NCBI RefSeq assembly: GCF_000337215.1
Contig: NZ_AOHZ01000095.1
Span: 1 to 40,892, forward strand
DNA: 40,892 nucleotides
Source of the DNA: Natronolimnohabitans innermongolicus JCM 12255
Lineage (GTDB): Archaea > Halobacteriota > Halobacteria > Halobacteriales > Natrialbaceae
Direction: 5' to 3'
Shown: piece by piece, positions 1-40,892 of the stretch
How the letters are laid out: each line of letters begins with the position of its first letter
How positions within the stretch are numbered: position 1 is the stretch's first letter
Position numbers and translations under genes: made by a program
The notes under the pieces: generated by a model
The model's input: only the letters and a program-made list of their open reading frames with translations
Told to the model about the DNA's origin: nothing
Databases searched by the model: none

Positions 1-90
1 TTCGTACTGGTTGGATGCTCGGTGGAGCTGTAAACCTAAAATCTCCAACGCTCAGGATTCCTCCGTGTTCACGCGGAGGAGGATGTCAAG
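1..90 (+). mobile_element. Right end of an IS200/IS605-type element (partial)
   Basis: Positions 59-80 form a 9-bp hairpin (one G-T pair) with a TTCA loop, followed directly by GGATGTCAAG at 81-90. Subterminal imperfect-free hairpins rather than terminal inverted repeats are typical of IS200/IS605 elements, and the same kind of hairpin plus GGAGGTCAA ends the mini-element at 16458-16886 in this window. Upstream bases read in one frame as a possible TnpB tail (GAVNLKSPTLRIPPCSRGGG), but only about 90 nt are visible, so tnpB itself cannot be confirmed. In this family the right end also encodes the 3' part of the omega RNA, with its guide starting just outside the end, here around position 90. 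Confidence 0.55.
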
Positions 91-115
91 CACTGATCGT
101 ACGACGGCCGAGCGA

Positions 116-1111
116 TCAGTCCGCCGCTCGCTCGACCTCGAGGTACTTCTCGTTGAGTTCCCACTCGCCGTCGCCGTTCTTGATCATGTACTCGCCGTAG
201 TAGGGAACCCGGTTCTCGACGGTCTCGCGGAACGCCTCGCGAATCTCGGGTTTGGTCATCTCGCCCATCGGCCGGAGGTCGTCGTTGCGGTTCAGACAGC
301 CCTTCAGGTAGCCTTCGTGGGTGACGCGAACCCGGTGGCAGTTCGCACAGAAGGTGGGGTTCTCGACGGGGTCGACGATCTCGACCATCCCGCTTCCCTC
401 GTCGCCGGCCTCGCCGCCGACCCAGTACCGTTTTCGGTCGTGCATCTCGCGGTGTTCTACCTCGACGGCCTGCTCTGCGAGCCAGTCGTGGACGCGCTGA
501 ATATCGATGTTCCACTCCGGCTTGCCCGTCAGTTCGGGCATGTACTCGATCAACTGCAACTGGAGCCCCTCGTTTTCCGCGACGTGGTCGACCATCTCCG
601 GGACGTAGCCCGCCGTGTGTTCGAAGACGACCATGTTGAGTTTGACCGGATCGAGGCCGGCCTCGAGGGCGGCGTCGACGCCTTCGAGCACTTTCTCGTA
701 GGCGCCGCTTTTCGTGACGGCCGCGAAGTCCTCCGGATCGAGCGCGTCCTGGGAGACGTTGACCCGCTCTAAGCCGGCGTCGACGAGGTCCGCGGCCCGG
801 CCGGGGAGGAAGGTTCCGTTGGTTGTCAGCGAGACCTCCATCTCCTCGGGCGTTCGGCGGATGATCTCCTCTAAATCCTGCCTGAGCATCGGCTCCCCGC
901 CGGTGAACTTCACCGCGTCGACGTCGAACTCGGCGGCGACCTCGAGAAACCGAACGACGTCGTCGGTCGACATCTCGTCGTCCTGTGGATCCATCGGTCC
1001 CCGCGTATCACCCAGCCCCTCGTTGTGACAGTAGACGCAGTCGAAGTTACACCGATCGGTGAGCGAGACTCGAACCCCGGTCACCTCCCGCTCGAACTCG
1101 TCGGTGAGCAT
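116..1111 (-). CDS. moaA: GTP 3',8-cyclase MoaA (molybdenum cofactor synthesis)
   Basis: 331-residue radical-SAM enzyme converting GTP to 3',8-cyclo-7,8-dihydro-GTP, the first step of molybdopterin synthesis. The N-terminal cluster motif CX3CX2C is at C21, C25 and C28, followed by a GGEP motif near residue 72. The second Fe-S site is in the C-terminal part ([12 protein letters not shown] ... GCLNRN). The protein ends VERAAD, without the Gly-Gly tail found in bacterial and human MoaA. The start at 1111 is supported by a TATA-like GCTTAAGC at 1134-1141, 23-30 nt upstream, which predicts a nearly leaderless message. It is a single gene, transcribed toward the insertion-element end at 1-90. Confidence 0.95.
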
Positions 1112-1133
1112 AGCTACTGATTGCAGGCGGATC

Positions 1134-1141
1134 CGCTTAAG
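1134..1141 (-). promoter_or_regulatory. TATA-like box of moaA
   Basis: GCTTAAGC lies 23-30 nt before the moaA start codon on the minus strand, the usual haloarchaeal distance for a leaderless transcript. Confidence 0.45.
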
Positions 1142-1285
1142 CAGACAGGGTATTTCAGGTGGATAGTAACCGAATTCGGTTTCGTGGATCCACGGAACGT
1201 AACAGCGAATCGGTGCGTCGGTGACGAGTCCTGGTCACCTCGCCGCGGCAGAAGAACTACCTCCCCGACGGCCGAACGTGAGCGC

Positions 1286-1513
1286 ATGGACGAGACCATG
1301 CTCGAGGACCAGCGCCGACTCGTCGAACTCGTCGAGAGCGAGGGCTGGGACGTGACCGATCTCGAGATTTCGGCCTACGACAGCCCCTGGGCGGACGAGG
1401 ACGACCCCGAGGCGACGGTGACGATTACGGCGCGGAAACCCTACGAGAGCGAGGGTGGAGACGACGGCGACGAGGACGGTGACGACGACGAGAATCCCTT
1501 TCGCCTGAAGTGA
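1286..1513 (+). CDS. Small acidic haloarchaeal protein of unknown function
   Basis: 75 residues starting at ATG 1286 (MDETMLEDQRRLVEL). The N-terminal 50 residues have a plausible alpha/beta pattern (helix EDQRRLVELVESEGW, strands VTDLEISAYDS and ATVTITARKPY); the tail is a low-complexity stretch rich in E, D and G ending NPFRLK. The codon pattern has the high third-position G+C of neighbouring genes and acidic composition of real haloarchaeal proteins. An upstream in-frame start would add a basic segment unlike the rest, so the internal ATG is preferred. I do not recognise the family. It is divergent from moaA and has no visible operon partner. Confidence 0.7.
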   Translation: MDETMLEDQRRLVELVESEGWDVTDLEISAYDSPWADEDDPEATVTITARKPYESEGGDDGDEDGDDDENPFRLK

Positions 1514-1622
1514 TCGGTCACCGTCGCCCTTCGAGTACGATCCGTTCGGAATACCTGTCGTCATCCGACTCACTCGGAGCGATCGGATCGTCTCCGGATT
1601 TCGACGAGTGATCTGGCGGCAG

Positions 1623-1813
1623 TTACCGCCGAAGGACGTCCCATTTCTCGCGGTACGCGACCAGCATCAATTCGATCGACGTCACTCGATCCGTCCACAA
1701 CACGTCTCGGCGATCCTCGTAGGCGCGTTCGGCCGCCTCTGCGAACCGATCGTCTCCGTGATCAACGCGAGCAAAAAGTCGTTTCGGCGTCCGTCGTCGT
1801 CGCTGACGCGCAT
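1623..1813 (-). pseudogene. Frameshifted PIN-domain (VapC-like) gene remnant
   Basis: Two reading frames on the minus strand together resemble a short PIN-domain protein. From ATG at 1813 one frame gives MRVSDDDGRRNDFLLALI, like the NDFLLAL start of archaeal PIN proteins. After a shift near 1765 the other frame continues DHGDDRFAEAAERAYEDR and later VTSIELMLVAYREKWDV, like the helix and E-containing 'xxELLLV' segment of PIN toxins, then stops at 1623. The C-terminal half with the other metal-binding acids is missing and no antitoxin gene is seen. The homology is by eye only. The rest of the 1514-1928 gap shows no gene that I can support. Confidence 0.35.
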
Positions 1814-1928
1814 GCGGTTCGCTACGCTCCAAAGAGAGGTCGTTCTTCCGTCACACCGGCCTTGGCGGAGAAATAGAGTCCGTACGGAAAATCTGCTCTA
1901 GACGGGAACTGGGTTCGGTGTCCCCAAA

Positions 1929-3395
1929 TCAGCCCTTGATGTTACAGACGGGGAACGTCCGCGCCACTTTGTCGCCGATGCCGAGTTCGTCCGAGACGCG
2001 GACGACTTCGTCGACGTCCTTGTAGACGCCCGGTGCCTCCTCGGCGACCGTCGCGCCCGACTGGGCCTTGACGTAGATCTGGTCCTGCTCCTCGAGTTCC
2101 TGCTGGACGTCGCCGCCCCAGTACTCGTCTTTGGCCTGCGTGCGGCTCATCAGTCGACCCGCGCCGTGGGCCGTCGAACCGAACGTCAGATCCATCGAGT
2201 TCTCGCCGCCTCGGAGGACGTAGTTGCCCGCACCCATACTGCCGGGGATGATGACCGGCTGGCCGACGTCGCGGTACGCCTTCGGCACTTCGGGGTGGCC
2301 AGCGGGGAACGCCCGCGTGGCGCCCTTGCGGTGGACGTAGAGTTCGCGCTCTTTACCCTCCACGGTGTGGGTCTCCTTCTTCGCGATGTTGTGAGCGACG
2401 TCGTACAGCAGCTCCATCTCCATGTCTTCCCACGAGCGGTCGAAGACGCGCTCGAACACCTGCCGCGTGCGGTGCATGATCAGCTGGCGGTTGACCCACG
2501 CGAAGTTGATCGCCGCGTTCATCGCCGCGTAGTAGTCCTCGGCCAACTGCGAGCCCGCGGGCGCCGCCGCGAGCTCCTTGTCCGGCAGCTGGTTCAGCAG
2601 GCCCTGGTGTTGCTGCTCGATCTTGCGCAGGTAGTCGTTGCAGGTCTGGTGACCGAGTCCGCGCGACCCGCAGTGGATGAGAACGACGATCTGGTCTTCC
2701 TCGAGGCCGAACGCCTCCCCGACCTCGTCGTCGAAGACGTCCGTCACGCGCTGGACCTCGAGGAAGTGGTTGCCCGAACCCAGCGAGCCGATCTGGTTTT
2801 TCCCGCGATCCTTGGCCTTCTGGCTGATCTTGTCGGCGTCGGCGCCCTCCCGCATGCCCTCGTCCTCGCAGTGGAGCAGGTCCTCCTCGACGGCGTGGCC
2901 GTGCTCGAGCGCCCAGTCGACGCCCCGTTCTAAGATTTCGTCGACGGTGTCGACGCCGGACTCGACGATGCCGCCGCCGCCGAGCCCCGATGGAACGTTG
3001 GCGAACAGCGAGTCGACCAGCTCCTCTTCGCGACCCTGGAGCTCGTCGTAGGTCAGGTTCGTTCGCATCATCCTGACGCCGCAGTTGATATCGTAGCCGA
3101 CCGCTCCCGGCGAAATACAGCCGTTCTCGGCGTCCAGCGCGCCGACGCCGCCGACGGGGAAGCCATAGCCCTGGTGGCCGTCGGGCATGCAGATCGCGTA
3201 GTTCGTGATGCCGGGCAGGTGGGTCGTGTTCGTGATCTGTTCGAGGGTCTTGTCCTCCGAGATTTCCTCGAGGAGGGCCTCACTCGCCAGCACGCGCGCC
3301 GGCACGCGCATGTCTCCCTCCTGTGGAACCTCCCAGACGTACTCACGCACCTGCTCGAGCGTGATCCCGTCCGCGTCGAACGTGGGGTTGCTCAT
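1929..3395 (-). CDS. rtcB: tRNA-splicing RNA ligase RtcB
   Basis: 488-residue RtcB, the GTP- and Mn-dependent ligase joining 2',3'-cyclic phosphate and 5'-OH RNA ends, needed in archaea for tRNA intron splicing and RNA repair. The metal-site residues are visible: GYDINCGVRM (D102, C105), GSGNHFLEV (H210), HCGSRG (H241), and the nucleotidyl-accepting histidine in TAHGAGR (H410). The length is that of an intein-free archaeal RtcB and the C-terminus is the conserved PVCNIKG-like end. It lies just downstream of the archease gene (3512-4009) on the same strand, about 115 nt away. Archease is the known activator of RtcB, so the pair forms a functional unit. Confidence 0.97.
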   Translation of the reverse strand: MSNPTFDADGITLEQVREYVWEVPQEGDMRVPARVLASEALLEEISEDKTLEQITNTTHLPGITNYAICMPDGHQGYGFPVGGVGALDAENGCISPGAVGYDINCGVRMMRTNLTYDELQGREEELVDSLFANVPSGLGGGGIVESGVDTVDEILERGVDWALEHGHAVEEDLLHCEDEGMREGADADKISQKAKDRGKNQIGSLGSGNHFLEVQRVTDVFDDEVGEAFGLEEDQIVVLIHCGSRGLGHQTCNDYLRKIEQQHQGLLNQLPDKELAAAPAGSQLAEDYYAAMNAAINFAWVNRQLIMHRTRQVFERVFDRSWEDMEMELLYDVAHNIAKKETHTVEGKERELYVHRKGATRAFPAGHPEVPKAYRDVGQPVIIPGSMGAGNYVLRGGENSMDLTFGSTAHGAGRLMSRTQAKDEYWGGDVQQELEEQDQIYVKAQSGATVAEEAPGVYKDVDEVVRVSDELGIGDKVARTFPVCNIKG

Positions 3396-3511
3396 AGGTG
3401 GCGTTCAACGCCGAACGAAGAAAGATGTTCGTCTCTGTGGCCGACCGTTCGACAAACTGTCGCGGAAAACGACGGTCACTCCGGCACTGACAGCCCGCGG
3501 ACCGTATCGTC

Positions 3512-4009
3512 TCACACGTCGAAAACGACGTACGCTTCCCAGCCGCCGTCGTCCGATTCGTCTCCGTCGGCCGCTGTCCGCTCGTCTTCGCCACCGACGC
3601 GCTCGAGTCGCATCTCGGAGTAGGTGACGGCCTTGACCTCGCGGGCGTCGACCTCGGTCAGCGGGACGTTGCGGGCGCTCGCCTCGAGCGACCACTCGGA
3701 TTCGGATTCGCGCTCGCCGTCCGGGCGCTCGATCGAGTCGACGCGGTGGTCGACCGGCAGCGCCACCCGAACGTCCCGCAGGTAGATCAGTTCGTCGAGG
3801 TAGTCGAACAGCAGGGCCTCGCGGCTTTCCGCGGTCACCGAAAGGGTCTCTCGCTCGCCGACTCCGTCGGGGATGTCGTCGCAGGAGGCGGCCGCGAGTC
3901 CGTCGGCGACCGCGGCGAAGACGTCCTCGAGGGTTTCGCCGGTCGCCGCGACGGCGACGTCAGCGGTGTGCGCTCTGAGTTCGAACCGTCGGCCCTGCGC
4001 TCCGGTCAT
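3512..4009 (-). CDS. Archease, RtcB-activating protein
   Basis: 165 residues. The N-terminal FELRAHTADVAVAATGETLEDVF carries the conserved H-x-A-D of archease, and the C-terminal block REVKAVTYSEMRLERV ... WEAYVVFDV matches the family's end, whose acidic residues bind metal. Archease speeds guanylylation and turnover of RtcB. The ATG at 4009 is chosen because the family begins directly with this strand; an upstream start at 4102 would add 31 basic residues. A low-complexity E/S/D insert (DERTAADGDESDD) precedes the last strand. It is placed just upstream of rtcB on the same strand. Confidence 0.92.
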   Translation of the reverse strand: MTGAQGRRFELRAHTADVAVAATGETLEDVFAAVADGLAAASCDDIPDGVGERETLSVTAESREALLFDYLDELIYLRDVRVALPVDHRVDSIERPDGERESESEWSLEASARNVPLTEVDAREVKAVTYSEMRLERVGGEDERTAADGDESDDGGWEAYVVFDV

Positions 4010-4210
4010 AGCTGTGCGATCCTTGGGGAGCCGTCGCCGTATGCCCGTCGGTTCGACAGATCGTCTCGGCGACGGCCGCGTCGCTGCGTCTGAGGCCGTC
4101 ACACCCCTCCGGCGACCGGTGGAAACACAGACACTGGCCGACGGTACCTGTCAGCTGCGCCGTTCATTCACGATCGCTGTCAGCGGTTAGGTATCGACGC
4201 TTGCCGGTGG

Positions 4211-4219
4211 AATTATATT
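4211..4219 (+). promoter_or_regulatory. TATA-like box before the acetyltransferase gene
   Basis: AATTATATT lies 24-32 nt before the GTG at 4243. This spacing supports that GTG as the start of a leaderless message. Confidence 0.5.
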
Positions 4220-4242
4220 GACGACGGTGATAGAGTGAGACA

Positions 4243-4719
4243 GTGAGCGTCAACATCGACAGTCGCGTCGTCGCCCCGGGGAGCGACGACCTCGTCGACG
4301 AAGCCTGGCAGCTCAAAGAGGCGATCAACAGGCAGGAAGGCGTGCTCAAGCAGCGATATGACTTCTTCACGAATGCGTATCGCCGCTCGAAGGTCCACTG
4401 TTACGTCCAGGACGGGGAGCTGGTGGGGTTTGCGGCCGTCCGACGCGACGGCTACATTCTCTTTCTCGCGGTCAGCCCCGACTTCCGTGGCGAAGGGATC
4501 GGCAAGAAACTCATCGCGCGCGTGGCCGAAGACCACGATACGATCACCTGCCACGCCCGGACCAGCAACGAAAACGCCCTCCAGTTCTACGAACACCTCG
4601 GGTTCGAGATCAAGCGCCGCATCGACGACTACTACGAGGACGGCGGCGACGCCTACTATCTGAAACTCGGCTCCGACGTCGGAATCACCGACAAGATTTC
4701 GGAACTGATGCGGCGGTAA
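4243..4719 (+). CDS. GNAT-family N-acetyltransferase (RimI-like)
   Basis: 158 residues. The acetyl-CoA pyrophosphate loop is clear: LAVSPDFRGEGIGKKLI (R-G-E-G-I-G), preceded by strand GYILFLAV and followed by the C-terminal HARTSNENALQFYEHLGFEIKRRI segment common to RimI-type protein N-alpha-acetyltransferases. The actual substrate is not evident. GTG is used as start, supported by the TATA box at 4211-4219. It lies 120 nt upstream of priS in the same direction, but priS has its own promoter-like sequence, so co-transcription is not required. Confidence 0.88.
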   Translation: MSVNIDSRVVAPGSDDLVDEAWQLKEAINRQEGVLKQRYDFFTNAYRRSKVHCYVQDGELVGFAAVRRDGYILFLAVSPDFRGEGIGKKLIARVAEDHDTITCHARTSNENALQFYEHLGFEIKRRIDDYYEDGGDAYYLKLGSDVGITDKISELMRR

Positions 4720-4839
4720 CCGTCTCCGTCGACGGCGGTTTGCAGTCTCGCGAGTCGCCAGGTCGCGTGCTAATCGACCGTCCACGAAGTCGACCATTCG
4801 GCAGGATTATACGCCCCCATCCACGACTACTCGAGTCGT

Positions 4840-6015
4840 ATGGAGGAGCGAACGAGGGCCTACCTTCGGGGGCGGTTCCGCGATCACTACCGACGGACGG
4901 AGATCACGCCGCCGCCGGCGGCCAACGAGCGCGAGTGGGGCTTTATCCCCTGGACCGAGGGACCCGACACCACGATGGTCCGCCACCGATCCTTACTCGA
5001 GCTCGGCGACCTTTCGGAGTTCCTCGTCCGCAAGCGCCCGCGACACGTCTACTTCTCCGCGGGCCGATTTCGCGATCCCGGCGCGAGTTCGATGGCCGCC
5101 AAGGACTGGCAGTCGGCCGACCTCGTCTTCGATTTAGACGCCGACCACCTGCCGAGTGTCACCCTCGGCGAGGACTCCTACGCGGAGATGCTCGCGAAGT
5201 GTAAAGACGCGCTCCTGCGGCTGCTCGACTTCCTCGAGGACGACTTCGGTTTCGAGGACCTCGAGGTCGTCTTCTCGGGCGGACGCGGGTATCACGTCCA
5301 CGTTCGCGACGAATCCGTCTTGCACCTCGAACGGGAACACCGCCGCGAGATCGTCGATTACGTCCGCGGGATCGGCATGGAGTACGAGGAACTGATCGAG
5401 ACCGAGACCGTCGCTGGACTGGGGCGGAAGACGCCGACCGAGCGCCGCACCCTGGAGATCGACGGCGGCTGGGGCAAGCGAACGCACGATCACCTGCTGG
5501 CGTTCGTCGACGACCTCCTCGAGATGGACGAAGACGACGCCCTCGATCGGCTCCAGGAGTTCGACGGCTTCGGCGAGGGGAAAGCGCAGGCAGCCCTGAA
5601 CGCGGCCCGAAACAACCGCGAGGGGATCGAATCGGGCAACGTGACCGTCCACACGGCCATCTCCCAGCTCGCCGAACGGTTCGCTTCGCGGGCCGTCGAA
5701 CGGGACAACGCGCCCATCGACGAACCCGTCACGACCGACACGAACCGGCTCATCCGCCTGCCGGGGAGTCTCCACGGCGGCAGCGGTCTCGAGACGATGC
5801 GTCTCGAGCGCGACGCGATCGCCGACTTCGATCCGCTCGTCGACGCCGTTCCGGAGACGTTTACGAACCACGAGATCACGGTCGACGTGAGCCGGGGCGG
5901 CGAGGTCGAACTCGGAGGAGATAGCTTTACGGTCACGGAGGGAGACCAGTCGCTACCGGAGTACGTTGCCGTGTTCTTGATGGCACGCGGCCGCGCCGAG
6001 AAGGAGAAAGAATGA
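4840..6015 (+). CDS. priS: DNA primase small (catalytic) subunit PriS
   Basis: 391 residues of the archaeo-eukaryotic primase family, which makes RNA primers at replication forks together with PriL. The catalytic DLVFDLDADH motif has D98 and D100, and the SGGRGYHVHV motif (146-155) holds the nucleotide-binding S-x-x-R-x-x-H. The conserved later block (TDTNRLIRLPGSLHGGSGL) also fits. A TATA-like GATTATACG at 4807-4815 is about 25-33 nt upstream of the ATG. Its stop codon overlaps the GINS start by 4 nt (ATGA), so the two are translationally coupled. The priL gene is not in this window. Confidence 0.97.
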   Translation: MEERTRAYLRGRFRDHYRRTEITPPPAANEREWGFIPWTEGPDTTMVRHRSLLELGDLSEFLVRKRPRHVYFSAGRFRDPGASSMAAKDWQSADLVFDLDADHLPSVTLGEDSYAEMLAKCKDALLRLLDFLEDDFGFEDLEVVFSGGRGYHVHVRDESVLHLEREHRREIVDYVRGIGMEYEELIETETVAGLGRKTPTERRTLEIDGGWGKRTHDHLLAFVDDLLEMDEDDALDRLQEFDGFGEGKAQAALNAARNNREGIESGNVTVHTAISQLAERFASRAVERDNAPIDEPVTTDTNRLIRLPGSLHGGSGLETMRLERDAIADFDPLVDAVPETFTNHEITVDVSRGGEVELGGDSFTVTEGDQSLPEYVAVFLMARGRAEKEKE

Positions 6016-7019
6016 ATCTAGACGAGTTACGTTCCGTCCAGAGCAAGGAGCGCCAGAAGGACAGTCTCCAGAATCTGCGCCCCTCGTTCTACCAGGAGGT
6101 CGGCGAGTACATCGCCGATCTGGAGGACGAACGTGACCGCGTCGCCGACCAGGTCGACGACCCCTTTTCCTCGCCCGAGGTCGGCCGACTCACCGACGAG
6201 ATCGAGACCGCCAAGGACGTCGTCGAAGCCATCTACGAGCGCCGGATGGGCAAACTCGTCAAACAGGCCAGCCTCGCCGCGGCGGGGATGGCGGCCAACG
6301 ACGAGGGACTTACCGCCGAGGAGGCCGACCTCTTCGACGACCTCGTCGACCGCATCGGCTCGAACAAATCGCGAGTGCTCGACGTCCTCGAGGGCGTCGA
6401 CCCCGCGGATGGGGCCGGCGAAGCGGGAGCCGACCACGAGCGATCCGCGGCGACCGAACCCGCTCGAGGCGACGAGCCAGCCGAACCGGGCTCGGACCCG
6501 ACGGCTGCTGATCCGGTCGACGGGGCCGGTCCGATCGACGACGCGCCCGCACCGTCCGACGCGGCCGGTGCGGACGACGCGACCACCGCAGACGACGCGC
6601 CGCCGGTTCCGCCGCAGGAGCCGCCGGCCGACGTCGATCCCGCCGCGTCGGCCGCAAGCGGCGAGTCCGATACCGCAAGCGCCGACTCGGATTCCGTCTC
6701 TCCCGCCGACGTCATGGGCGGCGACGGCCCCTCGATCGACGAGCCCCAGCCCCCCGAGCCGCCGGCGGACGGTCCGCCGGGCGAGCCCGACGCGACCGAC
6801 TCGAGCCCGGCGGCGTCCGAAAGCCGAGACGAGGCGGGCCGCGAGGACGGGACGACCGACGACGTCGAGCGCGTGACCGTCCGGATCACCCGCGATATCG
6901 GCTCGATTCTCGGCGTCGACGACCGCGAGTACTCGCTGTCGACCGACGACGTCGTCACGCTTCCCGAGCAGAACGCGACGCCGCTGCTCGAGCAGGAAGC
7001 AGCCGAGTCCCTCGAGTAG
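6012..7019 (+). CDS. GINS-complex DNA replication protein
   Basis: 335 residues. The first about 125 residues (NLDELRSVQSKERQKDSLQNLRPSFY ... SNKSRVLDVLEG) match the helical A domain of archaeal GINS, which joins MCM and the Cdc45/GAN nuclease in the replicative helicase. The last about 50 residues (VERVTVRITRDIGSILGVDD ... LLEQEAAESLE) form the small beta-rich B domain. The two are separated by about 150 residues of A/D/P/E-rich low complexity, far longer than a normal linker. Overlap with priS by ATGA is the standard archaeal arrangement linking primase and GINS. Confidence 0.9.
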   Translation: MNLDELRSVQSKERQKDSLQNLRPSFYQEVGEYIADLEDERDRVADQVDDPFSSPEVGRLTDEIETAKDVVEAIYERRMGKLVKQASLAAAGMAANDEGLTAEEADLFDDLVDRIGSNKSRVLDVLEGVDPADGAGEAGADHERSAATEPARGDEPAEPGSDPTAADPVDGAGPIDDAPAPSDAAGADDATTADDAPPVPPQEPPADVDPAASAASGESDTASADSDSVSPADVMGGDGPSIDEPQPPEPPADGPPGEPDATDSSPAASESRDEAGREDGTTDDVERVTVRITRDIGSILGVDDREYSLSTDDVVTLPEQNATPLLEQEAAESLE

Positions 7020-7141
7020 TCGCGTCGCTCGGTACGTCCGCGAGTGTCTGGCGAGTGGGACTGCACGACGAGCGTGAGAACGATCGCTGCGACTCGAGTG
7101 CGAAGAGAAGGAGAGCGGATCGACGCGACAGTCGCCGACGG

Positions 7142-8149
7142 TCAGTCGCCGAACTGTCCGGCCGTCGTGGTCTCCGATTGTGCGTGACCCGTCCCAGGCC
7201 CGGGCCCGGGCTCGGGCGTCTGCGCGGGGACCGCCTGCGAACGCGACTGCGCCGTCGCCTCGGCGAGTCGGTGGACGAGCGAACTACTCACGAGTTGCTG
7301 GACGACGTGGAACGCGGTGATCGCGGCGATAACCGCACCGCCGCCGACGACGGCACCGACCATCACCGAGACGCTCATGTTCTTCATCGAACTCGAGAAA
7401 AGGACGGTGACGCAGTCGTCGCTTCGCATCCCGCGAGCGTAGCAGCCGTAGGAGAGTCCCGCGCTGAGACAGAGCGCGGCGACGGCGAGGAGGCCGACGA
7501 ACGCGAGGTCGACGGGATCGACCGAGAGGGGCGACCCGCCGACGCCGACGTAGATCAGCGCGCCGAGCGTGGCGACCGAAAAGCCGTCCAGCTGGCGCTC
7601 GGTGACGGTCCCGTTCGGGACGAAGTACGCGAGGACGCCGCCGATCGCGATGATCGCCGCGAGTTCGGCGACGAGGGAACCGACGGAGAGTTCGACCGTC
7701 GACTCCGCGAAGACCGCGATGAGCGACGGCATGACGACGGGTGCGAGGACCATCGACGCGAGGACGGTAACCGTCGCGAGGAGCGTGTTTCCGCCGCCGA
7801 GACGCGTCCAGATGATCGAACTGCCGGCCGCGAGCGGCGCCGAGAGAACGACTAGCACGCCGAGTAAGAGCTCTCCGGAAAGCACCACGGCAGCGACCGG
7901 ATACAGCGCGAGGGGAACGAGCAGGTAGAGACAGACGAGCGAGGCGAGGACGGGCCTCGAGAGACGTCGACTCGAGAGTTCACCGACGCTGAATCCGTAA
8001 AACGCGGTGAAGATCAAGCCGGCGACGAGGACGGGGATGAGCGGTTCGAGCGGTGCGGCGAATCCGGGGACGGCCACACCGGCGATCGTAGCGACGATAA
8101 CGACGAGCAGCGACTGCTGGGACTGGAGGGTGTTCCTGAGTCGGTTCAT
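7142..8149 (-). CDS. Bile acid:sodium symporter (BASS)-like membrane transporter
   Basis: 335 residues with about nine or ten hydrophobic helices over residues 10-300, consistent with the BASS fold of secondary transporters. The stretch APLAAGSSIIWTRLGGGNTLLATVTVLASM resembles the first crossover helix region, and FSSSMKNMSVSVMVGAVVGG resembles the second. The substrate cannot be told from sequence. The last 45 residues (AQTPEPGPGPGTGHAQ...) are a hydrophilic P/G-rich tail. The ATG at 8149 is chosen because an upstream start at 8200 adds only a polar segment overlapping promoter-like sequence (CCTATATCTG near 8180). An inverted repeat CGATAG/CTATCG at 8158-8175 lies between that box and the start. 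Confidence 0.7.
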   Translation of the reverse strand: MNRLRNTLQSQQSLLVVIVATIAGVAVPGFAAPLEPLIPVLVAGLIFTAFYGFSVGELSSRRLSRPVLASLVCLYLLVPLALYPVAAVVLSGELLLGVLVVLSAPLAAGSSIIWTRLGGGNTLLATVTVLASMVLAPVVMPSLIAVFAESTVELSVGSLVAELAAIIAIGGVLAYFVPNGTVTERQLDGFSVATLGALIYVGVGGSPLSVDPVDLAFVGLLAVAALCLSAGLSYGCYARGMRSDDCVTVLFSSSMKNMSVSVMVGAVVGGGAVIAAITAFHVVQQLVSSSLVHRLAEATAQSRSQAVPAQTPEPGPGPGTGHAQSETTTAGQFGD

Positions 8150-8373
8150 GTATCGAACGATAGCACCGTCTATCGAAAGATCAGATATAGGTCTTTTCAA
8201 CCGATCTTCCCCAAATTCGATTGCTGTCAGCCGCGATAACTTCGCGAAAGAGTCGCATTCGCACGCGGATTGTTGGACGGTCGATGATTTCGAAGTCGAC
8301 GACTGTCTCGAGAGGTTCTACGAGCACCGTCCTAAACCACAACACATACAACAGGACTCGCTAACAGACGGCT

Positions 8374-8853
8374 ATGCTCGACGTCGGCGACGAAGCACCG
8401 GAGTTCGCACTGGCAAACCAGCACGGTGAAACGGTCCGGCGAACCGATTTCGAAGGCGAGCGGCTCGTCGTGTACTTCTATCCGCGGGCCGACACCGACG
8501 GCTGCACCACCGAAGCACGCGCGTTCGACGACGCGAAAGCCGACTTCGGCGACCGCGGCGTCTCGATCGTCGGCATCAGCGACGATCCAGTCGACGACCT
8601 CGAGTCCTTCGCCGCGAAATACGATCTCGGATTCGACCTGCTCTCGGACGAGATGGGCGAGGTCGCGACGCTGTACGACTCCTACGGCGAAAAGCAGATG
8701 TTCGGCAACACGTTCGACGGCGTCTTCCGCAACACCTACGTCCTCGATCCCGAGGGTCGCGTCGAGGCCGTCTACGAGAACGTCACGCCCGAGGGTCACG
8801 CCGAGGAGATCCTCGCCGATCTCGAGGATTCGACGACCGAAGCGACGCCCTGA
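8374..8853 (+). CDS. Bcp/PrxQ-type peroxiredoxin
   Basis: 159-residue thioredoxin-fold peroxidase that reduces hydroperoxides. The active-site region LVVYFYPRADTDGCTTEARAF has the peroxidatic cysteine at C44, with the preceding conserved P and T. In the common two-cysteine Bcp the resolving cysteine is five residues later; here that position is R49, and the protein has no other cysteine. It should therefore work as a one-Cys enzyme needing an outside thiol. The following GVSIVGISDDPVDDLESFAAKY and YVLDPEGRV segments are typical. It is a single gene divergent from the transporter before it. Confidence 0.92.
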   Translation: MLDVGDEAPEFALANQHGETVRRTDFEGERLVVYFYPRADTDGCTTEARAFDDAKADFGDRGVSIVGISDDPVDDLESFAAKYDLGFDLLSDEMGEVATLYDSYGEKQMFGNTFDGVFRNTYVLDPEGRVEAVYENVTPEGHAEEILADLEDSTTEATP

Positions 8854-8962
8854 CGAGGGCTGTCTGCGGTGGCCAAATCGTCGACTCTCACCGACTCGAG
8901 GCGGTTTCCGAGCGCCTAAGTGACCGGCCGCGAACCGACTACTCGAGAAGGGATCTGACGGG

Positions 8963-10243
8963 ATGACACTCTCGGACAACGACAGGGCGATCGCGCGGTT
9001 TACGATGCTCGCACACGGAATCGTCCACTGGTTCGAACTGGCGATTCCGATCTTTCTGGTGGTCTGGCTCGACGTCTTCGACGTGAGCGTCGCGCTCGTG
9101 GGCCTCATCGTCGCGCTCGGCTACGCGCCGTTCGGACTCGGCGCGCTCCCGGCGGGCGTGCTCGTCGATCGCTACGGGCCGCGCCGACTCGTTCTCGTCT
9201 GTCTGGGCGGGATGAGCCTCGCGTTCGCGACGCTCGCGCTCGCCCCGTCGATCTACGCCGTCGCGGCCAGCCTGCTCGTCTGGGGGATCGTCGCCAGCGT
9301 CTACCATCCCGCCGGACTCGCACTCATCAGCACCGGCGTCGAGGACCGCGGGACGGTCTTCGCCCGCCACGGAATCGCTGGCAACCTCGGCATCGCGCTC
9401 GGTCCGTTCGCGACCGCGACGCTCCTGCTCGTCCTCGAGTGGCGACTCGTCGCCGTCGCACTCGCCGTTCCCGGCCTGTTGGCGGCCCTTTACGGGCTTC
9501 GACTCGAGTTCGACCCGACGGCCGCCACGGACTCCACCGACGCCGGCTCGGCCGGATCGCTCTCCGGCTCCGAATTCCTCGAGAACTCCCGCTCGCTGTT
9601 CGCCGGCGCGTTCGTGCTCGTCTTCGCGGTCGTCACGTTCGTCGGCCTCTACTACCGCGGCGTTCTCACCTACCTGCCCGAACTGCTCGGTGACCTGCCG
9701 GCGATGAGCGGTATCGAACCGCCGGGCGGCCTCGAGGAACTCGAACTGGGCGATTACATCTACGTCGGGCTGCTGGTCGCCGGCATGGCCGGCCAGTACG
9801 TCGGCGGAAAACTGACCAACCGAGTCCCCGTCGCTCGCGGTCTGGTCGTCGTCTTCGTCGGGCTCGCCGTTCTGGCGGTCGCGTTCGTTCCGGTCTCCGG
9901 GCTGGGGATCGCCGCGGTCGTCGCGTACTGTGCCGTCCTTGGCTTCGCGCTGTTCGCGATCGAACCGTTCTACCAGGAGGCCGTCGCGGTCTACACGCCG
10001 CCGGACTCCCGGGGGCTCTCCTACGGCTACACCTACCTCGGGATGTTCGGACTGGGCGCGATCAGCATCGCCGTCGGCGGCGCGGTCCTCGAGTACGCGA
10101 CGATGGCCGCGTTCTTCGGCGCGCTCGCGGTGGTCGCCCTGATCGGGGCTGGGACCGCGCTCGCGTTGCTCGCTCGTCCGATTCCGAGCGGTATCGGAAC
10201 GGGGGAGTCGACGGCGGCGACCGAAGACGCTGCCGACGACTGA
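8963..10243 (+). CDS. Major facilitator superfamily transporter
   Basis: 426 residues with about 12 hydrophobic helices in two halves separated by a hydrophilic segment (TAATDSTDAGSAGSLSGSEF, around 190-210). The loop between helices 2 and 3 has the MFS signature in the form GVLVDRYGPRRL. The chemical type of substrate is not evident; the overall look is of the drug/sugar antiporter-like groups. It faces cdc48 convergently, with a nested inverted repeat between the two genes (10253-10314). Confidence 0.88.
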   Translation: MTLSDNDRAIARFTMLAHGIVHWFELAIPIFLVVWLDVFDVSVALVGLIVALGYAPFGLGALPAGVLVDRYGPRRLVLVCLGGMSLAFATLALAPSIYAVAASLLVWGIVASVYHPAGLALISTGVEDRGTVFARHGIAGNLGIALGPFATATLLLVLEWRLVAVALAVPGLLAALYGLRLEFDPTAATDSTDAGSAGSLSGSEFLENSRSLFAGAFVLVFAVVTFVGLYYRGVLTYLPELLGDLPAMSGIEPPGGLEELELGDYIYVGLLVAGMAGQYVGGKLTNRVPVARGLVVVFVGLAVLAVAFVPVSGLGIAAVVAYCAVLGFALFAIEPFYQEAVAVYTPPDSRGLSYGYTYLGMFGLGAISIAVGGAVLEYATMAAFFGALAVVALIGAGTALALLARPIPSGIGTGESTAATEDAADD

Positions 10244-10252
10244 GACGGATTG

Positions 10253-10314
10253 CTGTCCCGATGTCCCGGCGCAACCGCCGCCCGGGTCGTGGGTGCGCCG
10301 GGCCTGACGGACAG
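10253..10314. terminator. Nested inverted repeat between convergent genes
   Basis: CTGTCC at 10253-10258 pairs with GGACAG at 10309-10314, and CCCGGCGC at 10265-10272 pairs with GCGCCGGG at 10295-10302. The two stems are separated by 6 nt on each side, making a symmetrical two-step stem. It sits between the MFS gene and the end of cdc48, so a bidirectional transcription-ending role is likely but not proven; there is no clear T-run. Confidence 0.4.
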
Positions 10315-10441
10315 TACCCCGTATGAAACGCGGTCGCTACGTCCCCGAACGATCGGCTGGGATGGATCCGAAGACGAGTACGATCGGAAAACGGACCGAA
10401 CAAAACAGAATCGAGAGAGATCGGCTACGGCGACCGCGACG

Positions 10442-12709
10442 TTACTGGAACGTGCGACCGAGTTGGTCCTGTTCCTGTGCCGGTTCGGCCGCGTTGAACT
10501 CCTGTTCGATCTCCTCGTAGCGTTCACGCGTCTCGGCGGTCACGCTCGCGTTGACTTCCTCGAGGGCGTGCTCGAAGTGCTCCTTGCTGAGGCGAACGTT
10601 GCCGATCGTGTCGTCGATATCGTCGGGCTCGACCGAGTTGATGAACTCGCGGCTGGCCTGCATCGAGGCCTCGCGACAGACGGCTTCGACGTCGGCGCCG
10701 ACGTAGCCCTCGGTCTCGGCGGCCAACCAGTCCAGGTCGACCGCGTCGGCCAGTGGCTTGTTGCGGGTGTGAACCTCGAAGATCTTCTTGCGTGCGTCCT
10801 CGTCGGGAACCGGCACGTGGACGTGGCGGTCGAGCCGGCCGGGACGGAGCAGCGCCGAGTCGATCAGGTCGGGTCGGTTAGTCGTCGCGATGACGACGAC
10901 GTCCTCGAGTTCCTCGAGCCCGTCGAGTTCGGTCAGCAGCTGGCTGACGACGCGTTCGCCGACGCCGGAGTCGCCCTGTCGCTGGCCGCGTTCGCCCGCA
11001 ATCGAGTCGATCTCGTCGAAGAAGATCACGGTCGGGGCGTTCGAACGGGCCTTCTCGAAGACCTCACGGACGCCCTTCTCGGACTCGCCGACGTACTTGT
11101 TCAGCAGCTCCGGCCCCTTGATCGAGATGAAGTTCGACTGGGCCTCGTTGGCCACGGCCTTCGCGAGCAGCGTCTTCCCGGTGCCCGGCGGGCCGTACAT
11201 GAGGACGCCCTTGGCGGCCTGCATGTCGAGTTGGTCGAACACCTCGGGGTAGTCAAGCGGCCACTGGACGTTCTCGCGGAGGCGTTCTTTGGTTCCCTCG
11301 AGGCCGCCGACGTCGTTCCAGGTGACGTCGGGCACTTCGACGAAGACCTCGCGCATCGCCGAGGGCTGGATACCCTTGAGCGCTTCCTTGAAGTCGTTCT
11401 CGGTGACCTTCAGGGTCTCTAAGACCTCGGCGTCGATCTCGTCTTCCTCCAGATCGAGGTCGGGACGGATACGCCGGAGGGCGTTCATCGCGCCCTCGCG
11501 GGTCAGGCTCTCGAGGTCGGCGCCGACGAAGCCGTGGGTGTTCTCGGCGTAGCGATCGAGGTCGATCGATTCCGAGAGCGGCATCCCGCGGGTGTGAACC
11601 TGCAGGATCTCCTTGCGGCCGTCCTTGTCGGGGACGCCGATCTCGATCTCGCGGTCGAAGCGGCCGCCGCGGCGCAGCGCGGGGTCGATGTCGTCGATGC
11701 GGTTCGTCGCGGCGATGACGGTGACGCGACCCCGTTCCTCGAGGCCGTCCATCAGGCTGAGCAGTTGCGCGACGACGCGTCGTTCGACGTCGCCGCCGGC
11801 CTCCTCGCGCTTGGCGGCGATGGAGTCGAGCTCGTCGATGAAGATGATCGCGGGGGCGTTCTCTTCTGCCTCCTCGAACACCTCTCGGAGCTGCTCTTCC
11901 GACTCACCGTAGTACTTCGACATGATCTCCGGTCCGGAGATCGTCTCGAAGTGGGCGTCGATCTCGTTGGCGACGGCCTTCGCCATGAGCGTCTTCCCGG
12001 TGCCCGGCGGGCCGTGCAGGAGGACGCCCTTCGGCGGCTCGATGCCCAGCTGCTGGAACAGCTCGGGGTGGCGCATCGGCAGCTCGATCATCTCGCGAAC
12101 CTGGTCGAGTTCGCTGTCCAGGCCACCGATGTCCTCGTAGGTGACGTTCGGGACGCCCTCGGCGGAAGCGCCGGGGCCGCCGGAGCTGACCTGTTCGGCC
12201 GGCGTCTCGGAGATCTCGATGTTCGTCGAGTCCGTGATGACGACGGTGCCCGACGGCGACGTGCTCGCGATCTTCAGCGGCACCGACTGGCCGGAACTGG
12301 CCATCGGCCCGAACGACAGCGAGAACGGCACCGTCTGGCCTTCGGCGACGGCCTGTCCGGACAGCTTGTCCCGGACGAGCGGGCCGATGTCCCCGCGAAT
12401 GCGTAGATTCTGGGGGAGCGCGACCGTCACCGACTTGGCCGGGTTGACGTCCGCGGGTTCGATCTCGACGCGGTCGTCGATCCCGACGTCGGCTTCCTGC
12501 CGAAGCCGGCCGTCGATCCGGACGATCCCGCGCCCTTCGTCCTCGGGGTAGCCCGGCCAGACGCGCGCGACGGCCTGACTGTCGCCGCCGCCGCGAATAA
12601 CGATGTAATCGCCGTTCTCGAGCTCGAGTTCGCGCATCGAAACGCGATCGATCGCGGCCAGTCCGCGCCCTGCGTCCTTCTGTTTCAGTGGTTTGACGGT
12701 GAGTTTCAT
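10442..12709 (-). CDS. cdc48: Cdc48/VAT-type AAA+ ATPase
   Basis: 755 residues. The N-terminal 180 residues form the double-psi-barrel substrate/cofactor domain. D1 has Walker A GPPGTGKT at about 233-240 and Walker B IIFIDELD at about 288-295; D2 has GPPGTGKT at about 506-513 and VIFFDEID at about 562-569, with arginine fingers in GGRFDRE and PGRLDRH. The hexameric ATPase unfolds proteins for degradation by the archaeal proteasome. The tail ends RTFQ rather than a clear HbYX. Its ATG overlaps the stop of the upstream small Hsp20-like gene by 4 nt, so the two are probably translated together from the strong promoter at 12987-12994. Confidence 0.97.
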
Positions 12710-12954
12710 AGATCGCCCTCCAGTTCGACAGTGAGGACGCCGTTTTTGATAAACGTGTGCGCGTCGCCTGCACCGTCGGGAAGTTCGATCTCGTACTGTT
12801 CATCCTCGACGACGACGATAACCGTCCCGTCGACGAGGTCGACCGAAGCCTCCGCGTGATCGGCCCCGAAGTCGACGGCGAGCACCGAGCACTCGTCGTA
12901 CTCGTAGCGCCGCGCCACCTGTCCCTCCTCACGGGTGAATTGCTCGAGAGTCAT
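12706..12954 (-). CDS. Small Hsp20/alpha-crystallin-like protein coupled to Cdc48
   Basis: 82 residues, strongly acidic ([20 protein letters not shown]...). The pattern is a set of short beta strands, and the end [18 protein letters not shown] closely resembles the last strands of the Hsp20 alpha-crystallin domain (N-G-V-L-T-V). At 82 residues it lacks the N-terminal arm and the I-x-I/V tail by which Hsp20 proteins assemble. Overlap ATGA with cdc48 and a shared promoter suggest a partner or adaptor of the ATPase. The fold call is by pattern; the function is inference. Confidence 0.75.
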
Positions 12955-12986
12955 GCTTCAACTAACCCAAAGTAAGTGGTCTTAGT

Positions 12987-12994
12987 ATATAAAT
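12987..12994 (-). promoter_or_regulatory. Strong TATA box of the cdc48 operon
   Basis: TATATAAA read in the plus direction (TTTATATA on the transcribed strand) lies 33-40 nt before the start at 12954. It is one of the best TATA boxes in the window and predicts a leader of about 10 nt. Confidence 0.6.
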
Positions 12995-13169
12995 CTTGTG
13001 CCAGTCGATCGCGATACGGGGGCGTGTTCGAGGAAAGTTGGTTGTTCGTAGTTCACACCAGAATTGCCGGCGCCGCGCTCGAGGTAATGTCGTCGACGAG
13101 ACAGGACCAGTCGTGGTCGAGAGTTTTTCCCCTCGAGTGTTTAAGCCCGTCCCGCTCGTGCGTAGACGT

Positions 13170-13961
13170 ATGCAGACGGTCACACACCACGGTCGCAAGA
13201 CGGCCTACGAGCTCACCGACCGCGGCGGCGACGGACCGCCGCTCTGTTTCGTCCACGGGAGCGGCGGCTCTCGCGACGTCTGGAAAGGGCAACACCGCCT
13301 CGCCGACCGCAACCCGATCGTCGCGCTCGATCTGAGCGGACACGGAGAGTCCGCGGATATCGACGCCGAACCCGGCTACGCGACGCTGTCGGCGTACGTC
13401 GACGATGTCGCCGCCGTCCTCGAGGCGACCGACAGCCGCGTGCTCGTCGGCAACTCGCTCGGCGGCGCCGTCGCGATGCAACTCCTGATCGAGCGCGACC
13501 CCGACCTCGACGCGGCGGTACTGGCCGGTACCGGCGCCCGTCTCGGCGTCCTCGAAGACCTCCTCGACTGGCTCGAGGACGACTTCGAGCGAGCGATCGA
13601 CTTCCTTCACGAGCCGGGTCGCCTCTTCGAGGATCCCGACCCGGAACTGCGCGACGAATCGATGGAACAACTCCGCGAAACCGGACGACAGGTCACTCAC
13701 CGCGACTTCCTGACCTGCCACCGATTCGACGTACGCGCTGATCTCTCGGCGATCGACGTCCCGACCCTCGCGATCTACGGTGAGGGCGATCGATTGACGC
13801 CGCCGCGGTACCACGAGTACCTCGCCGACGAGATCGACGACGCCTGGATCGCCGGCCTCGAGGACGCGGCCCACCTGGCGATGCTCGAGCAGCCGGCGGC
13901 GTTCAACGCCGCGCTCGCGGAGTTTCTGGACGTCGTTTCCGAACGGACCGAAGAGTACTGA
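13170..13961 (+). CDS. Alpha/beta hydrolase
   Basis: 263 residues with the complete fold signature: oxyanion loop CFVHGSGGS (26-34), nucleophile elbow GNSLGG with S96, acid in GEGDRLTP (D207), and histidine in DAAHLAML (H235). A cap region rich in charged residues lies around 125-185. Many esterases, C-C hydrolases and dehalogenase-like enzymes share this plan, so the substrate is open. The ATG at 13170 is chosen because TGTTTAAGC at 13137-13145 lies 25-33 nt upstream, giving a leaderless start; an upstream frame extension would be basic and cover that promoter. Confidence 0.88.
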   Translation: MQTVTHHGRKTAYELTDRGGDGPPLCFVHGSGGSRDVWKGQHRLADRNPIVALDLSGHGESADIDAEPGYATLSAYVDDVAAVLEATDSRVLVGNSLGGAVAMQLLIERDPDLDAAVLAGTGARLGVLEDLLDWLEDDFERAIDFLHEPGRLFEDPDPELRDESMEQLRETGRQVTHRDFLTCHRFDVRADLSAIDVPTLAIYGEGDRLTPPRYHEYLADEIDDAWIAGLEDAAHLAMLEQPAAFNAALAEFLDVVSERTEEY

Positions 13962-14084
13962 GCCGCGCGAAACGCATCGAGTCGTCCCGTCGCCGGTCGG
14001 TCGGGAGACCGAGTCAACAAATGAGCGTAGCGGTCGATCAGTCACCCGCGTGACCGACGCCGCTCGTCTCGAAAACCGAACTCG

Positions 14085-14315
14085 TCACCGAGCGTCGGCG
14101 AGCGCGACGAACGACTCGTCGGTCGCCGTGAGCCACGCCGCGGACGCGTCCGCTCGATCGAGTCGCGACGGAAACATCGTACAGACGGCGACCCCGTCAC
14201 GTTCGACGGTGACGTGCTGGAGGGACGTTCCGCGACCGGGCGCTGCGCCGGAGCCGGTCGGTTCGGATACCGCTTCGATCGTGGACTCGGGGCCGTTTGA
14301 CGGATGTTCGGTCAT
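14085..14315 (-). CDS. Small haloarchaeal protein, DUF7511-like
   Basis: 76 residues. The C-terminal half (LQHVTVERDGVAVCTMFPSR ... AAWLTATDESFVALADAR) looks like the haloarchaeal DUF7511 family, which ends in a W-x-x-A/V-x-x-D/S-x-Y/F-V-x-L pattern; this is from memory. No catalytic motif is evident and no function is known. A TATA box (TATATAAATT on plus, 14346-14355) lies 31-40 nt upstream of the ATG. The region between that box and panB (14356-14501) is A/T-rich, with a weak CCACCA/TGGTGG repeat, and holds no gene. Confidence 0.7.
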   Translation of the reverse strand: MTEHPSNGPESTIEAVSEPTGSGAAPGRGTSLQHVTVERDGVAVCTMFPSRLDRADASAAWLTATDESFVALADAR

Positions 14316-14345
14316 CGTTCGATGGTCGTCCGTAGCCGACCGAAG

Positions 14346-14355
14346 TATATAAATT
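14346..14355 (-). promoter_or_regulatory. TATA box of the DUF7511-like gene
   Basis: TATATAAATT in an A/T-rich island, 31-40 nt before the start codon at 14315 on the minus strand. Confidence 0.5.
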
Positions 14356-14501
14356 ATTCCGGCAGATGGTATATGTTCCTAAACCACCATAAAATGGGAT
14401 AATATGTTTGGTGGCGGGAGGACGGAACGGTCCAGCGGCCGTACAGCCAACCGAAACGACACGGTGACACGGAAGACGGTACCCGAAGGTGCTACCGATC
14501 G

Positions 14502-15314
14502 TCAGTACAGGTCTTCGAGGTCGCTCTGTTCGTGGCTGTGTTCCTCGGCGGGGAACGCGCCCGACTCGACGGCGTCGACGTAGTCGTCGACGGCCGACTC
14601 CATCTCGGCGCGGACGTTCCCGAACTGCTCGGAGAAGGAGGGCGTCCACTCGCTGATGCCGACGGCGTCGTCGAAGACGAGCACCTGTCCGTCGCAGTCG
14701 GGCCCGGCGCCGATGCCGATCGTCGGTATCTCGAGTGCGTCGGTGATCTCGGCGGCGACGTTCGAGGGCACGTGCTCTAAGACGAGCGAGAACGCGCCGG
14801 CCTCCTCGTGGGCGCGTGCGAGTTCGAGCATCTGCTCGGCCGCGGCCTGGTCGGTCCCCTGGCGGGGGTAGCCGCCGTACTGGTTGACGTGCTGGGGTGT
14901 GAGTCCGAGGTGGGCCATCACCGGAATGCCGAGTTGGACCATCTTTTCCGTGAGCTCGACGGTGTGGGGACCGCTCTCGAGTTTGACCGCCTGCGCGTCC
15001 TCCTCTTTGAGCATCCGACCGGCGTTTTCCAGACTCTCGGCCTCGTCGACGCCGAACGACAGGAACGGCATGTCGGCGACGACCAGCGCGTCCTCGGTCG
15101 CCCTCGAGACCGCGCCGACGTGGTGGGCGATTCCGTCGACGGTGACGGGAACCGTCGTCTCGTGGCCGAGCACGACGTTGCCGACGCTATCGCCGACGAG
15201 AATGATATCGACGCCCGCATCGTCGACGATGGCGGCCGTCGGCGCGTCGTAGGCCGTCAGCATCGTGATCGGTTCCTCGCCTGCCTTCTCTCTGACGTCC
15301 CGTACGGTGGGCAT
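14502..15314 (-). CDS. panB: 3-methyl-2-oxobutanoate hydroxymethyltransferase PanB
   Basis: 270 residues. PanB transfers a hydroxymethyl group from methylene-tetrahydropterin to alpha-ketoisovalerate, making ketopantoate for coenzyme A. Visible motifs: MLTAYDAPTA, LVGDSVGNVVLGHETT (Mg-binding D), AVKLESG, PVMAHLGLTPQ, and TIGIGAGPDCDGQVLVFDD. Length is normal for the family. The ATG at 15314 is preferred: ATTTACTC at about 15333-15340 is a TATA-like box close upstream, and the upstream extension to 15470 has no match to the family. It is divergent from the DUF5822-like gene. Confidence 0.96.
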   Translation of the reverse strand: MPTVRDVREKAGEEPITMLTAYDAPTAAIVDDAGVDIILVGDSVGNVVLGHETTVPVTVDGIAHHVGAVSRATEDALVVADMPFLSFGVDEAESLENAGRMLKEEDAQAVKLESGPHTVELTEKMVQLGIPVMAHLGLTPQHVNQYGGYPRQGTDQAAAEQMLELARAHEEAGAFSLVLEHVPSNVAAEITDALEIPTIGIGAGPDCDGQVLVFDDAVGISEWTPSFSEQFGNVRAEMESAVDDYVDAVESGAFPAEEHSHEQSDLEDLY

Positions 15315-15444
15315 ACTCGAGCGTTCGTTGCCGGTGAGTAAATGGTACCGTTCTCCGCGCGACACTGTGTCGAACGGTCCGCCTGCGTCGGTCCCGATCG
15401 CCGAAGCCGCGGCACTTAAGAGGGCTGCGTCGCGACTGTCGCTC

Positions 15445-15678
15445 GTGCCAGAACCCGTCGAAACGACCACTCCCGACGGCGTGGACTACGGCTGGGTGAT
15501 GCAGGTCACCTTCGTGGTCACGATCCTCGTCGGCGCGCCGATCGTCGCGGTGCTCTCGCTGAACGCGGACCTTCCGTCGTGGGGCGCCCGCGCCGAGTTC
15601 GCGATCCGCGTCGGTGCGCCGATCTGGTTTCTGACCGCACTCGCCGTCTTCGCGTACGCAAAACGGAAGCAGGAGTAG
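15445..15678 (+). CDS. Small two-helix membrane protein (DUF5822-like)
   Basis: 77 residues from GTG at 15445 (reads M/VPEPVETTTPDGVDYGWVMQ). Two hydrophobic helices are visible, about residues 19-41 (VTFVVTILVGAPIVAVLSL) and 54-72 (VGAPIWFLTALAVFAYAK), with a basic end KRKQE. The sequence looks like the haloarchaeal DUF5822 family, from memory. CACTTAAGAG at 15409-15418 is a TATA-like box 27-36 nt upstream, favouring the GTG over longer starts. Function unknown. Confidence 0.75.
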   Translation: MPEPVETTTPDGVDYGWVMQVTFVVTILVGAPIVAVLSLNADLPSWGARAEFAIRVGAPIWFLTALAVFAYAKRKQE

Positions 15679-15741
15679 CCTCGCGTCGACCCGTACGGCC
15701 GCGGTCCATGTCAGCGTCCTCGAGCCAGCGCCTCCGAGACG

Positions 15742-16281
15742 TCAAACGCCGGACGGACCGTCACCGACGTACTCGAAGGCGACGCCCGCCCGTTCTGCCG
15801 TCACCTGATCCCGCTCCGAGTCGCCCACGAACAGCGACGCCCCGGGGTCGGCCTCGAGTCGATCCACCGCCTCGAGCAGCGGTTCGGGATGGGGCTTTCG
15901 CGTCGCGACCGTGTCGCGCCCGACGACCGCGTCGACCGCGTGGACGAGGTCGTGTTCCTCGAGCGCGATCCGGCAGGCCGCCTCGCAGTTGAGCGAACAG
16001 ACGCCTACGGGCACCGAGCGCTCGAGCAGTTCGTCGGCGTGGCCCAGTCGTGGCGCGGTCGTCGCCCCCTCGCGCTCGTGGGCGGCGATCGCCGACTCCA
16101 CCTCGGACCCCAGTCCGACGTCGCTCGCGCCGCCGAGCAAGCCCCAGAGGTCCTGGCTCGGGGGCTCGACGGCCGCGCTTTCGTACACCTCGAGGACATC
16201 TCCGGCGACGGCGTCCCAGTCGACGTCGAGATCGACGAGCGTGCCGTCGAGGTCGTAGACGATCGCGTCGTAGTCGGACAT
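15742..16281 (-). CDS. HAD-superfamily hydrolase (phosphoglycolate phosphatase-like)
   Basis: 179 residues with all four HAD motifs: motif I DYDAIVYDLDGTLVDLD (D10, D12), motif II in GVCSLNCE, motif III lysine in TRKPHPEP, and motif IV FVGDSERD. The small helical cap between about residues 20 and 90 is of the C1 type used by phosphoglycolate phosphatase-like enzymes. Substrate unknown. The ATG at 16281 is chosen because motif I must be near the N-terminus and CACTATTCC near 16307-16315 is a TATA-like box 26-34 nt upstream. Confidence 0.88.
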   Translation of the reverse strand: MSDYDAIVYDLDGTLVDLDVDWDAVAGDVLEVYESAAVEPPSQDLWGLLGGASDVGLGSEVESAIAAHEREGATTAPRLGHADELLERSVPVGVCSLNCEAACRIALEEHDLVHAVDAVVGRDTVATRKPHPEPLLEAVDRLEADPGASLFVGDSERDQVTAERAGVAFEYVGDGPSGV

Positions 16282-16457
16282 GAGAGTGCGTAGGGACGGC
16301 GCAGGAATAGTGACTTCGGTCTCCGACACGCACGGAGACGACACGAGGGCAACTCGAGTCGCCGCCACCCCCCAGTATTTCGTCGTCGGCCGTCGAATCC
16401 CACCGTATGCGACTCTCGACGCCACCGCTCGTAATCGGGTTCCTGCTGTTCGTGATA

Positions 16458-16886
16458 TGAATTTTGAGCGCACACCTGCGTCTTCAGGCGCAGGTCGAGC
16501 GGTAGGCCCAATGGAACGTCCGGCGTCGAAAGCCGACATGGATTTCGACCGCAATCGTTTTGTTGTGGCCCGACGTAACATGAAGTGCTACGAATACCGT
16601 GAGATGCCGTCCCCGAACCACAAGGGGAAGCGGACCAGCGGTGGTTCGCACGGCGATGACATGGTATTCGACGGGGCCTGTTTGACCGGGCCACAGCCCT
16701 ACACGAGGGAGGAAACGAGAGTTCCTCCGGTATCAAGCGAGAGCTTGGCTCTCGCGGACCGTCGGAAGACTGTGTCTTCCGAGATGCTGCCGGTTCCCTC
16801 TGAGTGCGGGCTGGAACCTCGAACGCCACACTCGGCGGAAATCCGATGGTCGGATTCCACGTCTTTCAGGGCGTGGAGGAGGTCAA
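16458..16886 (+). mobile_element. IS200/IS605-like non-autonomous mini-element
   Basis: About 430 bp with no transposase frame. Near the left end, 16474-16495 is a 9-bp hairpin with a TTCA loop (ACCTGCG/CGCAGGT plus a G-T and a C-G pair). Near the right end, 16856-16877 is an 8-bp hairpin (TCCACGTC/GGCGTGGA), followed by GGAGGTCAA at 16878-16886. This layout, subterminal hairpins without terminal inverted repeats or target duplication, is that of IS200/IS605 elements. The right end resembles positions 59-89 of this window. In haloarchaea similar MITEs are known as PATEs. The left boundary is uncertain by a few nt. It splits a small membrane-protein gene. Confidence 0.7.
16705..16886 (+). ncRNA. 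Candidate omega-RNA/sotRNA-like structured RNA
   Basis: Consecutive perfect stems: 16708-16728 (7 bp), 16737-16755 (8 bp, 3-nt loop), 16762-16782 (9 bp, 3-nt loop), 16792-16818 (6 bp), 16840-16856 (7 bp, 3-nt loop), then the element-end hairpin 16856-16877. Sequence read through them has no conserved protein. TnpB-associated omega RNAs, called sense overlapping transcripts in Halobacterium, come from this end of IS200/IS605 elements, and their guide is the flank just past the end, here from 16887. No tnpB is present in the element, so it would be an orphan. Transcription is not shown. Confidence 0.5.
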
Positions 16887-16977
16887 CCCCATTCCCGTCT
16901 TACCGCCGCTCGTCGGAACGACGATCGGGATCGTCCTCCTGCTCGTCGGCCTGTTCCTCCGATTTCTCGGCGTGTGA

Positions 16978-17186
16978 ATCGGTCGCGAGAGCGATCACGC
17001 GTCGCTGTCGGCTGCACCATCGGCTGTTTCGAGTCGCCTCGAGCGGTTGGGGTGGTGTGCTCGAGGGAGGTTTGGCCGCTGGGGCGGGTGGCGGGTCGCG
17101 ATGCGAACGGCCGAGCGGGAGGGGTGAAAACATTCGAGAAATCTCGCGCCGCTACGCGTCGCTCGTCGACGTAGTCGTCGTAGAAG
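16978..17186. other. Gene-free stretch
   Basis: No coding region, RNA gene or clear repeat is supported here. Open frames crossing it are rich in R and S and look like noncoding high-G+C sequence. Confidence 0.5.
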
Positions 17187-17207
17187 CGCCGAGAGGGGGA
17201 TTTGAAC
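17187..17207 (-). repeat. Copy of the tRNA-Ser 3' end (att-like)
   Basis: Positions 17187-17207 match 17340-17360, the T-arm and acceptor 3' end of tRNA-Ser, in 20 of 21 positions and in the same orientation, 153 nt apart. Duplication of a tRNA 3' end is the mark left by tyrosine-recombinase integration. No integrase remains between the copies, so an old or collapsed element is likely. Confidence 0.55.
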
Positions 17208-17268
17208 AACGCGAAGACGATCGGTCTCACTCCGTTCGACCGCTGCGTCTTCTCTCGTTCAAACCCCC
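17195..17268. repeat. Imperfect 74-nt palindrome
   Basis: The arms GGGGGATTTGAAC and GTTCAAACCCCC are at the outside (one extra base), with GAAGACG/CGTCTTC and CGGTC/GACCG inside. The outer part resembles a tRNA T-arm in inverted copies. Confidence 0.6.
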
Positions 17269-17273
17269 GTAGT

Positions 17274-17341
17274 CGTTTTCCAGCGACGTGATTGACTCGC
17301 ACCGCTATGCGGTGCTCGTCGGGAATTGTCGCTGGAAAACG
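17274..17341. repeat. 14-bp perfect inverted repeat next to tRNA-Ser
   Basis: CGTTTTCCAGCGAC at 17274-17287 and its exact complement at 17328-17341 enclose 40 nt that contain a second hairpin, GCACCGC-TAT-GCGGTGC (17299-17315). The right arm touches the 3' end of the tRNA and supplies TTTT on the tRNA strand, so it may serve as its terminator or be a small mobile repeat. Confidence 0.6.
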
Positions 17342-17424
17342 CCGAGAGGGAGATTTGAACTCCCGAGTCCGTGAGGACAGCAGATTTCGAATCTGCCGCC
17401 TTGGCCGGGCTAGGCTATCTCGGC
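17341..17424 (-). tRNA. tRNA-Ser(CGA)
   Basis: 84 nt reading GCCGAGATAG...CTCTCGGC on the minus strand. The acceptor stem GCCGAGA/TCTCGGC is perfect. The anticodon stem is GCAGA/TCTGC with loop TTCGAAA, anticodon CGA at 17387-17389, decoding UCG. A long variable arm (TCC...GGA) and T-arm GGGAG-TTCAAAT-CTCCC are as expected of type II tRNA-Ser. CCA is not encoded, and there is no intron. A T-rich promoter element is at 17448-17455, 24-31 nt upstream. Confidence 0.95.
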
Positions 17425-17447
17425 TCACTCGCATATACCCGGGAGAC

Positions 17448-17455
17448 GTTTTTAC
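17448..17455 (-). promoter_or_regulatory. TATA-like box of tRNA-Ser
   Basis: GTTTTTAC on the plus strand (GTAAAAAC as transcribed) lies 24-31 nt upstream of the tRNA. The rest of 17425-17726 shows no gene. Confidence 0.45.
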
Positions 17456-17726
17456 CCGTTTCGATTCTTCTCGGAGGATGTGACTCGGTGCCGTCCCCTC
17501 CACCGATGCGAGACCGAACCCACGCCGGCCTCGAGTCCAGCCGCTCGCCACGCCGCTTGCACGATCGGTCGTCGCGTCGGAACACGGGGACAGGATGCCG
17601 ACGCGAGATTGCCGGTTATACTGTCGGACAGCAGTTAGTGCACCGTCGGTCGTGAATTCGCGGTCGGCTCCGACGGCGACGACCGCAGTCGCGCGACCGA
17701 TCGGCAACGCGTGCTGTCCGGCAGTA

Positions 17727-17921
17727 TTAGATGATGTCGCCGATCCGTCGCGGTTCGCCCTGGAGATCCGGCTGTTCGGCGACGATCTTCAGCACTTCGT
17801 GGTCGGTAACGTCGTAGTAGGTCTTCTCGGTGGCCTCCTCGATGAGTTCGCGCTCGAGGCGGAACTCGGTTCCTTCGTAGACCACGTCGACTCCTTCGTC
17901 GTCGAACGCGAGCGTCGTCAT
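17727..17921 (-). CDS. Small haloarchaeal protein, DUF5800-like
   Basis: 64 residues (MTTLAFDDEGVDVVYEGTEF...). The sequence, ending QGEPRRIGDII, fits what I recall of the haloarchaeal DUF5800 family: an N-terminal beta-strand pair followed by helix RLERELIEEATEKTYYD. Function unknown. ATG at 17921 is favoured over 17966 because CTTTTACTG near 17945-17953 is a TATA-like box 24-32 nt upstream. Confidence 0.8.
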   Translation of the reverse strand: MTTLAFDDEGVDVVYEGTEFRLERELIEEATEKTYYDVTDHEVLKIVAEQPDLQGEPRRIGDII

Positions 17922-18108
17922 GGCGGGTGCTACGGGGTGGGACAGTAAAAGGGAGGCGACTGCCATCGCTCGGAGCGGTCGACGCCAGTAGGTGCTGACA
18001 CCGTGACGTCACCGATCGTTCCGTCGACGTCGTTTCTCGGTCCGATTATCGCCGGTTATCGTCACTCGCGTGAGACGCACGTCAGACGCACGACAGACGA
18101 CGCGCGAG

Positions 18109-18117
18109 ATTTATTAG
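18109..18117 (+). promoter_or_regulatory. TATA-like box before the bactofilin-like gene
   Basis: ATTTATTAG is 25-33 nt before the GTG at 18142 but only a few nt before the ATG at 18121. It therefore decides for the GTG start. Confidence 0.5.
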
Positions 18118-18141
18118 TGGATGCCCCCTTTGGGGCGAAGT

Positions 18142-18996
18142 GTGGCCTTCAGCAGGGATCCGCTCGACGAACTCGTCGTCCCCGACGGGACGGAAGCCAA
18201 GGAAGTCGACCTCGTAACCGACGGTGACGTCCTCGTCGGGGGGCGGTCGACCGTCGAGTTCGGCGTGCGCGGCCGAAACGTCCTCGCCGGCGAAGGCGTC
18301 GAGTTCGGCGGCGCGATCGAAGCCGAAGGAGACTGTCGGCTGGACATGTGGTGTGACGTCGCCGAGAACGTACTGGTCGGCCAGGACGCCTACATCGGCG
18401 AGCGGGTCCACGTCAGCGGCGAGATGAAAGTCGCCGGCGACCTCGACATCGGCGACGACGTCGAGATCGACGAAGGATTCGAGGCCAACGGCTGGATCGT
18501 CATCCGCAATCCGATGCCGACCATCGTCTTCCTGTTCGTCTACCTCAAACACCTTCTGCTCATCGGCGAGGACGAGACGGCCCAGAAGCTCGTCTCCGAG
18601 ATCGTCGACGAGGACGAAAAGATCGAGACCGAACCGCTCGTCATCCCGCAGAACGCGACGGTCAGCGACGACGCCTGGCGGGTTTCGACGCCGGCGACGA
18701 TCGGCGACGACTGTCGACTCCACGGCAACGTCCGCGCCGAGACGATCGACGTCGGAACCGACACGACGATCTTCGGCAGCCTCCGCGCCCGCGGCGACGT
18801 CACCGTCGGCAGCGGAACCCGAATCCACGGCGATCTGACCACCCGCAAGGGAGACGTCACGATCGACGGCGACGCGCGAATCCTCGGCGACGTCTCCTGT
18901 GCGGACCTCGAGATCGGACCCGAGGCGGAGATCGACGGCACGATCCGCGCCAACGGCGAGATCACGATGGGAACGACCGAACGCGAACCGGAGTGA
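18142..18996 (+). CDS. Polymer-forming cytoskeletal (bactofilin-like) protein
   Basis: 284 residues from GTG (VAFSRDPLDELVVPDGTEAK). Two sets of short hexapeptide-like G/V/D repeats (about 25-110 and 190-275: VNVLAGEGVEF, DLDIGDDVEI, TIDVGTDTTI, DVTVGSGTRI, DLEIGPEAEI) predict a right-handed beta-helix as in bactofilins. They are separated by a hydrophobic stretch, PMPTIVFLFVYLKHLLLIG, and a charged linker, not seen in classic bactofilins. Related haloarchaeal proteins (halofilins) shape cells. The gene is single, with its own promoter. It could alternatively be a sugar-transferase-like beta-helix, but no catalytic motif is seen. Confidence 0.75.
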   Translation: MAFSRDPLDELVVPDGTEAKEVDLVTDGDVLVGGRSTVEFGVRGRNVLAGEGVEFGGAIEAEGDCRLDMWCDVAENVLVGQDAYIGERVHVSGEMKVAGDLDIGDDVEIDEGFEANGWIVIRNPMPTIVFLFVYLKHLLLIGEDETAQKLVSEIVDEDEKIETEPLVIPQNATVSDDAWRVSTPATIGDDCRLHGNVRAETIDVGTDTTIFGSLRARGDVTVGSGTRIHGDLTTRKGDVTIDGDARILGDVSCADLEIGPEAEIDGTIRANGEITMGTTEREPE

Positions 18997-19167
18997 CCGC
19001 GGGTTCGCCGTCTTCCCCGCTGTCGTCGAGCGTTCGCGCGTCGCGTGACGCCATCCAGCGTACTTAGTTCACCGTCGCGTTTCTCTCAGTGAATACCGAC
19101 CGCGTTCTTATTGCCGATAATTGCGATAGTGGGTCGCAAGCATGGGAGAGAAAAACACGCATTTGGG

Positions 19168-20070
19168 ATGGAGGGAACCGTGCGATCCATCGTTCTGACG
19201 AAAGGCGTCCCGGATTTTTCGGAGGGTGCCGTCTCCTTCGACGAGGACGGCCACCTGGAACGCGGGAAGACCCCGACCGTGATGAACCCCAACGACGAGG
19301 TCGCGCTCCGTGCGGCCCTTCAGACGCGGGTTCGCCACGGCGGCCACGTCAGCGGGATGAGCATGGGGCCACCCGGCTACGGCGATGTGCTCCGGGAAGC
19401 CATGGAGTCGGTCTACACCGACGACAACTACCTCCTCTCCGACCGAGAGCTCGCGGCCTCGGACACGTGGGCGACGGCGATCACGCTCAGCGCCGGCCTC
19501 GAGACCTATCAAGCGGAGGTCGGCGATATCGACCTCGTCTTCGCTGGGTTCAAGACAGCCGACGGCGAGACCGGCCAGACCGGACCGCAGACCGCCTGGG
19601 CGATGGACTGGCCGATCGTCACCCACGTCGTCGCGCTCGAGGTCGATCCCGACGAACGGCGACTGCGCGCCAAGCGACTCGTCGAGGGCGACGTCGACGA
19701 AATCGAGACTGTCGAAGCTCCGCTTCCCTGTTTCGTCATCACTGACCCGGAGTTCGAGCCGAGCTACCGGCAGGCCTCCCACCGGCTGACGCGCAAGCGA
19801 CTCCGCGAAGAGACGCGAGAACGCGCGGCCGACCACGACGACCACCTGACCACGTGGAACCACGAGGATCTGAACCTCGACCCCGACTACATCGGCCTCG
19901 ACGGCTCGCCGACGATCGTCTCCTCGGTCGATCCGATCCCCAAGGCGCCCTCGGAGCGCGAGGCGACGATGGTCGATCCGACCGACGCGGACGCGATGGA
20001 CGACGTTCTCGAGGAGCTTCGGCCCCACGCGGCAGGTACGTCCGACCACGCGACGGAGGCGGGTGATTGA
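19168..20070 (+). CDS. etfB: Electron transfer flavoprotein beta subunit (FixA)
   Basis: 300 residues. N-terminal VRSIVLTKGVPDF, then MNPNDEVALRAALQ and the GGHVSGMSMGP/DRELAASDTWATA segments match EtfB, and DLVFAGFKTADGETGQTGPQTAWAMDWP is the conserved FAD/AMP-binding region. EtfB and EtfA carry electrons from dehydrogenases. The ATG at 19168 is chosen; an upstream start at 19111 would add a short basic segment. GATAATTGCG near 19116-19125 could be the TATA box, giving a leader of about 20 nt. First gene of a four-gene operon; etfA starts 2 nt after its stop. Confidence 0.94.
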   Translation: MEGTVRSIVLTKGVPDFSEGAVSFDEDGHLERGKTPTVMNPNDEVALRAALQTRVRHGGHVSGMSMGPPGYGDVLREAMESVYTDDNYLLSDRELAASDTWATAITLSAGLETYQAEVGDIDLVFAGFKTADGETGQTGPQTAWAMDWPIVTHVVALEVDPDERRLRAKRLVEGDVDEIETVEAPLPCFVITDPEFEPSYRQASHRLTRKRLREETRERAADHDDHLTTWNHEDLNLDPDYIGLDGSPTIVSSVDPIPKAPSEREATMVDPTDADAMDDVLEELRPHAAGTSDHATEAGD

Positions 20071-20071
20071 G

Positions 20072-21385
20072 ATGAGCGACAGCAACACGGACGACGAGAC
20101 GGACGACGGGCTCGGCCACCCCACGCGCGATAAGAAACACGTTCGAGCGCTCGAGGACGGCCACTACGAGGATATCTGGGTGTTCTGCGAGACCCAGCGA
20201 GGGGAGTTGCTCGACGTCTCCCTCGAGATGCTCGGCAAGGCGCGAGAGCTGATGGATCAGTTCGCCGATGATTACGGCGAGGAGGAGCGCGTCGTCGCCT
20301 TCCTCATGGGCGACGACTGCGAGGGACTCGCCGAGGAGTGTATCGCCCGCGGCGCCGACGTCGCCGTCTATCACGACGACGAGCGACTCGAGCGATTCCT
20401 GCACAAACCGTACACCGAGATCGCAGCCCACATGGCCCGCGGTGAGGGCTCACTCGAGAGCACCGACTGGCGCGAGTACGATAAGCCCCGGTACGTCCTG
20501 TTTCCCGCGACGAACAACGGGCGGGACCTCTCGGCGAAGGTGCAGGCCGAACTCGACTCGGGACTCGCCTCGGACTGTTCGGACCTCTTCATCGAGGAGA
20601 ACGAGGTCTCGAACCCGGTCAAGACCGGCGAACCCGGCGTCAAGAAGACCTTCGAGAAGGTGTTGCACATGAAGCGGCCGGATTTCTCGGGTTTCGAGTA
20701 CTCGACGATCCTCTGTCTGGACAACCCCGGCCGGGAGTTCCACCCGCAGGGGGCGTCGGTCATTCCGGGCAGCTTCGAACCGATGGAACCGGACCCCGAA
20801 CGGGAGGGACTGGTCGTCGAACACGAGATGGAACTCGAGGACGACTGGTTCCGCGTCGAGATCACCGATGCCGACCGCCTCGAGGAGGGCGTCGACCTCA
20901 CGGGTCACGACGTCGTCGTCTGCCTCGGCCGTGGGATCGCCGACGATCCTACCGGGGGGATGGAGCTCGGACTCGAGCTGGTCGACGCCTTCGAGGACGC
21001 CGCACTCGGGATCACGCGCGGCATCGTCACCTCCTCCTACGAGTTCGAGGGCCACGTCGAGGCGTACGCGAGCGAGGAGCGCCAGATCGGCGAAACCGGA
21101 CAGGTCGTCGCGCCCGACCTCTACGTCGCCGCGGGCGTCTCGGGGGCCGTCCAACACAAGGTCGGCATGGACGAGTCAGACACCATCGTCGCCATCAATA
21201 CCGACACCGACGCCCGCATCCGCGACTTCTCGGATTACTTCGTCGAGGGCGACCTCTTCGAGGTCCTCCCGCGGCTCACCGAGGCGGTGAAATCCGATGC
21301 GGCCGAGATCGCACTCGAGCCGACGCCCGACGCGGAAGCCGAAGTGGAGGCCGGCGCCGCCGTCGGAGGTGATGAGGATGACTGA
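20072..21385 (+). CDS. etfA: Electron transfer flavoprotein alpha subunit (FixB)
   Basis: 437 residues, longer than the usual about 320, because of a long polar N-terminus and an acidic tail (EAEVEAGAAVGGDEDD). The body has the EtfA N-domain (IWVFCETQRGELLDVSLEMLG ... VLFPATNNGRDLSAKV) and the C-terminal FAD domain GQVVAPDLYVAAGVSGAVQH, with the S/T and H that bind FAD, and AINTDTDARI. A GTG 9 nt upstream (20063) is an alternative. The gene overlaps the next one by 8 nt. Confidence 0.94.
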   Translation: MSDSNTDDETDDGLGHPTRDKKHVRALEDGHYEDIWVFCETQRGELLDVSLEMLGKARELMDQFADDYGEEERVVAFLMGDDCEGLAEECIARGADVAVYHDDERLERFLHKPYTEIAAHMARGEGSLESTDWREYDKPRYVLFPATNNGRDLSAKVQAELDSGLASDCSDLFIEENEVSNPVKTGEPGVKKTFEKVLHMKRPDFSGFEYSTILCLDNPGREFHPQGASVIPGSFEPMEPDPEREGLVVEHEMELEDDWFRVEITDADRLEEGVDLTGHDVVVCLGRGIADDPTGGMELGLELVDAFEDAALGITRGIVTSSYEFEGHVEAYASEERQIGETGQVVAPDLYVAAGVSGAVQHKVGMDESDTIVAINTDTDARIRDFSDYFVEGDLFEVLPRLTEAVKSDAAEIALEPTPDAEAEVEAGAAVGGDEDD

Positions 21386-23060
21386 CGAGACCGACGCGTA
21401 CGAACACTACGAGGCCGTCGTCGTCGGCGGCGGTCCCGGCGGGGCCGCGGCCGCCGCCAGGCTGGCCGAACACGGTGTCGAGACGCTCGTCCTGGAGCGC
21501 GGGACGGAGGCGGGCTCGAAGAACGTCTCCGGCGGGCTCATCTACGCCGAGGAGTCGGCACCGTACACGATCGACGACCTCTTCGAGGGCTTCCGCGAGG
21601 AGGCATCCGAACGTCCGGTCACGGACTACCACATTCACAACGTCGCGGGCGACTCGGTCAAAAGCTACGAACTGACCGACCTCCACGAGCACGACACAGA
21701 CTGGTGCGACGCGGTCTTGCGCCGCCGGATGGACTCGTGGCTCCAGCGGCGGGTCCACGAGAAGACCAGCGAGACGGGCGGCGGCGTGCTGACCGGCGTC
21801 CGCGTGAACGGTCTCCTGCGAGACGGCGGCGAGATCGTCGGCGTCACCTGCGACGAACTCGAGCCGATCACGGCCGACCTGATCGTCGCGGCCGACGGCG
21901 TCAACTCCGAACTCGCCCGCGATGCGGGCCTGATGGACTGGGAGGAGCCCGACGAGTGGTTCCAGGGTGTCAAGGCCGTCGTCGACATGGACCGCGAGAC
22001 CATCGACGATCGCTTCGGTCTCGAGGGCGAGGACGGCGTCGCCCACCTGTTCTCGGGCGACCTCTTCGAGGGCGTCCGCGGCGGCGGCTTCCTGTATACG
22101 AACGCGGACTCGCTGTCGATCGGGACCGTCTTCCACCTCGACAGCCTCGTCGAGGAGCGCGCCGAGCCCCACGAACTGCTCGACGCCCTGCTCACCCATC
22201 CCCTGCTGGCCCAGTGGCTGCGCGACGACTACGTCGAACGCGAGTACGCCGCGAAGCTCGTCCCCGATTCGAAGAAGGTCGTCCACCCCGAGCCCTACCG
22301 CGGCCGGCTCGTTCTGGTCGGCGACGCCGCCGGCCAGATGCAGGCCCAGGGGCCGATCATCAAGGGGATGAACCACGCCGTCACCGCCGGCGCGCTCGCG
22401 GCCGACGCTTTCGTCGCCGAGCGCGGCAGCGCCGATCCCGAGGCCGCGGGGCGACGGTACGCGAACTGGCTCGAGGAGTCGGGGACGATGGACAAGCTTC
22501 GACCGCGACGCTACGAGGCCGTCCGGGCCGTCGGGGAAGACGACCGCGTCACCGACGCCGTCGAGCGGGTACTCGACTCGCGGCTGGGCTCGCTCGCGAT
22601 CGGCAACCCGATCGCCGACTGGGCGCTGAAGCGGGCGTACAACTCGCCGTTCCTGATCTCGATGCTCCCCGACACGCGGACGGGATACGTCACGCTCCCC
22701 ACGATCGTCGCCGAGGAACACGGCCGGACGCTCCACTGGGGAAGCGAGGTCGACCCGCCCTCGCTCGAGGAGCGGATCGGCGACCTCACCTACGATACGG
22801 ACGTCGGCAACCCCCACATCGAGCTCCGGGATCAGTCCGCCGACTCGAGCGGCGACGCGGTTCGCGCGTGTCCGGTCAGCGCCGAGAGCTTCGGCGGCGG
22901 CTGCTACCGATCGGAGGAGATCAAACGCAACGGCACCGCGGAGACGGTCGTCAGCCTCGACACCCAGCCCTGCATCGAGTGCGGAACGTGTGCGATCGTC
23001 GCCGACACCGAGTGGGAACACCCCCGCGGCGGCAAGGGCGTCGAGTATCGCGAGGGCTAG
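21378..23060 (+). CDS. fixC: FAD-dependent ETF:quinone oxidoreductase FixC with fused FixX-like ferredoxin
   Basis: 560 residues. FAD-binding GGGPGGAAAAARL is near the start, followed by the NVSGGLIYAEE segment and GDAAGQMQAQGPIIKGMNHA of the FixC/ETF-QO family; these pass electrons from ETF to the quinone pool. The last about 70 residues (RACPVSAESFGGGCYRSEEI ... CIECGTC) match FixX, the small ferredoxin usually encoded separately, with five cysteines, and the end WEHPRGGKGVEYREG is typical of FixX. Start ATG at 21378 overlaps etfA; 21372 is an alternative. Third gene of the operon. Confidence 0.93.
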   Translation: MTDETDAYEHYEAVVVGGGPGGAAAAARLAEHGVETLVLERGTEAGSKNVSGGLIYAEESAPYTIDDLFEGFREEASERPVTDYHIHNVAGDSVKSYELTDLHEHDTDWCDAVLRRRMDSWLQRRVHEKTSETGGGVLTGVRVNGLLRDGGEIVGVTCDELEPITADLIVAADGVNSELARDAGLMDWEEPDEWFQGVKAVVDMDRETIDDRFGLEGEDGVAHLFSGDLFEGVRGGGFLYTNADSLSIGTVFHLDSLVEERAEPHELLDALLTHPLLAQWLRDDYVEREYAAKLVPDSKKVVHPEPYRGRLVLVGDAAGQMQAQGPIIKGMNHAVTAGALAADAFVAERGSADPEAAGRRYANWLEESGTMDKLRPRRYEAVRAVGEDDRVTDAVERVLDSRLGSLAIGNPIADWALKRAYNSPFLISMLPDTRTGYVTLPTIVAEEHGRTLHWGSEVDPPSLEERIGDLTYDTDVGNPHIELRDQSADSSGDAVRACPVSAESFGGGCYRSEEIKRNGTAETVVSLDTQPCIECGTCAIVADTEWEHPRGGKGVEYREG

Positions 23061-23062
23061 CC

Positions 23063-23431
23063 GTGAGTCGGTACGGCCCGCGGATCGCCGCCCTCGAGCG
23101 CCGTGCCGAACGCGAGCGCCGGGCCGTCGCGGACGGACTGGTCGAGCCGTCGCCCGAGGATGCGCCAGCCTACCTCCGCGACGGCGCCGGACAGGCGATC
23201 TGGTGTTACGTCGAGGCCCGGACCGGCGGCCGACTGGTTGCGCTGTCTGCGGCCGAGTTCGAAGCCCTCGAGCGAGCGATGAACCGCTGGCTCGAGTGTT
23301 ACACGCGGTGTTACGGGGTCGACCTCGAGGCCGAGTTCACGGTTCGAGTCGCCGCGGAACTGTTACTGGAGACGCAAAACGTCGACGACGTCGGGCAGAT
23401 ATTAACTGGCGTCCCGGAGCGTTCGGCCTGA
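23063..23431 (+). CDS. Conserved protein of unknown function at the end of the fix operon
   Basis: 122 residues from GTG at 23063, only 2 nt after the fixC stop. It has a charged helical N-terminus (RIAALERRAERERRAVADGL) and a compact body (GQAIWCYVEARTGGRLVALSAAEFEALERAMNRWLECYTRCYGVDLEAEFTV), with conserved-looking tryptophans and three cysteines. I do not recognise the family. Its tight spacing suggests a role with the ETF/FixC electron path. The next 63 nt (23432-23494) form a hairpin that probably ends the operon. Confidence 0.7.
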   Translation: MSRYGPRIAALERRAERERRAVADGLVEPSPEDAPAYLRDGAGQAIWCYVEARTGGRLVALSAAEFEALERAMNRWLECYTRCYGVDLEAEFTVRVAAELLLETQNVDDVGQILTGVPERSA

Positions 23432-23494
23432 CCGTTTCGGACGACCGACGACACCGTCGTGAGTATTCGAGTCGAACGACCGTCCCCGAAACGG
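23432..23494 (+). terminator. Inverted repeat after the fix operon
   Basis: CCGTTTCGG at 23432-23440 is the exact complement of CCGAAACGG at 23486-23494, with a smaller stem ACGAC/GTCGT inside. It starts right after the stop codon of the last gene. Confidence 0.45.
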
Positions 23495-23667
23495 CCCCAA
23501 CGGATATTTTGACAACTATCGTGGCCTCTCTCAGTCCTTTTCGAATAATATCAGTATCAGCGGTGTTTACTGGGACAGGTGTTATGGATGTATGGTTTGA
23601 GAGGTACTTCGTTACTACTGTTCAGCATTATCTCCCGGGAGTTTCTTCTGTTTGATTCGTGGCCGAA

Positions 23668-23678
23668 AAGTTAATTAT
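23668..23678 (+). promoter_or_regulatory. TATA-like box of the ABC transporter operon
   Basis: AAGTTAATTAT is 24-34 nt before the ATG at 23702. The 23500-23690 stretch is lower in G+C than its surroundings and looks regulatory. Confidence 0.55.
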
Positions 23679-23701
23679 GGAGGGGTGAGCACCAGTTGGG
23701 T

Positions 23702-24814
23702 ATGCGTGACGTTAGTACGGGGGATACCCCCACACGTAGCGTGTCACGACGAAAATACCTCCAGCTCGGTGCTGGTGCATCGGCCGTGGCGCTAGCGGGG
23801 TGTCTCAGTAGTGGGGACGGGCTCGTCTACCTTTGCCGGGGCGGCGTGATCGAAGACGCTGAACGAGAAGTCCTCCAGGAGTGGGAAGACGAAAACGACA
23901 TCGACATCCAGTTCGAGTCGGCGGCGGACGACTCCGCGATGATGGAGCAGATTTCGGCTGATCCAGGTGGGTACGACATCGTGACGCTGGCGCCGTACGG
24001 CCTCGCTCTGGAACGACACCACCCGGATTACGAGGACGACGACTACCTCGCCGAACTCGACTTCGGAGAGGTGCCGAACTACGAGGAGAACATCCAGGAG
24101 GAGTGGCGTAACGCGGATTTCCTCCAGGGAGACGACAAGGGGATGTTCTACCACATCTCGAACCAGGGCCTCGCGTACAACACGGACGAACTCGGCGAGG
24201 TCTCTTCGTGGGAGGACATCAAGGATCCCGATCTGGACGGCGAAGTGAGCCTCTTCGACAGCGCACCGACGCGGTTCGGACAGGCCTGTGCGGCGCTCGA
24301 CATGGACGTCGCGGAAGTCGTCGACGACCTCGGCGACGGAGACGAGGAACCGTTCGAACAGGTGATGGGCGAGGTCGCAGAACAGCACCAGAACGTCTAC
24401 CAGTACTGGCAGGCCGGGGACCAGTTCATGCAGGACCTCCGCGAAGGGCAGGCGACCGTCGCCTCCGCGTGGGGCGGGCGCGTCGAGATGCTCGCGCGCG
24501 ACGAGGACGTCCCCGTCGACTACGTGATTCCCGAAGAGGGCTGTGTGAGCTGGTCCGTCGCCTTCTCGATCATCGAAGAAAGCGACATGAAAGAGGAGGC
24601 CTACGACCTGCTGAACTTCATCTACGAGGAGGAGACGGCCACGGATCTGGTCGAGCAACACTACTATCCGATGCCGCTCGAGGGCGATCACGAGGTCATG
24701 GAAGGGCGCTTCGAATCGCTCGACGCCGATAACGTGGTCTCGTTCAGCTGGCCCCACATCTTCGGTGCGATCGACACGATCGAAGAAGAGTTCGAGAGCA
24801 TCAAACACGGGTAA
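23702..24814 (+). CDS. ABC transporter substrate-binding lipoprotein (spermidine/putrescine-type)
   Basis: 370 residues. A Tat signal (SRRKYLQLGAGASAVALAGC) with the lipobox cysteine near residue 36 anchors the protein outside the membrane. The mature part (WEDENDIDIQFESAADDSAMMEQI, VPNYEENI, GLAYNTDEL, EAYDLLNFIYEEETATDLVEQ) has the two-lobed PotD/PotF-like pattern. Polyamine specificity is inferred from the family and from the PotB/PotC-like permeases that follow; another small organic ligand is possible. ATG 23702 is chosen over a TTG at 23696 because of the promoter spacing. First gene of the operon. Confidence 0.88.
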   Translation: MRDVSTGDTPTRSVSRRKYLQLGAGASAVALAGCLSSGDGLVYLCRGGVIEDAEREVLQEWEDENDIDIQFESAADDSAMMEQISADPGGYDIVTLAPYGLALERHHPDYEDDDYLAELDFGEVPNYEENIQEEWRNADFLQGDDKGMFYHISNQGLAYNTDELGEVSSWEDIKDPDLDGEVSLFDSAPTRFGQACAALDMDVAEVVDDLGDGDEEPFEQVMGEVAEQHQNVYQYWQAGDQFMQDLREGQATVASAWGGRVEMLARDEDVPVDYVIPEEGCVSWSVAFSIIEESDMKEEAYDLLNFIYEEETATDLVEQHYYPMPLEGDHEVMEGRFESLDADNVVSFSWPHIFGAIDTIEEEFESIKHG

Positions 24815-24849
24815 CGACCGCAGACAAACATTACCGACCTTATCATACT

Positions 24850-25935
24850 ATGCTCGAAGTAACCGGATTGACGAAGACCTACGGGTCACTACTGGCAGTC
24901 GACGATCTCTCGTTCAAACTCGAGCAGGGTGAGTTTGCGACCCTGCTCGGGCCGAGCGGTTGTGGAAAGAGTACGACGCTTCACGCGATCGCGGGACTGC
25001 GCGAGGCGACGGCGGGAACCGTCTACCTCCGCGGAGAGGACGTGACGGACGTCCCGACGAACGAACGCAACATCGGGTTCGTCTTCCAGCACTCGGCGTT
25101 GTTCCCCCACATGACCGCCAAAGAGAACATCACGTACGGCCTGAAAATGCAGGAGTTCACCGGCCGCGACCACGACGAGCAGGCCGAACACTTCCTCGAG
25201 ATGGTCGAACTGGGCGATCACGGCGACCACAAGCCGACGGAGCTCTCGGGTGGCCAACAACGTCGACTCTCGCTCGCACGAGCGCTCGCGTACGAACCCG
25301 ATATCCTGCTGCTCGACGAGCCGCTGACCGGACTCGACCGCGTGCTCCGCGAGACGATGCGCAACGAGATCAAGAAGATCCAACGCGAGGTCGACGTGAC
25401 GACGCTGCACGTCACTCACGATCAGGCGGAGGCTCTGTCGATGTCCGACCGCGTCATCGTGATGAACGACGGGCAGAAAGAACAGGAAGGGCCCGCGAAG
25501 GAACTCTATCGGAATCCGCAGACGGAGTTCGTCGCCGAGTTCGTCGGCAAATCCACGAAGTTCACCGGAACGGCCGCCTCGCCGTCCGCTGGCGGCGACG
25601 GCGACGGACAGGTCGTCGCCGCAAACGCCACGGCTGTCAACGTCGGCGACCTGCAGATTCACGCCGCTGCAGCCGGCGGCGCCGCCGACGAGCGGCTCTC
25701 GCTGTACGTTCGTCCGGAGGAGATCGACGTCCACGAGACGCCGGGCGGCGGCGACGCGGTCAACTCGTTCTCGGCGACGGTGAACCACATCGAGTATCTC
25801 GGCCACCGCAACGAGATCGAAGCGACGCTCGAGGACGGCACGAACGTGACCGCATACGGCGACGCCGCCGTCGACGTCGAGATCGGCGACGAGGTCACGA
25901 TCCAGTTCGATCCGGAGGACGTGATCGTGCTATGA
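24850..25935 (+). CDS. ABC transporter ATPase (PotA-like)
   Basis: 361 residues. Walker [10 protein letters not shown] at 34-42, signature LSGGQQRRLSLARAL, Walker B ILLLDEP with the D-loop as TGLD, and the switch histidine in HVTHDQAEALS. After about residue 240 comes a TOBE-type beta domain (LYVRPEEIDV, VNHIEYLGHRNEIEATLEDG), usual for importers of polyamines, iron or sugars. The TGA overlaps the next start (ATGA). Confidence 0.93.
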   Translation: MLEVTGLTKTYGSLLAVDDLSFKLEQGEFATLLGPSGCGKSTTLHAIAGLREATAGTVYLRGEDVTDVPTNERNIGFVFQHSALFPHMTAKENITYGLKMQEFTGRDHDEQAEHFLEMVELGDHGDHKPTELSGGQQRRLSLARALAYEPDILLLDEPLTGLDRVLRETMRNEIKKIQREVDVTTLHVTHDQAEALSMSDRVIVMNDGQKEQEGPAKELYRNPQTEFVAEFVGKSTKFTGTAASPSAGGDGDGQVVAANATAVNVGDLQIHAAAAGGAADERLSLYVRPEEIDVHETPGGGDAVNSFSATVNHIEYLGHRNEIEATLEDGTNVTAYGDAAVDVEIGDEVTIQFDPEDVIVL

Positions 25936-26777
25936 GGACGGTCAAGATCTCCGATTCGTTCCTGCCCTCGTCGGTTCGAAAACGGGTTACGCCGCGCACG
26001 TTGGTCGGGATCGGCGTCCTCTGGTTGACGCTGTGTTTCATCGTCCCGATCGTGTTCTTGCTCTACGAGAGCCTGAACTTCGGCGAGGGACACCTGCTCG
26101 CAAACTACGAACAGGCGCTCGCGTGGACGTATATCAACGTGCTGGGGCGAACGTTTGTTTACGCGCTTGTGACGACGATACTCACGCTGATACTGGGCTA
26201 CCTGACGGCCTACTACATCGCGTTCAAGTCGTCGCGACCGATGGTGTTGCTCGCGCTCGTCCTGTTACCCCTGTGGGTCGCGATCATCATCCGGTTTTTC
26301 GGCGTCCGGCTGTTCTTCCTGCAAAGCGGCCCGGTCCAACAGCTCTTCGGCACCGATTTCGGGATCCTGTTCTCCCGGAACGGCGTCGTACTGGGGCTGA
26401 TTAGCGCGTTACTTCCGTTCGCCGTGTTGCCGATGTACAACTCGCTGCGCGCGATCGACGACGATCTGATCAACGCCTCGCGGACGCTCGGCGCCGGCCA
26501 GTTTCAGACGCTTCGGTCGGTGATCTTGCCGCTGAGCTTCTCCGGGATCGTCGCCGCGACGCTGTTCGTCTTCATCCTGGCGGCCGGTTCGTACCTCGCG
26601 CCGTCGATCATGGGCGGCCCCGCCAACAACATGATGGCGAACATCATCGCTGATACGCAGAGCTACAGCATCCCGCTCGCCTCGGCGATGGCGGTCGTCT
26701 TTACGGGACTGCTCTTGATCCTCGTCGGTTTGTTCAATCACTTCGCGAACGTCTCGGAGGTGCTCGGAGACCTATGA
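25932..26777 (+). CDS. ABC transporter permease (PotB-like)
   Basis: 281 residues with six hydrophobic helices. The first is LVGIGVLWLTLCFIVPIVFL. The EAA loop, which contacts the ATPase, reads INASRTLGAGQFQTLRSVILP. It belongs to the PotB/HisM-like binding-protein-dependent permease family. ATG at 25932 overlaps the ATPase stop; its own stop overlaps the next gene by ATGA, so the four genes are tightly coupled. Confidence 0.92.
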   Translation: MRTVKISDSFLPSSVRKRVTPRTLVGIGVLWLTLCFIVPIVFLLYESLNFGEGHLLANYEQALAWTYINVLGRTFVYALVTTILTLILGYLTAYYIAFKSSRPMVLLALVLLPLWVAIIIRFFGVRLFFLQSGPVQQLFGTDFGILFSRNGVVLGLISALLPFAVLPMYNSLRAIDDDLINASRTLGAGQFQTLRSVILPLSFSGIVAATLFVFILAAGSYLAPSIMGGPANNMMANIIADTQSYSIPLASAMAVVFTGLLLILVGLFNHFANVSEVLGDL

Positions 26778-27544
26778 GGGCGCGCCTCGAGCGGCTGGGA
26801 TTTATCCCGCCGTTGGTGGTCGTGTTCACGCTCTTGCTGTTGCCCGTCGTGATCGTCGTCGTGACGTCGCTGACGACCCAGCAGTCGCCGGCGATCCCCT
26901 ACGACGGCCTCACCCTCGAGTGGTACGTCGAACTCACACAGGACAGACAGATCGTTAGCGCTATCCAGACGAGCGTCGTCGTCGGGGTCTTCGCCTCGGT
27001 TCTCGCCGGTATCATGGGAACGGTCACCGCGTTCGGTCTCGTCCGAAGCGAGATTCGGTTCAAGGAGTCGCTTGCGACGGTGATGCTGTTACCGATCATG
27101 ATCTCGCCGGTCATCATCGGGATCGCGATCCTCCGGTTCGGAAGCAGTATCGGCGTGCCGACCGGCTATCCGATGATCATCCTGGCACACTCCGTGCTGA
27201 CGTTCCCCTTCGTCTTCCTGATCGTCCGGGCCCGGCTGCTCACCTTCGACGCCCGGCTCGAGGACGCCTCGCGGACGCTCGGCGCGAACGGACTCGAGAC
27301 GGCGTTCAACGTGACGCTGCCGATCGTCGCGCCGTCGATCGTCGCCGGAATGCTGCTGGCGTTCGTGATCTCGTTCGGCGAGTTCACCGCGACGCAGTTT
27401 CTCACCGGCGTCGGGACGGATACGGTTCCGATCTACATCTACACGCAGATCCAGACCGGATTGAGCCCCGTGATCAGCGCACTGGCGACCGCGCTCGTCG
27501 CACTGATGATCGTTACGAGCTACCTCGGCGACCGGATCACCTGA
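26774..27544 (+). CDS. ABC transporter permease (PotC-like)
   Basis: 256 residues with six hydrophobic helices and an EAA loop EDASRTLGANGLETAFNVTLP. It pairs with the preceding permease to make the channel. It is the last gene of the operon, and no clear terminator hairpin is seen before phoU, which is convergent and ends about 90 nt away. Confidence 0.92.
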   Translation: MRARLERLGFIPPLVVVFTLLLLPVVIVVVTSLTTQQSPAIPYDGLTLEWYVELTQDRQIVSAIQTSVVVGVFASVLAGIMGTVTAFGLVRSEIRFKESLATVMLLPIMISPVIIGIAILRFGSSIGVPTGYPMIILAHSVLTFPFVFLIVRARLLTFDARLEDASRTLGANGLETAFNVTLPIVAPSIVAGMLLAFVISFGEFTATQFLTGVGTDTVPIYIYTQIQTGLSPVISALATALVALMIVTSYLGDRIT

Positions 27545-27632
27545 TCCAACCGGGTACCCCCGGTCGATTCATCTTCGGGGTATCAAACACACCACTGATA
27601 CTCTCGCCGAGAAGTGACGGCGTGTCGAGGAC

Positions 27633-28304
27633 TCAGTAAATCAGTTCGTCGTCGTTCTCGACCATGTACAGCGTCCGCGCCGCGATGTTGACCGCGTGAT
27701 CGCCGACGCGCTCTAAGTCCCGGATCGTCAGCAGCAGGCGCGAAACGTCCTGTAACAACAGTTCGACCGCTTCGGTGGACTCGAGTTCGCGCTCGATCAG
27801 ATCCCGGACGACGATCTCGCTTGCGCGCTCGGCGAAGTGGTCGAGGTCGTCGTCGCGGGTGGCGAGTGTCCGACACGCATCGGTATCTTCCTCGTCGTAG
27901 GCGATCATGGCGTCTTCGACCATCTCGAGGGTGAGCGACCCCATCTCCTGGACGTCGACGTCGGGGAAGAGGTCCTCCTCCGCATCCAGGGTGTACTCCC
28001 CGAGGTTGACCGCGAGGTCGGCGATTCGCTCGAGGTCGGTGATGATCTTGAACGAGGCGGCGATAAAGCGCAGATCGCTCGCCACGGGCTGTTGAAGCGC
28101 CAGTAGATCGATACACTGCTGTTCCAGATCGAGGTACATGCGGTTGATCTCGCCGTCGCCCTCGATGACTTCCCGGGCCAGTTCGTCGTCTTTCTGCTCC
28201 AGGGCGTCGAGCCCCATTCGAAGTCGTTCCATCACGACCTCGCTCATATAGAGGACGTCCTCGCGGAGATCCGCGAGTTGTTCCTGATAGGATTTCCGAG
28301 CCAT
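27633..28304 (-). CDS. phoU: Phosphate-transport regulator PhoU
   Basis: 223 residues made of two similar three-helix bundles. Metal-binding PhoU motifs are visible: DLERIADLAVNLGEY (about 95-110) and DLERVGDHAVNIAARTL (about 195-212), the E-x-x-x-D pattern. PhoU controls phosphate uptake via PstB and phosphate-signalling kinases. It starts MARKSYQEQL at 28304, with GCTATATCTC near 28329-28338 as TATA box 25-34 nt upstream. It is separated from pstB by two unrelated genes, so is probably independently transcribed. Confidence 0.93.
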   Translation of the reverse strand: MARKSYQEQLADLREDVLYMSEVVMERLRMGLDALEQKDDELAREVIEGDGEINRMYLDLEQQCIDLLALQQPVASDLRFIAASFKIITDLERIADLAVNLGEYTLDAEEDLFPDVDVQEMGSLTLEMVEDAMIAYDEEDTDACRTLATRDDDLDHFAERASEIVVRDLIERELESTEAVELLLQDVSRLLLTIRDLERVGDHAVNIAARTLYMVENDDELIY

Positions 28305-28512
28305 GGTTCACGCACCAGTCCGGGCGGAGATATAGCTTGCGCTCACCGCAATCGCCCGAAGACGGGACCAGAGGGGCTCTGGGCCGCTCGGGCCGAGATG
28401 TTGGGTGTCACTCTCAGACATACGGAGCGGTTCTCGTCCGTCGACAGAAACGTTGCCCGAGTGAAAACTACTATACGAACATCCTCCGAAAAGGGTTTAC
28501 AGAAGACATTCG

Positions 28513-28962
28513 ATGCCTAATTCGATTATAATACCGACAGACGGGAGCAAATACGCGGAAGAAGCGGCAGAAGTCGGATTCGAATTCGCGACGAAGCTCG
28601 ACGCGACCGTCCACGCCGTCGCCGTCGGCGACGTCAGCCTCGCAGAGGTGTCGGCCGTCGGCGCCGCGCCGCCACAGAGCAAGGACGACGTCACCGAGAT
28701 CGCGATCGAGTGGGCCGAGGAGCTCGCCGCCGAAGCCGAGCGCCACGGGCTCGAGGCCGAGCCCGTCGTCCGAACCGGAACGCCGGCCGAAGAAATCGCC
28801 GACTACGCGGCAGAGCTCGACGCCGACATGATCGTCATCGGTACCGCCGGCCGAACCGGGCTGCGAAAGCGGATCCTCGGCAGCGTTACCGACGAGGTCG
28901 TCCGGACCGCGCCGGTGCCGGTCGTGACGGTTCGACCGGACGGGAGCGTCGACGCCGCATGA
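28513..28962 (+). CDS. Universal stress protein UspA family
   Basis: 149 residues. N-terminal SIIIPTDGSKYAEEAAE with the acidic nucleotide-binding residue, and C-terminal DMIVIGTAGRTGLRKRILGSVTDEVVRTAPVPVVTVRP with the ATP-binding G-2x-G-9x-G-S pattern. The domain is single and complete. Role is general stress tolerance; specific action unknown. ACTATACG near 28470 may be the TATA box, giving a leader of about 15 nt. Confidence 0.93.
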   Translation: MPNSIIIPTDGSKYAEEAAEVGFEFATKLDATVHAVAVGDVSLAEVSAVGAAPPQSKDDVTEIAIEWAEELAAEAERHGLEAEPVVRTGTPAEEIADYAAELDADMIVIGTAGRTGLRKRILGSVTDEVVRTAPVPVVTVRPDGSVDAA

Positions 28963-29072
28963 GAGGCCGTCCGTAGCCGCTGTCGACGGGGGCGACGTCG
29001 ACGACCCCGCACGTCTCGAGGCCGACGCGGACGATACGCCTTTGGACCCGCGAGCCGTAGCTCGTCGAGTCG

Positions 29073-29807
29073 ATGGGGACCAACGGCCGGACGGATCACA
29101 CCGAGCGACCCGACGACCGCGGCTACGGACCTGGCTGGGATGAGCTGCGAGCGAAAACGCTGCGCCGTGACGGCTACGCCTGTCGGCGCTGTGGGGCCGA
29201 CGACCGGACCCTTCAGGCCCACCACGTCGTTCCGCGGTCGGCCGGCGGTCCGGACGAACTCGAGAACCTCGTCACCGTCTGTCGGCCCTGTCACGGCGTC
29301 ATCCACCAGTCGAATCGGGCGTTCGACGACGTGCGCGACGACGCACCGCTGTTTCCCGATCGGACGGCGCCCGCACCGGTCGCTCGAATGCGAACGCCCG
29401 ACGATCAGTGCTGTAGCCGCTGTGGCGGCGAACGGGCGGATCCGACCGAACTCGTCGCCTGGACCGATCCGACGGACGCGGCATCTGGCTCCGAAACGGA
29501 CCACGAGACGCTGTGCAAACCGTGTGCCGGATTGGTACTCGAGGCGGAACCCGCGTGTACGCGGGACGGTCTAACCGGGAACCACGAGTTTTCGACCCAC
29601 GAATTGACGCGCCGGCGAACGGACGCGTCGGTCAGACCCAGCCTCTTCGCCTCGCCGGCGGTCGCGATCCGACGAGAACCGCGCGGCGCTCGCGAGCGAC
29701 TGGTCGACGATACGCCGCTCCGATTTCTCGTCAATCACCGCGGCGTCCGCTGGGCGACGCTCGCCGTCGTCTGTTACGTGCTGCTGATGGTCGTTCTCGT
29801 CCCGTAG
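29073..29807 (+). CDS. HNH endonuclease-like protein with C-terminal membrane helix
   Basis: 244 residues. The HNH domain is near the start: zinc pair C37/C40, catalytic HH at 50-51, N65, second pair C70/C73, then H74/H78. A second zinc-ribbon pattern follows (C114/C117 and C148/C151). The last about 22 residues, RWATLAVVCYVLLMVVLVP, are one membrane helix at the very C-terminus. So the nuclease would face the cytoplasm while tied to the membrane. HNH proteins may act in DNA repair, restriction or phage defence; here the partner genes are uninformative. Confidence 0.85.
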   Translation: MGTNGRTDHTERPDDRGYGPGWDELRAKTLRRDGYACRRCGADDRTLQAHHVVPRSAGGPDELENLVTVCRPCHGVIHQSNRAFDDVRDDAPLFPDRTAPAPVARMRTPDDQCCSRCGGERADPTELVAWTDPTDAASGSETDHETLCKPCAGLVLEAEPACTRDGLTGNHEFSTHELTRRRTDASVRPSLFASPAVAIRREPRGARERLVDDTPLRFLVNHRGVRWATLAVVCYVLLMVVLVP

Positions 29808-29899
29808 CGATGAGCGACTCAAGCCTCGTGTCTGACCGAGGGCTCGAGCGTCGATCGGACTGATCGAGACGAACAGAGAATCGAGAACGGAGCCGTTCG

Positions 29900-30757
29900 C
29901 TATCCGAACTTCCCGGTAATGTAATCTTCGACGCGATCGCTCTCGGGGTTCTCGAAGATCTTGCCCGTGTCGTCGAACTCGACGAGGTGGCCCCCGGTGA
30001 GAAAGACCGCCGTTTTATCGGAGATGCGGGCCGCCTGCTGCATGTTGTGGGTGACGATGACGACCGTGTACTCCTCGGCGAGTTCCTCGACCAGATCCTC
30101 GATTTTCGAGGTCGCGACGGGGTCGAGCGCCGACGCCGGCTCGTCCATCAGGATCACTTCGGGGTCGGGCGCGATCGCGCGGGCGATACAGAGGCGCTGT
30201 TGTTGGCCGCCCGAGAGGTCGAGTCCGCTCGAGTCGAGTTGGTCTTCGACCTCGTCGAGGAGGGCTGCGCGCTCGAGTGCGGTCCGAACCTTCTTCTCGA
30301 CGTCGCCGTCGTCTTTGCCCTGGACGCGCAGGCCGTAGGCGACGTTGTCGAAGATGCTCTTGGGGAACGGGTTCGGCTTCTGGAACACCATGCCGATCTT
30401 CCGTCGGAGGGCGACGGGATCGACGTCGTCGTCGTAAACGTCCTTCCCGTGGAAGTAGAGGTCCCCGTCGACGCGGGCGATGTCGATCAAGTCGTTCATC
30501 CGGTTGATCGAGCGCAGGAACGTTGATTTGCCACAGCCCGAGGGACCGATGAGCGCCGTTACCTTCCGTTCGGGAATGTCCATGTTGATCCCGTGAAGCG
30601 CCTGATCGTCGCCGTAGTAGACGTCGAGGTCCCGCGATTCGATGACGGCATCGTCGACCCGCGGCGATCCGAGCGGCGCGTCGTCGGTCATCGCGGCGTC
30701 GGTTGCGGAACCGCTCGATTCGGACGACGCGACGGTCTGGGGTCCGTTGGCGGTCAT
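29900..30757 (-). CDS. pstB: Phosphate ABC transporter ATPase PstB
   Basis: 285 residues from ATG at 30757 (a GTG at 30775 would add six residues). Walker [10 protein letters not shown], signature [15 protein letters not shown], Walker [13 protein letters not shown], and H-loop VTHNMQQA are clear. PstB-specific segments ([30 protein letters not shown] and [22 protein letters not shown]) set it apart from other ATPases. It powers import of phosphate with PstS, PstC and PstA. In this window it lies downstream of a histidine kinase, not directly after pstA. The first about 45 residues are a polar haloarchaeal extension. Confidence 0.96.
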
Positions 30758-30911
30758 TTGCGGTAGTTGATCCACGAACTTCGGGCAGTTACCTGTTGCG
30801 GAATGCGCTTCGATTCGCTCGGGTTCGACGGCCGGTAACTCGGCCGCGCGAGCCCTCGTCGGTCGGATACACGCTCGCCTCGCGTTCCTGCTACCATTAG
30901 CGACACCAAGC

Positions 30912-30977
30912 AGCCGACGGGCTAAGTAGAATACTATGATCGCTCTATCCTGCTCCCGTCGGCTCTATAGCGCTATA
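30912..30977. promoter_or_regulatory. Inverted repeat and palindrome between kinase and pstB
   Basis: AGCCGACGGG at 30912-30921 is the exact complement of 30955-30964, and a perfect 12-bp palindrome TATAGCGCTATA follows at 30966-30977. It lies just after the kinase stop codon and about 155 nt before pstB. It may end the kinase message, or be an operator-like site in the pstB promoter region. Confidence 0.4.
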
Positions 30978-30983
30978 TAGTCG

Positions 30984-32684
30984 TCAGTCGCCGACATCGT
31001 CGGCACCGCTGGCGTCGTCTGGGTCGGTTGCACCGTCTGCGTCGTGGTCCGCGATCGGAAACTCGAGGACGACCGTCGCACCACGGTCTTCGGAGTCGGA
31101 TCCGTCGTCCGGACGGGGAGGCGGAATCAACAATCGGCCGCCGTACCGGGTCGCGATCCAGTCGACCAGCCACAGGCCGATGCCGCCGGTGTGGGTGACC
31201 TGCGAGATCGCTTGCGTGCCGGTGACGACGGCAGCCTCGTCGGTCGGAATTCCGCTCCCGTCGTCCGTGATCCGAATCCGAACCCGTTCGTCGGTCGTCT
31301 CGACCGCGACCGCGACGGTCGGCGCCGGACCGGCGTGGTCGACGGTGTTTTCGAGTAACTCGTCGACGGCGGCCGCGACTTCGTCTCCGCAGGCAGCGAC
31401 GGCTCGTTCCGGCGTTTCGACGGTTACGTCGGGAGCGGAATCGTCGTCCGTTTGTTCGCGAACGAACGCCGCTGTGCGGTCGCGGACCACGGAAGCCAGA
31501 TCGGTCCGCGGCGTCGTCTCGGATTCGTCGACCGGCTCGAGGAGCGTTTCGGTCATCCGCGCGCGATCGGCCAAGTCGAGTAACTCGTCCGTCGCGAGAC
31601 GAATCTCGCGGGCGGCGTCGCGGTTCTCGTCGTCCAGGCGGCCCTCGAGGTTGCTCGCTCGTCCGGCGACGACGTTCAGCGTGTTCCGAAGGTTGTGTCG
31701 CAGGATTCGGTTCAACACCAGCAGCATCTGTTCGCGACGCGACAGTGCGGTTGCAAGCCGATCGAGCGTGTCTTCGATGCGCTGCCACTCCGCGGGCCCG
31801 TCTACCGACGGTCCGCCGTCGTACTCCCGGCGCTCGAGCGCCTGTACGCGTTCGGTTACGCGCCCGATTCGACGGATCTTCGATCGATAGATCCAGGTTC
31901 CAAACGCGGCGATGACGCCGAGGACGGCGAGTCCGGCACCCGCCTGGAAGACGATCAGCCGATTCAGTTGCTCGTCGATCACCGCCCGGTCGCGGTGGGC
32001 GGTGACCATCCAGCCGGTCGTCTCGAGGGTCGCGTTCTGCGTCGTGCTGTCGTCGAACGCCGCTGCGCTCGTATAGACCGTCTCTCCCCCGGCGGTGACG
32101 GTAACGGCGTCGTGCTCGGTTCCGCGGTCGATGGCGTCGAAGAAGTCTGTTTCCTCGAGGTGATAGGCGGCGTTGAGCGCGCCGACGACCTCGCCGTCGT
32201 CGAAGAGGGGCACGCTGAACGCGACGATCGTGTTACCGGTGCGCGCCGAGAGCGGGTCGCTGACGGATGATTCCCCCTCGAGCGCCCGATCGACGTACGG
32301 TCGGTCACCGAGTTCGGTTTCGACGAGGTCTCCGCCGTCGGTCGCGTCGTCGCTCGTCGCGTACGAACGCACGGTGCCGTTCTCGGAGACGACCGTCGCA
32401 CCGTCGAAGGTACCGGCCGCGACGAACGACTCGAGGGCCGCGTCTTGTTCGTCGGTTCCGTGACCCCGAAGTTCAGCGTTCGTCGCGGCGACTTCGACGG
32501 TCCGCTGTTGTTCTTCGAGCCGGTCGTCGAGAATCGACGCCGAGAGCTCGGCTCGGTCGGCGATCGCCTCGTCCGTTGTCTGCTCGACGCCAGACCGGTG
32601 GGTATCGAACGTGACCGTCAGAACACCGCCGGTGACGACCACGACGACGAGGAATGCGATACCAAACCGATAGACGAGTCTCAT
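30984..32684 (-). CDS. Membrane sensor histidine kinase (dCache-like sensor)
   Basis: 566 residues. Membrane helix 1 is about 9-26 and helix 2 about 243-266; between them is a 215-residue external region with Cache-like patterns (RPYVDRALEGESSVSDPLSARTGNTIVAFSVPLFDDGEVVGALNA). Phospho-acceptor H330 is in NRILRHNLRNTLNVV, the haloarchaeal HisKA form. ATPase motifs: N-box ELLENTVDHAG, G1 DDGSGIP (474-480), G2 GGIGLWLVDW. No HAMP is obvious. It lies between pstA and pstB on the same strand, with no response regulator beside it. Likely phosphate-linked, by position only. Confidence 0.88.
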   Translation of the reverse strand: MRLVYRFGIAFLVVVVVTGGVLTVTFDTHRSGVEQTTDEAIADRAELSASILDDRLEEQQRTVEVAATNAELRGHGTDEQDAALESFVAAGTFDGATVVSENGTVRSYATSDDATDGGDLVETELGDRPYVDRALEGESSVSDPLSARTGNTIVAFSVPLFDDGEVVGALNAAYHLEETDFFDAIDRGTEHDAVTVTAGGETVYTSAAAFDDSTTQNATLETTGWMVTAHRDRAVIDEQLNRLIVFQAGAGLAVLGVIAAFGTWIYRSKIRRIGRVTERVQALERREYDGGPSVDGPAEWQRIEDTLDRLATALSRREQMLLVLNRILRHNLRNTLNVVAGRASNLEGRLDDENRDAAREIRLATDELLDLADRARMTETLLEPVDESETTPRTDLASVVRDRTAAFVREQTDDDSAPDVTVETPERAVAACGDEVAAAVDELLENTVDHAGPAPTVAVAVETTDERVRIRITDDGSGIPTDEAAVVTGTQAISQVTHTGGIGLWLVDWIATRYGGRLLIPPPRPDDGSDSEDRGATVVLEFPIADHDADGATDPDDASGADDVGD

Positions 32685-32820
32685 TACCGACGCTCCCTGT
32701 GAGCGATTGCGAGAACGGGCGTATTACTCTTGTGGCTATTCCGAGATCGTTCGAGGATCGACGGTCAACTGCGGTCTCATCGCGGTGACGAGAGTAGCCA
32801 CTGACCGTCGCTGCACACCC

Positions 32821-32843
32821 GATCGCACGACTGCTGTGCGATC
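32821..32843. repeat. Hairpin in the pstA-kinase gap
   Basis: GATCGCAC at 32821-32828 and its exact complement at 32836-32843 leave a 7-nt loop. It lies between pstA and the kinase, so could end the pst message or regulate the kinase. Confidence 0.35.
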
Positions 32844-32903
32844 AATCTGTAAACCGTCCCAGTTGTCGCGATAGTGAGCTCGTAGTGCAACACCGCGTCG
32901 AGT

Positions 32904-32927
32904 TCACCCCACCACTGAAGTGGGTGA
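32904..32927 (-). terminator. Hairpin after pstA
   Basis: TCACCC(C)AC and GTGGGTGA pair around CACTGA, 26 nt after the pstA stop. A terminator or transcript-end stem is the simplest reading. The motif around ACTGAAGT also resembles ends of some IS200/IS605 elements, but no element sequence is visible. Confidence 0.4.
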
Positions 32928-32952
32928 GCGTTCGCCCCGGTCGGCTGTCCGG

Positions 32953-33897
32953 TTAGCCTCGCCGGTCGTACTTGTTTCGTATGTAGATGGCGACCGCGTT
33001 CATGAGCAGTAGTACCGTCAGCAAGACGACGATCCCAGCGGCGGCGACGTGTTGAAACTCGGCTTCAGGTGCTTTCGCCCACTCGAAAATCTGCATCGGC
33101 ATCGCTGCGAACGACCCCGTCGGATCGGTCAAGTTCGGTGGGCCGAACATCGAGGTCGCCGCACCAACCATGATGATCGGCGCCGTTTCACCGATCGCTC
33201 TGGAGAGTGAGAGAATGATACCGGTCATAATACCGGGGATCGCTTCGGGAAGGACGACGCTACGGATCGTTTGCCACTTGGTAGCCCCAGCGCCGTAGGA
33301 CGCCTGCCGCATCGAGTCGGGTACTGCACGGAGCGCCTCCTGGGTTTGAACGATGACGATCGGGAGGATCAGCAGCGTCAGTGTTAACGCACCCGCGATG
33401 AGGCTCGATCCGGCCCCTATCGCGCGAACGAACAGCGCGAGTCCGAGCAGTCCGTACACGATCGATGGAACGCCCGCGAGGTTCGCGATGTTTGCCTCGA
33501 TTAACTGCGTGAGACGATTATCGCCGGCGTACTCCTCGAGGTAGATCGCGGCGCCGACACCGAGTACGAGGGTAAAGATCGCGGTAAAGACGATCAGATA
33601 GATCGAGCCCACGAGCGCGGGATAGATCCCACCAGGTCCGGTAGGGAGGTCTCCGTAGTTGGACGGGTTATAGTGGTCGACGATCATCGACGGAGGATGT
33701 GTGATAAACTCCCACGTTACCCACCCCCACGCCTCCGAAACGACGTCGTACAGTAGCGCGATCAGGGCGACGATTCCGACCAATGCCGCGACCATACAGA
33801 GGCCGAGAAAGATCCGTCCGTAGCGCCGCATTCGGCGGATCGATGGATCGTTCACCGCGAACGCGTCTTCCTCGGTTCCGGATTCCGGCGTACTCAT
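32953..33897 (-). CDS. pstA: Phosphate ABC transporter permease PstA
   Basis: 314 residues with six hydrophobic helices after a polar N-terminus. The PstA-like EAA region is [27 protein letters not shown], followed by [18 protein letters not shown]. The large loop between helices 1 and 2 ([21 protein letters not shown]) is external. ATG at 33897 overlaps the pstC stop (ATGA), so it is preferred over 33930. Forms the channel with PstC. Confidence 0.95.
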
Positions 33898-34817
33898 TGG
33901 TACTCCTCCCGGTACCGCGACCGTATCCACATGCTGCCGAGGTTCATGGTAAACGTCATCAAGAACAGGGTGAGTCCGAGCGCGAAGAGGCTCATGTAGC
34001 CGATCGAACCGACCGACGCGTCACCCGTTCCGATTTCGACCATGTACGCCGTCATCGTCTGCATTTCCGCGAACGGGCTCATCGTGATCTGCGGTAACAT
34101 TCCGACTGCGAGCGTGACTGCCATCGTTTCACCGATCGCTCTCGAGATAGCGAGGATGTACGCGGCGAGAATACCCGACAGTGATGCTGGAAGCACGACC
34201 TGTGTCGATACTTCGAACTTCGTCGCCCCGAGACCGTAGGCGGCGTTACGAAGCGAATCAGGGACGGAGCTCATCGCGTCTTCAGAGATTGACGAAACCA
34301 TCGGGATGATCATGATGCCGACGACAATCGCACCAGAAAGCGCGTTGAACACACCGACGTCCGGGTAGAATAGCTGGATAATCGGCGTGATAAACGAGAG
34401 TGCGAAGAAGCCGTAGACGATCGTCGGAATGCCGGCGAGCACCTCGAGTGTCGGTTTCAACGCACTGCGAATCCGCTCGTCGGCGTACTCCGAGAGGTAG
34501 ATTGCCGTCAGCGTCCCCACCGGGATCGCGATGAGCGCGGATCCGACGGTGATCACCATCGTCCCCCACACGAGCGGCAACACGCCGAAGCTCGGATCGG
34601 CCGAGTCACGGGGGTTCCACTCCGTCCCAGTGAGGTATTCGACGAGCGACACCTCCGAGAAGAAGTCGATCGCCCCGTCTACGAGCACGAGAATAATCGC
34701 TACCGTCGTGAGGACGGTTACGAGGGCACAGGAGAAGAAAATCCATTTTGCAGCCTTGTCGACCGTGTTCCCGACGTCGTTGCTCTCTCGGCTGAGGTCG
34801 AGTGGTTCCGAGCTCAT
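33894..34817 (-). CDS. pstC: Phosphate ABC transporter permease PstC
   Basis: 307 residues with six hydrophobic helices. PstC signatures include [20 protein letters not shown] in the first external loop, [23 protein letters not shown] as EAA loop, and [20 protein letters not shown] overlaps the pstS stop (ATGA), and its own stop overlaps pstA in the same way, so pstS-pstC-pstA are one coupled operon. Confidence 0.96.
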
Positions 34818-35836
34818 TCGTAGTCCTCGTATAGTTCGTCGAGTCGCTCGTGTTGTTCTTCGATCGTCTCGTCTTCGACCTCGAAAAAGCCGACGTCCAG
34901 GGACGCCGCTTGCGTGTTATCGAGATAGAATCGAAGGAACGCTCGCACCTCTTCGCGTTCGAGTGAACGCTCCCGTACGTAGAGGTACATCGGTCGGGAA
35001 AGCGGGCTGTAGGTCCCCTCCCGGATCGTTTCCGGTTCGGGTTTTTCACAGCCGTCGCCGTCGTCGACCTCGATCAATTCGAGATCGTCTTCGTTCTCGT
35101 AGTAGTAGCCGGCACCACCGAAGCCGATCGCGTGTCGGTTGTCTCGGACGCCCCGGATGATCGCGTTCGTGTCGGGCGTTCCGCTGTAATCGTTCCGAAT
35201 ATTCCCGACGTTACCGGTGATCTCCTCGGTAAAGTAGTCGAAGGTCCCCGACGCCGAATCGCGGCCGTACAGCGATATCGGTTCGTCGGGCCAGTCGCTC
35301 TCATCGGGAACGTCGATGTCGTCGGACCAGTCGTCCTCGTCCGATTCAACGACCAAATCCCGCCACGTTTCGATCTCCGAGCCGCGTTCCCAGAGCAGCC
35401 CCAACTGCTCGGTCGTGAGACAGTCACACCAATCGTTGTCTTCGTGTTTCATAATCGCGATACCGTCTCGGACGACGTCGAGTCGGAACCAGTCGACTCC
35501 GTTCTCCTCGCACATTTCTGCTTCGTCGTCGGCGATCTCACGACTCGCGTTTTGAAGATCGGTCTCACCCCGACAAAACTGCTGGAATCCAGCACCAGTG
35601 CCCGCGGGTCTGACGGGAATTTCGACCTGGTTGTTTTGCCACATGAACTGTTCAGCGACTAGGGCAGTGTTCGGTCGAAGGGTGTTCGAACCATCGACTA
35701 CGATCTCTCCTTCGAGACCGCTGTCTTCGCCGCGAGTGATACACCCCGACAGCCCCATCACACTCGATCCTGCGACACCGAGTAAAACGCGACGACGAGA
35801 GACGCCGTCTACACCGGATATCGGCTCGGTACCCAT
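34814..35836 (-). CDS. pstS: Phosphate-binding lipoprotein PstS
   Basis: 340 residues. Tat signal SRRRVLLGVAGSSVMGLSGC with the lipobox cysteine near residue 32. The mature part has PstS features: VDGSNTLRPNTALVAEQFMW (phosphate-binding S/T), RPAGTGAGFQQFCRGETDLQNASREI, YGRDSASGTFDYF with the R-D-S-x-S/T-G motif, and the IGFGGAGYYYE segment. It captures phosphate outside the cell and opens the operon. CTAAATAC at 35861-35868 is 25-32 nt upstream, with an A/T-rich box at 35881-35889 behind it. Confidence 0.95.
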   Translation of the reverse strand: MGTEPISGVDGVSRRRVLLGVAGSSVMGLSGCITRGEDSGLEGEIVVDGSNTLRPNTALVAEQFMWQNNQVEIPVRPAGTGAGFQQFCRGETDLQNASREIADDEAEMCEENGVDWFRLDVVRDGIAIMKHEDNDWCDCLTTEQLGLLWERGSEIETWRDLVVESDEDDWSDDIDVPDESDWPDEPISLYGRDSASGTFDYFTEEITGNVGNIRNDYSGTPDTNAIIRGVRDNRHAIGFGGAGYYYENEDDLELIEVDDGDGCEKPEPETIREGTYSPLSRPMYLYVRERSLEREEVRAFLRFYLDNTQAASLDVGFFEVEDETIEEQHERLDELYEDYE

Positions 35837-35860
35837 CGCCCTGTTCTACCCACGTGCCGT

Positions 35861-35889
35861 CTAAATACCCTACTATGTTATCTATATAT
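35861..35889 (-). promoter_or_regulatory. Promoter region of the pst operon
   Basis: Two A/T-rich boxes face pstS: CTAAATAC at 35861-35868, 25-32 nt from the ATG, and TCTATATAT at 35881-35889. Either could be the TATA box, and the second could be a phosphate-response element. Confidence 0.45.
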
Positions 35890-36008
35890 CCCTATGTACG
35901 ACACAAAGTAACAGTGCTCATCGAACAGTCAATATAGGATCACGACTACCAGAAGCGGCGATTCGGATGACGACGCGCGAAGGGACGACGACTATAGAGG
36001 AAGGAGGA

Positions 36009-36019
36009 TTTATGCATAT
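36009..36019 (+). promoter_or_regulatory. TATA-like box of the AbrB-PhoU gene
   Basis: TTTATGCATAT lies 20-30 nt before the ATG at 36039 and includes the alternative ATG at 36012, so it argues for the 36039 start. Confidence 0.5.
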
Positions 36020-36038
36020 CCGGTCGGAACCGGTCCGT

Positions 36039-37034
36039 ATGGAGACGCGCAAGGTCCAGGTGACGGGCGGGTCAACGTATACCGTCTCGCTGCCGAAATC
36101 CTGGGCGACGGCAAACGACGTCAGCGCCGGGACGATCGTCGAGTTCTTCCCCGAGAAGGACTCGCTGTTGCTCACGCCACAGAGCGAAACCGATCGTCAG
36201 GAAGGGACCCTCGACATCGCAGACCTCGAGGGCGAGCGCCTCACCCGAGCCGTCATGACGATGTACGTCAGCGGCTTCGACATCATCCGCCTCGAGGCGG
36301 GCCGGATCACGACGGACCAGCGACGCGCCATTCGGAGCGCGACCCAGAGCCTGGTCGGCGTCGAGGTGCTCGAGGAAACGACCGACAGCGTCGTCATCCA
36401 GGACTTGCTCGACTCTTCGGAGCTCTCGATCGTCAACGCCGTCTCACGAATGCGTTTGATCGCCCGCTCGATGCTCGAGGACGCCGTCACGGGCCTTGTC
36501 GAGAACGACGACGATATCGCGCGGGATGTGATCGACCGCGACGACGACGTCGACCGCCTCTGGCTGGTCGTCTCGCGAATCTTTCGCGCGACGCTGCGCT
36601 CGCCCCGGGCCGCCGAGGAACTCGGCGTCCCCCGAGAGGACTGTTTCGACTACCACTCGAGCGCCCGGCAACTCGAGCGCGTCGCCGACCACGCGGCCAA
36701 GATTTCGAACCTGGCGCTCAAACTCGAGCAGATTCCCGAAGACGTCGCCGATGCGCTGGTCGCGCTCCACGCCGACGCCTCCGACGTCCTCGAGAAGTCG
36801 ATGGACGCGCTGGTCGCCGACGACACCGAGGAGGCAAATCGGCTCGGTCACGCCGCCCGCGAGGCCGTCCTCGAGATCGACGAACACACGCGGACGATCG
36901 ACGACATGCTGCGCGACCTCGAGCCCGTGCAGGCCCAGTCGCTCGGATTGATCGTCGACTCCCTCTCGCGAAGCGCCGACTACGGCGGCAACATCGCCGA
37001 GACGGCGTTACAGAAGGCGGCGCCGCGACCCTAA
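36039..37034 (+). CDS. AbrB-PhoU two-domain phosphate regulator
   Basis: 331 residues. The N-terminal METRKVQVTGGSTYTVSLPKSWATANDVSAGTIVEF is a SpoVT/AbrB-type swapped-hairpin DNA-binding domain. The following about 250 residues are PhoU-like helices, with metal-site segments RQLERVADHAAKISNLAL and DSLSRSADYGGNIAETAL. Such AbrB-PhoU fusions are common in haloarchaea and are thought to connect phosphate sensing to transcription. It is divergent from pstS over about 200 nt, so a role in controlling that operon is reasonable. A T-run (GGTTTTTC) at 37051-37058 follows the stop. Confidence 0.9.
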   Translation: METRKVQVTGGSTYTVSLPKSWATANDVSAGTIVEFFPEKDSLLLTPQSETDRQEGTLDIADLEGERLTRAVMTMYVSGFDIIRLEAGRITTDQRRAIRSATQSLVGVEVLEETTDSVVIQDLLDSSELSIVNAVSRMRLIARSMLEDAVTGLVENDDDIARDVIDRDDDVDRLWLVVSRIFRATLRSPRAAEELGVPREDCFDYHSSARQLERVADHAAKISNLALKLEQIPEDVADALVALHADASDVLEKSMDALVADDTEEANRLGHAAREAVLEIDEHTRTIDDMLRDLEPVQAQSLGLIVDSLSRSADYGGNIAETALQKAAPRP

Positions 37035-37141
37035 GACGTCGGTCGCCGTCGGTTTTTCGAATCGAGGGGAGTCGTCACGGCGCTACTCGCGTCTAACCCG
37101 GTTGGGGTCGACTAACCCGAGCGCTATCGCTCGAGACCGTG

Positions 37142-37166
37142 AAAACGTCGCCGCCGAGCGGCGGCG
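37142..37166 (-). terminator. Terminator of the S8e gene
   Basis: Stem CGCCGCC/GGCGGCG (37149-37166), followed on the minus strand by ACGTTTTC, downstream of the S8e stop. Hairpin plus T-run. Confidence 0.6.
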
Positions 37167-37200
37167 GCGGGGTGAAACAGGAGCAGTTAGTCGGAGTCGA

Positions 37201-37572
37201 TCAGTCGAGCAGGACGGCGTTGACCTGGCCGGTCTGGCCGGGTCGGGACGTCACGCGGGCGGTGCCCTCGGCGGTCTCGATGACGGCGCCTTTCGTGATG
37301 ATGTTTCGGCGGACGTAGTTGGGGTTGGCGTCGTTCTCGACGACGTCCTCGATCTCGGCGGCGACCGTCTCGCCGTCCTGGTTGACGCTGGCGACGTTCG
37401 TCGCGAGCGCGCGGGTCTTCGTGCCGTTGCCGCGGACGTCGACGGTTCGGAATCGAGGCTCGCCGACCTGCGTCTCCGTCGGCAGGCGTCCGAGTTCGTC
37501 TTTACGGCGCTTTCGAACGTTCTTCAGTCGGCCGCCGGTTCGCTTTCGCGTGGAGCGTCCCTGGTCTTGCAT
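37201..37572 (-). CDS. rps8e: 30S ribosomal protein S8e
   Basis: 123 residues, archaeal S8e: MQDQGRSTRKRTGGRLKNVR at the start with the basic RNA-binding region, GRLPTETQVGEPRFRTVDVRGNG in the middle and NPNYVRRNIITKGAVIETAEGTARVTSRPGQTGQVNAVLLD at the end. The full length is present. A strong TATA box (CATATAAATATC) at 37593-37604 lies 21-32 nt upstream. Confidence 0.97.
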   Translation of the reverse strand: MQDQGRSTRKRTGGRLKNVRKRRKDELGRLPTETQVGEPRFRTVDVRGNGTKTRALATNVASVNQDGETVAAEIEDVVENDANPNYVRRNIITKGAVIETAEGTARVTSRPGQTGQVNAVLLD

Positions 37573-37592
37573 ACACGCAACCAGTCCCGGCG

Positions 37593-37604
37593 GATATTTA
37601 TATG
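37593..37604 (-). promoter_or_regulatory. TATA box of the S8e gene
   Basis: GATATTTATATG on plus (CATATAAATATC as transcribed), 21-32 nt before the ATG at 37572. Confidence 0.6.
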
Positions 37605-37659
37605 CAACGAGTCGTGGCCCGTCGCCCCTCGTTGTGTCCGCTCGCAGAGTACCGACCGC

Positions 37660-39018
37660 TCACTCGTCCGCGACCAGACAGTAGGCGTGACCGGGTTCCT
37701 CGAGAACTGTCTCCGCGTCATCGTCGTAGTAGTTCGAAAAGACGCCGCGCTCGGCGTAGTAGATCCGCCCGTCGACGGGAACGGGCGCGCTCGTCACGCG
37801 CCCGCGGTTCTCGACGCGCCAGCGTCGGTCGCCGGTCTCCTTGTCGAGCGCGTAGAGGTGGGTGTCGTACGATCCCGCCAGCACCGTCTCGGCGGTGACG
37901 CTCAGCGCGCCGATGACGCGCCCGTCGACGTCCGTCGACCACACCTCCTCGCCCGAGTCGGCTTCGAGGGCGTAGACGAAGCCGTCGTCGCTGCCCATGT
38001 AGACGATCCCCGCGTCGGTGTCGACGGCCGGATTCGACATGATCGAGCCGCCGGTCTCGAACGACCAGCCCTCCGAGCCGTCCTCGAGGTCGATGCAGTA
38101 GAAGTGGTTGTCCCAGCTACCCACGTAGCCGTAGCCGTCGTACGCCGCAGCTGTTCCCTTGATCTCCGCACCCTCGCGGAACGCGCCGCCCTCGCGCTCG
38201 TCGCCGACCGCGTCCGCCTGGAACTCCCACTCGAACTCGAGGGAGGGAAACGCCCAGCCGTAGAGGACGCCGTCGTTCGATCCGGCGACGATTCGGCCCG
38301 TCTCGAGGTCGATCGTCGGCGAGGGGTGGGGTTGGCCCCACATCCGATCGTCGCTCCAGGTCGGCTCGCCCGTGTTCGGATCGATCTCCCAGAGCGTGCC
38401 CGTCGAGGGCGAGCCGTACTCGGAGACGACGTACAGCGAGCCGTCGTAGTAGGCCGGACTCGAGCCGATTGCGAGCGCGTCGTCGAGCCTGCTCGCGCGC
38501 GTCCGCCAGACGATCTCGCCACCGTCGATATCGAAGGCGTAGAGGTCACCGTCGTAGCCGCCGATATAGGCGGTGTCGCCGACGATGGCGGCCGAACCGT
38601 GAAAGCCGAGGTCGGTCGCGCCGGTCGGCGTCGACCACTGCAGTTCGCCGTTCGGCGCGTAGGCGTACACCCGGCCGTTGTCGCCGGCGAAGACGATCGT
38701 CTCCCCGTCGGGCGTCGGCACCGGACTCGCCTTCGCCGCGGTGTGGCCGACCTCGTTGAGCGGAACCGACCACGAGACGCGCACGGAGTCGGGGACGGTT
38801 TCGTCGGGGTAGTAACCCAGTCGTCGCAGCCCGCCGTGAAACAGCGACACGTCGTCGTCGGCGCCGACGCGGTCGCCGAAGACTGACGGGGAGTCGACAC
38901 AACCGGCAAACCCGGACGCCGCCGCAATCCCGGCCGCACCGAGGAGCCGGCGCCGCGAAAGGGCGGTCCCACGAACGCGATCTGATGGCGTCTCGACGTC
39001 TCGGCTCGGAAGCTCCAT
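37660..39018 (-). CDS. PQQ-repeat beta-propeller lipoprotein (copy 1)
   Basis: 452 residues. Tat signal SRRRLLGAAGIAAASGFAGC with lipobox cysteine near residue 40. The mature part has about seven PQQ-like blades, each with a strand such as YAYAPNGELQWSTPTGA, YAFDIDGGEIVWRTRA, YALEADSGEEVWSTDVDG or YALDKETGDRRWRVENRG. A propeller outside the membrane is expected; the BamB-like or cell-surface sensing role is unknown. CTTTATTATC at about 39049-39058 is a promoter box of its own. Very similar to copy 2; an 80-nt stretch (37721-37800) is identical. Confidence 0.9.
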   Translation of the reverse strand: MELPSRDVETPSDRVRGTALSRRRLLGAAGIAAASGFAGCVDSPSVFGDRVGADDDVSLFHGGLRRLGYYPDETVPDSVRVSWSVPLNEVGHTAAKASPVPTPDGETIVFAGDNGRVYAYAPNGELQWSTPTGATDLGFHGSAAIVGDTAYIGGYDGDLYAFDIDGGEIVWRTRASRLDDALAIGSSPAYYDGSLYVVSEYGSPSTGTLWEIDPNTGEPTWSDDRMWGQPHPSPTIDLETGRIVAGSNDGVLYGWAFPSLEFEWEFQADAVGDEREGGAFREGAEIKGTAAAYDGYGYVGSWDNHFYCIDLEDGSEGWSFETGGSIMSNPAVDTDAGIVYMGSDDGFVYALEADSGEEVWSTDVDGRVIGALSVTAETVLAGSYDTHLYALDKETGDRRWRVENRGRVTSAPVPVDGRIYYAERGVFSNYYDDDAETVLEEPGHAYCLVADE

Positions 39019-39099
39019 TGCGAACTCTAGTCGATTGTCGACGAGCGGATAATAAAGACCGACGCTTCGCTCGTCTTCGGCTGGCTCGGCGCGGTGGCT

Positions 39100-40518
39100 C
39101 TATTCGTCTGCGACCAGACAGTATGCGCGACCCGGCTCCTCGAGGACGGTCTCCGCGTCGTCGTCGTAGTAGTTCGAAAAGACGCCGCGCTCGGCGTAGT
39201 AGATCCGCCCGTCGACGGGAACGGGCGCGCTCGTCACGCGTCCGCGGTTCTCGACGCGCCAGCAGCGGTCTCCGGTCTCTTTGTCGAGCGCGTAGAGGTA
39301 CGAATCGTACGATCCCGCGAGGACCGTCCCCGCGGTGACGCTCAGCGCGCCGATGACGCGTCCGCCGACGTCCTCCGCCCACAGTTCGTCGCCGGAGTCG
39401 GCCTCGAGGGCGTAGACGAAGCCGTCGTCGCTGCCCATGTAGACGACCGCTTCCTCGATGTCGACGGCCGGGTTCGACATGATCGAGCGGTCAGTCTCGA
39501 ACGACCAGACCTCCGAGCCGTCCTCGAGGTCGATACAGTAGAAGTGGTCGTCCCAGCTGCCGAAATAGCCGTAGCCGTCGTACGCTGCGACCGTTCCCTT
39601 GATCTCGCCGCCCGCGCGGAACGCGCCGTCCTCGCGCTCGTCGCCGTCGGCCTCGACGTCGAACTCCCAGGCGAACTCGAGGGAGGGGAACTCCCAGCAG
39701 TAGACGACGCCGTCGTTCGACCCCGCGAAGATCTTCCCCGCGTCCAGATCGATCGTCGGCGAGGGGTGTGGTTGGCCCCACATGCGGTCGTCGTACCAGG
39801 TCGGCTCGCCGGTTTCGGCGTCGAACTCCCACAGCGCCCCGGAGGAGGGCGAGCCGTACTCGGCGATGACGTACAGCGAGCCGTCGTAGTAGGCCGGACT
39901 CGAGCCGATCGCGAGGGTGTTCTCGAGTTCCGCGGAGCGCGTTCGCCAGACGATCTCGCCGCCGTCGATATCGATCGCGTAGAGGTCGCCGTCGTAGCCG
40001 CCGATGTAGGCGGTGTCGCCGACGATGGCGGCCGAGCCGTGAAAGCCGAGGTCGGTCGCGCCCGTCTGGGTCGCCCACCGTTCCTCGCCCGCCGGCGTGT
40101 AGCCGTAGACGACCCCGTTGTCGCCGGCGAAGACGATTGTCTCCCCGTCGGGCGTCGGCACCGGACTCGCCTTCGCCGCGGTGTGGCTGACCTCGTTGAG
40201 CGGAACCGACCAGTCGACGGTGACCGACTGCGGGACGACCTCGTCCGGGAAGTAGCCGAGCCGGCGCAGTCCGCGACGGAACAGCGAGACGTCGTCGTCC
40301 GGATGCGTCGCGTACTCGGGCACCGACTCCGCGGGCTCGGCGTTCGCGCAGTTCTCGACGGTGTCGCCGCCGTCGGTGCCGCCATCCTCGAGGAGCCCGA
40401 TACAGCCCGCGAGCCCGACGGCCCCGGCCGTCCCGGCCGCCTGGAGGAGTCGTCGTCGGGACGGCGTTCGGCTGACTCGAGCGGGTTCGGACGTCGCGTT
40501 CTCGGTCGTCGGATCCAT
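39100..40518 (-). CDS. PQQ-repeat beta-propeller lipoprotein (copy 2)
   Basis: 472 residues, paralogue of the previous gene on the same strand, 81 nt upstream. Tat signal SRRRLLQAAGTAGAVGLAGC, then a short linker with extra E/D/G (LLEDGGTDGGDTVENCANA) not present in copy 1. Blades match copy 1 in order and most residues are identical, so the pair arose by tandem duplication. The best promoter-like box is GCGATTATCG near 40545-40554, about 27-36 nt upstream. Confidence 0.9.
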   Translation of the reverse strand: MDPTTENATSEPARVSRTPSRRRLLQAAGTAGAVGLAGCIGLLEDGGTDGGDTVENCANAEPAESVPEYATHPDDDVSLFRRGLRRLGYFPDEVVPQSVTVDWSVPLNEVSHTAAKASPVPTPDGETIVFAGDNGVVYGYTPAGEERWATQTGATDLGFHGSAAIVGDTAYIGGYDGDLYAIDIDGGEIVWRTRSAELENTLAIGSSPAYYDGSLYVIAEYGSPSSGALWEFDAETGEPTWYDDRMWGQPHPSPTIDLDAGKIFAGSNDGVVYCWEFPSLEFAWEFDVEADGDEREDGAFRAGGEIKGTVAAYDGYGYFGSWDDHFYCIDLEDGSEVWSFETDRSIMSNPAVDIEEAVVYMGSDDGFVYALEADSGDELWAEDVGGRVIGALSVTAGTVLAGSYDSYLYALDKETGDRCWRVENRGRVTSAPVPVDGRIYYAERGVFSNYYDDDAETVLEEPGRAYCLVADE

Positions 40519-40892
40519 TAGCGTGTCTGTACACCGCTGGGCGATAATCGCACAAAAAATATCGGGTCCCTTGCAGCGAGCGGTCGAACGGATCGAGAGC
40601 TCGAGTGGGCCGCCCCGCGTGCGCGGTGGGACTGCGCTACCTGCGCGGAACCGAGACTCCCGTGAATTGGGTGTGACTCGAGGCGAATGGGCGCTTGCGC
40701 CCGTTCGCTCGAGGGATCGACGATCCCTCGCTACTCGCGGGTCACTTCGTTCCCCGCTCGTGTCTCGTGATTTCGCCCTTCGGGCTCCGAATCACGCTAC
40801 TCCTGCTGTGCGTCGACGACCGCCACACCCGCCAGGCTCACAGATGGACCTTTTTCCGCTCGGGTTCACTCGCTGTGCTCGCTCACCGCTCA
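40519..40892. other. Gene-free end with a chain of hairpins
   Basis: No gene is supported. The stretch contains stems at 40685-40706 (10 bp, one G-T), 40710-40730 (9 bp perfect, 3-nt loop), and 40766-40796 (CGTGATT/AATCACG with an inner GCCC/GGGC). The order of hairpins could be an RNA, a repeat relic, or chance in G+C-rich DNA; a gene may begin just past the window. Confidence 0.5.

Follow-up and report, generated by a model that had tools for sequence, protein, structure and literature searches.

The window analysed here is a stretch of 40,892 nucleotides from Natronolimnohabitans innermongolicus JCM 12255 (contig NZ_AOHZ01000095.1), and all features described lie on its forward (+) strand unless otherwise stated. 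A gene encoding a 46-residue membrane protein (MRLSTPPLVIGFLLFVI/PIPVLPPLVGTTIGIVLLLVGLFLRFLGV) is interrupted within this window, its 5' part lying at 16407-16456 and its 3' part at 16887-16977. Each part corresponds to a portion of the joined protein, an uninterrupted version of which occurs in approximately 24 relatives among the family genomes, with 83% identity within the same genus. Alignment of the empty site with these uninterrupted homologues, together with copies in the same genome and across the family, delimits a non-autonomous IS200/IS605-type element at 16457-16886. The comparison yielded an element length of 430 bp and no target duplication. Since the split isoleucine codon is ATC or ATT in relatives, the empty site is best read as GTGAT^CCCCATT, which would assign A16457 to the element and C16887 to the host; a slide of one base would be possible on sequence alone, but an A directly follows TGAT in every other copy. 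The original prediction had placed an omega-RNA-like hairpin array at 16705-16886 with a guide starting at 16887, and both the 3' boundary and the guide start agree with the uninterrupted homologues. The target motif TGAT (16453-16456), presumed to be the TAM, forms the last four nucleotides of the 5' gene part. By analogy with the ISDra2 reRNA (PMC8612924), the would-be guide comprises the first 16-20 nt of the 3' gene part (CCCCATTCCCGTCTTACC). Further downstream, a 24-nt direct repeat (92%; 17184-17207 and 17337-17360, 153 bp apart) corresponds to one end of a tRNA gene (17340-17424, - strand) and resembles an integration scar.

Inspection of open reading frames revealed no tnpA, tnpB or any other transposase gene within 16457-16886. 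The left end carries a 7-bp hairpin (16474-16495) of the same type as in tnpA-tnpB elements on contigs C106 and C23, with a stem that is retained though its sequence differs among copies. The right-end hairpin (16857-16876), which is the terminal hairpin of the original prediction, is present in the covariation alignment and is also seen in tnpB-linked elements, as is the sequence GGAGGAGGTCAA located at and directly after it (16875-16886). Both ends align with the near-terminal palindromes of tnpA-tnpB elements L116 and L117, and terminal inverted repeats are absent. The element is therefore a palindrome-associated transposable element (PATE) by the criteria of PMC3119063, being short, transposase-free, dispersed in multiple copies and bounded by IS200/IS605-type ends without target duplication.

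The same genome contains at least six copies, including a complete one on contig C34 and broken copies at contig ends in seven other cases (C45, C71, C110, C111, C47, C72 and C46), as expected for a repeat that breaks the assembly. Across the family, DNA-level matches were detected in 44 of 125 genomes spanning many genera, and in one genome (G073) the PATE scaffold model matched 21 times, mostly on the two secondary replicons. Every inspected copy lies directly after TGAT, among them 18 copies in two genomes whose 18 flanks, and hence guides, all differ. Plasmid carriers include Natronorubrum bangense, Natrinema pellirubrum, Natrinema sp. SYSU A 869 and Natribaculum breve, in which the position of the PATE is mostly without annotation. 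On the Natrarchaeobaculum sulfurireducens plasmids (NZ_CP024046.1, NZ_CP027032.1) a PATE-like stretch, to which the match at G037:C2:144656-144864 (L080, G037:C2:143000-146500) corresponds, falls in a region annotated as a proline racemase family protein. With up to two mismatches, the guide of the N. innermongolicus element matched only the element itself in its own genome. At three mismatches there were 34 genomic matches compared with two for a reversed control pattern, and the exact TGAT-guide sequence was absent among these 34. A search of a phage collection returned a single 35-base match only.

In order to evaluate the predicted hairpin array, hairpins with perfect Watson-Crick pairing (stems of 6 or more, loops of 3-8) were counted within 16705-16886. 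Four were found, with stems of 7 bp (16708-16728), 8 bp (16737-16755), 9 bp (16762-16782) and 7 bp (16840-16856), and three of the four have the predicted 3-nt loops. Five stems of 7, 8, 9, 6 and 7 bp had been proposed, and only the 6-bp stem was not recovered with these settings. By comparison, 1000 dinucleotide shuffles averaged 0.37 hairpins and 441 same-size background windows of the contig averaged 0.59; the maximum was 3 in both sets, and none reached four. Furthermore, the folded stretch 16705-16906 had a minimum free energy of -90.7 compared with -77.0 +/- 4.3 for shuffles (z -3.19; 0 of 200 as low), in agreement with the claim that the density exceeds chance. A reading of the hairpins as DNA-level structure only, serving TnpA on single-stranded DNA, or as a chance cluster, is very improbable. 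The ends of IS200/IS605 elements do work as single-stranded DNA hairpins, but known elements use just two end hairpins in this way, while many internal helices of the PATE covary; a chance cluster is excluded by the shuffles, the background windows and the fold z-score.

The prediction that the hairpins form a scaffold holds for the array, with the exception of the 8-bp and 9-bp hairpins. These two, each with a 3-nt loop, constitute a 52-nt insert (16732-16783) in the apical loop of the central domain P2, which alignments A2 and A3 place in a minority of copies only, and are accessory rather than core. Pairs of perfect hairpins of differing sequence, with stems that stay paired, occur at differing scaffold points in other loci (L110:608-911, L051:1501-1810 and L052:1501-1810), and a tnpB-linked locus (L145:1324-1557) likewise carries an inserted pair. 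Double-hairpin insertions into scaffolds are thus recurrent.

Covariation was assessed in an alignment (A3) of 33 distinct PATE copies covering 16585-16886, using a 69-pair structure that contains a pseudoknot. Across the 33 copies 96.5% of cells were paired, a measure on which the structure has an advantage, since the window sequence and the consensus were among the sources used to draw it. Stronger evidence is provided by double changes: 23 of the 69 pairs were changed on both sides, giving 124 double-changed cells. None of 500 shuffles matched any covariation measure, a count that is not a probability because the copies share history; when partners were slid by 1-3 columns, a control that retains this history, pairing fell to 30-53%. 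Compensatory changes among copies, on which the case for a structured RNA hinged, are therefore present. The covarying structure begins at approximately 16591, within an element that begins at 16457, indicating that the 5' boundary of 16705 given in the original prediction was too short.

The 5' portion of the structure is a PATE-specific RNA domain (16591-16670) in which a long stem, H0 (16591-16598 with 16663-16670), encloses two hairpins (16611-16627 and 16630-16649), with compensatory changes in all three (helices 1-4). No DNA match to the body of these helices was found in tnpB elements, which points to covariation acquired, most likely, once the genes had been lost from the PATE. Downstream, the loop strand TTGACC (16682-16687) pairs with GGTCAA (16881-16886), which is the right-end motif, to form a pseudoknot in which 99% of cells are paired and U-A is replaced by G-C in three copies (GTGACC with GGTCAC). 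This arrangement resembles the loop/right-end pseudoknot of haloarchaeal omega-RNAs (PMC12558985). Covariation was also observed in helices 8-11 of the multi-branched central domain P2 (16694-16813) and in helix 13, the hairpin P4 (16840-16856), which is common to tnpB-linked ends. G-U variants are common among the covarying internal helices. Conservation is mostly 0.8-0.97 from 16590 onward and approximately 0.4 in the flanks.

These observations bear on whether the PATE is a passive deletion derivative, moved by TnpA only, in which the scaffold is a fossil of a tnpB parent without RNA function. PATEs have been described as IS605-type elements with a deleted core (PMC3119063), and the ends alone should be enough for TnpA. 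This reading is nevertheless unlikely, given that TnpA needs neither the internal helices nor the pseudoknot, and the internal helices that it does not need covary as well, beyond both shuffles and slid controls. The compensatory changes fall within the PATE lineage, including H0, H0a and H0b of the PATE-specific body, and the interval between the left end and the scaffold has drifted more than the scaffold itself. The element retains the guide-RNA scaffold of its parent's TnpB, kept under selection on the RNA fold, both parent genes having been lost.

Homology to the RNAs of tnpB-linked elements was examined with an Infernal covariance model (R1) trained only on 27 tnpB-linked right ends of the same IS type. 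R1 aligned from its first to its last position (1-157 of 157) with 16672-16886, scoring 61 bits (E-value 4.5e-18), and recovered almost all other PATE copies tested. Its only other matches in the 40.9 kb were the left-end hairpin and positions 1-89, the latter being a partial match (22.6 bits) to a further element of IS200/IS605 type, of which the contig start leaves just the right end (GGATTCCTCCGTGTTCACGCGGAGGAGGATGTCAA). A reciprocal model (R2), built from 39 PATE copies, identified in the same genome the scaffolds of three tnpB genes, on contigs C31, C23 and C106, with 73, 59 and 56 bits respectively, and all other tnpB loci scored 39 bits or less. The proposed resemblance to the scaffold of TnpB omega-RNAs is hence supported by the two models and by covariation. 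The PATE scaffold is unlike the tnpB-linked scaffolds in its central domain, and so these TnpBs may not necessarily accept it.

All three tnpB genes singled out by R2 are preceded by TGAT, and their elements share left-end and right-end types (GGAGGAGGTCAA) with the PATE. The elements on C106 and C23 encode both tnpA and tnpB, and that on C31 encodes tnpB only; the TnpA is an intact Y1_Tnp protein. The candidate TnpBs contain a Cas12f1-like TNB domain, align with solved TnpB/Cas12f chains over the RuvC region and retain the motifs GVDIGEA, LEDLT and ADxN. Four other tnpB types of the genome (L014, L016, L018 and L019) were rejected as cognates, having a weaker scaffold match and matching Rfam sot0042 instead. 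A tnpB located beside a PATE in genome G081 (L087, G081:C26:89000-92500) was also rejected as a parent, since it belongs to a different, L019-type IS inserted into that PATE. Of the 125 family genomes, 73 contain TnpB genes detected at an E-value of 1e-60 or better. When a threshold of 60% identity or more was applied, such a TnpB occurred in 22 of 36 PATE genomes compared with 25 of 89 others (Fisher p 0.001), leaving 14 of 36 PATE genomes without one. The co-occurrence is weakly significant after permutation within genera (p 0.036), for which part of the genus labels were inferred.

Two further readings can be weighed against the copies and the candidate proteins. Domestication as a regulatory RNA, with single copies guiding a possibly inactive TnpB-like protein in gene regulation in the manner of TldR, a TnpB-like protein with such a role, is extremely improbable: guide-only loci would be the natural partner of such proteins, but the PATE is multi-copy and mobile with sites that differ within one genome, and the candidate TnpBs retain their RuvC motifs. 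A decoy or antagonist, in which the orphan RNA titrates TnpB from the guides of the helper and limits the helper transposon without homing, is improbable. Up to 21 copies per genome compared with few tnpB genes would suit such a role, as would additional hairpin inserts that could change activity, and similar functions have been proposed for circular omega-RNAs (PMC12558985); TGAT and the guide geometry are, however, intact in every inspected copy, as for an active guide.

We consider it probable, overall, that the locus is a gene-less PATE, with ends recognisable by TnpA and a full omega-RNA scaffold, that is moved by TnpA in trans, has its RNA loaded by TnpB in trans and is maintained by homing. 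In ISDra2, TnpB uses an RNA from the right end with a flank-derived guide, and its TAM is the insertion target (PMC8612924). ISDra2 TnpB has been proposed to cut the donor joint, leading to repair that restores the element (PMC8612924), and TnpB action has been described as a gene drive in plasmids (PMC11870625). For the PATE, we infer an equivalent cycle in which TnpA from tnpA-tnpB elements of the same genome would move the element next to TGAT, and a PATE transcript would carry the 3' flank as its guide. A TnpB expressed from another locus (candidates C31, C106 and C23) would take up this transcript and cleave TGAT-guide sites that lack the element, whether these arise by excision or lie on a sister chromosome. 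The break would then be repaired with the occupied copy as template, which would restore the PATE and amount to a gene drive for a guide-only parasite. The DNA-side requirements for this cycle are present, namely a TAM-like TGAT, a guide matching the inferred empty site, the scaffold, and trans-encoded candidates for TnpA and TnpB. A promoter and terminator scan based on sigma-70, a model unsuited to archaea, returned nothing.

PATEs and omega-RNAs are each already known, and no report describing PATEs as conserved omega-RNA carriers was found in the searchable literature. Gene-less elements that share their ends with TnpB elements are mentioned in bacterial studies, and the claim to novelty is lowered for this reason. 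It is conceivable, albeit rather doubtful at present, that guide-only transposons (TnpA ends and an omega-RNA, no protein, and TnpB hijacked in trans for drive-like retention) form a widespread archaeal class including the PATE family, unlinked HgcC copies and P. abyssi sRkB/sRkC. If this were the case, many guides (up to 21 per genome) would program a single TnpB, representing a natural multi-guide array. Should the proposed cycle itself hold, the TnpB-driven homing unit could be split, with a parasite needing ends and a guide RNA only, and natural orphan guides would be at hand for work on TnpB in trans. This would explain the persistence and spread of gene-less IS605-type elements in haloarchaea and would suggest a likely function for archaeal non-coding RNAs of unknown role (HgcC-like).

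Comparison with Rfam at gathering threshold across the whole window identified tRNA only. The sotRNA model RF02656 scored 17.4 bits at the locus against a gathering score of 88, with no cis tnpB to overlap, and sot0042 gave a weak match. HgcC (RF00062) matched 16761-16895 at 31.4 bits (E 1.9e-5), below its gathering score of 50; the element has the same GGAGGAGGUCA end and differs in the central domain. The HgcC model matches IS200/IS605 right ends at 13 places in the genome, below the cut-off, which suggests that HgcC may be an omega-RNA family. HgcC RNAs of T. kodakarensis are transcribed, two of the five having no transposase gene at their locus (PMC4247193). In P. abyssi, expression is known for sRkB and sRkC, short dispersed repeats with a relationship to the 3' end of an OrfB (TnpB) gene, and two of the P. 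abyssi repeats have their own promoter and were detected by Northern blot, though they were not read as guides (PMC3124441). HgcC and sRkB/sRkC provide earlier examples of such RNAs being expressed without a tnpB.

The PATEs of Haloquadratum walsbyi (PMC3119063) share with the element the absence of transposase, IS605-related near-terminal palindromes, the lack of terminal inverted repeats and of target duplication, and a multi-copy distribution. Some were read as fused ends after core deletion, in a study that predates TnpB guide RNAs (PMC3119063); in contrast, the body of the element described here is a conserved, covarying omega-RNA scaffold. As in the tnpB-linked omega-RNAs, reRNAs and haloarchaeal sotRNAs (ISDra2, PMC8612924; H. 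salinarum, PMC12558985; Rfam RF02656), the 3' end of the scaffold is the right end of the element, the guide extends into the flank, a loop/right-end pseudoknot is formed and the TAM is the insertion target, and at the DNA level the boundary, guide and TAM correspondences are all present at the locus. The element differs from these RNAs in having no cis tnpB, an added PATE-specific 5' domain and, in a minority of copies, the double-hairpin insert. A TnpB gene drive has likewise been described for insertion sequences in plasmids, where RNA-guided cutting of the empty site favours the occupied copy (PMC11870625); in that case the guide and the nuclease reside on one element, whereas the PATE would split them.
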